The position numbers and the translations under genes were made by a program. 64,000 nucleotides of DNA, taken from assembly GCA_015061805.1 (NCBI GenBank), contig SUVV01000004.1, positions 1 to 64,000 of the forward strand, written 5' to 3'. Below are positions 1 through 64,000 of the stretch, piece after piece; within the stretch, counting starts at the first letter, position 1, and the number at the start of each line of letters is the position of its first letter. The notes below the pieces were generated by a model that did no database searches, was not told the DNA's origin, and saw only the letters and a program-made list of their open reading frames with translations. This DNA is from Lentisphaerota bacterium. Its GTDB lineage: Bacteria > Verrucomicrobiota > Lentisphaeria > Victivallales > Victivallaceae.

Positions 1-271
1 ATAATTTTGTTTCTTCCGGAAGATAAATGCTCTCTTTATCAAATTTGATGATCCGCTTTTCGTGATAGTAAAAAACTTCCTGCGGTTTGCCTTGAGCAAT
101 GGCATATCTGCGGCACAAAGCTCCCATCCGCCGCAGTTCTTCAGTCAATTCATCGGGAGATTTATCCAAACGCAAATTGGAAAAATTGACCGTAGCAACT
201 CCGATCACCAGCATGATGACGGCAGTTACCACAATCATTTCCAATAATGTGTAAGGATGTCGATAGATCAT
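1..271 (-). CDS. Type II secretion pseudopilin, GspH-like (partial, runs off window start)
   Basis: The 90 visible residues begin MIYRHPYTLLEMIVV, a prepilin N-terminus without the usual Phe: a short basic leader, the conserved Glu (E11 here) and a hydrophobic helix. The following charged stretch (around residues 30-55) is like the start of GspH/FimT pseudopilins, minor components of the type II secretion pseudopilus processed by a prepilin peptidase. The ATG overlaps the TGA of a gspG remnant just upstream (ATGA), the usual gspG-gspH coupling. The gene continues beyond base 1, so its length is unknown. Because gspG is only a tail here, gspH has probably lost its native upstream promoter and may be transcribed from the sugar-acid operon. 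Confidence 0.75.
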   Translation of the reverse strand, partial: MIYRHPYTLLEMIVVTAVIMLVIGVATVNFSNLRLDKSPDELTEELRRMGALCRRYAIAQGKPQEVFYYHEKRIIKFDKESIYLPEETKL

Positions 272-833
272 TCTTCTGTGTTCCAGTTCCCGATATCTGC
301 GTTTTCTCCATCTCCACCGGGCTGTCCATCAGCTCCATAACTGATAATGTCAAATTCGCCGTGCGCGCGAGATTTTGAAACGCCGCCTTGGTTGCACCGT
401 AAACAGCCAGCCGTCCGGCAGGTTTTACGCCGTTGACACTGCTGACAAAGATTATTCTGCCATAATTTTTCTTCTGCATTTCAGGAAAAAGTTTATTGAG
501 CAGTATGCCGGTACTCAAAACATTGGTATCAAACATTTTCCGGTATTCTGACTCCGCAAAGTTCCCGATGCCGGTATAACTCTGATATGAGGCATTCAGC
601 ACCAGAATATCCGGTACCATATTTTGAGAAATCAATTCATCGGCAAACGTTCCAACCGCTTCTGCATCACTCAAATCCACACCGAAAAAAGGTGAATTCC
701 CGGCGGCGGCAAGCAGTTTGTCACTCACCTTGGAAGCGTGATAAATCACCTGACATCCGGCATTTTCCAGTTCTTTAGCCGCGGCAAGTCCGATTCCCCG
801 GCTGGAACCGGTAACCAATGCAATTTTTTTCAT
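162..833 (-). pseudogene. Short-chain dehydrogenase/reductase, C-terminus replaced
   Basis: About 158 residues of a classical NAD(P)-dependent SDR are present: TGSSRGIG nucleotide-binding motif near residue 8, LNAS, the catalytic Ser in VSSV and YGATK with the active-site Tyr/Lys. Just after AFQNLARTA the similarity stops. The frame then runs through gspG/gspH DNA for about 65 unrelated residues to a stop at 162. The missing segment would hold the substrate loop and last strands of the Rossmann fold, so activity is doubtful. The ATG at 833 overlaps the stop of the upstream lactonase-like gene (ATGA), placing it last in the IclR/GH10 operon. It probably reduced or oxidised a sugar-acid intermediate. 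Confidence 0.75.
268..360 (-). pseudogene. C-terminal remnant of major pseudopilin GspG
   Basis: Reading the minus strand in the frame that ends at TGA 270-268 gives 29 codons beginning EFDIISYGADGQPGG and ending in ADIGNW plus four residues. This is the highly conserved calcium-binding C-terminal end of GspG, the major type II secretion pseudopilin. Nothing of the rest of gspG precedes it; upstream the DNA is the reading frame of a short-chain dehydrogenase. The fragment lies in a different frame from the dehydrogenase, so it is not translated unless by frameshift. It is a rearrangement or assembly scar, joined near base 358. Confidence 0.8.
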
Positions 834-1627
834 AAGTAAAACTCCTTTCCTGCTTCGGGAAGCAAAGTTTTCATGCCGAGTTTTTCGCAATACTCAATCG
901 TGACCGGTTCAGCCGGATCGTTCCCGGCAAACATCTTTATATGGCACGGAATAAGCAGTTCAGCTCCGCAAGACTGCGCCAGACAAACGGCTTCATCAAT
1001 ATCCATATTTCCGGCAATGCCCATTGCATGACGTGCCTCATCGCGTCCATTTGCCGGCAGACACATAATCAATTTTGCACCCGACGGAAGATTCCGCAAA
1101 ATTGCGGCATCCTGTCCCGGATATGGTACTGTATCTCCACCGAAAAACACCGAAATATTTTCTTTACGGAAGTTGACAAGGAAACTCACGGATTTGTATT
1201 CACCATTTTCATCGGTTTCCAGAGTTTCATGGGCGGCGGGAATGGTATGCAGTTCAATTCCCGCAGTTAATTCAACCATTTTTCCCGTTGAGACAAATTC
1301 AAACTTTTCAGCTTTTTCAGACAAATACTGTTCGATCTTTCCCCGGCAGTCTCCCGGACAGAAAAAGCGGCAATCCGGATTATTCGTCATTACCGGAATG
1401 ATCGTTTCCGGGTCAAAGTGATCAGCGTGGCAATGGGTGATAAGGTACCAATCCACTTTCAAATCAGCCGGATCCCGGACAATGGGAGTTCCGCGCGTGT
1501 GGTCAAGTTTGCTCTTGAGTTTTGCACAGGAATCAGAGAGATAGGGGTCGGCAAGTAAAACCGTATCACCTGCCCTGACCAGAAATCCGCTCTGTCCGAG
1601 CCAGCAGAGTTTTATCTCATTTCCCAT
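830..1627 (-). CDS. Metallo-beta-lactamase-fold hydrolase, UlaG-like
   Basis: A 265-residue protein of the metallo-beta-lactamase fold. The metal motif THCHADH is at residues 64-70 (H65, H67, D69, H70), with further metal-binding candidates in FGGDT and in CHIKM near the C-terminus. The family includes UlaG, the L-ascorbate-6-phosphate lactonase, and other cytoplasmic lactonases and phosphodiesterases. There is no signal peptide. Its start overlaps the stop of the RraA-like gene (TGATG), and its stop overlaps the dehydrogenase start. Next to a sugar-acid dehydratase and an aldolase, a lactone-opening role is reasonable, but the exact substrate cannot be read from the sequence. Confidence 0.75.
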   Translation of the reverse strand: MGNEIKLCWLGQSGFLVRAGDTVLLADPYLSDSCAKLKSKLDHTRGTPIVRDPADLKVDWYLITHCHADHFDPETIIPVMTNNPDCRFFCPGDCRGKIEQYLSEKAEKFEFVSTGKMVELTAGIELHTIPAAHETLETDENGEYKSVSFLVNFRKENISVFFGGDTVPYPGQDAAILRNLPSGAKLIMCLPANGRDEARHAMGIAGNMDIDEAVCLAQSCGAELLIPCHIKMFAGNDPAEPVTIEYCEKLGMKTLLPEAGKEFYL

Positions 1628-2382
1628 CAGAAATATCCGCCTTTGTCAATGATTTCACTGATGGTGTCGCCCTGCCGCACCCAGGAGAAAATATCAACTT
1701 CATTGCGTTCAATTCCTTCGGCACGCAGCAGCACATCGTAGGCGATTTCGCGCGGAATGCACAGGACGCCGTCAATGTCACCAAAAATAATATCTCCCGG
1801 ACGGACGGTCACTTTGCCGATCTTTACCGGAACCTGATAATGGGTGATCATACAGCGTCCGAGCGAACCGTTGGAAGTACGGTACTTGTAGAATATCGGA
1901 AAATCCTGTTCCAGAATCTGCTTGGTATCGCGGATACCTCCGGCGATGACTGCGCCCCGGATACCCTTGCTGATGGCGGTCGCTGTCATCACGCCACCCC
2001 ACAAACTCGCTTCGACATCATTGGAGGTATCCCAGACCACGACTCCCTCCGGCTTGAAGTCATCAAGCATTTGGGCGCGGAAGGTCATTTCGCCTTCGAT
2101 CATCACATTGGGAGCGCTTTTAACGGTAAAGGCTTCACCGCAAACGGTCATTTCATCGCGCAGCGGCATAATGTCGCTGGGGAGATTCTGGTCAAGCAGA
2201 GTATATTCGCGCATGACATCGTTGATACATCCGGTGTAGAGTTTTTCGTAGCGTTCGCACAGCTCTTTTATGGGAATAGGGATCTCGCAATTCGGGATCC
2301 GCTGGCGGACGGCAATAAGTTTATCCAGTTTCATCAAACCGGCTTCTTTGGCTTTTTCTCTCATATCTTTAAGTGACGGCAT
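1627..2382 (-). CDS. RraA-family aldolase/decarboxylase-like protein
   Basis: 251 residues of the RraA/HMG-aldolase fold. The signature GGIRDT (R151, D152) and the downstream GDIDGVLCIP stretch, which bind the divalent metal and the pyruvoyl part of the substrate in 4-hydroxy-4-methyl-2-oxoglutarate aldolases and oxaloacetate decarboxylases, are intact. An N-terminal extension of about 45 residues precedes the core, as in members found in sugar catabolic operons. A good Shine-Dalgarno (GAGGAG) precedes the ATG. It follows the enolase-superfamily gene by about 25 bases and overlaps the next gene by one base. It likely splits or decarboxylates a 2-keto acid made by the dehydratase; it is not expected to be the RNase E regulator. 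Confidence 0.75.
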   Translation of the reverse strand: MPSLKDMREKAKEAGLMKLDKLIAVRQRIPNCEIPIPIKELCERYEKLYTGCINDVMREYTLLDQNLPSDIMPLRDEMTVCGEAFTVKSAPNVMIEGEMTFRAQMLDDFKPEGVVVWDTSNDVEASLWGGVMTATAISKGIRGAVIAGGIRDTKQILEQDFPIFYKYRTSNGSLGRCMITHYQVPVKIGKVTVRPGDIIFGDIDGVLCIPREIAYDVLLRAEGIERNEVDIFSWVRQGDTISEIIDKGGYF

Positions 2383-2407
2383 AATAAAATCTCCTCAAAT
2401 AAATATT

Positions 2408-3721
2408 TTATGACCATTGACGGTCGTTGGACCACTCTTTGTCCCAGCACGAAGTATCGCCCCATGCTTCGGGGAATTCGGGGTGGAGTTTCTCTTTTAT
2501 CAAATCTTCGTTGAGAGCTTCGATACCAAGTCCGGGACGGTTGGGAACTTCAATAAATCCGCCGTCGTACTTGAGCGCAGGAATGACGAGGTCGCCCCAC
2601 CACGGTACATCGACACTGTGAAGTTCCAAACTCATAAAGTTGCGTGTCGCGGCGGCAACATGGACGGCGGCGAGACAGGCAATGGGACTTTCTGCCATGT
2701 GGATATTCATCTGGGCGCCGTATTCTTCAGCCATGTCGCCGATCTTTTTGGTTTCCAGAATACCACCGGCAGTGAGGATATCCGGGTGGATAACGGCAAG
2801 TGCACCGGATTCAAGCAGCGGTTTGAAGCCCTCTTTCAAATAGATATCTTCGCCCGTTCCCAACGGCACGGTAGTCGCATTATGAAGCTGAACCCACTGT
2901 TGAGTCATCTGCCACGGGACCGCATCTTCCATCCAGGCAAGGTTGTATTTTTCCAGACGGCGGGCAAGTTTGATGCAGTCTTCCAAAGGAATGTGTCCGA
3001 GGTGGTCAATGGCGATGGGAACTTCGTAACCGACTTCAGCGCGGACATCTGCCATATACTGTTCCAGATAATCGAGTCCGACTTCCGTAAGGTGGATGCC
3101 GGTAAAGGGGTGCGCGGTATTAAAAAGATCATACGCCGCACCGCGCATGGCGGATGGATTGATGGAACCATGCGGAGTTTTGAATACCTGCTTGTATTCC
3201 TTCATCGTTTCGATGAAGCCCAGCGGCGCAGAGAGCGCGCCGGGAACATTCATCAGAAGTTCGATGCCCAAATCCATTTTGAGGAAAGTGAACCCCTGCG
3301 CCATACGCGCTTTGAGCGCTTTTCCCATGTCGCTGCCGTGACCTTCACTGTCGGTATCGCAATAGCAGCGGATCTTATCGCGGAATTTGCCTCCCAATAA
3401 CTGCCAGACCGGGACGCCCCAGACTTTACCGGCAATATCCCAGCAGGCAACTTCAATGGCGCACACGCCACCGGCTTGCCGGGAATCTCCGCCAAACTGT
3501 TTGATGCGGCGGAAAACTTTTTCTACGTTACAGGGATTTTCACCGATGATGCGGCTTTTGAGCATAGCGGCATAGGTGGCACTGGAAGCATCTCGCACTT
3601 CTCCGTAACCGACGATGCCCTGATTGGTGTAAAGTTTCACCAATGTACACCGCTTGGGCGCGCCGTCGATTTCGGCGAAGCGCATATCGGTGATTTTCAA
3701 TGTTGACGGGTCGATTTTCAT
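2408..3721 (-). CDS. Mandelate racemase/muconate lactonizing family dehydratase
   Basis: 437 residues of the enolase superfamily. An N-terminal capping domain (1-130) is followed by a beta/alpha barrel. Probable Mg ligands are D239 (IAIDH), E265 (WMED) and E291 (GTGED); K148 in FLKMD and D314 in IHPD are candidate acid/base residues. In this family the reaction is usually syn/anti dehydration or racemisation of an aldonic or uronic acid. An insert at about 153-205 between strands is longer than in many members. The gene sits directly below the two GH10 genes with a Shine-Dalgarno (AAGGA). Its first ten codons also occur, fused to iclR sequence, in the scar at 5161-5220. Confidence 0.8.
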   Translation of the reverse strand: MKIDPSTLKITDMRFAEIDGAPKRCTLVKLYTNQGIVGYGEVRDASSATYAAMLKSRIIGENPCNVEKVFRRIKQFGGDSRQAGGVCAIEVACWDIAGKVWGVPVWQLLGGKFRDKIRCYCDTDSEGHGSDMGKALKARMAQGFTFLKMDLGIELLMNVPGALSAPLGFIETMKEYKQVFKTPHGSINPSAMRGAAYDLFNTAHPFTGIHLTEVGLDYLEQYMADVRAEVGYEVPIAIDHLGHIPLEDCIKLARRLEKYNLAWMEDAVPWQMTQQWVQLHNATTVPLGTGEDIYLKEGFKPLLESGALAVIHPDILTAGGILETKKIGDMAEEYGAQMNIHMAESPIACLAAVHVAAATRNFMSLELHSVDVPWWGDLVIPALKYDGGFIEVPNRPGLGIEALNEDLIKEKLHPEFPEAWGDTSCWDKEWSNDRQWS

Positions 3722-3734
3722 AATATGATTTTCC

Positions 3735-5066
3735 TTATTCCACAGTTATAATAAATTCATTGAACGAGTGTTTGCTCAATTCGACCGTCCGGGTGAAAGT
3801 TCCATTACCGGTGGTGATTTCCGCTTCATATTCACCATAGAAACCATGGAACCGGTTGTCGCCTCCGGCACAGTATTCGACGGTGGTTGCGGTGTGCCAC
3901 TCTTCATTGAGCAGACGGCGCAGCACTTTGCACGCTTTTTTATCGGTGAAGTCGTAATTGACCAGTCCGGCGCGCAGACTGTTCTGGCCCTGTTCGCTGC
4001 CCAATGGAGCATTGGCGGCGGTTCCGTCAACGAGGTTCCACCAGACTATCGCTTCGGTGGCGGGGTGGCTGAACCACAAACGGTAGAGCCGTTCCAGAGC
4101 CTGCGCCTGAAATTCGTCGCCGTCGCCCAGCGTGCGACAGGAAAGCAGGCTTACTTCAGATATATTCAGCGGGATGCCCAGTTTGGCATACTGGTCAAAA
4201 ATGCGCCAGACCCAGCGCGGAGACAGCGGGCGGTTTACGTTCATACAGTTGTCATTTTTCATATAGTTGAACATATGATACTGCAATCCCAGACCATCGA
4301 CCTGACAACCGTGTTCGATAAGGCTTTGCACCAGAAGATAGACGGGGCTGTAGTCGCCCTGATAATTCCACCAGTTGCGGTCATCGTTGTAAATTTTCTG
4401 ATTGCAGGGAAAGAATCTTGCCGCCAGTTTGAAACAGCGGTCAACATAATCGTCCGGAAGCATGAGTTTCCCCTGCCGCAGACCGGGGTTACGGTTTTGG
4501 GTTTCATTGACCACGTCCCAAATCGGGATAATATCAGCGTAACGCTCTGAAATTTCTTCAAAACGTTTGGCGAGCAGTTCCATGACTTTACGGCTGTTCT
4601 GCGGAGCCCATTCCGGGGTAAAATGGTGCCAGCACAGGGGATGACCTTTCGGGGTGATGTTGTATTTTTTGCAGAACTCCAACACCCGGTCGGGAGCAGG
4701 GCGGCGGTAGATAAAGGGGGAATCTTTAGTAAAGCGCACCTTGCCCTGTTCCGGTTCGAGATCACTCCAGTAGAAAGGAACGACCGCCAGATTGAAGAGA
4801 GAGGCAAAAGTTTCTTCATACTGCTGATTCTGCTCCGCTTCCGGAAAGGAGTCGATCATAAAGGCGTTGCATCCGAACTTGTATTCGTGACTTTTTTGTT
4901 TGAGTTTGATCGTGGCTCCGGAAATCTCTTCGCCGGAAGAGTTCCGCAGAGAAAAGTGCCCGAAGCCTTTGCGGTACATTTCAGTACCATATTTTATCTT
5001 AAAGTCGATCTCGCTGTCCTCTTTGAGCAGAAACCCCAGATAATTTTGTGCTTCTTCACTGAACAT
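3735..5066 (-). CDS. GH10 xylanase-like glycoside hydrolase, copy 1
   Basis: 443 residues. After an N-terminal beta-sandwich-like region (about 25-65) comes a GH10 barrel: HPLCWHH (142-148), WDVVNE with the acid/base E188, and ISEVSLL with the nucleophile E304. GH10 enzymes cleave beta-1,4-xylan with retention of configuration. There is no signal peptide, so it is predicted to be cytoplasmic and to act on imported xylo-oligosaccharides or substituted glycosides. A strong Shine-Dalgarno (AAGGAG) precedes the ATG. It is a close paralogue of the gene at 5234-6562, with most residues identical by eye, and lies between the duplication scar and the dehydratase gene. Confidence 0.85.
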   Translation of the reverse strand: MFSEEAQNYLGFLLKEDSEIDFKIKYGTEMYRKGFGHFSLRNSSGEEISGATIKLKQKSHEYKFGCNAFMIDSFPEAEQNQQYEETFASLFNLAVVPFYWSDLEPEQGKVRFTKDSPFIYRRPAPDRVLEFCKKYNITPKGHPLCWHHFTPEWAPQNSRKVMELLAKRFEEISERYADIIPIWDVVNETQNRNPGLRQGKLMLPDDYVDRCFKLAARFFPCNQKIYNDDRNWWNYQGDYSPVYLLVQSLIEHGCQVDGLGLQYHMFNYMKNDNCMNVNRPLSPRWVWRIFDQYAKLGIPLNISEVSLLSCRTLGDGDEFQAQALERLYRLWFSHPATEAIVWWNLVDGTAANAPLGSEQGQNSLRAGLVNYDFTDKKACKVLRRLLNEEWHTATTVEYCAGGDNRFHGFYGEYEAEITTGNGTFTRTVELSKHSFNEFIITVE

Positions 5067-5089
5067 AATAAAATCTCCTTGTATATATT

Positions 5090-5233
5090 ATATGGATTCA
5101 CATTGTTCGGCTGCCTGATGTAATACCGACCACTGTCAAGGCGGCGATCACCCGGCGTTACCGGTCGTGCAGCGGAATGGAACCGGCGGCGATCTTCAAC
5201 GTTGCAGGATCGATTTTCATAACATGATTTTCC
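5090..5233 (-). pseudogene. Duplication scar: start of dehydratase gene fused to tail of iclR
   Basis: On the minus strand from 5220 an ATG opens a 20-codon frame, MKIDPATLKI then AAGSIPLHDR, followed by TAA. The first half equals the start of the dehydratase at 3721 (MKIDPSTLKI); the second equals the IclR regulator just after its RWN-I (IAAGSIPLHDR). Past the stop, the DNA still resembles iclR (an RR-I/V-AALTV stretch) before it decays. Bases 5221-5233 repeat the spacer between copy 1 and the dehydratase. This is what a tandem duplication of the block iclR-3' / GH10 / dehydratase-5' leaves behind. Confidence 0.85.
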
Positions 5234-6562
5234 TTATTCCACAGTTATAATAAATTCATTGAACGAGTGTTTGCTCAATTCGATCGTCCGGTGGAAAGTT
5301 CCATTACCGGTGGTGATTTCCGCTTCATATTCACCATAGAAACCATGGAACCGGTTGTCGCCTCCGACACAGTATTCGACGATGGTTGCGGTGTGCCACT
5401 CTTCATTGAGCAGACGGCGCAGCACTTTACACGCCTTTTTGTCGGTGAAGTCATAATTGACCAGCCCTGCCCGCAGACGGTTTTCGCCATCTTCGCTTCC
5501 CATGGGTGCGTATGCAGCGGTACCGTCAACAAGATTCCACCAGATGATCGCTTCGGTAGCCGGATGGCTGAACCACAACCGATAAAGTCTTTCCAAAGCC
5601 AGTGCCTGAAATTCATCACCATCTCCCAAACTGCGGCAGGAGAGCAGGCTGACTTCGGACATATTCAGAGGAATATTGAGCTTGGCATACTGATCGAGAG
5701 CGCGCCAGACAGCCCGGGGAGAGAGCGGACGGTTGAAACCGATAGCGTTATCATTGAGCATATTGGCGAACATATGATACTGCAGACCGAGCCCATCGAC
5801 CTGACAACCGTGTTCCATAAGAGTTTTCACCAGCAAATAGACCGGAGTATAATCTCCCTGATAATTCCACCAGGAAATATCATCGTTATAAATTTTTTGA
5901 TTGCACGGGAAATATTTTTCTGCAAGTTTGAAGCAGCGTTCAACATGGTCGTCCGGCAGACTTTCGGTCAAACGCACGCCTGGATGCCGGGTCTGCGCCT
6001 CATTGACCACGTCCCAAATCGGGATAATATCAGCGTAACGCTCTGAAATTTCTTCAAAACGTTTGGCGAGCAGTTTCATGACTTCACGGCTGTTCTTCGG
6101 TGCCCATTCCGGGGTAAAATGGTGCCAGCACAAAGGATGCCCTTTGGGAGTGATATTATATTTGCGGCAGAATTCCAGAACCCGGTCGGGCGCGGGGCGG
6201 CGGTAGATAAAAGGGGAATCCACGCCGAAACGCGGCTTTCCCGGCTCCGGTTCAAGGTCGCTCCAGTAAAATGGTACTACTGCAAGATTGAAAATAGAGG
6301 CAAAAGTTTCTTCATATTGCTGATTTTGCTCCGCTTCGGGAAAGGAGTCGATCATAAAGGCGTTGCATCCGAACTTATATTCGTGATTTTTCTGTTTCAA
6401 TTTGATCGTTGCACCGGGGATGTCATTACCGTCTTTATCCCGCAGAGTAAAGTGGCCGAATCCCTTACGGTACATTTCTGTACCATATTTGATTTTGAAA
6501 TCGAGTTCGGAATCTTCTTTAAGCAGAGAATTCAAATACTTTTCAGCTTCTTCTGTAAACAT
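5234..6562 (-). CDS. GH10 xylanase-like glycoside hydrolase, copy 2
   Basis: 442 residues, aligned end to end with copy 1. It has the same HPLCWHH and WDVVNE motifs (the next residue is A instead of T) and the nucleophile in MSEVSLL. Differences cluster at about residues 190-205 (the loop after the acid/base) and 265-290, which line the substrate cleft in GH10 enzymes, so the copies may differ in preference. The last 60 codons and the 3' flank are almost identical to copy 1. It starts 12 bases after the iclR stop with an AAAGG Shine-Dalgarno and no signal peptide. It represents the original junction with iclR, while copy 1 keeps the original junction with the dehydratase gene. Confidence 0.85.
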   Translation of the reverse strand: MFTEEAEKYLNSLLKEDSELDFKIKYGTEMYRKGFGHFTLRDKDGNDIPGATIKLKQKNHEYKFGCNAFMIDSFPEAEQNQQYEETFASIFNLAVVPFYWSDLEPEPGKPRFGVDSPFIYRRPAPDRVLEFCRKYNITPKGHPLCWHHFTPEWAPKNSREVMKLLAKRFEEISERYADIIPIWDVVNEAQTRHPGVRLTESLPDDHVERCFKLAEKYFPCNQKIYNDDISWWNYQGDYTPVYLLVKTLMEHGCQVDGLGLQYHMFANMLNDNAIGFNRPLSPRAVWRALDQYAKLNIPLNMSEVSLLSCRSLGDGDEFQALALERLYRLWFSHPATEAIIWWNLVDGTAAYAPMGSEDGENRLRAGLVNYDFTDKKACKVLRRLLNEEWHTATIVEYCVGGDNRFHGFYGEYEAEITTGNGTFHRTIELSKHSFNEFIITVE

Positions 6563-6574
6563 AGTGTTTACCTT

Positions 6575-7312
6575 TCAATTAAAATTTTCACACTCATGTG
6601 CCGCCCCGCGCATCGCCCGGGAGAGCAGCGATAATTTATCATTGGAAAAGTCTTCCACATTACCCATCACGGTCAGAGCCGCAACGACCCGGCGTTCCCG
6701 GTCGTGCAATGGAATGGAACCTGCGGCGATGTTCCAGCGGTTCTTTTTAAGATTGAAAACGAAACCGTTTTCGCGTACCTCCTGTACCGAATTAATCAAC
6801 TGTTCCGGAACAGATTTCTCCGGGATATCCACCGTGCAGCGTGTCAGCAGTTCAAGAATGGTATCGTTGTCCTCCCGGTAGAGCAGCGCGGCGCCCACAG
6901 AGCCTTCCACCACCGGGAAACTTGCCCCCACCTGCCCGGTCAGCGAAAACGGGCCCGGCGGTTCCGACCGCATGATGGTCGTCTGTTCATCGCCGCGGCG
7001 CAGCGATATTTTACAGGAAACATTGAGTTTCCGCGTTATATCATCCATCAAACCTTGCGCATGTTCAAATATCTGCATACTGCGGTAACAGTGATGCACC
7101 AGCGGCAGAATACCGTGATCCAGTTCATAACGCCCGGCATCATCTTTACGCACCCAGCGGTGTTTCAACAATGTCTGCAATATCCGATAAGCACTGCTCA
7201 TTGAAATCTGCAGTTTTTGGCGTATCTCACTTTGTGTAACTCCGCTGTCGGTACTGCTCATATACTCCAGTACAGCGATAGTATGTTCTACGGCGGGAAT
7301 CGTATTGTTCAT
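6575..7312 (-). CDS. IclR-family transcriptional regulator
   Basis: 245 residues: an N-terminal winged helix (about 1-65; SEIRQKLQISMSSAYRILQ is the recognition region) and a C-terminal effector-binding IclR domain (about 75-245). I chose the ATG at 7312 because a promoter lies at 7352-7380, so an in-frame ATG at 7402 would be upstream of transcription. It is the first gene of the GH10/sugar-acid operon and probably represses or activates it in response to a sugar acid. Two inverted repeats just upstream and over the start codon are likely its own operators. Part of its C-terminal coding sequence is repeated at 5090-5190. Confidence 0.85.
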   Translation of the reverse strand: MNNTIPAVEHTIAVLEYMSSTDSGVTQSEIRQKLQISMSSAYRILQTLLKHRWVRKDDAGRYELDHGILPLVHHCYRSMQIFEHAQGLMDDITRKLNVSCKISLRRGDEQTTIMRSEPPGPFSLTGQVGASFPVVEGSVGAALLYREDNDTILELLTRCTVDIPEKSVPEQLINSVQEVRENGFVFNLKKNRWNIAAGSIPLHDRERRVVAALTVMGNVEDFSNDKLSLLSRAMRGAAHECENFN

Positions 7313-7343
7313 ATTTGAACATCCTGTGTTATTTTTTGAACAC
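7306..7343 (-). promoter_or_regulatory. Two inverted repeats, candidate IclR operators
   Basis: Bases 7306-7321 form TGTTCA-N4-TGAACA, overlapping the iclR start codon. Bases 7326-7343 form GTGTT-N8-AACAC at the predicted transcription start. The TGTTCA/GAACA core is shared. The position downstream of the -10 box fits autorepression. Confidence 0.5.
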
Positions 7344-7351
7344 CTTTCATT

Positions 7352-7380
7352 ACTATAGCCTTTGCAAAAGATTTTGTCAA
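7352..7380 (-). promoter_or_regulatory. Promoter of the iclR/GH10 operon
   Basis: On the minus strand: TTGACA (7375-7380), a 17-base spacer and TATAGT (7352-7357). Transcription should start near 7345, about 33 bases before the iclR ATG. Confidence 0.7.
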
Positions 7381-7402
7381 TAATATTTCGCAAATATTTC
7401 AT

Positions 7403-7662
7403 AATTTTTCTATACTATGCAATCAGGATTCTTGTTGGCAGCAAACTGGGGTAGTTCCATTTTCATAGAGTGTCATTTTTTGAGCACTCCTACGCCTCCT
7501 TGAATCACCTGCAAGGTATCAATCTTTCCAGTGCAGGAATGACGGTGACGGACGGAAAGCAGTTGCTTCATCTGCCGACACCGCTGTCTCTTACTAAAGA
7601 GGTCACAATACCGTTTCCGTCTGCTCTGTTAGTGGCGTAGCGTAATCCCCGGTGCTGATGCG
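7403..7662 (+). other. Gene-poor relic stretch, with a 33-codon open frame at 7539-7640
   Basis: No intact gene. A plus-strand frame starting at ATG 7539 (MTVTDGKQLLHLPTPLSL, continuing to a stop at 7640) reads like the end of a protein but has no recognisable family. It is followed, after a frame change, by the fragment at 7663. I read the stretch as the remains of a larger mobile or phage-type gene. Confidence 0.35.
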
Positions 7663-7854
7663 TTGAATTACTGTATCACGCTGGATGAACTCAACGCCCA
7701 CGTTGAAGAGTTCCGGAACAGGCTCAAGTTGCTGCTGGATGAATCTGCTGCACTTACCCGCAAGGTCAAAGAGGTTGCACTCGTTCAGAAGCAAAAGGAA
7801 CGCGACTTCATCCAAGCCCGCCGTGCCATTGAACGCATCCGCATGGCGATTTAA
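7663..7854 (+). pseudogene. Short helical protein fragment, unknown
   Basis: A 63-codon frame that would begin with TTG and has no Shine-Dalgarno. The product is strongly helical with heptad-like spacing (LDELNAHVEEFRNRLKLLL, then KEVALVQKQKERDFIQ) and looks like a coiled-coil piece. The frame is open some codons upstream until a TAG, and the adjacent upstream frame (7539-7640) could be its missing front after one frameshift. I do not recognise a family. It ends just before the convergent nucleotidyltransferase gene. Confidence 0.35.
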
Positions 7855-8303
7855 GAATTCTGCTGATTTTGCTTTTTGATTGTCAGAAAGAGAATATCGT
7901 CAGAATCTTTATCACGAGCTACGGCTTGTTTTGAACTCAACAAGTCATCTAAATTCAAGTATTTAACCGGGACGCCGTTGTAATCACAGGTAATTGATCG
8001 AGCTTCGACTATTGCAAACTTCGGCAAGCCGGGCGGTGACAAATGGAATTGGATAATTCCGGCACGGGTTTGAAACGTTTGCACAAAACCTTCACCTGTC
8101 TGGATATCCAATTTCTCAACATCCATATCCAGTTCATCGGCAAGAGCAGCATTTATTTTGTCGAAATTTTCCTGATCAAATGGTGGTACAAAAATGTCCC
8201 AATCCAAGGTAAAGCGTGGCATTCCCTGCTGAAGCATAGCCTGTCCACCGATCACGATATAACGTACTCCGGCATCATTGAGACGTTTCAGCAGTGTTTC
8301 CAT
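7851..8303 (-). CDS. Nucleotidyltransferase-fold protein (possible toxin of a small gene pair)
   Basis: 150 residues with a minimal nucleotidyltransferase core: YIVIGGQAM (15-23) followed by the metal-binding DWD in FTLDWDIFV, and later the helix NLDDLLSSKQAVARDKDSDD. This layout is typical of the DUF6036/AbiEii-like group, in which many members are partners in toxin-antitoxin or abortive-infection pairs and others adenylylate or otherwise modify RNA or proteins. It overlaps the preceding 62-residue gene by 16 bases, so the two are co-translated. It lies among gene relics, which fits a recently acquired unit. Toxin function is inference. Confidence 0.7.
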   Translation of the reverse strand: METLLKRLNDAGVRYIVIGGQAMLQQGMPRFTLDWDIFVPPFDQENFDKINAALADELDMDVEKLDIQTGEGFVQTFQTRAGIIQFHLSPPGLPKFAIVEARSITCDYNGVPVKYLNLDDLLSSKQAVARDKDSDDILFLTIKKQNQQNS

Positions 8304-8476
8304 TTGATCCCACCCTTCGCCGCAATTTCTTTGAGATATTCAGTTTTCCAAGCATTCATTTCCTCATAGTTACGGAATGATTTTTTGGAAAATCCGGGCA
8401 GATTCAACGGCACCGGAAATTTCATTTTCGGTGGATTCTTCAACCAAAGCCGTATTTTCTGTTCACGAATATCCAT
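8288..8476 (-). CDS. Small 62-residue protein, partner of the nucleotidyltransferase
   Basis: MDIREQKIRLWLKN at the start and a lysine-rich C-terminus ending KWKHC. The ATG at 8476 has a very good Shine-Dalgarno (AAGGAG, 8 bases upstream), better than earlier starts in the frame. There is no known motif; a PPKMKFPVPLNLPGF segment around residues 16-30 looks like a docking or extended region rather than a DNA-binding domain. Small proteins encoded immediately before such nucleotidyltransferases often act as their antitoxin, which is the best guess here. Confidence 0.6.
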   Translation of the reverse strand: MDIREQKIRLWLKNPPKMKFPVPLNLPGFSKKSFRNYEEMNAWKTEYLKEIAAKGGIKWKHC

Positions 8477-8540
8477 AAACTGTACTCCTTCAAAGTTAAT
8501 ATAGCATATCTTTGCAAAAAAACAAGAAAGGTAATTTATT

Positions 8541-8693
8541 ATGTTGAAACTCAATGCAAGTTATTCCAAGAAAGTCCATGCCGAGGGCGAGTACACCTAC
8601 ATCGACAATGCCGAGCCGGAGCGTACCTTTATTCTTTCCGAAGATATCTGCGCGAGCATCGTTGGTCAGCAGCAGAATATCAGCATCTTTTGA
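8541..8693 (+). pseudogene. Truncated small protein of mobile-element type
   Basis: A 50-residue frame starts MLKLNASYSKKVHAEGEYT after an AAAGG Shine-Dalgarno. That N-terminus looks like the start of a family of short proteins I associate with phage- or plasmid-like islands, recalled rather than verified. From residue 20 on the sequence looks unrelated and ends early at TGA 8691-8693. The DNA up to 8830 has no convincing frame. Together with 7403-7854 it suggests a decayed element. Confidence 0.35.
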
Positions 8694-8840
8694 ACCGGTG
8701 AAAACATCGGCGATCTTATTCTTTCCTGCAAGCCGCAAAGTGCTTCATCAATCCACCTTGACAGAGTTGACACGGCGCAGCAATGCAAAGACGGCTGAAC
8801 ACTCCAGAAGCACTGCTTGCCTCATTCTCCTCTTGAATAT
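8694..8840. other. Short intergenic stretch with no recognisable gene
   Basis: No frame with a Shine-Dalgarno or recognisable protein on either strand. It ends at the rpsT terminator. Confidence 0.4.
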
Positions 8841-8880
8841 ACAAAAAAAAGCGCCCCGTTTGGGACGCTTCTTTTTTTTG
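8841..8880 (-). terminator. Rho-independent terminator of rpsT (bidirectional)
   Basis: Stem AAGCGTCCC / GGGGCGCTT with a short AAC-type loop and a long T-run on both strands, directly after the rpsT stop on the minus strand. Confidence 0.8.
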
Positions 8881-8889
8881 CAGCAAAAC

Positions 8890-9147
8890 TTACTTTGCAG
8901 CCATCAGTTTGTCAGCCTGGGACTTTTTGTTGGCAGCGCGGTTGGCATGGATGGTGCCAGCCTTGACAGCCTTGTCCAGACGACTGCTGAACTTGCGGGC
9001 GAGTTCGGCGGCGGAGGCATCTCCGGCGGCGACAGCGGCGCGAAGTTTCTTTTCGATGGTTTTCAGTTCGCTGATACGGGCGCGGTTGCGAAGGTTCGCC
9101 TTTTTGCTGGTGCCCAGACGTTTGATGGCGGATTTGGTATGAGCCAT
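8890..9147 (-). CDS. rpsT: 30S ribosomal protein S20
   Basis: 85 residues, close to the usual 85-90 for bS20. The start MAHTKSAIKRL and the alternating Lys/Arg/Ala helices (NRARISELKT, AAELARKFSSRLDKAVKAG, HANRAANKKS) are diagnostic. It binds 16S rRNA in the body of the small subunit. It is monocistronic: its own promoter lies about 55 bases upstream, a Shine-Dalgarno (AGAGGA) precedes the ATG, and a strong terminator follows within 10 bases. Confidence 0.97.
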   Translation of the reverse strand: MAHTKSAIKRLGTSKKANLRNRARISELKTIEKKLRAAVAAGDASAAELARKFSSRLDKAVKAGTIHANRAANKKSQADKLMAAK

Positions 9148-9200
9148 GATCTAATTTCCTCTTATTAAAAATTTATGAATAAATCATTATACATTTGTGT

Positions 9201-9228
9201 AATATACCACACATTCCCGAAAAAGCAA
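9201..9228 (-). promoter_or_regulatory. rpsT promoter
   Basis: Minus strand TTGCTT (9223-9228), 16-base spacer, TATATT (9201-9206). Confidence 0.6.
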
Positions 9229-9315
9229 GTCTTTTTTGAATTTTTCTTGACACGAAGTCGCTATATCCGGAATTTTCCCTGTCTGAAACATTAAAAAATA
9301 CTCAAACGCATCCGT

Positions 9316-9657
9316 TCAATCGCCATTCAGCAGCGGGATCACCACCATTTCAGTCATTGCAAAGACCGCCACTCCGGCGCAGATATTGGAGATCACGGCA
9401 ATCACCATGATCGATCCCCAATTCTTGATCTCAGTGAAGTGTTTCAGCAAGACCATCATCAGAAACGTACACAACACCCGGGTCGTCAGCGGATCGGCAT
9501 ATATTTCAAGTAAACTTGAAGAAATATCTGCAACAACATTGATTATCATAACGTTGAGAAACCGCACCTTGTAACGGAACATCGCAACCATGCAGTACAT
9601 GATCAACGTTCCGGCGATAACAGATATCACCGCAGAGATAACAGCCAATTCTATCAT
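9316..9657 (-). CDS. Small integral membrane protein, unknown
   Basis: 113 residues from the ATG at 9657, chosen because it has an AAGGAG Shine-Dalgarno seven bases upstream. It is almost entirely hydrophobic, with about three to four predicted membrane helices (residues 3-27, 35-52, 58-76, 84-108) and very few charges. I do not recognise a family. It stands alone between rpsT and the divergent kinase/HAD operon, with no terminator visible. Confidence 0.6.
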   Translation of the reverse strand: MIELAVISAVISVIAGTLIMYCMVAMFRYKVRFLNVMIINVVADISSSLLEIYADPLTTRVLCTFLMMVLLKHFTEIKNWGSIMVIAVISNICAGVAVFAMTEMVVIPLLNGD

Positions 9658-9751
9658 AAAGAACTCCTTCAAAAAACTTTCGAGTCCCACCTTACTATAT
9701 ATAACGGAAAGTGATATGCGATTATTTTATCACAAACAAAAAAATTTCATC

Positions 9752-9779
9752 TTGATTTTTCGCCCGATCAGCCGATATT
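9752..9779 (+). promoter_or_regulatory. Promoter of the kinase/HAD pair
   Basis: TTGATT (9752-9757), 16 bases, GATATT (9774-9779). Transcription from about 9786 leaves a 26-base leader that contains the GGAG used by the ATG at 9812. This argues against the ATG at 9782. Confidence 0.5.
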
Positions 9780-9811
9780 GAATGGCAGAACAAACATCGG
9801 AGAACTTTTTC

Positions 9812-10807
9812 ATGCACAACGGATATCTCGGCCGCCTGCCCCGGCATGACCGGCTTTACAACTATCTCGAAGAGGAAATATTCCCCATGCTCGGCGGCGG
9901 TCACAGCGATGGCATCCGGGTTTTCGCCACCAACGGTTCCAACGCCGTCTACATATACGAAGAGCGCGGCAGCAACCTCAAAGCAGTTGGCAAATTTTTC
10001 TATTCCGACCGGATGAATGACCGCCCCCGCGCCGAACACCGGCTGGAGAAGGAGTGGCACAACCTCCACCATATCCGTTCCTTGTTGGACGGATGTCACT
10101 ATGTCGCAAAGCCGCTGGGACAGAACCGCGATCTGGACTGCCTGCTGGTGACCGAATACTGTACCGGAATATCGCTGGAAACCGTGATCAATCAGGCGAT
10201 CGCTTTTCCCTCCGGAGCGATGCTCAAAGAGAAACTCACCGCACTGGCGGCGTTTCTTGCCAAACTGCACAACCGTTCCGCGCTGCCGCAACGGGTCGAT
10301 TTTGAGCCGGAATGCTGCTACTTTGACCACCTGACCGCTGCGCTTGCTCCGCTCCTCACATCGCATGACCGCTGCGAACTGCGCTACGCCCGGGAATATT
10401 GGCATGACACCCCGGAGATGTGGCAGGACAATGCCGTTGCGGTACACGGGGATGCGACTCCTGCCAACTTTTTCTTTGGCGACGGATTGTACGTTATATC
10501 GTTTGACATGGAACGCATGAAGTATTCCGACCGGATTTTTGACATTGGGAGATTGACCGGGGAACTGCAGCATTTTTTCCTGCGGGCGACCGGCAACAAG
10601 TATCTGGCGGAACCATTCATTCAACATTTTCTGCGTGAATACACCACCCATTTCCCTGACCGCAACCGGGCATTTGAAGCAATCGTCCGGCGGGTTCCCT
10701 TTTATATGGGGATGACCCTGCTCCGCATTGCCCGCAACACCTATCTTGCCCCGGACTACCGGAAACAACTTGTCGCTGAAGCCAAACTCTGTCTGCAAAG
10801 GAAATAA
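9812..10807 (+). CDS. Aminoglycoside phosphotransferase-family kinase
   Basis: 331 residues with a protein-kinase-like fold. The catalytic loop VHGDATPANF (211-220; D214, N219) and the metal-binding D232 in ISFDMER match the HxD-x4-N / D pattern of APH/choline kinases. An N-terminal ATP-binding lobe with K61 in GKFF is consistent. The substrate is unknown: in bacteria such proteins phosphorylate small metabolites or sugars more often than antibiotics. I use the ATG at 9812 because of its GGAG and the promoter position. It is followed after three bases by a HAD phosphatase gene, so the pair may form and remove a phosphate on related compounds. Confidence 0.75.
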   Translation: MHNGYLGRLPRHDRLYNYLEEEIFPMLGGGHSDGIRVFATNGSNAVYIYEERGSNLKAVGKFFYSDRMNDRPRAEHRLEKEWHNLHHIRSLLDGCHYVAKPLGQNRDLDCLLVTEYCTGISLETVINQAIAFPSGAMLKEKLTALAAFLAKLHNRSALPQRVDFEPECCYFDHLTAALAPLLTSHDRCELRYAREYWHDTPEMWQDNAVAVHGDATPANFFFGDGLYVISFDMERMKYSDRIFDIGRLTGELQHFFLRATGNKYLAEPFIQHFLREYTTHFPDRNRAFEAIVRRVPFYMGMTLLRIARNTYLAPDYRKQLVAEAKLCLQRK

Positions 10808-10810
10808 ACT

Positions 10811-11533
10811 ATGACCAAAGGAATTCTTTTTGATCTTAACGGCACTCTGATCGACATTCTGACTGACGAGTACAACGATGAACTTTACCGGGTCACTGCC
10901 GGATTCCTGAGCTATTACGGAATATATATCACTCCGGAAGCACTCCGCGAACGCTACTTTGCGCTGAACCGGGAACAGCGCCGCCGCAGTCCGGAGGAGT
11001 TTCCCGAATTCGATGCCGTCAAAATCTTCCACGATATCATTATGGAAAATATCAGAACCGATGAACTTGCCGCCGGAGAAACGGCAGTTGCCGCCGCCAG
11101 GCTTTTCCGGGCGGCTTCACTGCGGAAACTGGAAACCTATCCCGGCGTGAAAGAATTGCTCCCGCATCTGAAACTTAATTACCGCCTCGCCGCTGTAAGC
11201 GACGGGCAAAGCGCCTGGGCACTTCCGGAGTTGCAGCGCTGTCAGCTGGACGGCTTCTTTGCCGGAGTGACGGTTTCCGGTGATTACGGTTTCCGCAAAC
11301 CGGACCGCAGACTTTTTGAAATCGCCCTGAAAACACTGCAATTACCTCCGGAAGAGGTGCTTTTTGTCGGCAACGATATGTACCGGGATATCGCCGGAGC
11401 ACACAACGCCGGCATGAGAACAGTCTTTTTCAAATCCAATCAGGGCGACTGGGAATTCCGGCAAGTTGAAGCCGATTACATCATCTACGACTTCAACGAA
11501 CTCCCCCGCGCTCTGGAATTTTTGCATCATTGA
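10811..11533 (+). CDS. HAD-superfamily hydrolase
   Basis: 240 residues with all HAD motifs: I, FDLNGT with nucleophile D8; II, VSDG (S130); III, FRKPD with K163; IV, GNDMYRD (D189, D193). The position normally held by the second Asp of motif I is Asn (N10), which removes the usual general acid. A C1-type cap lies between motifs I and II (about 15-105). It is probably a phosphatase of small phosphorylated metabolites. A good AAAGGA Shine-Dalgarno overlaps the end of the kinase gene, so the two form an operon. Confidence 0.8.
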   Translation: MTKGILFDLNGTLIDILTDEYNDELYRVTAGFLSYYGIYITPEALRERYFALNREQRRRSPEEFPEFDAVKIFHDIIMENIRTDELAAGETAVAAARLFRAASLRKLETYPGVKELLPHLKLNYRLAAVSDGQSAWALPELQRCQLDGFFAGVTVSGDYGFRKPDRRLFEIALKTLQLPPEEVLFVGNDMYRDIAGAHNAGMRTVFFKSNQGDWEFRQVEADYIIYDFNELPRALEFLHH

Positions 11534-11539
11534 AATTTT

Positions 11540-11649
11540 GGGGGAAGGGAAAAACTTTTTTTCACGAGAAAAAAAGTTTTTCCCTTCCCCCAAACCCCCA
11601 TCCTTTTTCAAAAAAAGCGAGGATGTTTTGCTCCCGTTGGTCGCAAAAC
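11540..11649. repeat. Perfect 24-bp hairpin followed by two smaller hairpins
   Basis: Bases 11540-11563 and 11568-11591 are perfect inverse complements around a 4-base loop. Each arm runs from a G-rich or C-rich end to a T/A-rich end. CATCC at 11599-11603 pairs with GGATG at 11621-11625, and GTTTTGC at 11625-11631 pairs with GCAAAAC at 11643-11649. The cluster lies between convergent genes and could terminate both. The length and perfection of the first stem are more like a dispersed repeat unit than an ordinary terminator. Confidence 0.8.
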
Positions 11650-11653
11650 AATC

Positions 11654-12352
11654 TCAAATAAACCGTTTGACCGTGGTACGTTTACCGTAACGGTGACATT
11701 CACAGAGGTACTGAACCGCTTCTTCGGCAGTATCGACCAATTTGATCAGATCAAGGTCTTCCGGAGAGATCATATTCTCTTTGATCATGGTATCTTTGAA
11801 CCAGTCGATCAGCCCTTTGAAATAATTGCTGTCAACAAAAATGATCGGAACCATATTGATCTTGTTGGTCTGCACCATTGTCAGCACTTCTGAAAGTTCA
11901 TCCAGCGTGCCGAAGCCGCCGGGGTAGATGATGAAGGCGGTGGAATATTTGAGAAAACTCACTTTCCGCAGAAAAAAGTAACGGAAATTCAATGATTGAG
12001 TCTGATATTTGTTGGGATTCTGCTCCATGGGCAGTTCGATATTGAGACCGACCACGTTGCCGCCGGCTTCAAAAGCACCTTTGGAAGCTGCTTCCATGAT
12101 TCCGCCGCCGCCGCCGGTGATAACGCTGTAACCATTTTCGACCAGCAGTTTTCCGCATTCGACCGCAGAAAGGTAGTCCGGAGAATCATTTTTCGTCCGG
12201 GCGGAACCGAAAACCGACACAAACATATCTTTGGTTTCATTCAAGGTATCAAAGGATTCGACCAATTCAGCCATGATCCGCAGTACCCGCCAGGAGTCGA
12301 TCGGCATAAATCCGTTACGATTGAATAAACTCATGCCATCAGAACGATCCAT
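11654..12352 (-). CDS. LOG family protein (TIGR00730-type Rossmann fold)
   Basis: 232 residues. The two signatures of the LOG / 'lysine decarboxylase-like' family are present: GGGGGIMEAA (about 80-89) and PGGFGTLDE (144-152), with R129 in FLRK before them. Characterised relatives are nucleoside 5'-monophosphate phosphoribohydrolases that release free bases, including cytokinins; none of them decarboxylates lysine. The length fits the bacterial type with a short N-terminal extension. A very good Shine-Dalgarno (GGAGGT) precedes the ATG. It may be read together with the upstream zinc-ribbon gene. Confidence 0.8.
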   Translation of the reverse strand: MDRSDGMSLFNRNGFMPIDSWRVLRIMAELVESFDTLNETKDMFVSVFGSARTKNDSPDYLSAVECGKLLVENGYSVITGGGGGIMEAASKGAFEAGGNVVGLNIELPMEQNPNKYQTQSLNFRYFFLRKVSFLKYSTAFIIYPGGFGTLDELSEVLTMVQTNKINMVPIIFVDSNYFKGLIDWFKDTMIKENMISPEDLDLIKLVDTAEEAVQYLCECHRYGKRTTVKRFI

Positions 12353-12430
12353 AATTCACCTCCACAAAAAAATTCAAACATTTTTACAGCCGGAATAAAT
12401 CCGCGCTGCGATAATTTTACATCGCGCACT

Positions 12431-12655
12431 TCACCGGGGAAACTGCTGACAGGCGTGGCTCATCCAGCGCTGCAACGCGGGTTTCAAAATAAAATCTTCC
12501 AGTTCCGCGCCATTGGGGAAACGATGATCACAGTAGGGGCAACGGGGAAAATTTTCCAAATCTGCCGGAGTCAACTGCTCGCGGCACTGCGGACAGCGAT
12601 CCCCCTCAAGCATAAACGGTTCGCCCGAACTCTCTTTATTTTCCATATAAAACAT
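12431..12655 (-). CDS. Small zinc-ribbon protein
   Basis: 74 residues (or 71 from the second ATG at 12646). CPQC at residues 21-24 and CPYC at 39-42 make a four-Cys zinc ribbon, followed by a short helical tail. The Shine-Dalgarno (AGAGG) is 3-4 bases from the first ATG and about 12 from the second, so the start is ambiguous. I cannot name a function; such proteins are often adaptors or nucleic-acid binders. It lies about 80 bases before the LOG gene. Confidence 0.55.
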   Translation of the reverse strand: MFYMENKESSGEPFMLEGDRCPQCREQLTPADLENFPRCPYCDHRFPNGAELEDFILKPALQRWMSHACQQFPR

Positions 12656-12665
12656 CTACCTCTTG

Positions 12666-12694
12666 TTGAAAAATTCGCAGTTGAGTATTATCTT
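12666..12694 (+). promoter_or_regulatory. lpxB promoter
   Basis: TTGAAA (12666-12671), 17 bases, TATCTT (12689-12694), with an expected start near 12701. Confidence 0.5.
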
Positions 12695-12771
12695 ATTTAA
12701 AATAACGCAATCTGCGGCAAAAAGCAAATAAGATGCCAGGAAAATTCTGATTTTAACACTGAAAGGTATTC

Positions 12772-13932
12772 ATGAAAAATTTTTGGATAATTGCCGGTGA
12801 AGCTTCCGGCGACATGTACGGCGCCGAACTCGCCCGCGAACTGCGTAAAATCGCAGAAGCAAAGGGCGAAAAGGTCAATATTACCGGTATGGGCGGCCCC
12901 AAAATGATGGCGGCAAAAGTCCCGGTCAAAGTTGATTCAACGGAACTCGGTGTCATGGGTATCTTTGAAGTCACCCGGATCCTTTTCACCTTTATCAAAA
13001 TATTCTTCAAACTGGTAAAAGAAGCCAGACAGGAACGCCCGGATGCCGTGATACTGATCGACTATCCCGGGTTCAATCTGCTGTTTGCTCTGGCAATGCA
13101 CCGGGCAAAAATACCGGTGATCTGGTATGTCTGCCCTCACCTCTGGGTCTGGGGCAAATGGCGTTTGCCGGTATTGGCGCGTATCTGCAGAAAAATGCTG
13201 GTGATCTTCCCGTTTGAAGAAGAGGTCTTTGCTCCGACTCCGCTCAAAGCCACCTTTGTCGGACACCCCTTAAGCGAAATAGTGGCCGCCCGGCTCAATC
13301 CGGAACTTCAGCGGGATGACAACACCTTTTTGCTGCTGCCCGGCAGCCGCAAAATGGAGATCGACAAACTGCTCGTCCCGATGCTTGAAAGCGTGACCCA
13401 ACTGCAAAAAGAACGTCCTGAACTTATTTTTCACCTTGCCGCCCCCAGAGAAAAAATCGCTGCAATGTGCAAAGAAAAAATTGATGAATTCCGCAAAAAG
13501 TATCCGGATTGCCCGGAAATCTCCATCAGTTGCGGTGATACCGGTGTCTGGATGCAGCGCGCCGCCACCGGACTTGCCGCCAGCGGAACCGTTACCGTTG
13601 AATGTGCGCTTTCCGGGTTGCCGCTGGTCGTCGGCTACAAACTCAATCTGATGACGCTGTTTCTGGCGCGAATCCTGGTTAAACTATACCGGGGATTTTT
13701 CACGATGGTGAATATCATCGCCGACAAAGAGGTGTTCCAGGAATTTCTGCAGTGGCACTTTGCGCCGAAAGAGCTGCTTCCGGCGATCAAAGCGATCCTG
13801 CCGGGAGGCTCCCGCCGCGCCGAAGTCGAGGCCGGCATAAAAGCAGTTGCCGATGCACTGCGCAACCCCAACAACACCTCGGTTGCCGAAAGAGTCGCCA
13901 ACGAATGCTGGGAAGTTTCCCCGGAAAAATAA
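12772..13932 (+). CDS. lpxB: Lipid-A-disaccharide synthase
   Basis: 386 residues, normal for the family. The N-terminus has IAGEASGDMYGAELAREL, the family hallmark, then GMGGPKM and the GT19 core with LLPGSRKMEI around residue 190 and ASGTVTVECAL near 270. It joins UDP-2,3-diacylglucosamine and lipid X to make the tetra-acyl disaccharide of lipid A at the inner membrane, so the organism should make lipopolysaccharide. No other lpx gene is in the window. It is monocistronic with its own promoter and an AAAGG Shine-Dalgarno. Confidence 0.95.
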   Translation: MKNFWIIAGEASGDMYGAELARELRKIAEAKGEKVNITGMGGPKMMAAKVPVKVDSTELGVMGIFEVTRILFTFIKIFFKLVKEARQERPDAVILIDYPGFNLLFALAMHRAKIPVIWYVCPHLWVWGKWRLPVLARICRKMLVIFPFEEEVFAPTPLKATFVGHPLSEIVAARLNPELQRDDNTFLLLPGSRKMEIDKLLVPMLESVTQLQKERPELIFHLAAPREKIAAMCKEKIDEFRKKYPDCPEISISCGDTGVWMQRAATGLAASGTVTVECALSGLPLVVGYKLNLMTLFLARILVKLYRGFFTMVNIIADKEVFQEFLQWHFAPKELLPAIKAILPGGSRRAEVEAGIKAVADALRNPNNTSVAERVANECWEVSPEK

Positions 13933-13936
13933 AAAA

Positions 13937-13961
13937 GCGGATAACATTCACTGTTATCCGC
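13937..13961 (-). terminator. Terminator between lpxB and the prepilin gene
   Basis: Perfect 10-base stem GCGGATAACA / TGTTATCCGC with a 5-base loop. The T-rich tail lies on the minus-strand side, so it serves the prepilin gene mainly; on the plus strand only a weak tail follows. Confidence 0.75.
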
Positions 13962-13977
13962 ACAAATCAAATTTGCT

Positions 13978-14697
13978 TCAATAAGCATAATCCCAATACG
14001 GCCTTGCCGCCTTTGAGTTTGCTGACGCCAAACCATTTTTTCCGGCGTCATCGGTTGAAACAAAGAAGTAAGGCGGCTCCTCTTTAAGAGCAGTAACGTG
14101 TCCATCCCAAAATGCAACGTTTGACATCTTGTTGTGCGGGAAAGCATTGACCGTACTCCAATAATAACGGCTGGACGTGTTGCCGCTGCTGGAATTGCGG
14201 GACGCCTCAAGCATCATAATCTTTTGACTGGGTCTGCGCAGATCCTTGGTATTTCCGGTGCGGCGTCCATAAAAATCTTTATTTGTCCACTGCGGCCACA
14301 GGTAATAGGTCAGACCGGTAGAGTTTGATTTCCGGGGATGTTTGAAGTGCTTGGAACAGGTCAGCACGGTAGATTTATCCGCGGAAACCCCCGGAGTTCC
14401 CCGGACGATCCCATAGCTGCGGAAAGTTGCATTGTAATTTCGCAATGCCAACCAGGGATATGCTGAATCCTGCACATAATAGGGCAAAAAGCCTTCGTGA
14501 TCATCGGCATACTGTAATTGATACTGAACGAATTGTTTGATATTGCTGGAACAATTCGCCGCGAATCCCCGCTCTCTCCCCTTACCCAGCGCCGGAAGCA
14601 ATATTGCCGCAAGGATGGCAATGATCGCAATAACCACCAGCAGTTCGATAAGGGTAAAGCGTGCGGTGGACGAAACAATACCTGATCTGCCTTTCAT
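13978..14697 (-). CDS. Prepilin-like protein with H-X9-DG C-terminal motif
   Basis: 239 residues from the ATG at 14697, which has a GGAGGT Shine-Dalgarno. After a basic leader comes [17 protein letters not shown], a textbook class III prepilin cleavage site (F14 becomes the N-terminus, E18 follows) and membrane helix. The C-terminal half has H188, nine residues, then D198-G199 (FWDGHV), the H-X9-DG signature that occurs in very many paralogues in Lentisphaerae and Planctomycetes. The globular part is unknown; the proteins are probably surface pseudopilin-like. It has its own promoter and a strong terminator, so it is a single-gene unit. Confidence 0.9.
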
Positions 14698-14748
14698 AAT
14701 GACCTCCAATAGATTATGATGCAAAATCTGAAATCTCGTATGATGTAT

Positions 14749-14776
14749 ACTATATCACATCGATAAAAAAATACAA
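14749..14776 (-). promoter_or_regulatory. Promoter of the prepilin-like gene
   Basis: Minus strand TTGTAT (14771-14776), 16 bases, TATAGT (14749-14754). Confidence 0.5.
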
Positions 14777-14822
14777 ATTGATTTTGTGATTTTTTTGAAT
14801 TTGGAGTAAAAGGATTCAGAAA

Positions 14823-14848
14823 GTCAGCACGCGTGCTGGCGTGCCGAC
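14823..14848 (-). terminator. Hairpin after the Dabb-domain gene
   Basis: A 10-base stem GTCGGCACGC / GCGTGCTGAC (one G-T pair), followed on the minus strand by a short T-rich tract. It contains the perfect palindrome CAGCACGCGTGCTG. Confidence 0.55.
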
Positions 14849-14860
14849 CATAAGGCTTGA

Positions 14861-15163
14861 TCAGACCTCGAAATCAAGACACATACGCTTGGAGGTATAG
14901 GGGCGGACTTTGGTATTGGCGACATCCTGATGCGCCGGGTGGATCGCATAGGCTTTCAGCGCGGCTTCGTCAACAAAGGTCGAATCCAGCATGCAATCGG
15001 CATTGGACGAACCCAAACCGTCAATGTTGACCTTGATATCAACAAGTCCGGGAATAACTCCGGCAAGGGATTCCAAACCGGTTTTGATGCTTTTTTTGAT
15101 CTCCGCTTTTTCTTCAGCAGAGAATTCGGATTTCAATTCCCACAAAATCACATGTTTGACCAT
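14861..15163 (-). CDS. Dabb (stress-responsive A/B barrel) domain protein
   Basis: 100 residues from the ATG at 15163 with an AAAGGAG Shine-Dalgarno. It starts MVKHVILWELKSEFS and has the EIKKSIKTGLESL helix, GLVDIKV strand and HPAHQDV near the end, which together define the Dabb ferredoxin-like fold. Members dimerise into a barrel; in bacteria their substrates are mostly unknown. It is separated from the dehydrogenase operon by a terminator, so it may depend on read-through or on a promoter I cannot see. Confidence 0.8.
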   Translation of the reverse strand: MVKHVILWELKSEFSAEEKAEIKKSIKTGLESLAGVIPGLVDIKVNIDGLGSSNADCMLDSTFVDEAALKAYAIHPAHQDVANTKVRPYTSKRMCLDFEV

Positions 15164-15191
15164 AAAACAGTTCTCCTTTATAAACAACATA

Positions 15192-15227
15192 CAAAAAATC
15201 CCCGTACATGAATTTCACATACGGGGG
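15192..15227 (-). terminator. Rho-independent terminator of the 2-oxoacid dehydrogenase operon
   Basis: Stem CCCCGTA / TACGGGG (15200-15226) followed on the minus strand by ATTTTTT, 20 bases after the stop of the SorE-like gene. Confidence 0.8.
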
Positions 15228-15244
15228 TGATATCAAGCCTTGCC

Positions 15245-16501
15245 TCAGGCGTTGAAGTGAGCAAGCAGAGCCTGCTCGGCTTCAGTACTCCAAAGCATAT
15301 TGCTCTTTTCGACGATCTTGGCGAGTTTCGCGAACAGCGGGTCAGTTTTGCCCAGTTCAGCGAAATCGGCGATCGCGGTCAGCGGCATGTTGATACCGGT
15401 GTAGATCAATTTCTTTCCGCCTTTGATATTGGGCAGATTGAGCGTAGTCGGGATCACCGCATCGATACCGCCGACGTGAGTGACCATACCGGCGGGGTTG
15501 ATCTTGCCGGCAGCCATCAGTTCGAGGGCTTCACGCATGTCATCGGTGTTACCGCCGGAAGTTCCGACGATGTGGGTCGAAGCGTAGTGGACGTTATAGA
15601 AATTGAATTCAGCGCGGAACTGGGGATCCAGAGGACCCGCGAAGAAGTTCAAACAGCCGTCACGACCGAGAATACGATCGCCCTGTTCGACCACCGGACG
15701 CACCGGAGCGAAGCACATGACATCATCGTAACCGGTGTTGCCGGAGATCGCCATCAGTTTTTCCACAGCATCGGCACAGCCGGTGTTGAGGTAAACCAGT
15801 TCAACGCCGTTGGCTTTGGCATCTTCGACGGTGTACAAGGTCGCGGCGCGGGCAAGACGGGCATCATCGATATCGGTGACAACGAGCAGTTTCGGACGGC
15901 GGGGGCCGTGGATGGCGTAGTCAACCGCGCCGAGTCCCATGGGACCGACACCGGCGAGGATCGCCATTTTTCCGCCTTCGACGATACCCATTTTGTGTTC
16001 ATAACAGCCGTTGGTGGTATGATACTGGGCATGGAAAGCGCCGATAACGCAGGAAACCGGTTCCGCAAGAGAACCGTGGAAGAAAGCTTCGCCCTTGTAA
16101 GCGAGCAGACTTCCGGTTTCCATCACTTCGGACGGGATAACGATATAAGTGGCATCGCCGCCGATATACTTGTAGGAGTAGCCGGGGGCGGCAAGCGAAC
16201 CTTTGTAGTTGATCGCCGGCTGGATGGCAAAGCGGTCACCCGCTTTGAACTGATCCTGCCACTTGGCGCCGACTTCGACGATCTCGCCGCAGAATTCGTG
16301 GCCGATGATGATGGGGTTGTCCGCCACATCATCGGGAACACGCTTGTGGGCAGCGCCCTGCTCTGCCGCCTTGAAACTGGACATGCAGATACTGTCGCTG
16401 ATGATCCGGGCGAGGATCTCGTTTTCGGTGATCTCCGGCAGATCGAAAGTTTCGAGCCGGAGATCTTCCTTACCGTAGAGTCTTACAGCAGTAGTTTTCA
16501 T
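15245..16501 (-). CDS. Zinc-binding alcohol dehydrogenase, L-sorbose-1-phosphate reductase-like
   Basis: 418 residues of the medium-chain dehydrogenase superfamily. C39 in SICMSS and H68/E69 in IIGHEFCGE are the catalytic zinc ligands; the structural zinc Cys cluster of classical alcohol dehydrogenases is absent. A Rossmann domain follows (ILAGVGPMGLGAVDYA, about 240-255). The overall sequence, including HKRVPDDVADNP and YIGGDATYI, resembles the SorE group that reduces L-sorbose 1-phosphate and related sugar phosphates. It starts four bases after the E1 stop, at the end of the DeoR-E2-E3-E1 operon, so it probably makes or consumes a precursor of the complex's 2-oxoacid. Confidence 0.75.
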   Translation of the reverse strand: MKTTAVRLYGKEDLRLETFDLPEITENEILARIISDSICMSSFKAAEQGAAHKRVPDDVADNPIIIGHEFCGEIVEVGAKWQDQFKAGDRFAIQPAINYKGSLAAPGYSYKYIGGDATYIVIPSEVMETGSLLAYKGEAFFHGSLAEPVSCVIGAFHAQYHTTNGCYEHKMGIVEGGKMAILAGVGPMGLGAVDYAIHGPRRPKLLVVTDIDDARLARAATLYTVEDAKANGVELVYLNTGCADAVEKLMAISGNTGYDDVMCFAPVRPVVEQGDRILGRDGCLNFFAGPLDPQFRAEFNFYNVHYASTHIVGTSGGNTDDMREALELMAAGKINPAGMVTHVGGIDAVIPTTLNLPNIKGGKKLIYTGINMPLTAIADFAELGKTDPLFAKLAKIVEKSNMLWSTEAEQALLAHFNA

Positions 16502-16505
16502 TGCA

Positions 16506-18977
16506 TCAGATTCCCAGTTTGGCGCGACGGATTTTTTCGACGCGGGTGAAGTTCATCTCGGAGGTGTAGCCGGGAAGCGGCAGAATCGCTTCGTTGACTG
16601 CATCGAGGATCCAGGAGGCCTGCGGATAGTAGAACTGTTCCAGTTCCGGGCAGGGAGAGATGCTGTTGGGAGCACCGACCACGACCGGAGGCGCATCGAG
16701 ATAATCGAAGGCGAGACGGGTGACGTTGGCAGCGACGTCATTGAGGAAGCTGCCGCGTTCGCAAGCGTCGGAGATGAGGAGCAGACGGCCGGTCTTCTTG
16801 ACCGATTCGATCAGCTTGTCATAGTTGAAGGGAACCAGACTGCGGGCATCGACGATTTCGGCTTCGACACCATACTTGGCGCTCATTTCCCTGGCAGCCT
16901 TAACCGCCGGATAGAGGGTGGCACCGATGGAGAGGATGGTGAGGTCGGAACCGGCACGTTTGATATCGGGTTCACCGATGGGCACTTCATAGTACTCGGT
17001 CGGGACGCCGCCTTCGTGGAACTGTTCGCTGGTGTCGTAGAGTTTCTGGCTTTCAAAGAAGATGACCGGGTCGGTACCGCTCAAAGCGGCATTCATCAGA
17101 CCCTTGGCATCGTAGGGAGTAGCCGGGAAGCAGACTTTCAGACCGGGGATGTGGGCGCAGAGACTGGTCCAGTCCTGAGCGTGCTGAGCACCGTACTTGG
17201 CACCGACGGAAACACGCAGGACGACCGGCATCTTGAGCACGCCGGCGGACATCGCCTGCCATTTGGCGAGCTGGTTGAACACTTCGTCACCGGCGCAGCC
17301 GAGGAAGTCGCAGTACATCAGTTCGGGGATGGCACGGCCGCCGCAGAGAGCGTAACCGCAAGCCGCCGCAACGATGGCACTTTCAGAGATCGGAGCGTTG
17401 AAGAAGCGGTGGTAGGGGATGGCTTCGGTAAGTCCGCGGTAGACACCGTAGGCGCCGCCCCAGTCACGGTTATCTTCACCGAAAGCGATCAGAGTCGGGT
17501 CGGTGTAGAATTTGTTGATGATCGCTTCAAAGAGAGCGTCGCGCATATTGTAGGCAACGAGTTTGGAAACTTCTTTGCCGTTTTCGTCGAAGCCGAAGCG
17601 TTTTTTGGTCTGGATCTTCTTGAGGTTGGAGTTCTCTTCCAGCGGCATGGAAACATCGGGCTTGCGGTCATCAAACTTTTCAATGTGTTCATTGGAAAGC
17701 ATGTATTTACGCATGGCATCGGGTTCGCGGGCGGGATCGATACGCGGAGAGACCTGCTCGTCGATGGCAAGTTTCATGATGCGGGTGATGCGTTCCTTGA
17801 TATCGGCGTTGAATTCGTCGAAAGCACCATCTTTTTCGATCTTGCCTTTGACCAGTTTGTCGCGGAAAGCGGCGATGGAATCCTGGGCTCTCCAAGCTTC
17901 GATTTCTTCCTGGGTACGATAGCTGCTGCTGTCAGTGGCGCTGTGACCGACGTAACGGTAGGTGACAGTTTCGAGGAAGACCGGACCCTGGTTGTTGAGC
18001 AGGATTTCACGTTTGCGTTTGAACGCATCGATAACGGCGAGCGGATCGTAGCCGTCAACGCGTTCAGCGTGCAGAGCATCCGGACGGACACCGGAACCGA
18101 TACGGGCAGCGATGTCGTAGGCCATGGTTTCGCCGCGGGTCTGACCGCCCATGCCGTAACCGTTGTTGATGCAGTGGAACAGAACCGGCAGACCGCCCTG
18201 GAATTCTTTGTCCCAGAGTTTGAAGTACTGATCCATGGAGGCGAAGTTCAACGCTTCCCAGACCGGACCGCGAGCCATGGCACCGTCACCGCAGTTGCAG
18301 ACGACCATACCGGGTTTACGGTTGACCTTCTTGTAGAGAGCGGCACCGGCAGAGATACCGGCGGAACCACCGACGATGGCGTTGTTGGGATAGATACCGA
18401 AGGGCAGGAAGAAGACGTGCATGGAGTTACCGAGACCGCGGGTGAAGCCGTTGGCACGGCCGAAAAGTTCAGCCATAAAGCCGTAGAGCAAATAATCCAG
18501 AGCGAGGTCACGGACATTGCCGCTCTTGTTGTGTTTTTCGACGACACGGAGCAGATCGCCGCCGAAGAAGCCTTCCATAATTTCCATCAGTTCTTTTTCG
18601 GGAAGGTTGCGGATGGCGTTGAAACCTTTGGCAAGCACTTCACCGTGACTGCGGTGGGAACCGAAGATCATATCATCTTTGGTAAGATTGTAGGCCATAC
18701 CGACCGCCTGAGCTTCTTCACCGGTGTAGAGGTGAGCCGGACCGGTGTAGAGATAATCGATACCGTTGTAGTGCTTCTGGGTACGGACCTGGAACAGCAT
18801 GGTTTCAAATTCACGGATGAACTGCATATCTTTGTAGATACCGAGCAGAGCATCTTTACCGTAGATCTTCTTTTCTTCGGCGAAAGATTTTTTGTACTGG
18901 TTGAGCGGAATGCTGCCCAATTCGACAACACCGGGTTTGCGGACTTCAGCCGGGTCGATATATTGACATTTCGGCAT
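16506..18977 (-). CDS. 2-oxoacid dehydrogenase E1, alpha and beta fused
   Basis: 823 residues. The alpha part (about 30-430) has the thiamine diphosphate motif GDG (230-232) followed by NN at 271-272, and HRSHG at 108-112. A linker (430-475) leads to the beta part (475-823), which opens AYNMRDALFEAIINKF and contains FGEDNRDWGGAYG and the FNAPISESAIV region. Fused E1 chains are less common than separate alpha and beta genes. The enzyme decarboxylates a 2-oxoacid and passes the acyl group to the lipoyl arm of E2. The order E2-E3-E1-SorE with close spacing means one complex, but the substrate cannot be assigned; pyruvate, acetoin-like or a sugar-derived oxoacid are possible. Confidence 0.85.
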   Translation of the reverse strand: MPKCQYIDPAEVRKPGVVELGSIPLNQYKKSFAEEKKIYGKDALLGIYKDMQFIREFETMLFQVRTQKHYNGIDYLYTGPAHLYTGEEAQAVGMAYNLTKDDMIFGSHRSHGEVLAKGFNAIRNLPEKELMEIMEGFFGGDLLRVVEKHNKSGNVRDLALDYLLYGFMAELFGRANGFTRGLGNSMHVFFLPFGIYPNNAIVGGSAGISAGAALYKKVNRKPGMVVCNCGDGAMARGPVWEALNFASMDQYFKLWDKEFQGGLPVLFHCINNGYGMGGQTRGETMAYDIAARIGSGVRPDALHAERVDGYDPLAVIDAFKRKREILLNNQGPVFLETVTYRYVGHSATDSSSYRTQEEIEAWRAQDSIAAFRDKLVKGKIEKDGAFDEFNADIKERITRIMKLAIDEQVSPRIDPAREPDAMRKYMLSNEHIEKFDDRKPDVSMPLEENSNLKKIQTKKRFGFDENGKEVSKLVAYNMRDALFEAIINKFYTDPTLIAFGEDNRDWGGAYGVYRGLTEAIPYHRFFNAPISESAIVAAACGYALCGGRAIPELMYCDFLGCAGDEVFNQLAKWQAMSAGVLKMPVVLRVSVGAKYGAQHAQDWTSLCAHIPGLKVCFPATPYDAKGLMNAALSGTDPVIFFESQKLYDTSEQFHEGGVPTEYYEVPIGEPDIKRAGSDLTILSIGATLYPAVKAAREMSAKYGVEAEIVDARSLVPFNYDKLIESVKKTGRLLLISDACERGSFLNDVAANVTRLAFDYLDAPPVVVGAPNSISPCPELEQFYYPQASWILDAVNEAILPLPGYTSEMNFTRVEKIRRAKLGI

Positions 18978-19016
18978 TTTTCTGTTTCCTTTACTTTATT
19001 TGTTGATATGGTTGAA

Positions 19017-20387
19017 TTACTTGACTTGTTCCAGAACGGCATCGCGGAAAACTTCACCGACGGTCGGGTGCGGGAAGACCACCTTGGCGATTTCGGCGCA
19101 GGTGAGTTTGCGGGTGATCGCCATCGCCAGACCGAAGATCATTTCACTGCCGGGGTTGCCGATGATCGCGGCACCGATGAGGATATCATCGGAATCGAGG
19201 ATCATCTTGACGAAGCCGTTGCCGCCTTCGTTTTCTGCGATGTAGCGTCCGCTGAACATCAACGGCATCTTGACAACGCGGAATTTGAGGCCTTTCTGGG
19301 CGGCGGTCTCTTCAGTTTCACCGACGCTGGAGATTTCCGGATTGGTGTAGATCACCGCCGGAATGGCGCTGTAGTCCATGCGGTCATTTTCACCGGCGAT
19401 AACATTGACGGCGACTTCGCCTTCGCGGTAAGCGGTATGGGCAAGCATGGATTTGCCGTTGGCATCACCGATGGCATAGACATCGGAAACGTTGGTTTTC
19501 ATCTGATCGTCGGTCTGGATCGCACCGCGTTCCATGTAAAGACCGATGTTTTCAAATCCCATGTTGGCGGTATTGGCACGACGGCCGATAGCGACGAGGA
19601 TCTTGTCGGCTTTGAGGGTGGATTTGCCGTTGGCATCTTCCACATCGAGAGTTGCACCGTTGACAGCGACCGCTTTAGTCTTGAGCATGAATTTCACGCC
19701 GCGTTTTTCGTAAATGCCGCGAAGCATTTCAGACATCTCTTTGTCGGTGGGGCCGCCGATGCGATCCATCATTTCGACAACGACAACTTCAGTGCCGATG
19801 CTGTTGAAGTAGGAGGCCATTTCCAAACCGATGACGCCGCCGCCGAGAACGATCAGTTTCTTCGGGGCTTCGGTCAGCGCGAGGATCTCACGGTTGGTCA
19901 GAGCATCGCCGGAAGCGACCGCCTCTTTGAGTCCGGGAATGGGCGGAACCGCCGCTACTGAACCGGAAGCGATGATAAGTTTTTTACCGACATATTTTTC
20001 GCCGTTGGCTTCAACGGTGATGCCATTGGCATCCTTGCCGACAACGGTTGCCTGCGCCTTGACCACATTGACCTTGGCGCCTTTCATCTGCATAGCGACA
20101 CCGGAAACCAGCATTTTCACAACTTTGTCCTTGCGGGCGACCACTTTGGCATGGTCGATCTTCGCTCCGGTGGTGGTGACACCGTAGTGATCACCGCCGC
20201 CGTTGGCATAGTCGAAAATCTTGGCAGAATAGAGCAGAGTCTTGGTCGGAACGCAACCTTCGTTCAGACAGACACCGCCGAGGGAACGGCCTTCAAAGAG
20301 GCAGACACTCATACCTTTGTGACCGGCGCGTTCAGCGGCGCGATAACCGCCGGGGCCGCCGCCGATAACGAGAACATCATAAACCAT
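19017..20387 (-). CDS. lpdA: Dihydrolipoyl dehydrogenase (E3)
   Basis: 456 residues, the normal length. GGGPGG (9-14) binds FAD, GGVCLNEGCVPTK carries the redox disulfide C40/C45, the second Rossmann motif is VLGGGVIGLEMA, and HPTVGE near the C-terminus provides the active-site His/Glu. It reoxidises the E2 lipoyl groups with NAD+. It lies 18 bases after E2 and 39 before E1, with a GGAGAT Shine-Dalgarno, so it is dedicated to this complex, though it could also serve others in the cell. Confidence 0.93.
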   Translation of the reverse strand: MVYDVLVIGGGPGGYRAAERAGHKGMSVCLFEGRSLGGVCLNEGCVPTKTLLYSAKIFDYANGGGDHYGVTTTGAKIDHAKVVARKDKVVKMLVSGVAMQMKGAKVNVVKAQATVVGKDANGITVEANGEKYVGKKLIIASGSVAAVPPIPGLKEAVASGDALTNREILALTEAPKKLIVLGGGVIGLEMASYFNSIGTEVVVVEMMDRIGGPTDKEMSEMLRGIYEKRGVKFMLKTKAVAVNGATLDVEDANGKSTLKADKILVAIGRRANTANMGFENIGLYMERGAIQTDDQMKTNVSDVYAIGDANGKSMLAHTAYREGEVAVNVIAGENDRMDYSAIPAVIYTNPEISSVGETEETAAQKGLKFRVVKMPLMFSGRYIAENEGGNGFVKMILDSDDILIGAAIIGNPGSEMIFGLAMAITRKLTCAEIAKVVFPHPTVGEVFRDAVLEQVK

Positions 20388-20405
20388 AATAGTAATCTCC
20401 TGAAA

Positions 20406-22031
20406 TTACATTGCCAGAATCAGATTGAACTTTTCAAGTTTGTCCGCAACCGCCTTGAGGAACTTGGCAGCCGGAGCGCCGTCAACCACGCGGTGGTCGA
20501 AGGTGAGAGAAAGTCCCATCGCCTGATAGTATTCGATGGAACCGTCAGCCTTCTGACGGGGACGGAGAGTGGTTCCGCAGACACCGAGGATAGCGGTCTG
20601 GGGCGGATTGATGATCGGAGTGAAACTTTCGATACCGAGATTTCCGAGGTTGGTGACAGTGAAACTGCCGCCGGTGAGAGCATCACCGCCGATGGAACCA
20701 TCTTTGCAGGCGTTGGCATACTCTTTGACCTTGGCGGAGATCGCTTTCACCGAAAGGGTGTCCGCATCGCGGATGACCGGAACCAGCAGGCCCTTGGGAG
20801 TGTCAATGGCAACACCGAGCTGGGCATGGGTGAAGCGGCGCATCTTGTCACCGATGAAGTTGGCATTGATATCAGGGAATTCCGGCAGGGTCTTGGCAAC
20901 GGCGAAGAGGACGAGGTCGTTGATGGTGACTTTGTCCAGACCGAGATCTTCGGCACCCTTCATCTGCTTGCGCATGGCAAGGATGGCGGTGGCATCGAAA
21001 GTGCGGTTCAAAGTCAACTGAGCCATGTCAGCCAGAGATTTGTGCATATTGTCAGCGATGACCTTGCGGATACGGGAAATCTTTTCTTCGGTGTATTCAG
21101 CAGGGGCAGCGGCGGCGGCAGGAGCGGCGGCTTTGACTTCGGCAGCAGGAGCGGGAGCGGCGGCGGCAGGAGCGGCGGCGGCACCGGCACCGGTGGCTTT
21201 CAGAGTCTTGACATCGCGTTCAATAATACGGCTTTCCGGACCGGTGGGAACAGCCTTGGAGATATCCAAACCAAGTTCAGCGGCAAGTTTCTTGGCACGG
21301 GGAGAAGCCAGCACTTCAGCACCGCTGGCAGCAGGAGCGGCGGCGGCAGCCGGAGCGGCAGCCGGAGCAGCAGCCGGAGCAGCAGCCGGAGCAGCGGCGG
21401 CGGGTGCAGCTTCAGCGGGAGCGGCGGCGCCGGGAACCGAGAAGGTGGCACCGGGTTTACCGATAACCGCGACCGGAGCGCCAACAGCGACTTCATTGCC
21501 CGGTTCGACGAGAATCTTCAAAATGGTGCCTTCATATTTGGAAAGTTCTTCAAAACTGGATTTGCCGGTTTCGAGAGAGAAGATCGGCTGTTCCATTTTG
21601 ACCGCATCGCCTTCCTTGACCAACCAGGCGGAAAGCAGAGCGCTCTCTTCGGAAACGCCCATCTGCGGCATCAGAATAAAGTTGACATCTTTGTTGTCAG
21701 AAGCGGCGGCAGCCGGAGCAGCAGCAGGAGCGGCGGCAGCCGGAGCAGCTTCGGCCGGAGCAGCGGCGGCACCGGGAACATCGAACTGTTCGCCGGGCTG
21801 ACCGATAACGGCGACCGGAGCACCGACGGCGACTTCTTCACCGGCAGGAATCAGGATCTTCAACAGAGTACCGGAATACTTGGACAGTTCCTGAAAACTG
21901 GATTTTCCGGTTTCAAGATCGAACAAAGCCTGTTCTTCCTTGATCACATCGCCCTCTTTGACCAGCCAGTTGGCAAGCAGAGCGCTTTCTTCGGAGACCC
22001 CCATCTGGGGCATCAGAATAAAGTTTGCCAT
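20406..22031 (-). CDS. Dihydrolipoyl acyltransferase (E2) with two lipoyl domains
   Basis: 541 residues. There are two lipoyl domains (1-85 and 117-200) with the modified lysine in ETGKSS (K43, K157), a peripheral subunit-binding domain (about 240-275, LASPRAKKLAAELG), and a CoA-dependent acyltransferase core (about 315-541) ending in the catalytic FDHRVVDG (H513, D517). Domains are joined by long Ala/Pro linkers (89-111, 202-235, 282-305), typical flexible swinging arms. The two lipoyl domains are near copies, so one probably arose by duplication. It is the first enzyme gene after the regulator. Confidence 0.92.
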   Translation of the reverse strand: MANFILMPQMGVSEESALLANWLVKEGDVIKEEQALFDLETGKSSFQELSKYSGTLLKILIPAGEEVAVGAPVAVIGQPGEQFDVPGAAAAPAEAAPAAAAPAAAPAAAASDNKDVNFILMPQMGVSEESALLSAWLVKEGDAVKMEQPIFSLETGKSSFEELSKYEGTILKILVEPGNEVAVGAPVAVIGKPGATFSVPGAAAPAEAAPAAAAPAAAPAAAPAAAPAAAAAPAASGAEVLASPRAKKLAAELGLDISKAVPTGPESRIIERDVKTLKATGAGAAAAPAAAAPAPAAEVKAAAPAAAAAPAEYTEEKISRIRKVIADNMHKSLADMAQLTLNRTFDATAILAMRKQMKGAEDLGLDKVTINDLVLFAVAKTLPEFPDINANFIGDKMRRFTHAQLGVAIDTPKGLLVPVIRDADTLSVKAISAKVKEYANACKDGSIGGDALTGGSFTVTNLGNLGIESFTPIINPPQTAILGVCGTTLRPRQKADGSIEYYQAMGLSLTFDHRVVDGAPAAKFLKAVADKLEKFNLILAM

Positions 22032-22072
22032 TTTTTTCTTCCTTTGTTTTAACGTTTGAAAACTTGTTGTTG

Positions 22073-22831
22073 TTATAATACCAATGCAATACGCTTTTCC
22101 AATTCAGCGTATATTTCCGTTTCGAGATTGCCGTCGGTCACCAGCACATTGACCTCCTCCGGCATTGCAAAAGTGAAAGGCAAAAGTCCGCAGGATTTGG
22201 ATGAATCCAACATCATCACCACCTTTTTCGCCCGCTTGATCACCGCCCGTTTGAAAATCGCTCCGGATTGGGACCCCACGGTAAAACCGAATTTTTCATC
22301 ATACGCCGAGGCGGTCATGAAAGCGGTTTCGATATTGAGTTTTTCCAACTGAGCCGGAAGTTCCGGGTCGGAAACTGCGATCTCCTTGCGCGACAAGGTG
22401 CCGCCGAGCATGAAGACCGACGGTTTTTCCTTACGCATGGATATTTCAAGCGCAATATTGGGCGCGGCAGTGATCACCACCAGATTGCAATCCGGCAGTT
22501 CATTGGCAAACGCCATCGCCGTAGTTCCGGAATCAATAAAAATACCTTTGCCGGGTTCAACCAGCTGCACCGCCTTGGAAGCGATGATCTGTTTGGCTTC
22601 GTGATTGAGCTGTTCGCGTTCGCTGTAAATATCCTCAAGCATACCGTAACGGTAAGGTATCTTCCGCGCTCCTCCGCGGGTGAGGATAATAAGGTTGGCA
22701 GCTTCAAGATAGGCAAGGTCACGGCGCAGAGTCATCTCCGACCACTTACTGAAATGTTCAGCAAGTTCGCTGATGCTGACCTCTCCGCGCGCTTCGATGA
22801 ATTTGCGGATAGCTTCCCGTCTTTCCGTCAT
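22073..22831 (-). CDS. DeoR-family transcriptional regulator
   Basis: 252 residues: an N-terminal winged helix (about 1-57, with ISELAEHFSKWSEMTLRRDL as the helix-turn-helix) and a C-terminal sugar-phosphate sensor domain with FIDSGTTAMAFA and ITAAPNIALE. DeoR/GlpR proteins usually repress neighbouring sugar operons and release DNA on binding a phosphorylated sugar. It leads the E2-E3-E1-SorE operon (41-base gap), which suggests that the operon is induced by a sugar phosphate. That agrees with the SorE-like enzyme. Promoter at 22887-22915. Confidence 0.88.
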   Translation of the reverse strand: MTERREAIRKFIEARGEVSISELAEHFSKWSEMTLRRDLAYLEAANLIILTRGGARKIPYRYGMLEDIYSEREQLNHEAKQIIASKAVQLVEPGKGIFIDSGTTAMAFANELPDCNLVVITAAPNIALEISMRKEKPSVFMLGGTLSRKEIAVSDPELPAQLEKLNIETAFMTASAYDEKFGFTVGSQSGAIFKRAVIKRAKKVVMMLDSSKSCGLLPFTFAMPEEVNVLVTDGNLETEIYAELEKRIALVL

Positions 22832-22886
22832 GGCTACGCCTTGTCTTATTCAAATGATTCAATACACATTACGGCAACAATACCAT

Positions 22887-22915
22887 AATATATCATCTCA
22901 AAGGCAATTTTACAA
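22887..22915 (-). promoter_or_regulatory. Promoter of the deoR / 2-oxoacid dehydrogenase operon
   Basis: Minus strand TTGTAA (22910-22915), 17 bases, TATATT (22887-22892), about 50 bases upstream of the deoR-type ATG. Confidence 0.65.
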
Positions 22916-22959
22916 CCGCACCTTGTGAATTTTTGTCAATTTTGTGTTAATTTGCAACA

Positions 22960-24288
22960 TCAATTCTTCTGCTGTGCCACACTTCCCTGCATCGAGTTGG
23001 GGAACTGACGCTTGATTACCGGGAAGATCACCGCTACCAGCGGAATGACCAGGAAGAACAACACGCCGCCGCCGTAGAATACCATATCGGCTCCGAAATG
23101 ATAGAAAATAATTCCGCTGGTCAAAGAGCCGAGCATCGTACCCAGCATCCGGCAGGTCATGGCAAAACCGAATACCCCGCCGCGGCGTTCCGGAGGAGTG
23201 ATACGCGCCAGCAGACGCTGCAGCACCGGTTCGATACCGCCGCCGGCAACAAATGCCAGGAAACGGGAAATCAGCAAAAGCCACACACCGGGGATCACCA
23301 TACCGCAAATCACCAGATCACGGCAGCCGCCTTGAGCCAGACTCAATGCACCGGTCAAAGCAAGCAGCGGAATGAGCAGCTGCATCGGACGGCATTTGTC
23401 CGCCATTTTACCCAGACTGAATCCGGCAATGATCCCGCCGATAGCGGCGGCGGCACTGATATATGCCGTCCAGCTCAACTTGGCTTCAACCATAGATTCG
23501 ATCTTGAGAGCCAGATATTCGGTTTCCATATTTTTCCCCATTGCCGCGAGCATCAGGAACATCAGCACATAGATCGTTGAAACCGTATATCCGGAGAAGT
23601 TCCAACGGCTCTTGTTCTTCGCCTTTTCCGGATCGATCTGCTGACGGACGAAGTTCTCTTTGACAAAGAGGTTGATCACACCGCTGATGATGTAGGTGAC
23701 ACCAAGTGAAATAAACGCCACCTGATAACCGAATTTTTCAACCACCAGCGAACCGACGATCAATCCTGCCATCTGTCCCGACCAGACCGCAGTACTGAAA
23801 ACTCCAAGCGCAAATCCCTGATGTTCGTCCGGAGTGGTGGAAACGATCAACGCCTGCGCCGCATTACCGGAACCCGAAAAGAGCGATGCCATGATCCGGG
23901 TCACCAACAGTACCGCAAAAGGAGTCACCACCGCCCCGATACCGACCAATCCCAGCAGTTTGTTGAGATAGAGACTGATCGGGATGCAAAAACCCATCAT
24001 GGGAAAAATAAACGCATTGGCAAAATATGCGCGCAACAGCATCAACTTTCTGCCGTAACGGTCGGCAACCCAACCCCAAACCGGAGAGATGACCGCCAGA
24101 CACAACGTCGAACAGATATGAAAACTGGCAATGGCCTTTGCCAAGCCTTCCTGACTGGTGATACCCAGTTCATCTTTTATGAAGTAGGGAATGAAGGGGA
24201 TCGCCGCCGAATATCCGACAAACGCCAGCAATTGCCCGATCCACAACAAAATCAAGTTTCTCTTCCACGGAATCGTGTTGTTATTCAT
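22960..24288 (-). CDS. Major facilitator superfamily transporter
   Basis: 442 residues with twelve predicted helices in two halves. The MFS loop motif between helices 2 and 3 is GWVADRYGRK (about 68-77), and a weaker copy, SLGKMADKCRP, sits in the second half. This general layout fits drug/metabolite exporters or sugar importers; the substrate is not evident. A GGAGGT Shine-Dalgarno precedes the ATG, 15 bases after the stop of the symporter gene. It ends about 45 bases before the deoR operon promoter. Confidence 0.85.
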   Translation of the reverse strand: MNNNTIPWKRNLILLWIGQLLAFVGYSAAIPFIPYFIKDELGITSQEGLAKAIASFHICSTLCLAVISPVWGWVADRYGRKLMLLRAYFANAFIFPMMGFCIPISLYLNKLLGLVGIGAVVTPFAVLLVTRIMASLFSGSGNAAQALIVSTTPDEHQGFALGVFSTAVWSGQMAGLIVGSLVVEKFGYQVAFISLGVTYIISGVINLFVKENFVRQQIDPEKAKNKSRWNFSGYTVSTIYVLMFLMLAAMGKNMETEYLALKIESMVEAKLSWTAYISAAAAIGGIIAGFSLGKMADKCRPMQLLIPLLALTGALSLAQGGCRDLVICGMVIPGVWLLLISRFLAFVAGGGIEPVLQRLLARITPPERRGGVFGFAMTCRMLGTMLGSLTSGIIFYHFGADMVFYGGGVLFFLVIPLVAVIFPVIKRQFPNSMQGSVAQQKN

Positions 24289-24303
24289 AACAGAACCTCC
24301 CTG

Positions 24304-25260
24304 TCAACACTCTGATTTAACTTCCGACAAACCCATTTTTCCGGCAAGTGCCGAATCGACAATGGACTGCACAAAATAATAGACCAGTGCCGGCACCAAT
24401 GCCGCTCCGGTCGTAGCACCGATAATAGTCAAAATAGTGATCGTGATCGTGATGGTTTTGGAAACACCGGTAAAAAGCAGTGCCTTGCGTTCCGGTTTGC
24501 CGATCTTGAGCAACGCCGAACCGTACCAGACGATCAGCAGCAGAGCCAAATGCAGAACCAACGCTCCGGCACCTTCCTGAAGCAGTGCGGATACCGGGTG
24601 CTGCTTGAAGTGTTCACACGATGCCGAAAAGAATCCCCAAACCAGCATAATGACCGCAGTCGAAGACAAATAAGTGAAAAACGGCGGCAGTTTCCGCTTT
24701 GCCAACTTTCCGGCGGCAAAGCCGATAACCGAAGGCAGCAATACCAGCATCACCAACTGAACGAACATCTTGACCGGATTGGTATCGATATTCCCTTCGG
24801 AAGATATGCACAACGCCAGCATCAGCGGTATCGTCACCACACTCATCAGATTGTATCCCACTGTCATCAATATTGACAGCAGTGAATTGCCGTTGGCGGT
24901 TTCCGTCAGCACGATTCCGCTGGAAAGTGTCGGAGGCATCGCCGCCGCCACGATCAATCCGGTTGCCGGAAGCGCGGTCAGCCGGAAAATCCGGGAGACC
25001 CCCACCCCAAGCAATGGGCTGATAAACAATGCCATGACCGCCCCGCCCAGAAACAGCAGGATGAATTTCCGGTCGAACCGGGTTTTGCCGACATCCAGAT
25101 TCCAGCCGCAAACCAGAAATGTGATAACGATCATCAGATTGTTAGCAGTAAGATAATCACCGTAACGCAGGGACTTGAAGAAAATCCCCGGTTCTGGCCA
25201 GATAAAAGAGATCGCTATTGAAACAGCAATGCCGATCGGCAAAAAAAGTTTTCGGAACAT
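24304..25260 (-). CDS. Bile acid:sodium symporter-family (BASS) transporter
   Basis: 318 residues, about ten predicted helices. The AAAMPPTLSSGIVLTETANG segment (about 106-125) matches the first core crossover region of the SBF/BASS fold in the YfeH-like branch, and KTITITITI around residue 268 lies in the second repeat. Substrates in this branch are organic anions such as 2-oxoacids, but that is inference. It is first in a two-gene operon with the MFS transporter and has an excellent promoter. Together with the neighbouring 2-oxoacid dehydrogenase operon, uptake of an acid substrate is plausible. Confidence 0.75.
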   Translation of the reverse strand: MFRKLFLPIGIAVSIAISFIWPEPGIFFKSLRYGDYLTANNLMIVITFLVCGWNLDVGKTRFDRKFILLFLGGAVMALFISPLLGVGVSRIFRLTALPATGLIVAAAMPPTLSSGIVLTETANGNSLLSILMTVGYNLMSVVTIPLMLALCISSEGNIDTNPVKMFVQLVMLVLLPSVIGFAAGKLAKRKLPPFFTYLSSTAVIMLVWGFFSASCEHFKQHPVSALLQEGAGALVLHLALLLIVWYGSALLKIGKPERKALLFTGVSKTITITITILTIIGATTGAALVPALVYYFVQSIVDSALAGKMGLSEVKSEC

Positions 25261-25293
25261 TTCATCTCCTCGGGTATTTGTTGTAATCCTTAT

Positions 25294-25322
25294 AATATAC
25301 CGCTGAAATCAATCTTTGTCAA
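25294..25322 (-). promoter_or_regulatory. Promoter of the BASS/MFS transporter pair
   Basis: Minus strand TTGACA (25317-25322), 17 bases, TATATT (25294-25299). Confidence 0.75.
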
Positions 25323-25327
25323 TAGAT

Positions 25328-25356
25328 TTGTAAAACAGTTTATCCGGGATTATATT
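25328..25356 (+). promoter_or_regulatory. Promoter of the HD-domain gene
   Basis: TTGTAA (25328-25333), 17 bases, TATATT (25351-25356); ATG at 25381 with an AAGGAG leader. Confidence 0.7.
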
Positions 25357-25380
25357 ATCTGCCGGACAAGGAGTTTTTAT

Positions 25381-26046
25381 ATGGTTTTCCCCGAAATAAA
25401 ATTAAACTGCCCCGGAGATATCTCTTGTATTTGCGCAGAAGCAGAACAACGGCTCGCCGCAAGTGAAAGCAGCCACGATCTCGACCACACGGTACGGGTG
25501 CTTCACAACTGCGAATCACTGCTCAAAGAGTACCCGCAGGCAAACTGCGATGCCGTCCGCCTTGCCGCACTGCTTCACGATATCGCCCGCCCGGAGGAAG
25601 ATGCCGGACAAGGAAACTGCTGTCATGCCGAACTCGGTGCGGAATGCGCTGAAAAAATACTCCGGAACTCAGGAGTTGATGCTGATGTCACGGCAATTGC
25701 AGTCAATGCCATCAAACGCCACCGCTTCCGCAAAGGAGAAGCCCCGGACTCGATCGAAGCACAAATTCTGTATGATGCCGATAAACTGGACAGCCTGGGG
25801 GCGGTCGGTTTGGGAAGAGCATTCATGTTTGCCGGTCACTGCAACGCACGGCTTCACAACACCGAAGAAGAGGCTCTGCAAGCGCCCTCCTACTCCAAAG
25901 AGGATACCGCATACCGGGAATATCTGGTAAAACTCCGGTTCATTCCGGAAAAAATGTTCACTGAAAGCGGAAAAAAAATTGCAGTCCAAAGACTGCAATT
26001 TATGGAAGACTTCTTTTCAACTCTTGATCACGAGATCAACGGCTGA
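25381..26046 (+). CDS. HD-domain phosphohydrolase
   Basis: 221 residues. Metal-binding motifs are H in HDLDHTVRV (about 34-40), HD in LLHDIARPEE (65-66), H81 region in CCHAELG, and D near DADKLDSLGA (about 132). This is a small HD hydrolase like YedJ/YpgQ types, which act on nucleotides or other phosphate esters; the exact substrate is unknown. It is monocistronic. The final 25 codons contain the hairpin that terminates the converging aconitase/antiporter operon. Confidence 0.8.
   Translation: MVFPEIKLNCPGDISCICAEAEQRLAASESSHDLDHTVRVLHNCESLLKEYPQANCDAVRLAALLHDIARPEEDAGQGNCCHAELGAECAEKILRNSGVDADVTAIAVNAIKRHRFRKGEAPDSIEAQILYDADKLDSLGAVGLGRAFMFAGHCNARLHNTEEEALQAPSYSKEDTAYREYLVKLRFIPEKMFTESGKKIAVQRLQFMEDFFSTLDHEING
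25970..25999 (-). terminator. Terminator of the aconitase/antiporter operon, inside the HD gene
   Basis: Minus strand stem ATTGCAGTC / GACTGCAAT with a 4-base loop followed by eight T. It lies within the coding sequence of the opposite-strand HD gene, 60 bases after the antiporter stop. Confidence 0.75.
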
Positions 26047-26058
26047 CTGCAATTCAGT

Positions 26059-27024
26059 TCAAGCAACTCCGTTGAAAAACAGCCAGACAGTGTAAGCACA
26101 GTAAACGATCAGCAATATGCCGCCTTCAATCCGGGAAACCCGTTTGCCGGTAGCCATCATCACCCACAAGACCGGAACCAATGCCAGCATCACCCCCATA
26201 TCGATCATACTGACATTGGGCGCATGCAGATCGCTCACCATCGGGGCGATACCCATGATGACCAGAATATTGAAAATATTACTGCCAACCACGTTGCCGA
26301 CCGCAATATCCCGTTCGCCTTTGATGACGGCGACCACGCTGGTCGCAAGTTCCGGCAGACTGGTGCCGAGAGCGACGATGGTCAGACCGATCACCGCCTG
26401 GGAAACGCCCATCGCCCGGGCAAAAAAGACCGCACTTGAAACAAAACTGCGGGCACCGATGACCAATCCGGCAAGACCGCCGACGACAAAGATGAGAGCG
26501 AGCCACACTTTGCAATCGCTTCCACATTCTTCTTCAGCGGCGGCGCTCAACTCCCCGCCGCCGGATTTCTTGTCCTGATAGAAACTCCAACCGAGGTAGA
26601 CCAGCAAAATCGCAAACATCACCGCACCCTGCCAGAAGTTGATACCTCTGCCGTCACAGAAGTAGAAAATGGCAAACAGGATCGATGCTCCGAGAAGCAG
26701 CGGCATATCCAATTTGAAAAGTTTGGTGTTGGTGACAATCGGCTGCAATGCCGCACACAAACCGAGGATAAGAGCAATATTGCAGATATTGCTGCCGATG
26801 ACATTGCCGACCGCAATGTCGCCGGAATTATTCAGCGCCGCCTGAATACTTACGACCAGTTCCGGCGCGCTGGTGCCGAACGCCACCAGTGTCAAGCCGA
26901 TCAACAGCGGAGAAACTCCGAGTTTACGGGCAATGGCAACGCCGCCCCGGATAAGATATTCAGCGCCGAAATAGAGCAGTGCAACGCCGAGAGCGCAAAG
27001 ACCGATATTTTTCAAAAGTTCCAT
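26059..27024 (-). CDS. Calcium/sodium antiporter (CaCA family, YrbG-like)
   Basis: About 321 residues with ten to eleven predicted helices. The two alpha repeats that form the ion path are complete: GTSAPELVVS (about 50-59, with N in the GNVIGSNICN stretch) and GTSLPELATS (about 210-219, with GNVVGSNIFN). This is the bacterial Ca2+(or Na+)/H+ type antiporter. The start is either ATG 27024 or GTG 27036, the latter overlapping the aconitase stop by four bases; I prefer the ATG. It is co-transcribed after aconitase with no clear metabolic link. Confidence 0.88.
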   Translation of the reverse strand: MELLKNIGLCALGVALLYFGAEYLIRGGVAIARKLGVSPLLIGLTLVAFGTSAPELVVSIQAALNNSGDIAVGNVIGSNICNIALILGLCAALQPIVTNTKLFKLDMPLLLGASILFAIFYFCDGRGINFWQGAVMFAILLVYLGWSFYQDKKSGGGELSAAAEEECGSDCKVWLALIFVVGGLAGLVIGARSFVSSAVFFARAMGVSQAVIGLTIVALGTSLPELATSVVAVIKGERDIAVGNVVGSNIFNILVIMGIAPMVSDLHAPNVSMIDMGVMLALVPVLWVMMATGKRVSRIEGGILLIVYCAYTVWLFFNGVA

Positions 27025-27032
27025 CGCAAATC

Positions 27033-28973
27033 TCACTTGCAGTTAAGTCTGCCGCCGGCGAGAACCAATTCGATATCGCGCGCAGACAGCGGATGGGTGA
27101 ATTTGACCTCAAACTTGCTTCCGTCACTCTTGCAGACAGTTCCGACAACCGGTTTGCCGACGGCAAGCTGCCGGCGGATGCCGTTGAAAATCAAACTGTC
27201 TTTTTCATCGATGCGTTCATAATCCGCCGGATCATTGAAAATCAGCGGCAAAATGCCGAAGTTGATCAAATTGGCACGGTGGATACGTTCGATCGCCAAT
27301 GCCGCAACCACTTTCACGCCCAGATACATCGGGCAGATGGCGGCGTGTTCCCGGCTGGAACCCTGACCGTAACTGTCACGGCCGATGATGACACCGGCTT
27401 TACCGGCATCGCGGACGGCGGCGGCGCGTTCAGCGAAACCGGGCTTGCCGGCTTCATTGAAACATTCAAAAACGACCTTGCTGTAAGCCGGGATATTACT
27501 GCGGAGTTTGAGATGGACACCGGCAGGCATGATGTGGTCGGTGGTGATTTTGTCGCCGACTTTGATCACGACTTCGCCGTTGATATCTCCGGGCAGCGGC
27601 TGATTCACCGGGAATTCGCCGATGGTCGGCTTGCGGACGATTCCTTTTCCCGGAACCGGCATCTGGAAATGCTTGTCATCAGCAAGGTAGAATTCCGGTT
27701 CTTCAATAACCGGAAATTTCACGTCGAGATCGCGGGGATCGGTAAAGACCCCGGTCAACGCGGCGGCGACTGCAGTTTCGGGGCTGACCAGATAGGACTG
27801 GTCGCCTTTGGTTCCGGAACGTCCGGCAAAGTTGCGGTTGAAAGTACGAACCGTAATAGTATCATCCGCCGGACTCTGTCCCTGACCGATACAGGGACCG
27901 CAACCGACTTCCAGAATACGCGCTCCGGCGGCGACCAGATCACCGAGCAATCCTTCGCGGCAGAGCATCTCCAGCACCGGACGGCTGCCGGGAGCGATTC
28001 CGAGCGTGACATCGGGATGAACCATTCTGCCTTTGAGCGCTTTGGCTACCAGCGCCAGGTCGCGGTATCCGCCGTTGGTACAACTGCCGACCAGCACCTG
28101 ACCGACTTTTTTACCGGCAAGTTCCCGGATGGAACGGATCTGATCCGGACTGGAAGGACAGGCGGCAAGCGGTTCAAGAGTATTGAGATCGATTTCGATC
28201 ACTTCATCATATTCGGCGTCATCATCGGGCTGCTGGAAACTGAAATCAGCTTCTCTGCCCTGACGGCGCAAAAATTCCCGGGTGCGCCCGTCTGACGGGA
28301 ACAAACTGGTGGTGACACCGAGTTCAGCGCCCATGTTGGTGATCGTCGCACGTTGCGGGACACTCAAATCGGCAACACCGTCACCGAAATATTCCACAAT
28401 GGAACCGACATTACCTTTGGTGGTCATGATGGAGAGAAGTTTCAGAATGACATCTTTTGCCGCCACCCAGGGACGGAGTTTGCCGGTAAGTTTGACTCCG
28501 ACGACTTTCGGATAGGGAATGTTGAAAGACTGACCGGACATCGCCAGCGCCACATCCAATCCGCCGGCTCCGATGGCGATCATACCGATACCGCCGCCGG
28601 TGGGAGTGTGGGAATCAGAACCGATCAACGTTCTGCCCGGTTTACCGAAACGTTCCAGATGAAGCTGGTGACAGATACCGTTTCCGGGAGGGGAGAAGAC
28701 CACCCCTTTTTCGGCGGCGACCGTCTGAAGATAGAGATGGTCATTGCGGTTTTCCGGTCCGTTCTGCATCATATTGTGGTCGACGTATGAAACGGACAAT
28801 TCGGTCATAACGCCGGGAGTTTTCATTGCTTCGAGTTCAAGATACGCCATCGTCCCGGTGGCATCCTGAGTCAAGGTCTGATCGATCCGGATCGCAACCT
28901 GTTCGCCGGGAACAGGATTACCTCCGGTCATATGTGCTTCGATTATCTTCTGTGCAAGTGTACCATGTGCCAT
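27033..28973 (-). CDS. Aconitate hydratase
   Basis: 646 residues, the shorter aconitase type found in anaerobes, with domains 1-3 (about 1-420) and the swivel domain (about 470-640). The [4Fe-4S] ligands are C in GSCTNGG (about 302) and two in GCGPCIG (about 362 and 365). GRDSYGQGSSREHA (around 535-548) is the substrate-binding stretch of the swivel domain. It isomerises citrate and isocitrate. The ATG at 28973 has AGAGG at the right distance; a TTG two codons earlier is less likely. Its promoter lies in the end of the upstream methyltransferase gene. gltA is elsewhere in the window (57094). Confidence 0.93.
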   Translation of the reverse strand: MAHGTLAQKIIEAHMTGGNPVPGEQVAIRIDQTLTQDATGTMAYLELEAMKTPGVMTELSVSYVDHNMMQNGPENRNDHLYLQTVAAEKGVVFSPPGNGICHQLHLERFGKPGRTLIGSDSHTPTGGGIGMIAIGAGGLDVALAMSGQSFNIPYPKVVGVKLTGKLRPWVAAKDVILKLLSIMTTKGNVGSIVEYFGDGVADLSVPQRATITNMGAELGVTTSLFPSDGRTREFLRRQGREADFSFQQPDDDAEYDEVIEIDLNTLEPLAACPSSPDQIRSIRELAGKKVGQVLVGSCTNGGYRDLALVAKALKGRMVHPDVTLGIAPGSRPVLEMLCREGLLGDLVAAGARILEVGCGPCIGQGQSPADDTITVRTFNRNFAGRSGTKGDQSYLVSPETAVAAALTGVFTDPRDLDVKFPVIEEPEFYLADDKHFQMPVPGKGIVRKPTIGEFPVNQPLPGDINGEVVIKVGDKITTDHIMPAGVHLKLRSNIPAYSKVVFECFNEAGKPGFAERAAAVRDAGKAGVIIGRDSYGQGSSREHAAICPMYLGVKVVAALAIERIHRANLINFGILPLIFNDPADYERIDEKDSLIFNGIRRQLAVGKPVVGTVCKSDGSKFEVKFTHPLSARDIELVLAGGRLNCK

Positions 28974-29013
28974 AATCAACCTCTCTTTGAATATATTAAA
29001 ATAACTTTTTCAT

Positions 29014-29042
29014 AATATAACACCGTTTCACTCTTTTATCAA
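29014..29042 (-). promoter_or_regulatory. Promoter of the aconitase operon
   Basis: Minus strand TTGATA (29037-29042), 17 bases, TATATT (29014-29019). The -35 box lies over the last codons of the methyltransferase gene. Confidence 0.7.
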
Positions 29043-30215
29043 CGTAACCAACGCTTCAAAATGGGCAGTCGCGGGGAACATATCCAGAATTCCCGCATTT
29101 TCCAACTGCCAGTGATGTTCCCGGAATATCCGCAGGTCACGCTGAAGTGTGTCTGCGGCGCAGGAAATATAGATGATCTTTCCCGGTCCGGCGGCGATGA
29201 TATTTTCGATCGTCTGCCGGGAAAGTCCGGCGCGGGGCGGGTCAACCAGCAGACAGCAGTTACGGTCAATTCCGGCTGCAGAAATCAATTTTCCGGCATC
29301 TCCGGCAAAGAACCGGCACCGACTGTCAACGCCGTGATGAGCGGCATTCCATTTTGCCGCCTTGACTGCGGCACTGCTCAACTCCACGCCGGAACAGCGC
29401 AGTTTCGGAATTTTCAATGCGGCGGCGACAGAAAACACTCCGACACCGCAATACAATTCTGCCAATTTTTCAAATCCGGATTCTTCGATTTCAGCGACCG
29501 CCCGGCGAACCAATTCTGCCGCCACCGCCGGATTGGTCTGAAAAAATCCATCCGGTGCGACTTTCAATTTTCCTACCCCCGGAATGTGTTCAGTCAACCA
29601 ATTGCTCTTTTCCGGCGCCCGACGACCGGGAAATGCGATCACTCCGTCAGCATCCGTACACCGGAGAGTGACCGAATCACTGTCGGCAGGAAGTTTCAAA
29701 TCTTTCAACGCCTCATTTATCCGGGCGCAAGCCAAACCGCAGGAAGTGATCGGAATCAGCGATTCATTATCCCGCCCCACCATGGAAAAAGTACCGTTTG
29801 CACAGTGCAATGTGAGTTTATTGCGGTATCCATAACGTTCCGGAGCGCCGAATGGCGGTACTGTTTTACCTGCGCCATCAAATCCGCAACGCTGTAAAAA
29901 ATCGGCAAACTGCCGCTGTTTCCAGAATAATTCCGTTGAATAATCACAATGACTGTAAGCGCATCCGGGACATGCCGGAAATACCGGACAATCCGGCACT
30001 ATCCGTTCCGGAGCCGGAGTTATGATCCGGACAACTTCGCCGCGGGAAAAACTTTTTTTATCCTGAATGATTCTGATTTCGGCATCTTCACCGGGCAGCA
30101 ATCCGGGAACAAAACACACCTTGCCGGAATCCAGATGTCCGACCGCCTCTCCGCCGTAAGCCAGAGATTCAACGTGCAAAAAACAATTATTCACCGGTAC
30201 GGGTTCCCGGAGCAT
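29028..30215 (-). CDS. 23S rRNA/tRNA m5U-type methyltransferase (TrmA/RlmD family)
   Basis: 395 residues. A TRAM RNA-binding domain (about 8-60, VESLAYGGEAVGHLDSG), a four-Cys Fe-S motif (CPVFPACPGCAYSHC, about 75-89), then the SAM-binding core (ELYCGVGVFS, LLVDPPRAG) and the catalytic Cys in YISCAADTLQRDL. It transfers a methyl group to C5 of a uridine in rRNA or tRNA; the exact site cannot be told. The ATG at 30215 overlaps the upstream gene by 29 bases; a GTG at 30194 is the alternative. The family name for the group is RumA-like. Confidence 0.85.
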   Translation of the reverse strand: MLREPVPVNNCFLHVESLAYGGEAVGHLDSGKVCFVPGLLPGEDAEIRIIQDKKSFSRGEVVRIITPAPERIVPDCPVFPACPGCAYSHCDYSTELFWKQRQFADFLQRCGFDGAGKTVPPFGAPERYGYRNKLTLHCANGTFSMVGRDNESLIPITSCGLACARINEALKDLKLPADSDSVTLRCTDADGVIAFPGRRAPEKSNWLTEHIPGVGKLKVAPDGFFQTNPAVAAELVRRAVAEIEESGFEKLAELYCGVGVFSVAAALKIPKLRCSGVELSSAAVKAAKWNAAHHGVDSRCRFFAGDAGKLISAAGIDRNCCLLVDPPRAGLSRQTIENIIAAGPGKIIYISCAADTLQRDLRIFREHHWQLENAGILDMFPATAHFEALVTLIKE

Positions 30216-31173
30216 CCGCCATAACTCCCTTGCCGAGATCGACAGTTCCGCTGTAGCGGGCGGGACGTTTGCTCCTGACGGATTCATCAAGTATCTGACT
30301 CACACTTATTCTGCCTATCCGGTCGGGCAGTACGAAGTCAATACCGGGACGGGCTGGAACTCCGCCCATACGTTTGACATAGCCGTTTTTATCGCTCCGG
30401 ATCAACGCCGGAACGGTTTCGGAAACCCGCCAGTAGGAACTCTCCAGAGTTTCCCCCTCGTAGTTGAATGCGAGATAGTGGAATATACGGGAGGTCACCG
30501 GCAGAAGCAAATGCAGACGGCTGAGCATATCGACCTCGGCCTGGAATTTTTCATAACCGACCACATGACCGACGCGGCACACGCCGTAGATGTTCTTTTC
30601 ACCCTCAACGACCAGATAATAGCCGATGTTTTTCTTTTCGGTCAAAGTCCGGAGCGAATAAGTTCGCTCCTCGCGGTCAGTTTTCTTTTTTTTCTCTTCG
30701 AGATCAGGCACGCCGACAGAACGCGACCACACCGTGTTGCCCTTGGAGATCTCAATTTCAACATCCTTGCTGCGGAACTCACTCTTGAGCAGGTTGTGAG
30801 AAACGTAAGCATGAATCCGGTAGCGCCCGGTTTTGGACAAATTATAGTGCTTATCAAGGCGGAAGATCATACGACGTACTTCGCCCGGAGCCAGCATCAA
30901 ACCGGTCATGGATATTTCGGAATCCCGGCGGGCATAGACCGGACGGTTCCGGGAATCCCTCACATCGAACAGCAGAAATCCCTGAAGCGCCGGGTCGCCG
31001 CCGAACAGCAGCGGCCGTCCGGAATCATTGCGAAGCGTGACGCAGGCATAAATGTGTTCAAAAAGCATATAAACATCGCGGTTGAACGACAAATTTATCG
31101 CGACCCGGGCATGCAGCAAGATCCCGCTGAATAAAACCAGCATAAACAGCCCGCATTTAATATGAGTTTTCAT
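30187..31173 (-). CDS. Secreted protein of unknown function
   Basis: 328 residues from the ATG at 31173 (AGAGGA Shine-Dalgarno). A signal peptide is clear: MKTHIKCGLFMLVLFSGILLHA, with cleavage near residue 23-24. The mature part starts with an immunoglobulin-like beta segment (about 25-130, with VYMLFEHIYACVTLRND and GRYRIHAYVSH). A basic stretch, EEKKKKTDREERT, lies near residue 165. I do not recognise a family; it resembles exported beta-sandwich proteins that occur as singletons in Lentisphaerae. Its end overlaps the methyltransferase start. Confidence 0.6.
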   Translation of the reverse strand: MKTHIKCGLFMLVLFSGILLHARVAINLSFNRDVYMLFEHIYACVTLRNDSGRPLLFGGDPALQGFLLFDVRDSRNRPVYARRDSEISMTGLMLAPGEVRRMIFRLDKHYNLSKTGRYRIHAYVSHNLLKSEFRSKDVEIEISKGNTVWSRSVGVPDLEEKKKKTDREERTYSLRTLTEKKNIGYYLVVEGEKNIYGVCRVGHVVGYEKFQAEVDMLSRLHLLLPVTSRIFHYLAFNYEGETLESSYWRVSETVPALIRSDKNGYVKRMGGVPARPGIDFVLPDRIGRISVSQILDESVRSKRPARYSGTVDLGKGVMADAPGTRTGE

Positions 31174-31276
31174 AATTCCTCTGCGCTCCTCAAAGTTGTC
31201 CGGTAAACTGCAGTTCCGCCGGAAACAGTGTTTCAACCATACTTTCCCGGCAACTGCCGCAATTAAAATCACCCGG

Positions 31277-32083
31277 TCAATGACCGATACCAAGCCGGAT
31301 AGCAAGACGTTCCGGCAAACCGGCATCCAGAACCTTCTGCTTGGCAGCGGCAATATCATAAGGCACCATCATCCGGGTCACCGTCAGTTCATCACTGTCG
31401 TATATTGCGAAACTGGCACGCGGGTCACCGTTGCGGGGCTGACCGATACTGCCGATATTGAAAAGATAATTGTGCATTGTTTTCATCTGCACCGTAACCG
31501 AATCGATAACGGAAAAATCAACATCCATATCTTCATCAAATATGCCGCCCCCCCATTCCGGGATCAGCTCGACCGTCGAACGGTCAGGCAGCCGGACAAA
31601 GGCAACCGGAACATGTGAATGACCGCAGAAACTCAGCAACGTTTTTTGTTCCATAAAATGACTTACGCAGTCATCCGCCTTGAAAATGTATCCCCAGCGC
31701 TCCGGAGTGTCCAACGTAGCATGCACAATGGTCAACTTGATTTTCAAAATCTGCTTGGAGTATTCCAACGAGTTCAGCCATTCCCGGTCGGAATCGCTCA
31801 ACTGATCGTGAGTCCACTGGATAGCTAAATGAGCATGGGGATTGAAGCCTGCCCTGTTATCCGGATCATAGTTGATTGCATAATCATCGTGATTTCCGCG
31901 GACGGCGGCGACCACATCCAAACTGCGGGCAAGTTCAATACAGCGAACCGGGTCAGCATTGTAGCCGACAATATCTCCGAGGAGAATAAATTTGTCAACA
32001 TTCATTGATGAACAAACCCCAAGCACCGCCTCAAAGGCCTCAAGGTTACCGTGAATGTCACTTAAAACCGCATACTTTGGCAT
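31277..32083 (-). CDS. Metallophosphoesterase (YfcE/serine-threonine phosphatase-like)
   Basis: 268 residues from ATG 32083. Calcineurin-like motifs are in order: SDIHGN (8-13), GDIVGY (about 37), GNHD (about 65), and GHSHVP (about 155). The family cleaves phosphodiesters or phosphomonoesters with two metal ions. It is soluble and without a signal peptide. A later segment ending IGSIGQPRNGDPRASFAI is the typical last part of the fold. It may precede the secreted-protein gene in one transcript, with about 100 bases between them and no promoter or terminator that I can see. Confidence 0.85.
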   Translation of the reverse strand: MPKYAVLSDIHGNLEAFEAVLGVCSSMNVDKFILLGDIVGYNADPVRCIELARSLDVVAAVRGNHDDYAINYDPDNRAGFNPHAHLAIQWTHDQLSDSDREWLNSLEYSKQILKIKLTIVHATLDTPERWGYIFKADDCVSHFMEQKTLLSFCGHSHVPVAFVRLPDRSTVELIPEWGGGIFDEDMDVDFSVIDSVTVQMKTMHNYLFNIGSIGQPRNGDPRASFAIYDSDELTVTRMMVPYDIAAAKQKVLDAGLPERLAIRLGIGH

Positions 32084-32165
32084 CGTAAATAAACTCCAAA
32101 TCTGTTTGAACAGCACTTATTCAATCCGTCGGAAATTGCACCGCAAAGTGCAAATTTCCGCTCAA

Positions 32166-32537
32166 AGCGAACGCAACAGACGCTGTAAGCCGGATTCCGT
32201 ACCACCTTGCGGCGGCGGCAATCATCTGTCTGATGCGACCAGAACCCGGGACTTGTAACGTCGCGAGCAACGGCTCGTCCCCTATTTGGTCTTGCTGCGG
32301 GAGGAGTTTACCATGCGGCGGAACTCTCATTACCGCCCGGTGGGCTCTTACCCCACCCTTTCACCCTTACCGGAGGAAATCCCCGGCGGTCTGCTCTCTG
32401 TTGCACTGGTCTTACTGCAGAATATCGTCTGCAGCACCCCTCTTTTCAAAGGGGCTCCCTGCTCTGTGCAGTCCGGACTTTCCTCAACGCGGAAGAAATT
32501 TTTCCGCGCCGCGATTGCCCGCGCCTGTCACGTTCAA
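32166..32537 (-). ncRNA. rnpB: RNase P RNA, bacterial class A
   Basis: On the minus strand the conserved GAGGAAAGTCCGGAC core follows the 5' stem, and the 3' part has the AGACCAGAA-like region, ACAGA-type strand and GGTACGGAATCCGGCTTA. The ends pair as P1: GAACGTGACAG with CTGTTGCGTTC, allowing G-U pairs, which fixes the ends near 32537 and 32166. It is the catalytic RNA that matures tRNA 5' ends. A promoter (TTGCAT-N17-TATATT) places the 5' end exactly there. Length about 370, normal for type A. Confidence 0.95.
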
Positions 32538-32542
32538 ATTAT

Positions 32543-32571
32543 AATATAACTACCCGGAAGCGATTATGCAA
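32543..32571 (-). promoter_or_regulatory. rnpB promoter
   Basis: Minus strand TTGCAT (32566-32571), 17 bases, TATATT (32543-32548); start expected at about 32536. Confidence 0.75.
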
Positions 32572-32604
32572 GAAAAATCAGAGATTTTTTTCGATTATTC
32601 CGGA

Positions 32605-34257
32605 TTATCGCTTTTCAAACAACTTGTCGACATGCGATTTTTCCGGGGGCGAAGTCAGCAAACTCACCACGACAAGTGCAATGATCGAAAGCGGCAGAGA
32701 GTAGACAAAGGGATCGACCACCGGCCACGGATGGCTCTGGATCAAGACATCTTTCCCGAAAATGAAGCGGCAGACTCCAAGCAGTGCCGACTCTTTCCGG
32801 TGCAAAAACAGCAAACCGAATACCGAAGAAAGCGTTCCGGCAACCATCCCCGCCCAAACTCCGGCGGCAGTTGCCCGCTTCCAATAAAGCGATGCCGCGT
32901 AAGCCGGGAGAAATGCCGCCGCACAGATGCCGAAGAAAATCGATGTTCCGCGCGCCACCACTCCCGGCGGCAGGATGATCGCAAAGAAAACACTCAACAA
33001 AATGCCCACCGTCACGCCGCAGCGGGAAACGGTCATCGAACGCTCCGGAGTTTTGCAGAATTCACCGCAGATATCGTTACCGAGCGAACTTCCGGCTACA
33101 TGGAACAAACTGGACAGCGTGGACATCGCCGCCGACAGCATCGTAAGCGAAAAAAGATAAAGCACCACCGGCGGCAGGGCTTCCCGGATGAACATCGGGA
33201 TTATCACGTCAGGATTTCCTCCGGCGGCTTCGATCGCCAACTGCGGAGTGGAGTTCCCGACACCGATCTCCGGGTGAAAGAAAAAGACATTGGACAAGGC
33301 TCCGGTCATATACGCCGCTCCGGCTGTGCAGAGGATGAATATTGAACCCACCAGCACCGCCCGGTTCAACTCTCTGCCGCTTTTGACCGTCATAAAACGC
33401 ACCGCCAACTGCGGCTGCGCCAATGCGCCGATACCGACTCCGAGCATCAGACTCGAAACCAGAGTCCACCACCAGACCGAATTGAATTCCGGCATGACCG
33501 TCCAGCCGCGATGACCGAGGATATATTCCTGCGGCAGCCGCTGGGCGACCAATGCAGACATTTCTGTAAGTTTCTCATGAGCAGGAATTATGCCGCCGAG
33601 CCGGACATAGCACATCGTGATCAGAAGCAGCATACCGCCGATCATGATCGACCCCATCAGGGCATCGACATACATGACCCCTTTCAAACCTCCGAAGATC
33701 ACATAGACCGCAACAACTGAACCGAAAACCACCAGCGCCCAGCCATACGGAACCCCCATGACCTCCTGCAGAAAACGCGCGCCGCTGATCAGCACCACGC
33801 TGGAATACAGCGGAATAAACACAAATATCACCGCCGCAATGAAATACTTCATCCGTTCACTCTGAAAACGTCTGCCGATAAATTCCGGGAAAGTTTTCGC
33901 ATCCAGTGCCACGCCGATACTGCGCGTCCGGTGTCCGAACCAGATAAATGCCACAACGATACCGAAAGCGATATTCATAAATACCAGCCACATCAGCCCC
34001 ATGCCGAACTGTCCGGCAATACCGCCGAAACCAACCAATGCCGAAGTACTGATAAACGCCGCTCCGTAACTCATCGCCATCACAAACGGATTGACCGAAC
34101 GACCGGCAAGCAGATAATCCTGATTATTGCGGGTTTTGCGGAAACCGCGCATTCCGAGATAACCGATGATGCACGCATAAACGGCAATCATCGCGCCCAG
34201 CACGACTGCATTGAGGTTGTACGCCGAAGCGATCAAAGATTCTGCGACAGTGAACAT
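32605..34257 (-). CDS. Sodium:solute symporter (SSS family)
   Basis: 550 residues with about thirteen predicted helices of the LeuT fold. Family landmarks include the first-helix region DYLLAGRSVNPFVMAMSYGAAFIS (early), the GVMYVDALMGSIMIGGM crossover, and TMLSAAMSTLSSLFHVAGSSLGNDI in helix 8, where the Na+ site lies. It carries a solute such as a sugar, amino acid or organic acid with Na+. It overlaps by one base the 38-residue accessory protein before it (TAATG), so the two are made together. Confidence 0.9.
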   Translation of the reverse strand: MFTVAESLIASAYNLNAVVLGAMIAVYACIIGYLGMRGFRKTRNNQDYLLAGRSVNPFVMAMSYGAAFISTSALVGFGGIAGQFGMGLMWLVFMNIAFGIVVAFIWFGHRTRSIGVALDAKTFPEFIGRRFQSERMKYFIAAVIFVFIPLYSSVVLISGARFLQEVMGVPYGWALVVFGSVVAVYVIFGGLKGVMYVDALMGSIMIGGMLLLITMCYVRLGGIIPAHEKLTEMSALVAQRLPQEYILGHRGWTVMPEFNSVWWWTLVSSLMLGVGIGALAQPQLAVRFMTVKSGRELNRAVLVGSIFILCTAGAAYMTGALSNVFFFHPEIGVGNSTPQLAIEAAGGNPDVIIPMFIREALPPVVLYLFSLTMLSAAMSTLSSLFHVAGSSLGNDICGEFCKTPERSMTVSRCGVTVGILLSVFFAIILPPGVVARGTSIFFGICAAAFLPAYAASLYWKRATAAGVWAGMVAGTLSSVFGLLFLHRKESALLGVCRFIFGKDVLIQSHPWPVVDPFVYSLPLSIIALVVVSLLTSPPEKSHVDKLFEKR

Positions 34258-34373
34258 TACTTTTCTCCGCCTCCCTTATTCCAGTTGACGGCACCATATA
34301 TTACGCCGATTGCAGAAACAGCAATACTGCCCAGCACCGCACCGGCAATATACCAATCACCCAAACCCAACAT
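34257..34373 (-). CDS. Symporter small accessory protein (38 residues)
   Basis: The frame reads MLGLGDWYIAGAVLGSIA, then a single hydrophobic helix and the hydrophilic tail GAVNWNKGGGEK. It is an almost pure one-helix membrane protein immediately before an SSS transporter, overlapping its ATG by one base. Such mini-proteins are known partners of sodium:solute symporters and probably stabilise or regulate them. A Shine-Dalgarno-like AGGAG lies about 13 bases upstream. Confidence 0.8.
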   Translation of the reverse strand: MLGLGDWYIAGAVLGSIAVSAIGVIYGAVNWNKGGGEK

Positions 34374-34392
34374 GATACTTTTCGATCTCCTG

Positions 34393-34429
34393 CAAAAAAA
34401 AACGGACGAAGTTTTTCAACTTCATCCGT
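34393..34429 (-). terminator. Terminator after rpmB, upstream of the symporter genes
   Basis: Stem ACGGATGAAGTTG / AACTTCGTCCGT (with one G-T pair), followed by a run of T on the minus strand. It ends only about 20 bases before the accessory-protein ATG, so the symporter pair either uses read-through or a promoter inside this region. Confidence 0.8.
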
Positions 34430-34457
34430 ATAATCAAAATTGATTCGCGAACCGGAC

Positions 34458-34685
34458 TTACGCCTTTTCGTAGTTTCCGGTGCGGATACAGGCAGTACAC
34501 ATTTTGACAGTTTTGACGGTACCGCCTTCATTGATTTTAACATTCTGAAGATTGACTTCAAAGGTACGTTTCACATTTTTGACAACGTGCATACCGATAC
34601 CGCCGGCTTTCTTCGCCAAACCTTTGCGGGTGATGCAACCACCATTGCCGCGGGTTTTGCCGCAGAGTGCGCAAACCTTGCTCAT
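34458..34685 (-). CDS. rpmB: 50S ribosomal protein L28
   Basis: 75 residues. MSKVCALCGKTRGNGG at the start (CxxC), then TFEVNLQNVKINEGGTVKTVKM and a second CxxC-like pair (CTAC, about 63-66) near the end. This is bL28 with both Cys pairs, suggesting that it binds zinc. Not linked to rpmG here, as it is in many bacteria. It ends in the strong terminator at 34393-34429. Confidence 0.95.
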   Translation of the reverse strand: MSKVCALCGKTRGNGGCITRKGLAKKAGGIGMHVVKNVKRTFEVNLQNVKINEGGTVKTVKMCTACIRTGNYEKA

Positions 34686-34731
34686 TGTTGATTCCTCGTA
34701 TAAAGTTAATTTCTTTTAATAAACAAAAAAA

Positions 34732-34807
34732 TGGTGAGTTGGCCGGGGCTCGAACCCGGGACCACCGCCTTAAAAGGGCGATGCTCTACCGACTGAGCTA
34801 CCAACCC
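34732..34807 (-). tRNA. tRNA-Lys (anticodon TTT)
   Basis: 76 bases on the minus strand including an encoded CCA. The acceptor arms GGGTTGG / CCAACTC pair (one G-U). The D-arm GCTC-AGTCGGTA-GAGC, anticodon stem CGCC / GGCG around loop CTTTTAA, and T-arm CCGGG-TTCGAGC-CCCGG are all standard. A promoter lies directly upstream. Confidence 0.97.
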
Positions 34808-34842
34808 ACCGGAGCAACCGCGTTATCGGTTGACATTCACTT

Positions 34843-34871
34843 AAGATACCACACTATGTTGATTTTTGCAA
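34843..34871 (-). promoter_or_regulatory. tRNA-Lys promoter
   Basis: Minus strand TTGCAA (34866-34871), 17 bases, TATCTT (34843-34848). It may also drive rpmB, since no terminator separates tRNA-Lys from rpmB. Confidence 0.6.
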
Positions 34872-34984
34872 GCGCCTTTTGTAAAAAAATTCGATTTTTT
34901 TCCGCGAAAGCCCGCCAAATCCGCAAAACCGCCCCATTTTTTCATATATTTCTCTCCGGGTATCCGGGAAATCGGAATGCTTTT

Positions 34985-36493
34985 TCAAAAACAGCGTATC
35001 CTTCCGGAACAAAGAACTGCAGTTATCCCCTGCGGCGAACGGAACGGATCACGGAAATCCGCCGCCGAATCGATCACATCCGGGTCGAATACGGTCAAAT
35101 CCGCAAAATTTCCGGCGGTGACACTTCCCACGCCGGGTAATCCGAAGAATTCTGCCGCATTACCGGACAAGCGGGCGCACACTTCCGGAATGGCAAGCCC
35201 GCGGTCAAGCAGCAATCGCGCAAAGCGGGGAGCGCCGCCGAAAGAGCGCGGATGCGGCTGACCGAAGCGGTCATCCGGCGGCAGGGCGTTGCCGTCGCTT
35301 CCGAAAACACACTGTTCATGCGAAATTATCTCAAGCATATTCCGCTCCGACATATTGGCTGATGCCACCATGGAATCCGGCGCGCTGCGGTACAGGATAT
35401 CCACCACATTTTCCGCCGGATCGCCGGGGATATCGGCAAAGAACATGCCCTGATACTTCCGGTATCCGGAAACTCCGGTGCCGGCAAGGCGCCGGGTTTT
35501 CCAATACTGTTCATTCCTGATGGAGTGCAGATGATCGACCGCCCGGCGGCGTTCTTCCGGGTCATTGAAGAGCGCTGATATCTCTCCATCGCCATATCCG
35601 GAATACTCTTTACCCAACACCACACTCAGCATAGTCTGGCTTTCAATATATGGATAGCGGTCAAAGCGGATATCCAAACCGCCGGAACGGTATTGACCGA
35701 TCAATGCAAACGCGCGATCCAGTTTTCCGAAGTTATCACTCCCGGCAGTTTTCAGATGGCTGATCTGCACTTTGTGAACTCCGGCACGGCAGGCGAGTTC
35801 AAAAATCTCCTCCAGACTCTCCAGCAGGCGGTCGCCTTCACTGCGCAAATGGGTGGTAAATGGTTTGTTTTTAATTGCGAGGACACCCATCAAAGCAAGG
35901 ATCTCATCTGCTTCAGCGAAGCACCCGGGGACATAGAGCAAACCGCTGGAAAGCCCAACTGCTCCGGCATCGAGTTGATCTGCCAGCATCCGGCACATCC
36001 GGTCACATTCTTTTGAAGAAATCCTTTTCTCTTCATACCCGGCAACTGCCGCGCGGAGTGTATTGTGACCGCAAAGCGGAAACAGCCGCAGTTCCGGAGC
36101 ATACTCCGTACACCGCTTCATATAGCCCGGGAAATCCGCCCAATCCAACGGCACACCGTAATTGGCATACAGCGCCTCCAGATGTTCCCGGTTTGCCGGA
36201 GTCACCGGAAATGGCGACAATCCGCAGTTTCCGCAGATTTCCGAAGTGATCCCCTGACTTATTTTGCTGAAGCACTCCGGTGCCGCCGGCGCAGAGAGAT
36301 CGGAGTGTCCGTGAGCATCGATAAATCCCGGAGAGATTATTTCCTTTTTGAATGTAAATATTTTGTCTGCCGCCGATGCGCCGCTGATATCCGTTTCGAC
36401 GGCGATGATCCGGTCATTTTCGATCAGCACCGCTTTCCGGGACAATCCGGAAAAATCCGGAGTGCAAACCCATCCTTTCAACAATATTCTCAT
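34985..36493 (-). CDS. N-acyl-D-amino-acid deacylase family amidohydrolase
   Basis: 502 residues of the D-aminoacylase branch of the amidohydrolase superfamily. The metal motif HGHSD is at about 62-66, C in EICGNCG (about 91) is the bridging ligand of this branch, HLRSEG and ISHLKTAG carry later metal His, and D in FGSDGNALPPDDRFG (about 395) is the catalytic Asp. It would release free D-amino acids from N-acyl forms, or act on peptidoglycan-like breakdown products. The ATG at 36493 overlaps the stop of the debranching enzyme (ATGA). Confidence 0.82.
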   Translation of the reverse strand: MRILLKGWVCTPDFSGLSRKAVLIENDRIIAVETDISGASAADKIFTFKKEIISPGFIDAHGHSDLSAPAAPECFSKISQGITSEICGNCGLSPFPVTPANREHLEALYANYGVPLDWADFPGYMKRCTEYAPELRLFPLCGHNTLRAAVAGYEEKRISSKECDRMCRMLADQLDAGAVGLSSGLLYVPGCFAEADEILALMGVLAIKNKPFTTHLRSEGDRLLESLEEIFELACRAGVHKVQISHLKTAGSDNFGKLDRAFALIGQYRSGGLDIRFDRYPYIESQTMLSVVLGKEYSGYGDGEISALFNDPEERRRAVDHLHSIRNEQYWKTRRLAGTGVSGYRKYQGMFFADIPGDPAENVVDILYRSAPDSMVASANMSERNMLEIISHEQCVFGSDGNALPPDDRFGQPHPRSFGGAPRFARLLLDRGLAIPEVCARLSGNAAEFFGLPGVGSVTAGNFADLTVFDPDVIDSAADFRDPFRSPQGITAVLCSGRIRCF

Positions 36494-39400
36494 CTTTTCT
36501 CCAACAGTTTCAGCACCCGGAAAAATTCCGATGCGCTCCACGCCTGCGCCGGACAACCGCCCGGACGGTGGGGATAATCACCATCCAGAATCTCCGGCAG
36601 CTGCCCGGTGACTCCGGATTCAAAGTGCACAACTTCGGACATCAACAGTGAAAGCGCCCGGCGCCGGGAACTTTCGCCGCCGACAAGATAAAGCGCTTCG
36701 CAATATGACGCGAACGGCCAACACCACGCAGTTCCGTTGTGATAAGCCGCTTTGCGCGAAGTGTCTTCCGGTCCGCGATAGTGCCCCTGATAGGGCAGAG
36801 CCGGGTCATTGAGCAATTGCCCCTGATAATTCACCGGGAGCAGGAAAGCAACCGGCGCATCATCCAATGTCCGGATCGCACCGGGGACGAGCAATCTCCC
36901 GGCAGTTTCCAGAATCCGGCAGCACAGCGCCTTGTCGGTAACAGCACCGAAAGTGATCGCGGTCAGGATGTTGCAGCGCAGATGATCATCCGGGGCGGCT
37001 TCAGCTGCCGGAGTTCCGGGAGCGCAATGCAGACAATCGGCAGTTTTCCCATTGCTGAAAAAATATTTCTGAATGGAATGCCGAACCTTTTCCGCGTCCT
37101 CATCGTCCAGCCACTTCAACACCGCATACCAGAGCGACTGGATCTCGATCGGGTACCCCTGCCGGGGAGTTCCGGCGGGATAGTTGGTATCCATCCAGCT
37201 GAAGTGAGCCGGACTGAAAAGCAGACCGCTTTCAGCATCCATGACGATACCGTTGGGAGTGCCCCGTTTATAATGGTACACGATGGAATCGGCCACCTCT
37301 TTCATCGTCCGTCCGCCGCACCGGACATCCATTATCCCGGCATCCCCGGTACTCCGGATGTAATCCCGCAATGCAACAATGAGATACAAAGGAGCATCGC
37401 TGGTATCCCGGTTGGAATCATTGTTTCCGCAAATCATATTCGGGATGGTGCCCTGCCGTTCAAAAGCGGCGAAGCGGCACAAAACCTGAAAACTCTGTTT
37501 CTGAAACTCCGGAAATTTGACCAGACCGCGCAAAACGATCAAGGTATCCCTCCCCCAATCCAGAAACCAGGGATACCCGGCAATAACGCTGGCGAGGTTG
37601 TCCCGCCTGACGACAAAACGCGAAAGCACCGGAACCGCCAGCGCTGATGCCGAAGCGGAAGTGTGCAGCGGGGCAAACATCTCTTCACATTCTGTTTCAG
37701 ATGGGAAGACGATCCCCGACAGTTCGGCAGTACCGGCAGCTGCGCCGAGGAGAACGCTTTCCCCGGAGTCCAGCGGTACGGAAAAATATCCCGGACTGAA
37801 TAAATCGGTCTTATCCGGCAAGCCGTAGTATCTTTCCGCGGGCAGATCGACCATGTAACGCCATTCCGGAGCATGATAAAATTCTCCCCGGTCAGCCCGG
37901 AGCATGAGCTTCCGCTCCGCAGGCTGAAAATCAAAACCGTTGTCAAAAATTTTCACACTTTTACGGAAAAGATGTTCTGCTCCGTCACAGGCACGGGTAA
38001 CCGCATGGTTCACGCGGTCTTCCACATCCGGGCGGATGATCAGTCTGCCCGGAAGTTTTTCCGCGCCATTGTTATTCAAATGGCAGAAACGCAGAAAAAC
38101 CTGATCGGCATCGCGGCTCATAAAGAAATCAAGCGACACCCGGGAAACTCCGCCTCTGCCGTCCGGCAGGGCAAACCGCATGGATGCCCGGTTATCCGGA
38201 TGAGCGGTGAACTCTTCAATGGCCGCCCGGGAAAGTTCGTGAGAATATTCATCGATCACCAGCCACGCCCGGAAATTACTGAACATCACATGACGGTCGA
38301 CCGGGAATTCCTTATTTATGTTTGCCGCCAGAATCGCATCATATTTGCTTTCCGGCCGTCCCGGAACCGCCCCGAACATTGCATAAGAGCCCAGCTCATT
38401 GGTCCCGAAAACCCGGCGTTCATCCATGCCGCGCCGGCAGCTCAAACGGATGCGCCGCCTGCTCCCGTCGGGCAGCTGCAGCAGCCGTGCAGTTGAACGT
38501 TCCGTCCTGCCGGGAGCAAAACCGGTGATCACCATTTCCAATAAATGATCAAAACCGGAATCATTCTGCGGCAATCCGGTCAGAATGAATTCACCGTCTT
38601 TCCCGGCAAGCGGCAGACTTTTCCCATGAAAAACCGTCTTTTTGCCGTCGCGGATATCCAGCGCAAACGGATGGGGACTGCGAACCAACAGCAAATCATC
38701 CACCGGAAGCACCACCATCCGGTGACAGTCTGCCGGGTAATCGAATACCGTCACCGGAGCCGGAGTCTGCCCGGAACACTGCGAAACAAATCCCAGCGGA
38801 TCCCGGAGCATCATCTCTCCGTCAATTCCGGATGCTTCAGCAAACGGTTTCAAACGCAGAAGCAGATTCTGTGCCATCGCCGCCGCCATCTGACGGCAGA
38901 TCTTGTCCGGCAGAACCCCGGACGGAGCTGCCGCCGGGATCTCATAGTCATCGAAACTTACGCACCGCCCCTCCCCCGGAGCGAGGGTGAGCGAAAGCGA
39001 ATCGCCTTTGGTTTCAAAAGTGATTTTCTGTCCGGAAAGCAGATCGATCCCGACCGTGAAACCGGTGTTTTCAAAATGCAGTTCGGTATACTTTGAACAA
39101 TCCAGATTGAGCAGGATCAACAGCGGCGGCACATCTTTTCCGCTGCGCCAGGCGGCGATCGCATTGCCTTCACCATGCTGGATCAACCGGACACGGGCAT
39201 TGATCCCGAATGCCGGATGATCGGCAAGCAGACGGTTCATTTTACCGATAAGAGTGTTGAGGTTGTCCGGGTTGCCGAAATTCAACGCGCCGCACCCGTG
39301 AACATCGATTTTCTCTGAAGCATAAAACTCCGCGCCGTTGGCAAATCCGAATGCTCCGTGCTGGGCAAGAAGCGCCGTCACCATAAAACGCAGCCGGGCA

Positions 39401-40677
39401 AAACTCTTCCCTCTGGCGGCGAGGCGGTCGTTGTCGTGAGTTTCGGCGAAGTTGATCAATGTCCCGGTACGGTTGCCAACATCGTCCATATAGGGATAGT
39501 AGCGGGATATCTCATCACGGGAATAATTTTGGAAAAGTTCAGAATATCCCCAGTTGAGTCCGCTTTCAGCAAGCAGCCGCTCCTGAACCGGCAGCGGCCC
39601 GCCCAGACCTTCCAGCAAAAACACCGTATCCGGGTACTCCTCGCGCACCCGCGACACAATATAATCCCAAGCCTTTTCCGGAACCATATAACCGGCATCA
39701 CAGCGGAATCCGTCCACCCCGCGGCGGCACCAGAAAAGAAATACTTTCGCCATCAGTTCGTGAACCGCGCTGTTGTGATAATCCAACCGGCAGAGGTCTG
39801 CCCAGACGATTCCCCACGCACCGGGATTTTCAAACCTTTTATCAGCATTGCGGACAAAGTAATCCGGATGTTCGCACTGGAGTTTGGATGCCCATCCGGT
39901 ATGATTTACCGGGATATCCATAAATATCCTGCCCCGGCGGCAGTGGACAGCATTGATAAGTTCTTCAAACTGTTCCATCGGGGTACTGCATTCATCGAAC
40001 TCCGCCAACGCCGGATCTACCGCAAAATAATCGGTTGCTGCAAACGGACTGCCGTACTGCCCCATCCTGCCGTAAGATACCGGAACCGGATGTATCGGAA
40101 GCAATTGCAATATCCGGCAGTTCAACGTATCGAAAATGTGGTCAAGACGGGATATCAGCGAACGGAACGTGCCGGAGGGCGGGATCACCGTAAACCCGGC
40201 TTTTTCCAACTCCGTCGAATCGGGAACCGCCGGAGAATGCGGCAGGTCAGCCCAGGAATTCCATTGCCGGACAAAGGCGCAATAAACGGTATTTCCGGCA
40301 ACATTCTCAGCCGGTTCAACTTTGATTTGAAAATTTCCGGATGAGGGCCATAATGCCGGAGCATCCTTCTCCGGCAGGAAACAGCACTTTGCCTCAAAGC
40401 TGCCGACCTCCGGCAAGGGAAGTTTCAGCGTAAAGCACCCGGAACCATCCGGTGTCATTACGATATCGTGCCAATCGGAATTGCGGATACTTTTCCGGTT
40501 TTCGGTGCGTTCGACAAGTTCCCGGCGGCGCATGGCGGCGCGTCCGATATTGGTACGGACGACCGCTCTGCCGCGAAGTCCATCCGGAACACCGGAAAGT
40601 TTCAAGGTGATACTCTCTCCGGCGCAGAAAATATTACGGAGAGGTTCAATACGCTGGATTACCGCCGGATGTTTCAC
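36490..40677 (-). CDS. Bifunctional glycogen debranching enzyme-like protein (GH13 + GH133)
   Basis: 1395 residues. N-terminal beta domain (1-130), then a GH13 barrel (about 150-560) with the catalytic nucleophile D327 (GFRCDAG), acid E356 (FLLEGLGG) and D415 (THDND). A middle region and a second glucosidase region follow: VFGTNELGSYAMFGA (about 775-790) and GYPWFLDWGRDT (about 1060) are landmarks of the amylo-alpha-1,6-glucosidase (GH133) family. Two activities on one chain, an alpha-amylase/transferase and a 1,6-glucosidase, is the architecture of eukaryotic debranching enzymes. No signal peptide, so it should act on glycogen inside the cell. ATGA overlaps link it to both neighbours. Confidence 0.85.
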   Translation of the reverse strand: MKHPAVIQRIEPLRNIFCAGESITLKLSGVPDGLRGRAVVRTNIGRAAMRRRELVERTENRKSIRNSDWHDIVMTPDGSGCFTLKLPLPEVGSFEAKCCFLPEKDAPALWPSSGNFQIKVEPAENVAGNTVYCAFVRQWNSWADLPHSPAVPDSTELEKAGFTVIPPSGTFRSLISRLDHIFDTLNCRILQLLPIHPVPVSYGRMGQYGSPFAATDYFAVDPALAEFDECSTPMEQFEELINAVHCRRGRIFMDIPVNHTGWASKLQCEHPDYFVRNADKRFENPGAWGIVWADLCRLDYHNSAVHELMAKVFLFWCRRGVDGFRCDAGYMVPEKAWDYIVSRVREEYPDTVFLLEGLGGPLPVQERLLAESGLNWGYSELFQNYSRDEISRYYPYMDDVGNRTGTLINFAETHDNDRLAARGKSFARLRFMVTALLAQHGAFGFANGAEFYASEKIDVHGCGALNFGNPDNLNTLIGKMNRLLADHPAFGINARVRLIQHGEGNAIAAWRSGKDVPPLLILLNLDCSKYTELHFENTGFTVGIDLLSGQKITFETKGDSLSLTLAPGEGRCVSFDDYEIPAAAPSGVLPDKICRQMAAAMAQNLLLRLKPFAEASGIDGEMMLRDPLGFVSQCSGQTPAPVTVFDYPADCHRMVVLPVDDLLLVRSPHPFALDIRDGKKTVFHGKSLPLAGKDGEFILTGLPQNDSGFDHLLEMVITGFAPGRTERSTARLLQLPDGSRRRIRLSCRRGMDERRVFGTNELGSYAMFGAVPGRPESKYDAILAANINKEFPVDRHVMFSNFRAWLVIDEYSHELSRAAIEEFTAHPDNRASMRFALPDGRGGVSRVSLDFFMSRDADQVFLRFCHLNNNGAEKLPGRLIIRPDVEDRVNHAVTRACDGAEHLFRKSVKIFDNGFDFQPAERKLMLRADRGEFYHAPEWRYMVDLPAERYYGLPDKTDLFSPGYFSVPLDSGESVLLGAAAGTAELSGIVFPSETECEEMFAPLHTSASASALAVPVLSRFVVRRDNLASVIAGYPWFLDWGRDTLIVLRGLVKFPEFQKQSFQVLCRFAAFERQGTIPNMICGNNDSNRDTSDAPLYLIVALRDYIRSTGDAGIMDVRCGGRTMKEVADSIVYHYKRGTPNGIVMDAESGLLFSPAHFSWMDTNYPAGTPRQGYPIEIQSLWYAVLKWLDDEDAEKVRHSIQKYFFSNGKTADCLHCAPGTPAAEAAPDDHLRCNILTAITFGAVTDKALCCRILETAGRLLVPGAIRTLDDAPVAFLLPVNYQGQLLNDPALPYQGHYRGPEDTSRKAAYHNGTAWCWPFASYCEALYLVGGESSRRRALSLLMSEVVHFESGVTGQLPEILDGDYPHRPGGCPAQAWSASEFFRVLKLLEKR

Positions 40678-41474
40678 GATAGTTCACCGGGAAGTTCATT
40701 ATTGAAGAAAAAACGGAAAATATCCTGAATATGCCTGTCCCAGAACTCCCAGTTGTGACCGCCCGGATATTCGTAACTGTAAAATTCAGGATAATTCAAC
40801 TTTTTGACAGCGGCATTGAACGCACGGTTATCCTCCAGCATAAAATCGTCCTTTCCGCAAAAACTGATCATCCGGGGCAGTTCAGATTGAGAAGTGACCG
40901 CCTTTTTTGCCAGATCAAAGAGATCGTTTCCGGAAATGACGGCATGTTCCGGGGAAACAAAAATATTTTTCAGTTCCGGGAGCCAGGCTGATGTTTCCGG
41001 CGCTTCAAAACGCCGTTTCAAATCGACCACCGGAGACAGCGCCCCCACTGCGGCGAAACGTTCCGGATGGCGCAGCGCAAGTTTCAATGCACCGTAGCCG
41101 CCCATCGACAATCCGGCGACAAAACAATCCTCTCTTTTCAACGATATCGGAAACAACTCCGCCGCCAGCACCGGCAGTTCCTCCGAAATAAAACTCCAGT
41201 AGGGAAATCCATTGGCGGCATCCGTGTAAAAACTCCTGCCGCCATCCGGCATGATGACTGCAACATTATATAAATTGGCGTAACGTTCAATCGAAGTATA
41301 ACGGCTCCAGGCGCTTTGATCATCAGAAAGACCGTGCAGGAGAAACACCGTCCGGTAGCGTTTTCCGGACAATTCGCCGTAGCGGTACGGGGGGGATGCC
41401 TGCGGTATCACCGCATTCAAAGCAACCGCCTTTCCCAGCAATGCCGATTTGAAACTGCAATTTATGAAAGCCAT
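40674..41474 (-). CDS. Esterase D-like alpha/beta hydrolase (putative acetyl esterase)
   Basis: 266 residues with a serine-hydrolase fold. LLHGLSDD (44-51) forms the oxyanion region, GLSMGGYGA (about 122-130) carries the nucleophilic Ser, D in CGKDDF (about 210) and H in YPGGHNWEFWD (about 240) complete the triad. The sequence belongs to the CE1/esterase D group, including S-formylglutathione hydrolases and feruloyl or acetyl-xylan esterases. No signal peptide. It is the first gene of the esterase-debranching-deacylase operon, with a clear promoter. Confidence 0.82.
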   Translation of the reverse strand: MAFINCSFKSALLGKAVALNAVIPQASPPYRYGELSGKRYRTVFLLHGLSDDQSAWSRYTSIERYANLYNVAVIMPDGGRSFYTDAANGFPYWSFISEELPVLAAELFPISLKREDCFVAGLSMGGYGALKLALRHPERFAAVGALSPVVDLKRRFEAPETSAWLPELKNIFVSPEHAVISGNDLFDLAKKAVTSQSELPRMISFCGKDDFMLEDNRAFNAAVKKLNYPEFYSYEYPGGHNWEFWDRHIQDIFRFFFNNELPGELS

Positions 41475-41509
41475 ATTGTTTCCTTTCTGTCAAAAAATCT
41501 TCAACAGGT

Positions 41510-41538
41510 AATTTAACCTTTTCCGCATCAATTGTCAA
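41510..41538 (-). promoter_or_regulatory. Promoter of the esterase/debranching/deacylase operon
   Basis: Minus strand TTGACA (41533-41538), 17 bases, TAAATT (41510-41515). The ATG at 41474 is about 30 bases downstream of the expected start. Confidence 0.7.
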
Positions 41539-41726
41539 TCCCTCTGCCAAAAATAATAACGTTTTGTTTGCGATTTTTACGGGTGTCACGGAACCGGTAC
41601 GGGGCAACGTTTTTCAAAAAAACATGATATCTGCAGAAATTTTTTCAAAAACGGTGGTGATTGACAATAAAACGTGCTATATTATCTGTTGGTACATTAA
41701 ATATTACATATTTTCAGGGAGAAGTT

Positions 41727-42164
41727 ATGGGAGAAGTCAACGACAAAAGCAGATTTGACAAACTCACATTGTTGAGTGATTCAGAGCGGCGCTATCCGAA
41801 AAATCCGGGAGAGGCGAAACTGGAGTGTTTCGACAACCTCTATGCTGACCGGGATTATGTCATCGAATTCGATTGCCCGGAATACACTTCACTCTGCCCG
41901 GTCACCAGCCAGCCGGACTACGGTCATCTGACCATCCGTTACGTTCCGGACAAACTCTGCATCGAAAGCAAATCTCTTAAACTTTATCTTTACAGTTTCC
42001 GCAATGCCAACATCTTCCATGAAGAGGCGGTGAACTCCCTGCTGGATGCGATCGTACGCACCTGCGCGCCGCGCCGCGCCGAAGTCATCGGCCGTTTCCG
42101 CCCCCGCGGCGGCATCGCGATCAATGTTAAAGCCACCTATGGAGGGGATGTCAATGAGTTTTGA
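41727..42164 (+). CDS. queF: NADPH-dependent 7-cyano-7-deazaguanine reductase
   Basis: 145 residues, the short (type I) form. CPVTSQPDYGHL contains the nucleophile C57 and D64, and SKSLKLYLYSFRNANIFHEE holds the NADPH/substrate part. It reduces preQ0 to preQ1 for queuosine in tRNA. The ATG at 41727 has a GGGAGAAG Shine-Dalgarno; earlier frames are not needed. It overlaps argJ by 11 bases, so the two are coupled although their pathways are unrelated. No other que gene is in the window. Confidence 0.93.
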   Translation: MGEVNDKSRFDKLTLLSDSERRYPKNPGEAKLECFDNLYADRDYVIEFDCPEYTSLCPVTSQPDYGHLTIRYVPDKLCIESKSLKLYLYSFRNANIFHEEAVNSLLDAIVRTCAPRRAEVIGRFRPRGGIAINVKATYGGDVNEF

Positions 42165-43377
42165 GTTTATTGAAAATGGTACCGTAACCACACCGGAAGG
42201 CTTCCTCGCAGCCGGTGTTACTGCCGGATTCAAACGGAGCGGCGCGCCGGACTTTGCCATGGTCGTCAGCGAAGTTCCGGCGGAATTTGCCGGTGTTTTT
42301 ACCAGTTGTACCTTTGCAGCTGCGCCGGTGCAGCTTTGCAAAAAACGGGTTCTTGAAAGCGATTTCCTGCGCGCGGTCGTCATCAACAGCGGCAACGCCA
42401 ACGCCTGCACCGGTGAACAGGGAATGGCTTCAGCGGTGAAAAGTTGCGAAATCGCCGCTCAAGCGCTCAATATCCCCGCAGAATCCGTTGCAGTCGCCTC
42501 CACCGGACGTATCGGCGTCCAGATGAATATGGCCCTGATCGAAAAGGGCGTGGCGCTGGCACTTCCCGCCCTCTCCCGCAATGGCGGCGCTCTCGCCGCT
42601 GAAGCGATCATGACCACCGACACCGTTCCCAAAGCCGCCGCAGTGAAACTGCAGTTCGGCGATAAGACCGTTTCCATCGGAGCCATGGTCAAAGGTGCCG
42701 GTATGATCGATCCCAATCTTAAAGTCCCCCATGCCACCATGATCAGCGTGATCACTACGGATGCGGCACTTTCAAAGGCCCAGCTGCAGAAGATGCTGGC
42801 GGTCAATGCCGACTGTTCGTACAACCGCATCACCGTCGACGGTGACATGAGTACCAACGACACGGTACTGCTCCTTGCCAACGGCTGTTCCGGAGTGAAG
42901 ATCGCTCCCGACAGCGCCGAAGAAGCGGCATTTGCTGAAGCATTGCTGGCGGTCATGCAGAATCTTGCCAAACGCATGGTACTGGATGGAGAGGGTTCCA
43001 CCAAGTTTGTCGAGATCAAAGTCATCAACGCCCGCTCGGCAGAAGATGCCAGAAAAGCCGCAGAAGCCGTCGGAAATTCCCTGCTCTGCAAGACCGCATG
43101 GTTCGGCAATGACCCCAACTGGGGACGGGTGGTGGCGGCTCTCGGTTACTCCGGAGCGCAGTTTGACCCGGATAAATGCGATATCTACTTCGGAAACATC
43201 CCGGTCGTGAAAAACGGCGGAGATGCCGGAACCCCGGAAAGCGATCTGCGTGCCACCGTCAAAGAGCGGGAATTCACCATCACCTGCGATTTCAACGACG
43301 GCGATGCGGAATACTGGGTGTGGTCGAGCGACATTTCCTACGAATACGTCAAGATCAACGCCGATTACCACACTTGA
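42154..43377 (+). CDS. argJ: Glutamate N-acetyltransferase / amino-acid acetyltransferase
   Basis: 407 residues, typical length. The self-cleavage site lies in KGAGMIDPNLKVPHATM (A194/T195; T195 becomes the catalytic N-terminus of the beta chain), and VDGDMSTNDTV lies further on. As a bifunctional or monofunctional enzyme it moves the acetyl group from N-acetylornithine to glutamate and so recycles it in arginine synthesis. The ATG at 42154 sits inside the end of queF with GGAGGGG upstream. Confidence 0.95.
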   Translation: MSFEFIENGTVTTPEGFLAAGVTAGFKRSGAPDFAMVVSEVPAEFAGVFTSCTFAAAPVQLCKKRVLESDFLRAVVINSGNANACTGEQGMASAVKSCEIAAQALNIPAESVAVASTGRIGVQMNMALIEKGVALALPALSRNGGALAAEAIMTTDTVPKAAAVKLQFGDKTVSIGAMVKGAGMIDPNLKVPHATMISVITTDAALSKAQLQKMLAVNADCSYNRITVDGDMSTNDTVLLLANGCSGVKIAPDSAEEAAFAEALLAVMQNLAKRMVLDGEGSTKFVEIKVINARSAEDARKAAEAVGNSLLCKTAWFGNDPNWGRVVAALGYSGAQFDPDKCDIYFGNIPVVKNGGDAGTPESDLRATVKEREFTITCDFNDGDAEYWVWSSDISYEYVKINADYHT

Positions 43378-43444
43378 TAAAGCAAGGTATATCAGGAAAT
43401 TTACAAGAAATCAAAACAATTAATTTTTGCAGGAATATACAGTT

Positions 43445-44254
43445 ATGAAAAAATCAGATGTCAAGATGCTGGTCATCACCGGATTCGGACTGAATTGCGA
43501 AAAAGAGACCGCCGCCGCCGGTAAACTTGCCGGAGCCACTCCCGAACTTATTCATCTCAACGATCTGCTTGCCGGAAAACGCAAACTGGATGAGTTCCAC
43601 TTCCTCGCTTTCATCGGCGGATTTTCTTTCGGTGACCACCTCGGTTCCGGTACGGTTTTCGCCAACCGGGTCAAATTCAACCTGCGCGATCAACTCCAGA
43701 AGTTTGTCGATGACGGCAAACTGGTCATCGGTATCTGCAACGGATTCCAGACCCTGACCCGTCTGGGCATGGTTCCGGCGCTCAACGGCGACTACTTCAC
43801 CCAGACCTCCGCGCTGGCGCACAATGATTCCGGCGTGTTCCGGGATGACTGGTGCCGCCTGAAAGCCAATCCGGCTTCTCCCTGCGTTTTCACCAAAGGT
43901 ATCGACATGGTCCGTCTGCCCCTCCGTCACGGCGAAGGTAAATTTGTTGCCGACGAAGCCACCCTCGCTGAAATCGAAAGCCGCAATCTGGTCGCTGTCC
44001 GCTATGCCAACGCCGACGGTTCCAATGCAACGGAATTCCCTGCCAACCCCAACGGTTCTCTGAACTCCATCGCCGGTATCTGCGACCCCACCGGCCGCGT
44101 TTTCGGACTGATGCCCCACCCCGAAGCGTTCCTTTCCCCCTTCAACGCTCCGGACTGGACCGCCCGCAAAGCCTGCGGTGAAGCGCTCCCTGCCGAAGGC
44201 GACGGAGTTGCCTTCTTCCGCAACGCGGTGGACTACATCGCTGCTGAATTCTGA
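43445..44254 (+). CDS. purQ: Phosphoribosylformylglycinamidine synthase subunit PurQ
   Basis: 269 residues, a class I glutamine amidotransferase. GGFSFGDHLGSG (58-69), the nucleophile C98 in GICNGFQ, and PHPE near the C-terminus for the His/Glu of the triad are all intact. It supplies ammonia to PurL in step four of purine synthesis. About 40 residues longer than the PurQ of Bacillus; it resembles the larger form found beside a standalone PurL in other deep-branching bacteria. It lies between argJ (67 bases) and recC (29 bases). Confidence 0.93.
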   Translation: MKKSDVKMLVITGFGLNCEKETAAAGKLAGATPELIHLNDLLAGKRKLDEFHFLAFIGGFSFGDHLGSGTVFANRVKFNLRDQLQKFVDDGKLVIGICNGFQTLTRLGMVPALNGDYFTQTSALAHNDSGVFRDDWCRLKANPASPCVFTKGIDMVRLPLRHGEGKFVADEATLAEIESRNLVAVRYANADGSNATEFPANPNGSLNSIAGICDPTGRVFGLMPHPEAFLSPFNAPDWTARKACGEALPAEGDGVAFFRNAVDYIAAEF

Positions 44255-44283
44255 TCAAACCAAAGAATATCAGACAGGGCGCC

Positions 44284-47200
44284 GTGAGTTTTTTTCTGTA
44301 CCCGGGCAACCGGCTGGAAACTCTTGCCGGGATCTACTGCCGCCGGATCTTCTGCGATCCCGGCAGTGATCCTTTGGAGCAGGAGACGGTTGTAGTCCAA
44401 ACCCAGGGTATGGCGGCTTATCTGCGCCAATTCATTGCCCGGAGATGCGGCATTGCCGCCAATATGGCAATGCCCTTTCCGGAGGGCTTCATCAGCCGGG
44501 TGCTGAAAGCCAATCTTCCGGAATATGAAAAAGTTTCGGAAAACTTCTCGCAGGAAACTCTCGCCTGGCAGATATTTGCCATATTCCAGCAATCCCCGGA
44601 GGAGTTCCCGGAACTTGCCGGATACCTCAAAAACGGCAGCGATGAACTCCATCTCTGGCAGCTTGCCCGCTGTACCGCCGCGCTGTTTGACCGTTACCAG
44701 ATCTACCGTTACACCGACGATTATTTCCCGCTTACCGGGGAACAGTGGCAGACCCGGCTGTGGAAAAAACTGCTGAACTTGTCCGAAAAGAGCAAAATGC
44801 GCTGTTTCCGGGATTTTCTCCGTAAAGATACTCCGATTGCCGGATTGCCCAAACGCCTGACTGTATTCGGAGTCGGTTCTCTGCCGCCATTGTATCTGGA
44901 CATATTTTTCAAGATCGCCTCTGTTATTGATCTGCACTTTTTCTATCTGACCCCCTGCCGGGAATTCTGGGAAGGAGTTTATTCCGTCCGGGAACAACGC
45001 TGGATCGATCCCGCAGGCAATCTGCCGGAGGTGGGCAATCCGCTTCTGGCATCATGGGGAGAATCCGGACGGGAACTATTTACCAATCTGCTCAATCATC
45101 AGGACACTACGCCCTACGTTTCTTCTGATGATCTGCTCTTTGATGATTACATTTCGCCGGGGAGTTCCGGCAGTGTCCTCGCGCACATCCAGCAGGATAT
45201 TCTCACCATGCACGATGCCCGCCGGGACAACCGCGCCCTGCCGCCGGACGATTCTCTGGAGATACTGAACTGCCACTCACCCCGGAGAGAGATCGAGATC
45301 CTCCACGACAAACTGGTATCTCTTATCAGCAGTAAAGAGGTCGAACCCAGAGATGTTATCGTGATGGCACCGGACATCAACAACTATTTGCCCTATATCG
45401 AATCGGTTTTTGCTCGAGGGCCGCTGAAAGATTGTTTCACCGTATCCGACCGCAATCTGCACAGCGGATGCGGCATCGGCGATGCCTTCTGCGCGCTGTT
45501 GAAACTCTCCGGCAGCCGGATGGACACCGATGAAGTGATCTCGATCCTGAGCCATCAGGCAGTATTCACCGCGTTCGGTTTGAAGGTGAATGACCTTGAA
45601 TCGGTCAACCGCTATCTGGAAAGTTCCGGCATCCGCTGGGGACTGGATGCCGAAGACCACCGCCGGTATTGCGGAGTGGCATTTGAAGAGTATTCATGGT
45701 ATCACGGGATCGACCGTATCTTTGAGAACTTCACCATGGATGCCGACGATTTGGAAAAAATCCCCGGCGACCCGCTGATACTCGCAGAAGGTGAACTGGA
45801 ACTTTTCGGCAAATTCAACCGCTTCATCCGGAAACTGGCAGAGTTGCGCAACAATCTTTCAGTGAAACGTGATCTGCGGCAGTGGATGGAATTTTTTCAG
45901 CAGATATTGGAAACATTTTTTCAGGAATATGACAAAGATAGTTCCGAAGAGATCGCCGCCTTGCGCCAATTTTTCACCGAAAAATGGCTTATCGGCAAAA
46001 ATGTTGACCGTATCGGCAGATTTTCACTGGAAGTGATGCTTGATGTGATCGGAACCTTTCTCAATTCGTCCCCTTCCAGATTCAGTTTTCTCCGGGGCAA
46101 AATCACATTCTGCTCACTCACTCCGCTCCGGAGCATCCCGGCGCAGGTGATCGCTGTACTCGGCATGGATGATGGGGCATTCCCCCGGCGTGATGTAACG
46201 GTCAGTTTCGACCTGATGTCCTCCAAACTGCTTCCCGGCGACCGTTCCGGAGCCAAGGAAGACCGTTATCTGTTTCTGGAAGCATTGATGTCAGCGCGCC
46301 GTTCGTTCTGGTGTTTCTACAACGGGCGCTCCCGCTTCAACGGAAAAATCCTGCAGCCGTCGACAGTGCTCGGAGAGTTGATGGACTATCTGAAAGAAAG
46401 TTGTAAAATAACAGAAATCCAGCACTATCTTCAGGATTTTGATCCGCGCTATTTCCTGGTGAACGGCAAATTGAGATCAAATTCCCGCAGCAGTCTTTCA
46501 ACCGCAAAGCTGCTGGCTTCCAGCCGCAACAGTGAACAGCCCGGCAGAAAGTATATCGCGCCGCTCATTCCGTATATTCCCAATGCCGGATTCAAACTGG
46601 AAGAGTTCATCAAATGGGCAAAACACCCCTTGAGTTATATTTTCGCCAACAGTCTTGACTGCAAATTCCAGACACCGGATGCTGCCCGCGCAAGAGAACC
46701 GATCACCTCCGTCAGCGGATTGCAGTGCTACACCGTCGACCGGAGCATTGCGGAATATGAAAAACTCAATATCGATCCGGCTGCAGCTTTTGACATTTTG
46801 AAACGGATGAATATCCTGCCGCCGGGAGAAGCCGGAATCCGTACATTCACCTGTGAACTTGATAAAATCAAAAAAATCCCCGCCCCCTGGCGCCAGAGTT
46901 TTTACGCTCAAAATCCGGTGGCGGCGGCATTTGATCTTGAAATACCGCTGTTTTCCGAATCCCGTCAGATAAGCGGTATCCTCAACTGTTCGGATACATT
47001 GGATGAGCAGAAAATAATGGTCTGTGCCTCACTCAAACACAGCCATTATGCCGATGCCGTAATGCGTCACCACGCGTTGTGCATGATCTCGGATGCTCCG
47101 GTGATCAATACCTCTCTTTATACTTTTGACAACGGCAAATGGCACTTGACCCGATGGAGCGGTGCCGGCAAAAATGAACACTCCGCCCTTTTTTGGAAAC

Positions 47201-47457
47201 GCTTTATCGCCGTGTGGGAACGGGGATTCCGTCAAATGCCGGCGCTGTTTCCTGAAACATTGTTCGATATGACGAAAAAGCATCGCAAAGCTCCGGAAAT
47301 CGCCATGGCAGATATGTTTGATTCTGAATATAAATCCGACCGCTTCATCTCCGGATGTTTCACCTCCGATGCCCTGAACGCGCCGGAAATCGTTGCTGAA
47401 CTGCAAGAGTTTTTTGATCTTTTCTACGCTGACACCTTTCCGGGAGACAAAAAATGA
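44284..47457 (+). CDS. recC: Exodeoxyribonuclease V gamma subunit
   Basis: 1057 residues, slightly shorter than E. coli RecC (1122). It starts MSFFLYPGNRLETLAG from a GTG codon with a weak AGGG leader. It then has helicase-like folds without intact ATPase motifs (QTQGMAAYLRQFIARR, ILNCHSPRREIEILHD), and in the middle EDRYLFLEALMSARR. RecC holds the split strands and recognises Chi in RecBCD. It overlaps recB by four bases (ATGA). Confidence 0.93.
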   Translation: MSFFLYPGNRLETLAGIYCRRIFCDPGSDPLEQETVVVQTQGMAAYLRQFIARRCGIAANMAMPFPEGFISRVLKANLPEYEKVSENFSQETLAWQIFAIFQQSPEEFPELAGYLKNGSDELHLWQLARCTAALFDRYQIYRYTDDYFPLTGEQWQTRLWKKLLNLSEKSKMRCFRDFLRKDTPIAGLPKRLTVFGVGSLPPLYLDIFFKIASVIDLHFFYLTPCREFWEGVYSVREQRWIDPAGNLPEVGNPLLASWGESGRELFTNLLNHQDTTPYVSSDDLLFDDYISPGSSGSVLAHIQQDILTMHDARRDNRALPPDDSLEILNCHSPRREIEILHDKLVSLISSKEVEPRDVIVMAPDINNYLPYIESVFARGPLKDCFTVSDRNLHSGCGIGDAFCALLKLSGSRMDTDEVISILSHQAVFTAFGLKVNDLESVNRYLESSGIRWGLDAEDHRRYCGVAFEEYSWYHGIDRIFENFTMDADDLEKIPGDPLILAEGELELFGKFNRFIRKLAELRNNLSVKRDLRQWMEFFQQILETFFQEYDKDSSEEIAALRQFFTEKWLIGKNVDRIGRFSLEVMLDVIGTFLNSSPSRFSFLRGKITFCSLTPLRSIPAQVIAVLGMDDGAFPRRDVTVSFDLMSSKLLPGDRSGAKEDRYLFLEALMSARRSFWCFYNGRSRFNGKILQPSTVLGELMDYLKESCKITEIQHYLQDFDPRYFLVNGKLRSNSRSSLSTAKLLASSRNSEQPGRKYIAPLIPYIPNAGFKLEEFIKWAKHPLSYIFANSLDCKFQTPDAARAREPITSVSGLQCYTVDRSIAEYEKLNIDPAAAFDILKRMNILPPGEAGIRTFTCELDKIKKIPAPWRQSFYAQNPVAAAFDLEIPLFSESRQISGILNCSDTLDEQKIMVCASLKHSHYADAVMRHHALCMISDAPVINTSLYTFDNGKWHLTRWSGAGKNEHSALFWKRFIAVWERGFRQMPALFPETLFDMTKKHRKAPEIAMADMFDSEYKSDRFISGCFTSDALNAPEIVAELQEFFDLFYADTFPGDKK

Positions 47458-50400
47458 GCAGTGCAATACTCAACTCCGTGACCGTACCGCTGGAAGGCAT
47501 CAATCTGATCGAAGCCGCCGCCGGAACCGGAAAAACCTACAACATCCAGAATATTGTCGCCCGGATGATTCTGGAAAAAACTCTGCCTATCGACAGCATT
47601 GTGGTATTGAGTTTCACCAATGAAGCCGCCGCCGAATTGAGTTGCCGCATCCGCAAAATTCTTGATGAGATCCTTTCAATTTTGGAAAATATCCCGGTCA
47701 AAGACCCCGAACAGGCGCAGAATATCATCGATCATGACAAACTGATCCATCCGGGAACCACGACCAAAGACCGGATCATGCTCATCCGCAACGCCCTGCG
47801 GGATTTCGATCTGGCGCGCATATCGACGATCAACGGCTTCTGCCAGAAACTGCTTTCTGAATTCGCCTTTGAAAGCAACCTTGCTTTCAACTCCGAATTG
47901 AAAACCGACCCGGAGCCGATCATCGTTGAATTACTGGAAGATTGGATGAGAAGCAAATTCTACGACGGCGGACGCCGGAGCGAATTGATCTCTGCACTGG
48001 TTTCCTCCAACGAGATCGCCAAGTTGAAACGGTACATCCTTGACTTCAATCTGGTCATCCCGGAATATCCCGAAATCGACCTCGCCGCCGAATTGGACAC
48101 CCTGATCAAATATCACACCGTTTCAGATGAACTGTCGATGCTTGATACGGAGCTGTTTTCCCAACGGAGCAAATTTGTCCGCGATCAGGAAAAACTTCAA
48201 GATGCTCTTGACTCAAATGATTACATCACCATTCTGGAACTTGCCGACGGTTTCATGCCGGATAAACTGGAAGCTGATGCGCTGAAAGATCACAAGACAG
48301 AGGTCAAAGATATCGTTGATGCCGGACTGTTTTTCAAACAATATCAGCGCATCCATAATCTCCGGGGAAATGCCGCAGCGGCACTCAAAGCCGAAGCGAT
48401 CCGCTTTGTCCGGAAACAATTCATCAAACTGGAACACGCCAATAACTTCATGACCTATTCCGATCAGATCAAACTGGTTCATGATGCGCTGGAAACGTCC
48501 GGTGAACTGCTGGAGAAACTGCAGAAAAAATTCAAAGCCGGTATCATCGATGAATTTCAGGATACCGATGCCATGCAGTATAAGATTTTCAAAACCATGT
48601 TCACGCGGCCGGATTGCTGCATATTTATGGTCGGTGATCCGCGGCAGGCGATCTACCGTTTCCGCGGCGGCGATATCAACACCTATCTCCGGGCGAAACA
48701 GGATACTGCTCAAAATGGACACATCTATCATCTTGATATAAATTACCGTTCCAGTACCAATATGGTCGCAGAAGTGAATGCGATATTTGCCAACCGCCCC
48801 AAACCTTTCGGCGATATCGACATCGAATTCCCGGAACTGGCATCCCGCCCGCCGGAAAAAGCCCCGGAACTGCTTCAGAACGACATTCCGGCGCCCCGGG
48901 CAATGCTCCGGCATTGTTCGGTCAACGGCACCCCTCTCCATTTGCTCTTTGCCGGAGCGCAGAGGATCGTCAATCTGGTTTCCGGCAGCACAAACGAAAA
49001 ATTGCCGGACAATTCACCGATCCGTCCCGGGGACATCGCGGTACTGCTCCGCACCAAATCCGAATGTATTCAGATGCAGACGATCCTGGAATATTACAAC
49101 ATTCCGGCGGTATGCCTTAAAAACGGCAACATCTACAGCGACATCGAAGCCTATGCACTCTATCAGGTTCTCTGCGGAGCGCTGGAGCCGGCCAGCCATC
49201 AGAAAGTCAGTACCGCGCTTGCCGGATTTCTCTGCGGCATCCCCCTTGCCGAACTCGACACCGCCGTTGCCGCCAATGAAATAAATTTCACCATCCACCG
49301 GGAAAAATTCCATAAGATGAACCAATTGTGGTATCAGAAAGGATTTGCGGTAATGTTTGAATATTTCCTCGGCGCATTCAATGTCCGGGAAAATCTCGCC
49401 TCCCGCCCCGACGGGGAACGGCGGTTGACCAATTTGTATCAATTGGGTGAACTGCTCAATTCTCAAGCCATATCATCCAAAATGCCGCCGATCGTCCTCT
49501 CCCGGAAATTCGGAGACCTGATCGCGCAGGCAGATGACCAGCTCTACCAGAATGAAGAAAATGAAGAACCGATGTCCAGCGGAGATTCAGCGGTACGGAT
49601 AATGACTGTTCACGCCTCCAAGGGGTTGCAGTTTCCGGTGGTGATGCTGCCGGGGCTGCAGCGTCTGACAGTTGCCCCCGGACGCAATGAAGACAGGATT
49701 TTCTACAATGGCACATCCCGCGAATTGAATCTCAACGACAATCCCTGCAACACCCTGATCGAACACCGGGAGATCTATGAAGAAAAAATCCGTCTGATAT
49801 ATGTTGCACTCACCCGTTCCATATACCGTTGTGAAGTCTTTGAATCTGCCGCGCTTCCGGATTCGGTATGGAATCATCTGATTATGCCGGTCTGTGACAG
49901 ACTTCACTCGCAGCCTCTGACCATTGAATCCGGCTTCAAGCGGATGCCGAATCACGAACTGACGCTGATAAATTCAATTCCGGAAACAGAAGATATCCAT
50001 CCTGACTGGCAGTTGACCAGTTATTCGGCGTTGACCGGAACCCTCGTTTCATCGGGCAGTTACACCGGAGAAGCATCTCCGGTCGACCACGATGAACAAC
50101 CGTCCGCTGACAATATTCATGGAATGCAAAATGAAAGTGCATTTTCACCGTTTTTATTGCCGGGCGGTGCCGGATTCGGTACGGCTCTGCACGAAATTTT
50201 TGAGCGGGCGGATTTTGCCGGAACAAAGAGTGTTTTCATCCATGCCGCCAACACCTTATTCAAACGTTCCGGCAATCAGCAGTTGTGCCGTCAGCCGGGA
50301 TATCCGGAAGCCGCCGGAGCGTGGTTGTATAATATTTTTCACACGCCGCTTACCGATTGCTGCGGAGAACAATTCGTTTTGGCAGAGATCCCGGCTCAAG

Positions 50401-50909
50401 ACCGTATCGTTGAAACCGAGTTCTATTGTGCCATTCAGGATTTTGATCTGAAAGAACTCCGCTCGGCACTGGAGGAATATGTGCTTGAAGAGTTCGGTTT
50501 CAGCATACCGCAGGAAAATTGGAGAGAGTTCTGCAGCGGCGGTATTCTCAACGGCTTTGTCGATTTGATCTTCCGCCGCAACGGCAAATATTATATCGCC
50601 GACTGGAAAAGCAACCGTCTCAACGGCAATCCGGAGAACTTCTCTCCGGAGCATCTTACCGATGCAATGACTCATTCGCTGTATTTCCTGCAATACATGT
50701 TTTATCTGGTCGCCCTGATCCGCCATCTGCGCCATTTCAATTGCGGCGTCTTCGGCGAAACCGAATATGAAAAAATGATCGGCGGCGTCTATTATCTGTT
50801 TGTCCGCGGCATCAGTCCGCAACATCCGCAGCGGGGAATTTTTCAATCCCGTCCTCCCTGGCGGATAATTCAGGCATTGGAGGAGTTGATATGCTCAAAA
50901 ATGAGTTGA
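47454..50909 (+). CDS. recB: Exodeoxyribonuclease V beta subunit
   Basis: 1151 residues. UvrD-type helicase: Walker A AAAGTGKTYN (21-30), FTNEAAAELSCRIR, IDEFQDTD (about 363-370), GDPRQAIYRFRGGD, and VHASKGLQFPVV. The C-terminal nuclease domain (about 960-1120) has GFVDLIFRRNGKYYIADWKSN, with the metal-binding D/D/K triad. It is the 3'-5' motor and the sole nuclease of RecBCD, loading RecA after Chi. It overlaps recD by 19 bases. Confidence 0.95.
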   Translation: MSSAILNSVTVPLEGINLIEAAAGTGKTYNIQNIVARMILEKTLPIDSIVVLSFTNEAAAELSCRIRKILDEILSILENIPVKDPEQAQNIIDHDKLIHPGTTTKDRIMLIRNALRDFDLARISTINGFCQKLLSEFAFESNLAFNSELKTDPEPIIVELLEDWMRSKFYDGGRRSELISALVSSNEIAKLKRYILDFNLVIPEYPEIDLAAELDTLIKYHTVSDELSMLDTELFSQRSKFVRDQEKLQDALDSNDYITILELADGFMPDKLEADALKDHKTEVKDIVDAGLFFKQYQRIHNLRGNAAAALKAEAIRFVRKQFIKLEHANNFMTYSDQIKLVHDALETSGELLEKLQKKFKAGIIDEFQDTDAMQYKIFKTMFTRPDCCIFMVGDPRQAIYRFRGGDINTYLRAKQDTAQNGHIYHLDINYRSSTNMVAEVNAIFANRPKPFGDIDIEFPELASRPPEKAPELLQNDIPAPRAMLRHCSVNGTPLHLLFAGAQRIVNLVSGSTNEKLPDNSPIRPGDIAVLLRTKSECIQMQTILEYYNIPAVCLKNGNIYSDIEAYALYQVLCGALEPASHQKVSTALAGFLCGIPLAELDTAVAANEINFTIHREKFHKMNQLWYQKGFAVMFEYFLGAFNVRENLASRPDGERRLTNLYQLGELLNSQAISSKMPPIVLSRKFGDLIAQADDQLYQNEENEEPMSSGDSAVRIMTVHASKGLQFPVVMLPGLQRLTVAPGRNEDRIFYNGTSRELNLNDNPCNTLIEHREIYEEKIRLIYVALTRSIYRCEVFESAALPDSVWNHLIMPVCDRLHSQPLTIESGFKRMPNHELTLINSIPETEDIHPDWQLTSYSALTGTLVSSGSYTGEASPVDHDEQPSADNIHGMQNESAFSPFLLPGGAGFGTALHEIFERADFAGTKSVFIHAANTLFKRSGNQQLCRQPGYPEAAGAWLYNIFHTPLTDCCGEQFVLAEIPAQDRIVETEFYCAIQDFDLKELRSALEEYVLEEFGFSIPQENWREFCSGGILNGFVDLIFRRNGKYYIADWKSNRLNGNPENFSPEHLTDAMTHSLYFLQYMFYLVALIRHLRHFNCGVFGETEYEKMIGGVYYLFVRGISPQHPQRGIFQSRPPWRIIQALEELICSKMS

Positions 50910-52678
50910 ATCCAGAAATAACGCAGATCGATTTTACCGATTTCGACCGGGAATTCGGAGAATTTCTGCGCCGCTTCACTCAGGACATTCACCCGCAACT
51001 GAAAGTTACCGGGATGCTGGCGGCGTTTGAACTGCGTTCCGGCAACCCGGTGCTGGATCTGACCAGATATGCAGGAAAAACCTTTGAAGCAGAACCGGAT
51101 GATATCGTCACCCTGCCCCAGCTCAACGAATGGCAGGAACTGCTGCTCAAGACCCGCATTGCCGCATTGCCGCAGGATGATTCGCGGACGCCGTTGGTCT
51201 TTACCGGAGAAAATACGCTGATGCTTCGCCGCTACGCCGGATATGCCGCCAATCTCCGGCAGAAACTCGCCGCGATGCGCCGCTTCAATCCGGAACTGCA
51301 AATTCCGGAAATTTTTGACAGTAAACTCGATAAAATCCAGAAACTTGCCGTATTTACCGGCTTGAACTCCTCTTTACTGATACTTTCCGGAGGCCCGGGA
51401 ACCGGCAAAACCACGGTCTGCGGTCACATCATCCGGGAATTACTGGAAAAAAATTGCAACATGCGGATATTATTCGCCGCCCCCACCGGCAAAGCCCAGC
51501 AGAATCTTGCCGGACAAATCCGTGACATCGGCAAAACGCTTCCGGAATCATCCCCGGTATTTCAGGCGCTGCAACGGGTCAAAGGAGCCACACTGCACAG
51601 TTTTATCCTGAATCCGCAATGGAGAAGCGAACTGGCAAACTGTGATCTTTTTATTACAGATGAGTGTTCAATGATCTCACTTGAAATGTTTTCCAAACTG
51701 CTGGATATCCTGCCGGCATCGACTTCGCTCATTCTCGCCGGAGACCGCCGCCAGTTGGCTTCGATCGACAGCGGAAGTGTTTTTGCCGATATATGCAGTT
51801 ACGGTAAAGTAAACCGGCTGCCGGAAAAAATGGCGGAATTTTTCAACGATAAAACCGGTATCGGCATCGGAACTTGTGAAAACGGAGAAGATTTTTCCGG
51901 ATATATTGTCGAATTACAAAAAAATTTCCGATCTTCACAAGCGCCGGATATCTGCCGGATCGCCGAATTGCTCCGGGACGGAAGTGTGGATAATGAAACT
52001 CTCACCGACATCATCGTCAATACCGATGAAGCGGACTTCAAATTCCGGACGATTGCTGAAAACGATCTTGATACTGCACTCCGGAAACGGTGTGGCAATT
52101 TGAAAAAATTGCCGGAGTTGTGCAGTTCCGGAGATATCAATCAAATCATGCAGGCTCTGCAGATCATCGACCGGACTAAATTCATCTGCGCGGTCAACCG
52201 GGATGAAAGGGGTACTGCCGCAATCAACGATTGGATCCTCCGGGAATTGGATATCGTACCGCAATTCCGCGGCAAATGGCATCCGGGAACCGTGCTTCTG
52301 GTAACCGCCAATGATCGCAACTCCGGCTTGCGTAATGGCGATATCGGAGTTGTCACTCTGGAAAAACTCCACTCCGAACCGGAAATGCAATACGGTGTCC
52401 GCTTCTCAAGCTGCCCGGAAAAGTACTTTCTGCTCCCGGATCTGCCGGAGCATGAATGCGGCTTTGCCATATCCGTCCACCGGGCGCAGGGTTCCGGTTA
52501 TAAAGAGGTGACGTTTCTGCTGCCGGGATATGAATCAAAGGTGCTGACCAGAGAACTGCTCTACACCGGGATCACCCGCGCCGCAGCTTCGATCGAAATC
52601 TGGGGGAGCGCTCCGGAACTGCTCTTTGCTCTGTCAAACCGGGCAGAACGTTCATCAAATTTGTTCCAAACGACTTGA
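50891..52678 (+). CDS. recD: Exodeoxyribonuclease V alpha subunit
   Basis: 595 residues, near the usual 608. It has the superfamily 1B motifs: GGPGTGKTT (168-176), FITDECSMIS, LILAGDRRQLASI, and FAISVHRAQGSGYKEV. RecD is the 5'-3' motor of the complex. A GGAGGAG leader precedes the ATG. The final stop codon overlaps the -35 box of the next gene's promoter. Together with the adjacent recC and recB it completes a RecBCD system; it is plausible that the host degrades foreign linear DNA this way. Confidence 0.95.
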   Translation: MLKNELNPEITQIDFTDFDREFGEFLRRFTQDIHPQLKVTGMLAAFELRSGNPVLDLTRYAGKTFEAEPDDIVTLPQLNEWQELLLKTRIAALPQDDSRTPLVFTGENTLMLRRYAGYAANLRQKLAAMRRFNPELQIPEIFDSKLDKIQKLAVFTGLNSSLLILSGGPGTGKTTVCGHIIRELLEKNCNMRILFAAPTGKAQQNLAGQIRDIGKTLPESSPVFQALQRVKGATLHSFILNPQWRSELANCDLFITDECSMISLEMFSKLLDILPASTSLILAGDRRQLASIDSGSVFADICSYGKVNRLPEKMAEFFNDKTGIGIGTCENGEDFSGYIVELQKNFRSSQAPDICRIAELLRDGSVDNETLTDIIVNTDEADFKFRTIAENDLDTALRKRCGNLKKLPELCSSGDINQIMQALQIIDRTKFICAVNRDERGTAAINDWILRELDIVPQFRGKWHPGTVLLVTANDRNSGLRNGDIGVVTLEKLHSEPEMQYGVRFSSCPEKYFLLPDLPEHECGFAISVHRAQGSGYKEVTFLLPGYESKVLTRELLYTGITRAAASIEIWGSAPELLFALSNRAERSSNLFQTT

Positions 52679-52704
52679 CAAATCGCATTCCGGTGCTATA
52701 TTAT
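52675..52704 (+). promoter_or_regulatory. Promoter of the small basic protein gene
   Basis: TTGACA (52675-52680) with TATATT at 52697-52702 (16-base spacer) or TATTAT at 52699-52704 (18-base spacer). The -35 box overlaps the recD stop. Confidence 0.75.
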
Positions 52705-52755
52705 AACTTATGCGTATATTGAAATATGTCAAAATTAAAAATATGAGGTGAAAAA

Positions 52756-52911
52756 ATGTCGCAGCATCCGAGTCTCCGCGTTGGTGGCAAGATCCGCAAA
52801 ATCCGTAACGTCATGAAACGTTATGAACGTCTGAACGTCCTCCGTGCCGAGGGCCGTATTCCCGAAGACAAAGTTTTGGGTCTGCCCAAGACCAAGCCGG
52901 TCGAAGTCTGA
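52756..52911 (+). CDS. PVC-type small basic protein (51 residues)
   Basis: The frame starts MSQHPSLRVGGKIRKIR, continues NVMKRYERLNVLRAEGR, and ends GLPKTKPVEV, with a GAGGTG Shine-Dalgarno. MSQHPSLR, KRYERL and GLPK are the fingerprint of the 'small basic protein' family (TIGR04137) restricted to the PVC bacteria. It is probably a ribosome- or nucleoid-associated protein. It has its own strong promoter and terminator, as expected for an abundant product. Confidence 0.92.
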   Translation: MSQHPSLRVGGKIRKIRNVMKRYERLNVLRAEGRIPEDKVLGLPKTKPVEV

Positions 52912-52933
52912 TCCACTTTGAGTCGGAATAAAG

Positions 52934-52969
52934 AACGGGACGATTTGGTAATCGTTCCGTTTTTTTTTC
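52934..52969 (+). terminator. Terminator of the small basic protein gene
   Basis: Stem AACGGGACGATT / AATCGTTCCGTT (one G-T pair), 4-base loop, then nine T. Confidence 0.9.
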
Positions 52970-53003
52970 GCAATATCTGCAAAAAACAGCGCTTTCGTGA
53001 TCT

Positions 53004-53762
53004 ATGAGCAATGTTTTCAAGAAATTGTGCCGTATCGCCGGAGAAGCTGTCGTCAAATATCAACTTATTTCTGACGGCGACCGGATTCTGGTCGGCGTTT
53101 CCGGCGGCAAAGACAGTCTGGTGCTGATGCATGTGCTTGAACATCTGCATTCGGCAGCACCGGTAGACTTCACCTTTGAAGCGGTCACTTTTGACCCCGG
53201 ATTCCCGGAATTCGCAGTTGCCAGGACTGCTGAATACTGCAAAACACACAATTGGAAACATCACATCGTACCGCTGGATATCGCTTCGGTGATCGCGGAA
53301 AAATCTTTTGAACGTTCTCCCTGCGTTCTCTGTTCCCGATTGCGCCGGGGCAAACTCTACGGCGAAGCCAAAAAACTCAACTGCAACAAATTGGCGCTGG
53401 GACAACATCTGGATGACATCGTTTCCAGTTTGTTCATCAGTTTGTGCCGGGGACAGGGAGTGACCACAATGGCACCGCTGGCAGTACCGGACAATCCGGA
53501 ACATCCGACGGTCATCCGCCCGCTGGCGCTGGTTCCGGAGCAGCTGATCATTGAATATGCCGCGACACTGGCGCTCCCGGAGGCAGGAGTCTGCCGCTAC
53601 AAAAAGCAGCTCGAATCCGGCGACCGGGTCTATTTCAAACAGGTGATCAACGATCTGGCAGGACACATCCCGGATTTGCGGAGCAACATTGCCCATTCGC
53701 TGACCCGGGTGGAGATCGACCATCTGCTGATCCCGCCGGGAAATCAAGGTGCGGAAAAATGA
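53004..53762 (+). CDS. TtcA-like tRNA 2-thiocytidine synthase
   Basis: 252 residues, against about 310 for E. coli TtcA. The PP-loop SGGKDS (33-38), CVLC with C107/C110 followed by SRLRRGKLY, and a third Cys (C197 in GVCRYK) agree with the family's [4Fe-4S] ligands. It should insert sulfur into C32 of certain tRNAs. The C-terminal region is short and divergent, so a different tRNA target cannot be excluded. It overlaps the following phosphoesterase gene (ATGA), and the upstream terminator leaves it to an unseen promoter. Confidence 0.82.
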   Translation: MSNVFKKLCRIAGEAVVKYQLISDGDRILVGVSGGKDSLVLMHVLEHLHSAAPVDFTFEAVTFDPGFPEFAVARTAEYCKTHNWKHHIVPLDIASVIAEKSFERSPCVLCSRLRRGKLYGEAKKLNCNKLALGQHLDDIVSSLFISLCRGQGVTTMAPLAVPDNPEHPTVIRPLALVPEQLIIEYAATLALPEAGVCRYKKQLESGDRVYFKQVINDLAGHIPDLRSNIAHSLTRVEIDHLLIPPGNQGAEK

Positions 53763-55015
53763 ACCGGAAACATCTGGCAGCAGTAACCGGAATACTCCTC
53801 TGCGCCCTGCAGCTCTGCAGCGGGGAGATCCAACTCATTGCCACCTGCGACATCCATGGTAATCACAAAAATTTTGCCCGCCTTGCAACAGCAATAAACA
53901 ATTATCCGGAAGCGGTAAAAATCGATATAGGTGATCTTTTTCACGGCAATGCACTGGAAGATGTAAGTTCCGGGACTCCGATGATCGCCGCCTTGAATAC
54001 CCTCAAATATGATATCCTGATTCCCGGCAATCACGAATTTGAACTGCCCCGGGAGGAATTCATTGAAACGTACCGGCAATTCGGGGGGAGTATTCTCGGA
54101 CAATTCAAAATCAAAGGACTCAAAGTTGCCCAATGGCGCCTGATCGAACGCAACGGATTCCGTTGTGCAATAATCGGCATGAGCGATAATGGGATTTACC
54201 GCGACCGGAGATTCTATCCCCATATCAGGATCATCGACGAAATCACCGCGCTGGATAACGCATTGAGTGAAATCCGCAAGGTCAAAACCGATGCCGTAGT
54301 ATTGATCCGCCACGGTGGAGATTATTTCAGCGGAGTTCCGGCAGGGCGCATCTTATACCGCCGTCCGGAGATCGATCTGGTGATCTGCGGACACACTCAC
54401 AAAGAAATCGCCGGACTGCGCCGGGGCAGAACACTGTTTGTCCAGCCCGGAGCCTTTGCCGAATCAGCGGTACTGGTGACGATGCAGAAAAAATCCGGCA
54501 AAACGCTTTTCATCAGGAGCAGATTATTGCGCCCGGAACGAGTTCAGGATAAACAAATAAGAGCGATCTTCAATCAGGCGCAGAAGCACTATTCAGCAGC
54601 ACTTGACCGTAATGCGGTAAAAATTTCCGGGGATTTTGCGGGCAGAAGCCTCGCCGCTCTGAAAAAATTTTCCGGGGCGGATTGCGCCGTCCTCGATCTC
54701 CCGGAATTACCGCAGAAAATGCTGAGTTACCGGGATTTCCTGAATCTGTTTCCCTACCGCAACCAATTGCTCACCATCGAATGTACTCTCAAAGAGTATC
54801 AGGATTTCTGCCGGGAACGCGTTCCGGCACGGCGCAAGCGGTTTGCTTCTGCCGCGCCGGAAGGTAAAGTAAATTTGATTTTAGTGCTGAATACATTTCA
54901 ATTATCGCGCAGTAAAGTCTTTAAGGCAAACCACAGATTCCGCTTGCTCTCCGGGATCGAAAGAGATATAATACAGAAAGAGTTTGATGATGCCAAAACG
55001 TTACATTGTCGCTGA
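53759..55015 (+). CDS. 5'-nucleotidase-like metallophosphoesterase, secreted
   Basis: 418 residues. The first 20 residues, MNRKHLAAVTGILLCALQLC, form a signal peptide (lipoprotein cleavage at C20 is possible: LQLC-S). Phosphoesterase motifs follow: CDIHGNH (30-36), GDLFHG (about 58), GNHEFE (about 93), and GHTHKE (about 217). A C-terminal UshA-like domain starts near 300 but is short and lacks the clear substrate pocket. It should be periplasmic and hydrolyse nucleotides or other phosphate esters for nutrient recovery. It overlaps ttcA and the start of ispH. Confidence 0.75.
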   Translation: MNRKHLAAVTGILLCALQLCSGEIQLIATCDIHGNHKNFARLATAINNYPEAVKIDIGDLFHGNALEDVSSGTPMIAALNTLKYDILIPGNHEFELPREEFIETYRQFGGSILGQFKIKGLKVAQWRLIERNGFRCAIIGMSDNGIYRDRRFYPHIRIIDEITALDNALSEIRKVKTDAVVLIRHGGDYFSGVPAGRILYRRPEIDLVICGHTHKEIAGLRRGRTLFVQPGAFAESAVLVTMQKKSGKTLFIRSRLLRPERVQDKQIRAIFNQAQKHYSAALDRNAVKISGDFAGRSLAALKKFSGADCAVLDLPELPQKMLSYRDFLNLFPYRNQLLTIECTLKEYQDFCRERVPARRKRFASAAPEGKVNLILVLNTFQLSRSKVFKANHRFRLLSGIERDIIQKEFDDAKTLHCR

Positions 55016-55847
55016 TGTCCACGGCATGTGCGGCGGAGTTTTTGCCGCGCTGGACAAATTGGAAAAAATGTTGCTCCGCCATCCGGGAGAAACTGTTTTT
55101 GTGCTGCATGAATTGGTTCACAACACCGCAGTTACCGGAGATTTTGAAAAACGTAAAGTCCGCTTTGTCGATTCAATATCAGAGATCCCGGCAGGAGCGC
55201 CGGTGGTCATCGGGGCACACGGGGTCTCCGGAAAAACCGAACGTGCCATCCGGGAAATCGCCGGAGATGTGATGGATGCCACCTGCCCGCTGGTGCGGAA
55301 ACTGCATCAGGAATCCAGCCGGTTGACCCCGGACGAGCAGTTGGTGATTTTCGGGAAAAAAGATCATCCGGAAGTTATCGGAGTTTATGATAATTCCGGA
55401 GCCGGGAGCAATTTTGTCGTTTATTCTCCGGAAGATATCGCGCTCCTGCCGCCGCTTGATTCTCCGGTATTCATCTCCCAAACCACCGTCGACTCCGCCC
55501 GCTGCGATGAGATCCGGGAACTGCTGTACCGGCGTTTTCCCACGCTGCGCTGTGTCGCCGGAGTTTGCGATGCTTCAAAACTGCGTCAGGCATCAGTGCT
55601 GCAGTTGGTCAGCCAATGCCAGACAATAATTGTTGCCGGATCGGCACACAGTTCCAATGCCTGCCGCTTGAAAGAACTTGCAGAAATGCACGGAATTCCG
55701 GCATACCTGGTGAACGGAGCAGAAGATATTCCGGAATCGGAACTCGCCGGAATCAACTGCATCGGCATCACCTCCGGAGCCAGCACGCCGGAATATGTTT
55801 TGGAAAAAATCATCTCACGATTGCAGAAAATCGGATTTTCATCTTGA
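54990..55847 (+). CDS. ispH: 4-hydroxy-3-methylbut-2-enyl diphosphate reductase
   Basis: 285 residues. The three [4Fe-4S] Cys are C14 (GMCGGV), C99 (DATCPLV) and C193 (GVCDAS); H40/H44 (HELVHN), H76-type AHGVS and H126 (DHPEV) bind the diphosphate. GSAHSSN and GITSGASTPE are also conserved. It makes IPP and DMAPP in the last step of the MEP isoprenoid pathway. Three possible starts occur within seven bases (TTG 54984, ATG 54987, ATG 54990); I prefer 54990 for its GAG spacing. It overlaps the phosphoesterase gene by 26 bases. Confidence 0.92.
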   Translation: MPKRYIVADVHGMCGGVFAALDKLEKMLLRHPGETVFVLHELVHNTAVTGDFEKRKVRFVDSISEIPAGAPVVIGAHGVSGKTERAIREIAGDVMDATCPLVRKLHQESSRLTPDEQLVIFGKKDHPEVIGVYDNSGAGSNFVVYSPEDIALLPPLDSPVFISQTTVDSARCDEIRELLYRRFPTLRCVAGVCDASKLRQASVLQLVSQCQTIIVAGSAHSSNACRLKELAEMHGIPAYLVNGAEDIPESELAGINCIGITSGASTPEYVLEKIISRLQKIGFSS

Positions 55848-55872
55848 CAAAAAAATATCGGCAGTATATATT
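55844..55872 (+). promoter_or_regulatory. Promoter of the epimerase gene
   Basis: TTGACA (55844-55849), 17 bases, TATATT (55867-55872). The -35 box overlaps the end of ispH. Confidence 0.8.
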
Positions 55873-55900
55873 CTCTGCATGACATCAAACAGGATTTTTT

Positions 55901-56920
55901 ATGAAAGCATCACAGGTCGATCCAGCTGAATTTTTCCCGGATGATTGCGGTTATGACACCACGCTTCCGGTACTGGTCACCGGAGGAGCCGGTTTTATCG
56001 GTTCCGCTCTGGTGGAAACCCTTTTGCTCAAAGGGTGCAAGGTGCGGTGTCTGGATAATTTTTCGACCGGCTTTTTCTCCAATATCGAACCTTTCATGAA
56101 AAACCCCGCATTTGAACTGATCGAAGGCGATTTGCGGAATCCGGAGGATTGCCGTAAAGCCGTTGAGGGAATCAGTTATATTTTCCATGAAGCGGCGCTG
56201 GGATCAGTACCGCGTTCGATAGCAGACCCCGCGACCAGCGTTGCGGTGAATGTTTCCGGGACGGTGAATCTGTTTGATGCCGCCCGACGGGCGGGAGTGC
56301 GCCGGATCGTCTATGCTTCAAGCAGTTCCGTTTACGGCGATGACACATCCTCTGTCAAAGTGGAAGAACGCACCGGGAAAGTGCTTTCGCCTTATGCGGC
56401 AACCAAAGCCGCCTGCGAATTGTTTGCGGAAAACTTCATCAAAGTTTACAATATGGAGATCGTCGGACTGCGCTATTTCAATGTCTTCGGAATGCGCCAG
56501 AATCCCGATGGAGCATACGCAGCGGTCATTCCCCGCTTTGCCCGGATGCTGATCGGACATAAAAGTCCGGTGATCAACGGTGACGGTTCGATTTCGCGGG
56601 ATTTCACCTTTATCGGCAACGTGGTCAACGCCAATATCCGGGCGATGGCAGTCAAAGAAGCATCCGGAAAAGTTTTCAATGTCGGATGCAGCAGAAGCAT
56701 CGATCTTAACGCCCTGTTTGCGGCACTGCGCGGTGAACTGGCAAAATTCGACCCGGAAATCGCCGGAATCGAAGCTGTCCACGGTTCAGAACGCCCGGGC
56801 GATGTCCGCTTCTCTCTGGCATCGGTGGAAGCGGCAAAGAATATCCTCGGCTACACCCCGGCATACTCTTTTGAAGAAGGTATCGCCATCACCGCCGCCT
56901 GCTACTGGCACAACCGGTGA
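55901..56920 (+). CDS. NAD-dependent nucleotide-sugar 4-epimerase (GalE/WbpP-like)
   Basis: 339 residues of the extended SDR family: TGGAGFIG (27-34), Ser in ASSSSVYG and the catalytic Y165/K169 in PYAATKA. The sequence after it, MRQNPDGAYAAVIPRF, and the GDGSISRDFTF stretch match the UDP-N-acetylglucosamine 4-epimerases (WbpP/TviC type). It likely makes UDP-GalNAc or a related sugar for a surface polysaccharide, but its neighbours do not confirm this. The last five codons lie in the first copy of the 40-bp repeat. Confidence 0.85.
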   Translation: MKASQVDPAEFFPDDCGYDTTLPVLVTGGAGFIGSALVETLLLKGCKVRCLDNFSTGFFSNIEPFMKNPAFELIEGDLRNPEDCRKAVEGISYIFHEAALGSVPRSIADPATSVAVNVSGTVNLFDAARRAGVRRIVYASSSSVYGDDTSSVKVEERTGKVLSPYAATKAACELFAENFIKVYNMEIVGLRYFNVFGMRQNPDGAYAAVIPRFARMLIGHKSPVINGDGSISRDFTFIGNVVNANIRAMAVKEASGKVFNVGCSRSIDLNALFAALRGELAKFDPEIAGIEAVHGSERPGDVRFSLASVEAAKNILGYTPAYSFEEGIAITAACYWHNR

Positions 56921-57064
56921 TCACTGAATAACAAAATAACGCGACTGGCACAACCGGTGATCACTGAATAACAAAATAACGCGACTGGCACAACCGGTGA
57001 TCACTGAATAACAAAATAACGCGACTGGCACAACCGGTGATCACTGAATAACAAAATAACGCGA
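56905..57064 (+). repeat. Four tandem copies of a 40-bp repeat
   Basis: Copies at 56905-56944, 56945-56984, 56985-57024 and 57025-57064 are identical by eye. The unit holds the palindromes ACCGGT and GTGATCAC and begins with the final codons (YWHNR and stop) of the epimerase gene. Copies 2-4 therefore are an exact expansion of the gene end plus its 3' flank. There are no spacers, so it is not a CRISPR array. Confidence 0.95.
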
Positions 57065-57093
57065 CTTGCCGCCCCCCCCGATCCGCCGTTTTC

Positions 57094-58407
57094 TTACAGC
57101 AGGAAGCGGGAACTGCGGGTTTCGAGTTCTTCGCCGATTTCCTGAATGGTTCGACCGATGTAAAGCTGACGCGGCCGGACGATCTTGGTGGAATCACCGA
57201 TCATTTCGCGCCAGTGCGCCACCCATCCGGGCAAGCGGGCAAGGGCGAACATCACAGTAAACATATTTTCCGGGATGCCCATGGCGCGGTAGAGGATACC
57301 GGTGTAGAAGTCGACATTGGGATAGAGGTTGCGTTCGACGAAATATTCATCTTTGAGCGCGATCTCTTCCAGTTTACGGGCGACATCGAGCAAGGGGTCG
57401 GTGATTCCGGAACGGGCGAGGAAGCGTTCACACTCTTTGCGGATGATGACCGCGCGCGGATCGTATGATTTGTAGACCCGGTGCCCGAATCCCATCAGGC
57501 GGAACGGATTGTTTTTATCCTTTGCCATCTTGATAAATTTGTGGATGTCACCATCTTTGTAGATCATTTTCAACTGTTCGATGACCGCCTGATTGGCGCC
57601 GCCGTGGAGCGGACCGGAGAGAGCGGAAGTTCCGGCAGAGATCGTGGCGTACAAGTTGACCTGCGCGCTGCCGATGACCCGGACGGCGGAGGTGGAACAA
57701 TTCTGCTCATGGTCGGCGTGAAGAATAAAGAGGATGTTGAGCAGACGCACCGCTTCCGGGCTGATATGATAGGGACGAACCGGAGAATCGAACATCATAT
57801 TGAGGAAGTTGGCGCAATATGAAAGATCATGCCGGGGATAGACCAGCGGTTCACCGATGGATTTTTTGTAAGCAAAAGCGGCGATGGTACGGACGATGGA
57901 GATGACCCGGGCGCAGGATTGTTCGATATTGGCGATGGTGGTGTTGATATCCACGTTGGGATAGAATGCCGCCATGGCGTTGATCATGGTCGAAAGAATG
58001 TGCATTGGGTGGGCGCCTTGCGGGAAATGGTCAAAAAAGCGGCGCATATCTTCATGAACCAGACTGTTCAAGTTGAGCATGCTGGAGAAATCCAACCGTT
58101 CCTGTTCAGTCGGCAGAGTACCATGCACGAGCAGATAAGCAACATCGACGAAAGTGGATTTTTTCACCAGTTCCTCAATGGGGATACCCCGGTAACGCAG
58201 GACACCTTTTTCGCCATCAATATAGGTGATTTGACTGCGGCAGCTGGCTGTATTGGCAAATCCCGGATCGATCGTGACCAAACCGGTACTGCGCCGCAGA
58301 GTCTGGATATCCAGAGCCTTGTCGCCTTCGGTACCGGTCACAACCGGCAATTCGATTTCCCGTCCTTCAAATTTCAGGACAGCGAACTTTTTATTTTCTT
58401 CTGCCAT
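57094..58407 (-). CDS. gltA: Citrate synthase
   Basis: 437 residues, the size of the NADH-sensitive proteobacterial type. It starts near MAEENKKF. The active-site His lies in HADHEQNCSTSAVR, further His in GGANQAV and FGHRVYKSYDPRA, and the catalytic Asp in the segment after VERNLYPNVDFYTG. It condenses acetyl-CoA with oxaloacetate. With aconitase elsewhere in the window, the first part of the citric acid cycle is present. The ATG at 58407 has no strong Shine-Dalgarno; GTG 58413 is the alternative. Promoter at 58461-58489. Confidence 0.95.
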   Translation of the reverse strand: MAEENKKFAVLKFEGREIELPVVTGTEGDKALDIQTLRRSTGLVTIDPGFANTASCRSQITYIDGEKGVLRYRGIPIEELVKKSTFVDVAYLLVHGTLPTEQERLDFSSMLNLNSLVHEDMRRFFDHFPQGAHPMHILSTMINAMAAFYPNVDINTTIANIEQSCARVISIVRTIAAFAYKKSIGEPLVYPRHDLSYCANFLNMMFDSPVRPYHISPEAVRLLNILFILHADHEQNCSTSAVRVIGSAQVNLYATISAGTSALSGPLHGGANQAVIEQLKMIYKDGDIHKFIKMAKDKNNPFRLMGFGHRVYKSYDPRAVIIRKECERFLARSGITDPLLDVARKLEEIALKDEYFVERNLYPNVDFYTGILYRAMGIPENMFTVMFALARLPGWVAHWREMIGDSTKIVRPRQLYIGRTIQEIGEELETRSSRFLL

Positions 58408-58460
58408 GCTCACAATTCCAAATTATTGATTAAGGTTACTTTCAATACTGTCAAATATAT

Positions 58461-58489
58461 AATATAGCACTCGTTGAGGAAAAAATCAA
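58461..58489 (-). promoter_or_regulatory. gltA promoter
   Basis: Minus strand TTGATT (58484-58489), 17 bases, TATATT (58461-58466). Confidence 0.7.
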
Positions 58490-58519
58490 TAAAGCGGTGA
58501 TTTTTGAAGCCGCCGGATT

Positions 58520-61500
58520 TCAGGGTTGGTTCTTTCCTTTTTGAAATTCACTCAACAGCAGACGTATCGCGGCAGAGGGGTGGCGGAGAGATTTCAACCG
58601 GGCAAGTTCCATCGTCAGCGCCTGCCAGTCATCCGGCACTACCGCCCCGGAACACTGTCTGGCGGCACGGAGAGCGGCAGTATCGTTGCCGGAATCACTT
58701 TCCAGAAGCGTGAGGACGACCATACCAAGCCGGGTCGGCTTGTTGAATTCCAGCGTTTCCCGGGCTTTGGCACTCTGTCCGCTTTTGTGAAGCGCCAGAG
58801 CCAGACGCGGGGTATAATTTTCCGGTTTCATATCGACCAACTTGCGATAGTACCAGACCGCGCTGCCGTAATCGCCGCTGATTTCGGCTTCAGAGGCGGC
58901 GCCGGAGAGGAAGCGGATCATTTCGCGCCGGTTATCCAGGAGCGAAGCAAGTTTTTTCTCCAGATCCGGGATCGGTGCAGCACCGGCAGCGCGGGCGCGT
59001 TCATAATAAAGGACAGCTTCTCCCTTGCGGTCGACTACGGAATCTGCCAGCAGACGGGCGATTTCGATCAGCGCTTCGGGATCACCGGGCGCCAGACGGA
59101 TAGCGGTGATCATCCGTTCTTCGGCGGCACGGGCGGAACCGGAACCGTTTTCGATCAATCCGGCGAGCAATTGAACCTGATGATTACCGGAGTGGCTCTT
59201 GAGCAGAGGATCAACAATGCTTCTGGCGTTGCCGAAGCGTTTCAGAGCGATCTGACAACGGGCAGTACGGATGGCGAGTTCCAGATTGAACTTGCCTCCG
59301 GCACGGGCGGAACTCAAGTGCGGCAGTGCGCCGGCATAGTCCTGCCGTTCATAAAGGATATGTCCCAGGCGGAGGTGAGCCGGACGGAAATTCTCATCGG
59401 CAAGCAGTGCCTGCCGGTAATTCCAGATGGCAAGTTCCATATTGCCGTTGCGTTCAGCAACCAATCCGGCACCGGCAAGTTCTTCGGGGGATTCGGTAAC
59501 TTTGACCGCCGGGACATCGGGGGCTGCCCCGCGCCGGATGGCATCGATTTCAGAAGCGAGCCGGTCACGTTCGGCAGTGATTTCGGTATAGAGTTTATTC
59601 ATGGCGGCGATCTCTGCCTTGAGCCGGTCAAGTTGAGCCTGATCGACTTTGTTTTTCAAAGCGGCGCTGGAATTGCGGTTCATCTCGGCAAGTTCAGTAT
59701 TGAGTTTACGCAGGACAGCGATCTCTTCACTGCGGCGTTTGCCGAACTCTTCGGCGGCTTCACAGCGGCTGTTGAGATGGGAAATGCGTTCAGAGAACTG
59801 CTCTTTAAGTGTATCATACTCTTTCTGCAGCCGGGTCAGACGGTCATTGAGCGGACCGAGCGCCGAAGCGGTACGGCGAAGATCCCGGATCTGGCGGCGG
59901 TATTCCTCCGGCATAGCATCAACATCTCCGGACTGCAAACGCTTGATCATCGCATTGAGCCGGTCGATTTCCGAACTCTGGGCAGCGATCATCGCTTCAA
60001 GTTCTTTCTGTTTCTGCAAATCGTTCCGGGTGGAGGAGAGTTGTTTTTCCACTTCAATACGTTTTTTGACCGAATCGGTAAATTTGTCATTAAGCTGATC
60101 GATCTGACTCATACGCTCTTTGAGTTGAAGTTCCAACTCGCCGGTACGGATTTTAAGTTTGGCAAGTTGCGGTTCGATGCCTGCCAGACGGAGATACTCT
60201 TTCTGAACATTTTTCAACTGCTCAAGTTCTTTTCTGGTGCCATCCAACTCGGCGAGACGACGCCGGAGAGAATCAAGTTCAGCGGCGCGGCTGCGCAGGG
60301 TCTTGACCTCATCGGTAAGGCGGCGGTTGCCGGAACGCAGATCTTCATTGAGCTGCTGTTCGCGGGAAAGGGTTGATTTGAGCCGGTCGAGTTCCAACAG
60401 GCGGAGTTTTACTCTTGCCAACTCTTTTTCCTTGGGTTTGGCGGCGGCGAGCAAAGCGCGGTTTTCGCGGTTTTCGGTAGAAAGTGCCTCAAAATTGCGC
60501 TTGAGTGCGGAGAATTCGGCTTCGACCTCTTTGAGACGTTGAATTTCGCTGTTCTGCTGATCTTTGAGCGCGGTAAGGGAAATTTCCCGGGCGCGTGCTT
60601 CTTTGAGTTCCGCCTCTGCGGCTTTGAGTTTCCGTTCAAAATCGACGATTCTGGAAGCGGATGAATTGGCATTGTTGCGAATGACTACAAGTTCATTCTG
60701 CAGAGTGAGCAGATCTTTTTCCAATTTACGGCAGGTTTCCCGGGCGGCGGCGGCATTGCGGAAATCGGCGCTGTCGCGGGCTTCCAGGCGTTTATTCAGA
60801 GTGTCATTGCGACCGGCGATCTCTTTGATATCTTTTTCCAGGGAGGTATTGCGCTGTTTCAAAGATTCATTTTCTTTCATGTAACGTGAAATCGCATTGC
60901 GTCCGCGTTCAAATTCGGCATTCATTTCGCCGATCTGCTCCTGACTGCGTCTTAAATCGGCATCGAGTTCAGATATTCTCTGCTTGTAACGGGCGATCTC
61001 CTGTCCGGCAGAAACCAGTTTGCTGTTGCTGCCGGAAAGTTCTTTTCTCAAATCAGAAATCGCGACCATCGCGGCGCCATGTTCAGCGACGGCGGCATTT
61101 TTTTCAGCGATCGCGGCATCTTTTTCGGCGACGGCGGCATTTTTTTCAGCGATCGCGGCATTTTTCTCAGCGACGGCGATATTTTTCTCAGCCAGAGCGC
61201 GATTTTTTTCCGCCTCAGCGGCGTTACGGGAAAGCTGCTGCTCTCTGGAGAATTTTTCGGCAGAAAGTTTCTCTGCCAGAGCATTTTTCCGGGCGATTTC
61301 GGCAGCCTTACGGGCGCTTTCGGCGGCTTTTTGTTCATTTTCGGCGGCGATTTTCCGTTTTGCCGCCTCTTCGTTGCTGGCAATTCCCTGTTTGATGGCT
61401 TCGCGCAGTTCGGCATTGTGCTTTTGGGTCCGTTCGAGTTCACCATTCAAAAGCGCCAGTCTGGAATCGGTTTCCTGCATCCGGAATTGCAGATTTTTCA

Positions 61501-62398
61501 TTTCGGCGAGCAGTTTGGCATATTCCTGGCGTTCTTTATTCAAGACTTTTTCGGCGGCATTGCGGGCAAGTTGATTGTCCCGGGCGGAGCGCGTAACATC
61601 CTGCAAGGCGGCTTCGGCATTTTCGGCACGTTTGCGTTCTTTTTCCAAATTCATACGCTCCTGAGCGAGCCGCTGATTCATCGCTTCGATCTGAGCATTG
61701 GGCTGAACGCTGTCGGATTCCAGTTTTTTACACCGGGCTTCGAGCAGAGCATATTTCTCCTGATCGATACGCCGGTCGCGCATTAAATTGGCGATCTCCT
61801 GTTCAAAGTTGCGCTGGGCATCCCGGCTCTGCTTGACTGATTCCAGTTCAGCGCGGGTCTCCAGCAATTTTGAACGCAGCGCGACCATCATTTTCTTGTT
61901 GCGTTCCAACTCCTTTTGCTGACGGGTCAGCGTGGAACGCAATTCCAACACGGCTGAAGTGTCCAGAATATCGGTTATCACCTCTCCGGAAGATGCGGCA
62001 CTGTCATTGATGGCAATATTGACCGTATCGCCCGGTTTCAACTCCTTTTTCGGCACATTTGCCACCGCTTTATTGACAGCCGCCGGCCGTTTGCGGTTTT
62101 TCATTGCCCCGAGCAGGCGGCGGACTTCACCGATGCGGCGTTCACATTCGCTGATACGTTCGGCGATCACCCGCTGGTTCCAGTCGGGACGGGCGGAACG
62201 GACATCGAGATAATGTTTTTTCGACTTTTCAAACAGCGAAAGCGCTTCGGTATAATTGCCGCGCTCGTACTGGCGTTCCGCCTGTTCGCAACTGGTGTAG
62301 CCCGAACGCCATGAATCCCATGGCGACGGAGCGGCATTCAATGAGAGCACCATACTGCAAAGCAGCAGGGAAAGTGCCGATTTCAAAAACTTCTTCAT
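58520..62398 (-). CDS. Large periplasmic coiled-coil protein with C-terminal TPR repeats
   Basis: 1292 residues. A signal peptide (MKKFLKSALSLLLCSMVLSLNAA) is followed by a TPR-like hairpin (about 30-70) and then a very long coiled coil (about 140-1000) rich in E, K, R, A and L. Residues about 398-439 are six near-perfect heptads of the AVAEKNA type, encoded by 21-bp repeats at 61082-61207. The C-terminal 260 residues contain several TPR units (LAGAGLVAERNGNMELA, LRLGHILYERQDYAGALPHL, and others). I recognise no named family. The stop of hflX overlaps its ATG, so it is coupled to a GTPase gene. A role as a structural or cell-envelope spacer is only inference. Confidence 0.75.
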   Translation of the reverse strand: MKKFLKSALSLLLCSMVLSLNAAPSPWDSWRSGYTSCEQAERQYERGNYTEALSLFEKSKKHYLDVRSARPDWNQRVIAERISECERRIGEVRRLLGAMKNRKRPAAVNKAVANVPKKELKPGDTVNIAINDSAASSGEVITDILDTSAVLELRSTLTRQQKELERNKKMMVALRSKLLETRAELESVKQSRDAQRNFEQEIANLMRDRRIDQEKYALLEARCKKLESDSVQPNAQIEAMNQRLAQERMNLEKERKRAENAEAALQDVTRSARDNQLARNAAEKVLNKERQEYAKLLAEMKNLQFRMQETDSRLALLNGELERTQKHNAELREAIKQGIASNEEAAKRKIAAENEQKAAESARKAAEIARKNALAEKLSAEKFSREQQLSRNAAEAEKNRALAEKNIAVAEKNAAIAEKNAAVAEKDAAIAEKNAAVAEHGAAMVAISDLRKELSGSNSKLVSAGQEIARYKQRISELDADLRRSQEQIGEMNAEFERGRNAISRYMKENESLKQRNTSLEKDIKEIAGRNDTLNKRLEARDSADFRNAAAARETCRKLEKDLLTLQNELVVIRNNANSSASRIVDFERKLKAAEAELKEARAREISLTALKDQQNSEIQRLKEVEAEFSALKRNFEALSTENRENRALLAAAKPKEKELARVKLRLLELDRLKSTLSREQQLNEDLRSGNRRLTDEVKTLRSRAAELDSLRRRLAELDGTRKELEQLKNVQKEYLRLAGIEPQLAKLKIRTGELELQLKERMSQIDQLNDKFTDSVKKRIEVEKQLSSTRNDLQKQKELEAMIAAQSSEIDRLNAMIKRLQSGDVDAMPEEYRRQIRDLRRTASALGPLNDRLTRLQKEYDTLKEQFSERISHLNSRCEAAEEFGKRRSEEIAVLRKLNTELAEMNRNSSAALKNKVDQAQLDRLKAEIAAMNKLYTEITAERDRLASEIDAIRRGAAPDVPAVKVTESPEELAGAGLVAERNGNMELAIWNYRQALLADENFRPAHLRLGHILYERQDYAGALPHLSSARAGGKFNLELAIRTARCQIALKRFGNARSIVDPLLKSHSGNHQVQLLAGLIENGSGSARAAEERMITAIRLAPGDPEALIEIARLLADSVVDRKGEAVLYYERARAAGAAPIPDLEKKLASLLDNRREMIRFLSGAASEAEISGDYGSAVWYYRKLVDMKPENYTPRLALALHKSGQSAKARETLEFNKPTRLGMVVLTLLESDSGNDTAALRAARQCSGAVVPDDWQALTMELARLKSLRHPSAAIRLLLSEFQKGKNQP
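61082..61207 (-). repeat. Six 21-bp repeats coding for coiled-coil heptads
   Basis: Successive 21-base units (T-run, then CAGCGATCGC or CGGCGACGGC variants on the plus strand) encode A-V/I-A-E-K-N/D-A on the minus strand. The copies alternate in the third codon positions, so they are related but not identical. Confidence 0.75.
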
Positions 62399-63714
62399 TG
62401 GAGAAACTCCCGGAAACGGTGTTGATGTTTGGCTTCAATTGCAAAGACCAGGCGGCAGGAACCGTCCGGCATATATTCCTCTTCGTAAATCTGCCCGGAA
62501 CTGTGCACCAGCGCGATCAGATCGTGACGGTACGGCGGCAGAAGCGCCCGGAACAGTTCCCGGCTCTTACCGGCGAACAGCGCAAGTTTTGCCCGCAGTT
62601 CATCCAATCCGCTGCCGGAGGCACTGGAAACAAACAATGCATCCGGAAACAATCCGCGCAAACGGGCAAGTTTCAACGCATCGTGTTCCGGGTCGACAAG
62701 GTCATTTTTGTTGAATATGATCTGGATACGCTTTTCCTCAGCGCCCAGTTCTTTAAGAACCCCCAGAGTGGTCTCCAGTTCCATATCGATATCGTCGCTG
62801 GAAACATCCAGTACCAGCAGGAGCATATCCGCAAGCACCGCCTCTTCAAGAGTGGATTTGAATGCCTCCACCAACTGATGCGGCAGTTTCCGGACAAATC
62901 CCACCGTGTCGGTCAGAACCATCTCCAGACCATTGCCGAGCGAAACCTTTCGCGCAGTTGGATCAAGGGTGGCAAACAATTGATCTTTGACCAGAATATC
63001 CGCACCGGTCAACGCCCGGAGCAGAGAAGATTTGCCGACATTGGTGTAACCGACGATCGCCCCCTGAAATACCGGACGGCGCATTCTGGATTTGCGCTGG
63101 GTATCCCGCTGGCGCCGAACCAGAGCAAGTTCTTCCTGAAGCTGCTGGATCCGGCGGCGGAGCAGCCGGCGGTCGGTTTCGATCTGGGCTTCCCCCTGTC
63201 CGCGGTTGGAAACACCGCCGCCGCGCTGACGCGAAAGGTGAGTCCAGCGCCGGGTCAAGCGGGGCAGAGAATACTCCAAACGGGCAAGTTCCACCTGCAG
63301 AACCGCTTCGCGGGTGCTGGCACGGTCGGCAAAAATATCCAGAATGACCTCTTCCCTGCCGATAACGGCTCCCCCGAACAAACGTTCCCAGTTGCGTTGT
63401 TGAGAGGGGGTAAGATCGGTATCGAAGACGATGACATCGGCTTCGCACTCCCGGGCAAGTTGAGCGATCTCTTCAGCTTTTCCGCTGCCGATACGGTAAC
63501 GGATATGAGCGCCGGAACGCACTTTGACGATCTCCGGCACCAGAGGGATCATATTGAGATTGCCTACCAATTCGGCAAGTTCATCAAGCTGGTTGGCGAT
63601 GACCTTTTCATCCTCATCCTGATGCAGAAGTCCGACCAGAAATGCCCGCAATATGCGGGATTGTTTTTCTTCTTCCAAATCTATCAAGGTTTTTCTCCGG
63701 GCTTTTATAAACAC
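62395..63714 (-). CDS. hflX: Ribosome-associated GTPase HflX
   Basis: 439 residues. N-terminal HflX domain (about 20-200) with SGKAEEI and GGGVSNRGQGE, a short coiled coil (about 180-210), then the GTPase core: G1 GYTNVGKSS (222-230), G3 DTVGFVRKLP, and G4 NKND (about 330). HflX splits or rescues stalled ribosomes, especially after stress. It is the first gene of the coupled pair with the coiled-coil protein (ATGA overlap). Promoter TTGAAA-N17-TATTTT just upstream. Confidence 0.93.
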   Translation of the reverse strand: MFIKARRKTLIDLEEEKQSRILRAFLVGLLHQDEDEKVIANQLDELAELVGNLNMIPLVPEIVKVRSGAHIRYRIGSGKAEEIAQLARECEADVIVFDTDLTPSQQRNWERLFGGAVIGREEVILDIFADRASTREAVLQVELARLEYSLPRLTRRWTHLSRQRGGGVSNRGQGEAQIETDRRLLRRRIQQLQEELALVRRQRDTQRKSRMRRPVFQGAIVGYTNVGKSSLLRALTGADILVKDQLFATLDPTARKVSLGNGLEMVLTDTVGFVRKLPHQLVEAFKSTLEEAVLADMLLLVLDVSSDDIDMELETTLGVLKELGAEEKRIQIIFNKNDLVDPEHDALKLARLRGLFPDALFVSSASGSGLDELRAKLALFAGKSRELFRALLPPYRHDLIALVHSSGQIYEEEYMPDGSCRLVFAIEAKHQHRFREFLQ

Positions 63715-63725
63715 TACTTATGTAT

Positions 63726-63754
63726 AAAATAGCCCGTACAGAAGATTTTTTCAA
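63726..63754 (-). promoter_or_regulatory. hflX promoter
   Basis: Minus strand TTGAAA (63749-63754), 17 bases, TATTTT (63726-63731). Confidence 0.65.
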
Positions 63755-63769
63755 GCATTGAAAAGAAAA

Positions 63770-64000
63770 TCATTCACTATCCCGGAGTATCATCTCAACG
63801 GGAGTCAGATATTTCTTCTCCATATTGCACTTGCGGCAGCACACCACCATATTGCCCCGGGTACTGCGGCCGCCCCGGGAAAGCGGCACGATATGATCAA
63901 GTGTCAACTCCGCTTTAGGGAACTTCTGCTTGCAATAGTAACATATCCCCTGCGCGAAAAGGTTCTGAAAATAACTGGTCTTACGCAATTCCCGGGCTTT
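63770..64000 (-). CDS. HNH endonuclease-like protein (partial at window end)
   Basis: The visible 76 codons end in a stop at 63770-63772 and are open to base 64000, so the start lies outside. An HNH zinc-finger core is clear: CYYCKQKF, LTLDHIVPLSRGG (the catalytic DH), and NMVVCCRKCNMEKK. This is the small standalone HNH type, often a host-encoded nuclease or a piece of a larger enzyme. Its 3' end lies about 15 bases from the hflX promoter. Confidence 0.75.
   Translation of the reverse strand, partial: KARELRKTSYFQNLFAQGICYYCKQKFPKAELTLDHIVPLSRGGRSTRGNMVVCCRKCNMEKKYLTPVEMILRDSE

Follow-up and report, generated by a model that had tools for sequence, protein, structure and literature searches.

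Spontaneous tandem duplications between short homologies are common in bacteria, with Salmonella as an example (PMC3411829), merodiploids arise during natural transformation in S. pneumoniae (PMC3784515), and homology-facilitated illegitimate recombination has been documented in competent laboratory bacteria (PMC6382021). The locus that we have analysed carries a well-supported head-to-tail join of a block that extends from the middle of an iclR-type gene via a gene of the glycoside hydrolase family GH10 to the start of a dehydratase gene. It is located in a stretch of 64,000 nucleotides (contig C20:1-64000, from here on the window) from the 2.29 Mb draft genome of a Lentisphaerota bacterium, which is closely related to Lentisphaeria/Victivallales genomes that were assembled from samples of animal gut and other sources.

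On the minus strand, the locus displays the gene order iclR, GH10 B, scar, GH10 A, an enolase-superfamily dehydratase, an RraA-like gene, a metallo-hydrolase and a short-chain dehydrogenase. The live iclR-type regulator (6575-7312, minus strand) matches Pfam families PF01614 and PF09339 above cut-off. Its open reading frame covers 6575-7402, within which we infer a probable start at 7312, downstream of a promoter-like TTGACA-17-TATAGT site at 7380-7352 (10 such sites occur in the window compared to 4.0 in shuffles). The upstream hydrolase GH10 B (5234-6562, minus strand; 442 residues; PF00331, E 3e-27) is intact and shows 92% identity to its counterpart in the related genome G003, 91% to G031, 89% to G018 and 85% to the downstream copy GH10 A (3735-5066, minus strand; 443 residues; PF00331, E 8.6e-29), which is intact as well. 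Between both copies lies the scar (5067-5233, minus strand), defined by its repeats, by alignment and by genus-wide comparison of junctions. The putative sugar-acid dehydratase (2408-3721, minus strand; PF13378 and PF02746), whose start is copied in the scar, has galactonate dehydratase as top NCBIfam match, at a score under the cut-off of that model. With family matches below curated cut-offs, the cluster looks like a regulator and hydrolases feeding a sugar-acid dehydratase/aldolase route. The leaders of the RraA-like gene (2380-2404) and of GH10 A (5064-5088) are 84% alike over 25 bases including the ribosome-binding site. At 7851-8554, adjoining the cluster, a DUF6036-type nucleotidyltransferase gene is accompanied by a small upstream partner frame without family match, a layout that resembles a toxin-antitoxin pair. 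An inverted repeat at 11537-11594, whose perfectly matching 27-base arms enclose a loop of 4 bases, is probably a dispersed repeat or a terminator, with similar stretches found at three sites in contig C51 of G003 and at one in contig C31 of G031.

Read along the minus strand from 5233 to 5067, the scar opens with the ribosome-binding region and the first ten codons of the dehydratase gene and continues with iclR sequence from an ATC (5193-5191) that is shared by both genes and in phase 0 in both, so that the fusion is in frame. The resulting 20-codon frame (5220-5158, minus strand) reads MKIDPATLKIAAGSIPLHDR and then stops, and the scar is disrupted by this TAA (5160-5158) and by a net deletion of about 47 nucleotides further on, a hand count that depends on the alignment. 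The copied dehydratase start (5191-5220, minus strand; termed deh*), which ends at the shared ATC, agrees with the start of the resident dehydratase in 25 of 30 codon bases, as counted by eye, and the spacer matches too. Its agreement with the dehydratase starts of eight other genus genomes is 25-26 of 30, in a comparison of deh* and the iclR piece across genomes where the rows of the own genome matched the scar itself and provide no control, and where the rows of G052 and G057 (18/30 to deh*) missed the gene start. The colinear part of the iclR fragment (5124-5193, minus strand; termed iclR*) is in frame with deh* up to the TAA. Including the four bases preceding the ATC, it matches the resident iclR (6734-6661) in 60 of 74 bases and is equally distant from iclR of G031, G018 and G003 (59, 59 and 60 of 74). 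When aligned to iclR, the scar segment 5090-5200 reaches a local score of 78, compared to a top score of 29 among 1886 random segments of the window. A remnant of the iclR* C-terminus following the deletion may be recognized at 5088-5114 (minus strand), a weak reading by eye against relatives. The direct repeats are in register, with an offset of 1499 at the 3' end of GH10, 1496 at its 5' end and 1537 for the iclR piece. Codon 6 of deh* encodes Ala, as in the dehydratases of the genomes G023, G014, G028 and G013, compared to Ser in those of the own genome, G031, G018, G003 and G007 (by eye); at this single site, the Ala may be an old state or chance.

At the join, the dehydratase sequence TTGAAAATCACCG and the iclR sequence TGGAACATCGCCG agree in 10 of 13 bases with a longest perfect run of 3, in a comparison that uses present-day alleles and not those at the time of joining. 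Agreement in 10 of 13 bases or better is found for 186 of 943225 position pairs, and among 20000 random in-register junctions only 19 reach this level, so that the short homology at the join exceeds chance. A preliminary description of this DNA had proposed that ten dehydratase codons are fused at a shared ATC to iclR sequence that subsequently decays and that microhomology is found at the breakpoint, both of which agree with what we find. Its reading of the 20-codon frame as dead is supported as the most likely one.

Among 34 genus genomes, a match spanning the junction was detected in one, the own genome, in a search where for 9 of the 34, 24 of 26-40 candidate places were scored. The better matches of other genomes to the 167-base query are one-sided, covering either iclR (37-108 and 37-103) or the dehydratase (15-47, 14-47, 13-47 and 9-42), and the remaining ones are short and near chance. 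A search of 60 genomes including the own with GH10 B recovered matches at E ≤1e-30 in 19. Single-copy forms, which the preliminary description had suggested looking for, do exist: in all four relatives with the ordered locus on one contig (G031, G018, G052 and G057), a single GH10 gene resides between iclR and dehydratase. A further GH10 gene of about 40% identity is located downstream of the dehydratase in G018, G052 and G057, and a third of about 29% in G052 and G057. G003 stands outside this count, its locus being split across contigs at exactly this site. There, the contig with GH10 ends 16 bases past the stop codon, and the contig with the dehydratase opens with 139 bases of unrelated sequence, after which the same 116 bases follow, such that the last 116 bases of GH10 and spacer are found in two contexts (contigs C51 and C68), after the full GH10 and after the 139 unrelated bases. 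Part of the latter recurs at the end of contig C26, and the double context may reflect an insertion, a second truncated copy or a mixture of strains.

In G023, G014, G028 and G013, iclR directly adjoins the dehydratase with no GH10 between them, the iclR match has internal stops in three of these four genomes, and a GH10 relative (57%) is found further downstream in G014, G028 and G013. An origin of the scar from such iclR-dehydratase clusters, an idea raised by the Ala at codon 6, was rejected, with iclR* matching 42-44 of 70 bases there compared to 56-57 of 70 in G031, G018 and G003. When contigs of four relatives were aligned to the window, only the cluster at 357-7482 was matched, apart from short repeats. 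The cluster thus seems to occupy different genomic places among species, as judged from its right side, since the window begins at the contig start. In viral contigs, we found no instance of the exact junction pattern and confirmed no GH10 relatives. Plasmid records with a match numbered 85; their identity was 60-80% throughout, their coverage of the query stayed below 80%, and the five listed match only the dehydratase portion (16% of the query).

The trapped iclR piece bears on how the copies came to differ. Had it been dead from birth, changes would be expected at every codon position. Compared to the resident iclR, we instead count 9.5 changes at 20.5 synonymous sites and 3.5 at 48.5 nonsynonymous sites (Fisher p 0.0004), and the synonymous bias persists past the stop (6.5/10.7 vs 2.5/22.3, p 0.005). 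Towards iclR of G003, the bias is weaker, with 7.5 synonymous to 5.5 nonsynonymous changes (p 0.02). We simulated a self-duplication in which one branch is dead, assuming equal branch lengths and covering lengths of 0.2-0.6; a bias this strong was obtained in 8 of 4000 runs at a length of 0.2, in 1 of 4000 at 0.3 and in none of the 4000 runs each at 0.4, 0.5 and 0.6. The test rests on 69 bases. Of the 23 residues of the iclR piece, only 2 are private, one of which is the stop, so that the piece would have died recently, and it appears to derive from an iclR allele that was already unlike the one of today. This coding-type divergence of a dead fragment indicates that the alleles differed before the join or independently of it.

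The synonymous divergence between the GH10 copies that the preliminary description had suggested computing amounts to a dS of 0.86 at a dN of 0.098. For the adjacent dehydratase, the dS between the own genome and G031, G018 and G003 amounts to 0.17, 0.56 and 0.62. Elsewhere in the backbone, values towards relatives are 0.37-0.38 for a protein of 823 residues and 0.99-1.30 for LpxB, and from the latter it follows that the divergence of A and B is not beyond the oldest backbone value seen. In trees rooted on G052 and G057, a clade of A and B is rejected for the whole gene (p 0.011) and for codons 1-60 (p 0.019), 61-140 (p 0.003) and 181-360 (p 0.0001). The copies are consequently not each other's nearest relatives throughout, on the whole gene and in three of five segments. 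A and B do group in codons 141-180 (support 80/100, not starred), and for codons 365-443 the trees neither establish nor reject such a clade (p 0.45). Most other branches are moderately supported, and the limits of the segments were set after the identity profile had been seen, with the whole-gene test being independent of them. Along the gene, 156 informative sites are clustered by pattern, with values as low in 0 of 1000 permutations. In windows of 40 codons, GH10 B is 98% identical to G031 in the first, 97-99% to G018 in the next two and 95-100% to G003 in windows that start at codons 241-321. Between G003 and G031 themselves, identity is 98-100% in the windows that span codons 61-160 and 73-80% in parts elsewhere. 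GH10 is thus a recombinant mosaic across species, relatives included, and the pattern suggests that gut Lentisphaerota have heavily exchanged the iclR-GH10 part of the sugar-acid cluster. Copy A is nearer to G018 in codons 1-120 and to G031 in 241-360.

Two tracts depart from this divergence. One comprises 3711-3929 (minus strand) of GH10 A and its spacer, from about codon 380 to codon 4 of the dehydratase, which differs at 6 of 219 positions (97% identity) from its partner at 5210-5428 in copy B and its downstream spacer, with flanks that differ far more. The other (4527-4646, minus strand; codons ~141-180) is 94% identical to its partner at 6023-6142, and codons 121-180 contain 14 sites at which A and B agree with each other against the three relatives. 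The synonymous difference between the copies is 0 in codons 166-180 and 0.69 in codons 301-372, then 0.06 in 373-443. These tracts would either have arisen by gene conversion between A and B or be what is left of an original self-duplication after the rest of it had been overwritten.

Both copies look functional. They exceed the PF00331 cut-off of 22.1 with 96.1 and 101.2 bits, are intact and, as far as a dN/dS of about 0.11 tells, under purifying selection overall. E188 and E303, which we take to be the catalytic glutamates of GH10, are invariant in 12 of 12 aligned sequences. The closest match of GH10 B in the PDB is the beta-xylanase 8b73, with only 101 bits to this nearest solved chain. 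The proposal that the copies differ in loops of the cleft is upheld by the distribution of their residue differences, 27 of which fall on the 90 positions that directly follow six strands (15 residues each), compared to 22 on the 222 positions in the rest of 61-372 (p 2.6e-5), with a presumed, motif-based assignment of the barrel strands. Most of the differences follow WDVVNE (9) and QYHMF (7).

We consider it probable that the history of the locus combines a short-homology join with imported divergence, whether by direct joining of two haplotypes or by a self-duplication that was later partly overwritten. In either case, a tandem array of the 3' part of iclR, GH10 and the first ten dehydratase codons would have arisen in the own lineage by an illegitimate, head-to-tail event in the short homology between dehydratase start and mid-iclR. 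Two diverged haplotypes would now be present, Y (iclR-GH10B-deh*) and X (iclR*-GH10A-dehydratase), and most of the difference between A and B would stem from exchange between lineages instead of divergence in place. The most likely route, which we favour tentatively as the simplest fit, is a direct joining of an imported with the resident haplotype. DNA from an unsampled lineage may in this case have been joined in one step beside the resident copy, leaving a natural, fixed two-haplotype tandem. The junction, its absence from the other searched genomes, the coding-type divergence of iclR* and the mosaicism of GH10 are direct observations, from which the route itself is inferred. Against the combined explanation stand the tracts where A and B are alike (codons ~141-180 at 94%, and ~380-443 with spacer at 97%), as self-duplication predicts, the dS of LpxB (0.99-1.30), which exceeds that of A and B, and the reliance of the iclR* test on 69 bases and on equal branch lengths in the simulation. 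None of the searched genomes contained haplotype X, whose leaning is incoherent along the gene; from the split leaning of copy A it follows that X would itself be mixed. Homologues of ComEC and DprA are present in the genome, as they are in most of 14 control genomes (10 and 11, respectively), and their presence would permit DNA uptake without showing it; Ku was not found in the genome. The second route, which we regard as possible, assumes self-duplication in place, after which alleles of related species took over the dehydratase start, the upstream iclR and large parts of one or both GH10 copies, with two original tracts left. The same picture of diverged iclR* and GH10 units would be expected, mosaicism also in relatives without a known second copy (G003 and G031) suggests that replacement is common here, and the 14 sites shared by A and B in codons 121-180 are accounted for. 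Conversely, separate replacements would be required on both sides, in iclR and in the dehydratase start, and, on few sites, the leaning is towards G031 at the start of GH10 B and, weakly, in deh*, and towards G018 at the start of copy A, as two haplotypes would show.

Other explanations fare less well. The coding-type divergence of iclR* could be obtained without import at joining if two full iclR-GH10-dehydratase clusters had once been arranged in tandem and the DNA between codon 10 of the dehydratase and the middle of iclR had then been deleted, leaving the scar, which we consider unlikely, with two full tandem clusters present in no genome among the returned matches. The preliminary description had envisaged that the block was copied in tandem and that the copies, identical at birth, have since diverged. 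Its block limits, tandem join and junction stand, and such a plain self-duplication would also explain the single-copy relatives and the tracts of little synonymous difference (0 in codons 166-180, 0.06 in 373-443). Divergence in place from copies identical at birth is not supported: the iclR piece has changed like a working gene, with 3.5 nonsynonymous changes where about 16 would be expected at matching branch length, the clade of A and B is rejected on the whole gene and three of five segments of a mosaic GH10, and the synonymous difference changes abruptly between codons 301-372 (0.69) and 373-443 (0.06). Plain self-duplication is thus largely refuted by the coding-type divergence, and we rate it as very doubtful. 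In a draft genome of 34 contigs, with metagenome-assembled nearest relatives and an allelically diverse locus, alleles of two co-existing strains might have been chained into a false tandem. Yet the join contains 3 identical bases (10 of 13 alike), which is too short for an assembler to bridge, and the scar bears its own stop and deletion, making such an artefact highly improbable. Finally, the retained dehydratase ribosome-binding region and start codon and the in-frame fusion would suit a functional leader peptide or an RNA element that serves GH10 A. This idea was rejected as barely credible: folding is no better than in shuffles (z 0.40), no Rfam family is matched, the synonymous bias continues past the stop (6.5 vs 2.5), which a 20-residue peptide does not explain, and the element was not found in the other 33 genus genomes by the junction search. 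The scan for promoter-like sites detected no promoter for GH10 A on the minus strand within 5067-5233.

If direct joining of the imported and the resident haplotype is correct, a gut bacterium would have gained at once a second GH10 enzyme with a different set of cleft loops, which later exchange keeps shuffling. Tandem paralogues are often taken as cases of divergence after duplication. Here a trapped dead fragment serves as a clock, and the synonymous bias in a pseudogene scar offers a simple test of in-place versus imported divergence for other tandem pairs.

Compared to known systems, both copies share PF00331 with the xylanase-type GH10 family, their substrate being a putative one. A literature search that covered few subscription journals found no report of duplicated or mosaic xylanase genes from gut or rumen. 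The locus resembles the Salmonella duplications in its head-to-tail repeat and hybrid short-homology junction, whereas the Salmonella screen favours longer homology, with at least 11 bp at the duplication junctions that were judged true, compared to 3 contiguous bases within 10/13 and copies from diverged haplotypes in our case (PMC3411829). With the merodiploids of S. pneumoniae, it would share a tandem duplication during DNA exchange in which two different alleles are possible, but those are about 100-900 kb in size and repeat-driven, whereas the present one is 1.5 kb long with a short-homology junction and a putative uptake of DNA (PMC3784515). Homology-facilitated illegitimate recombination would be alike in the short-homology join of divergent donor DNA with a homology anchor elsewhere, a process that was observed in competent laboratory bacteria and would here have operated in a natural one (PMC6382021). 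The case belongs to the known short-homology tandem duplications, among which its junction is unusually readable.
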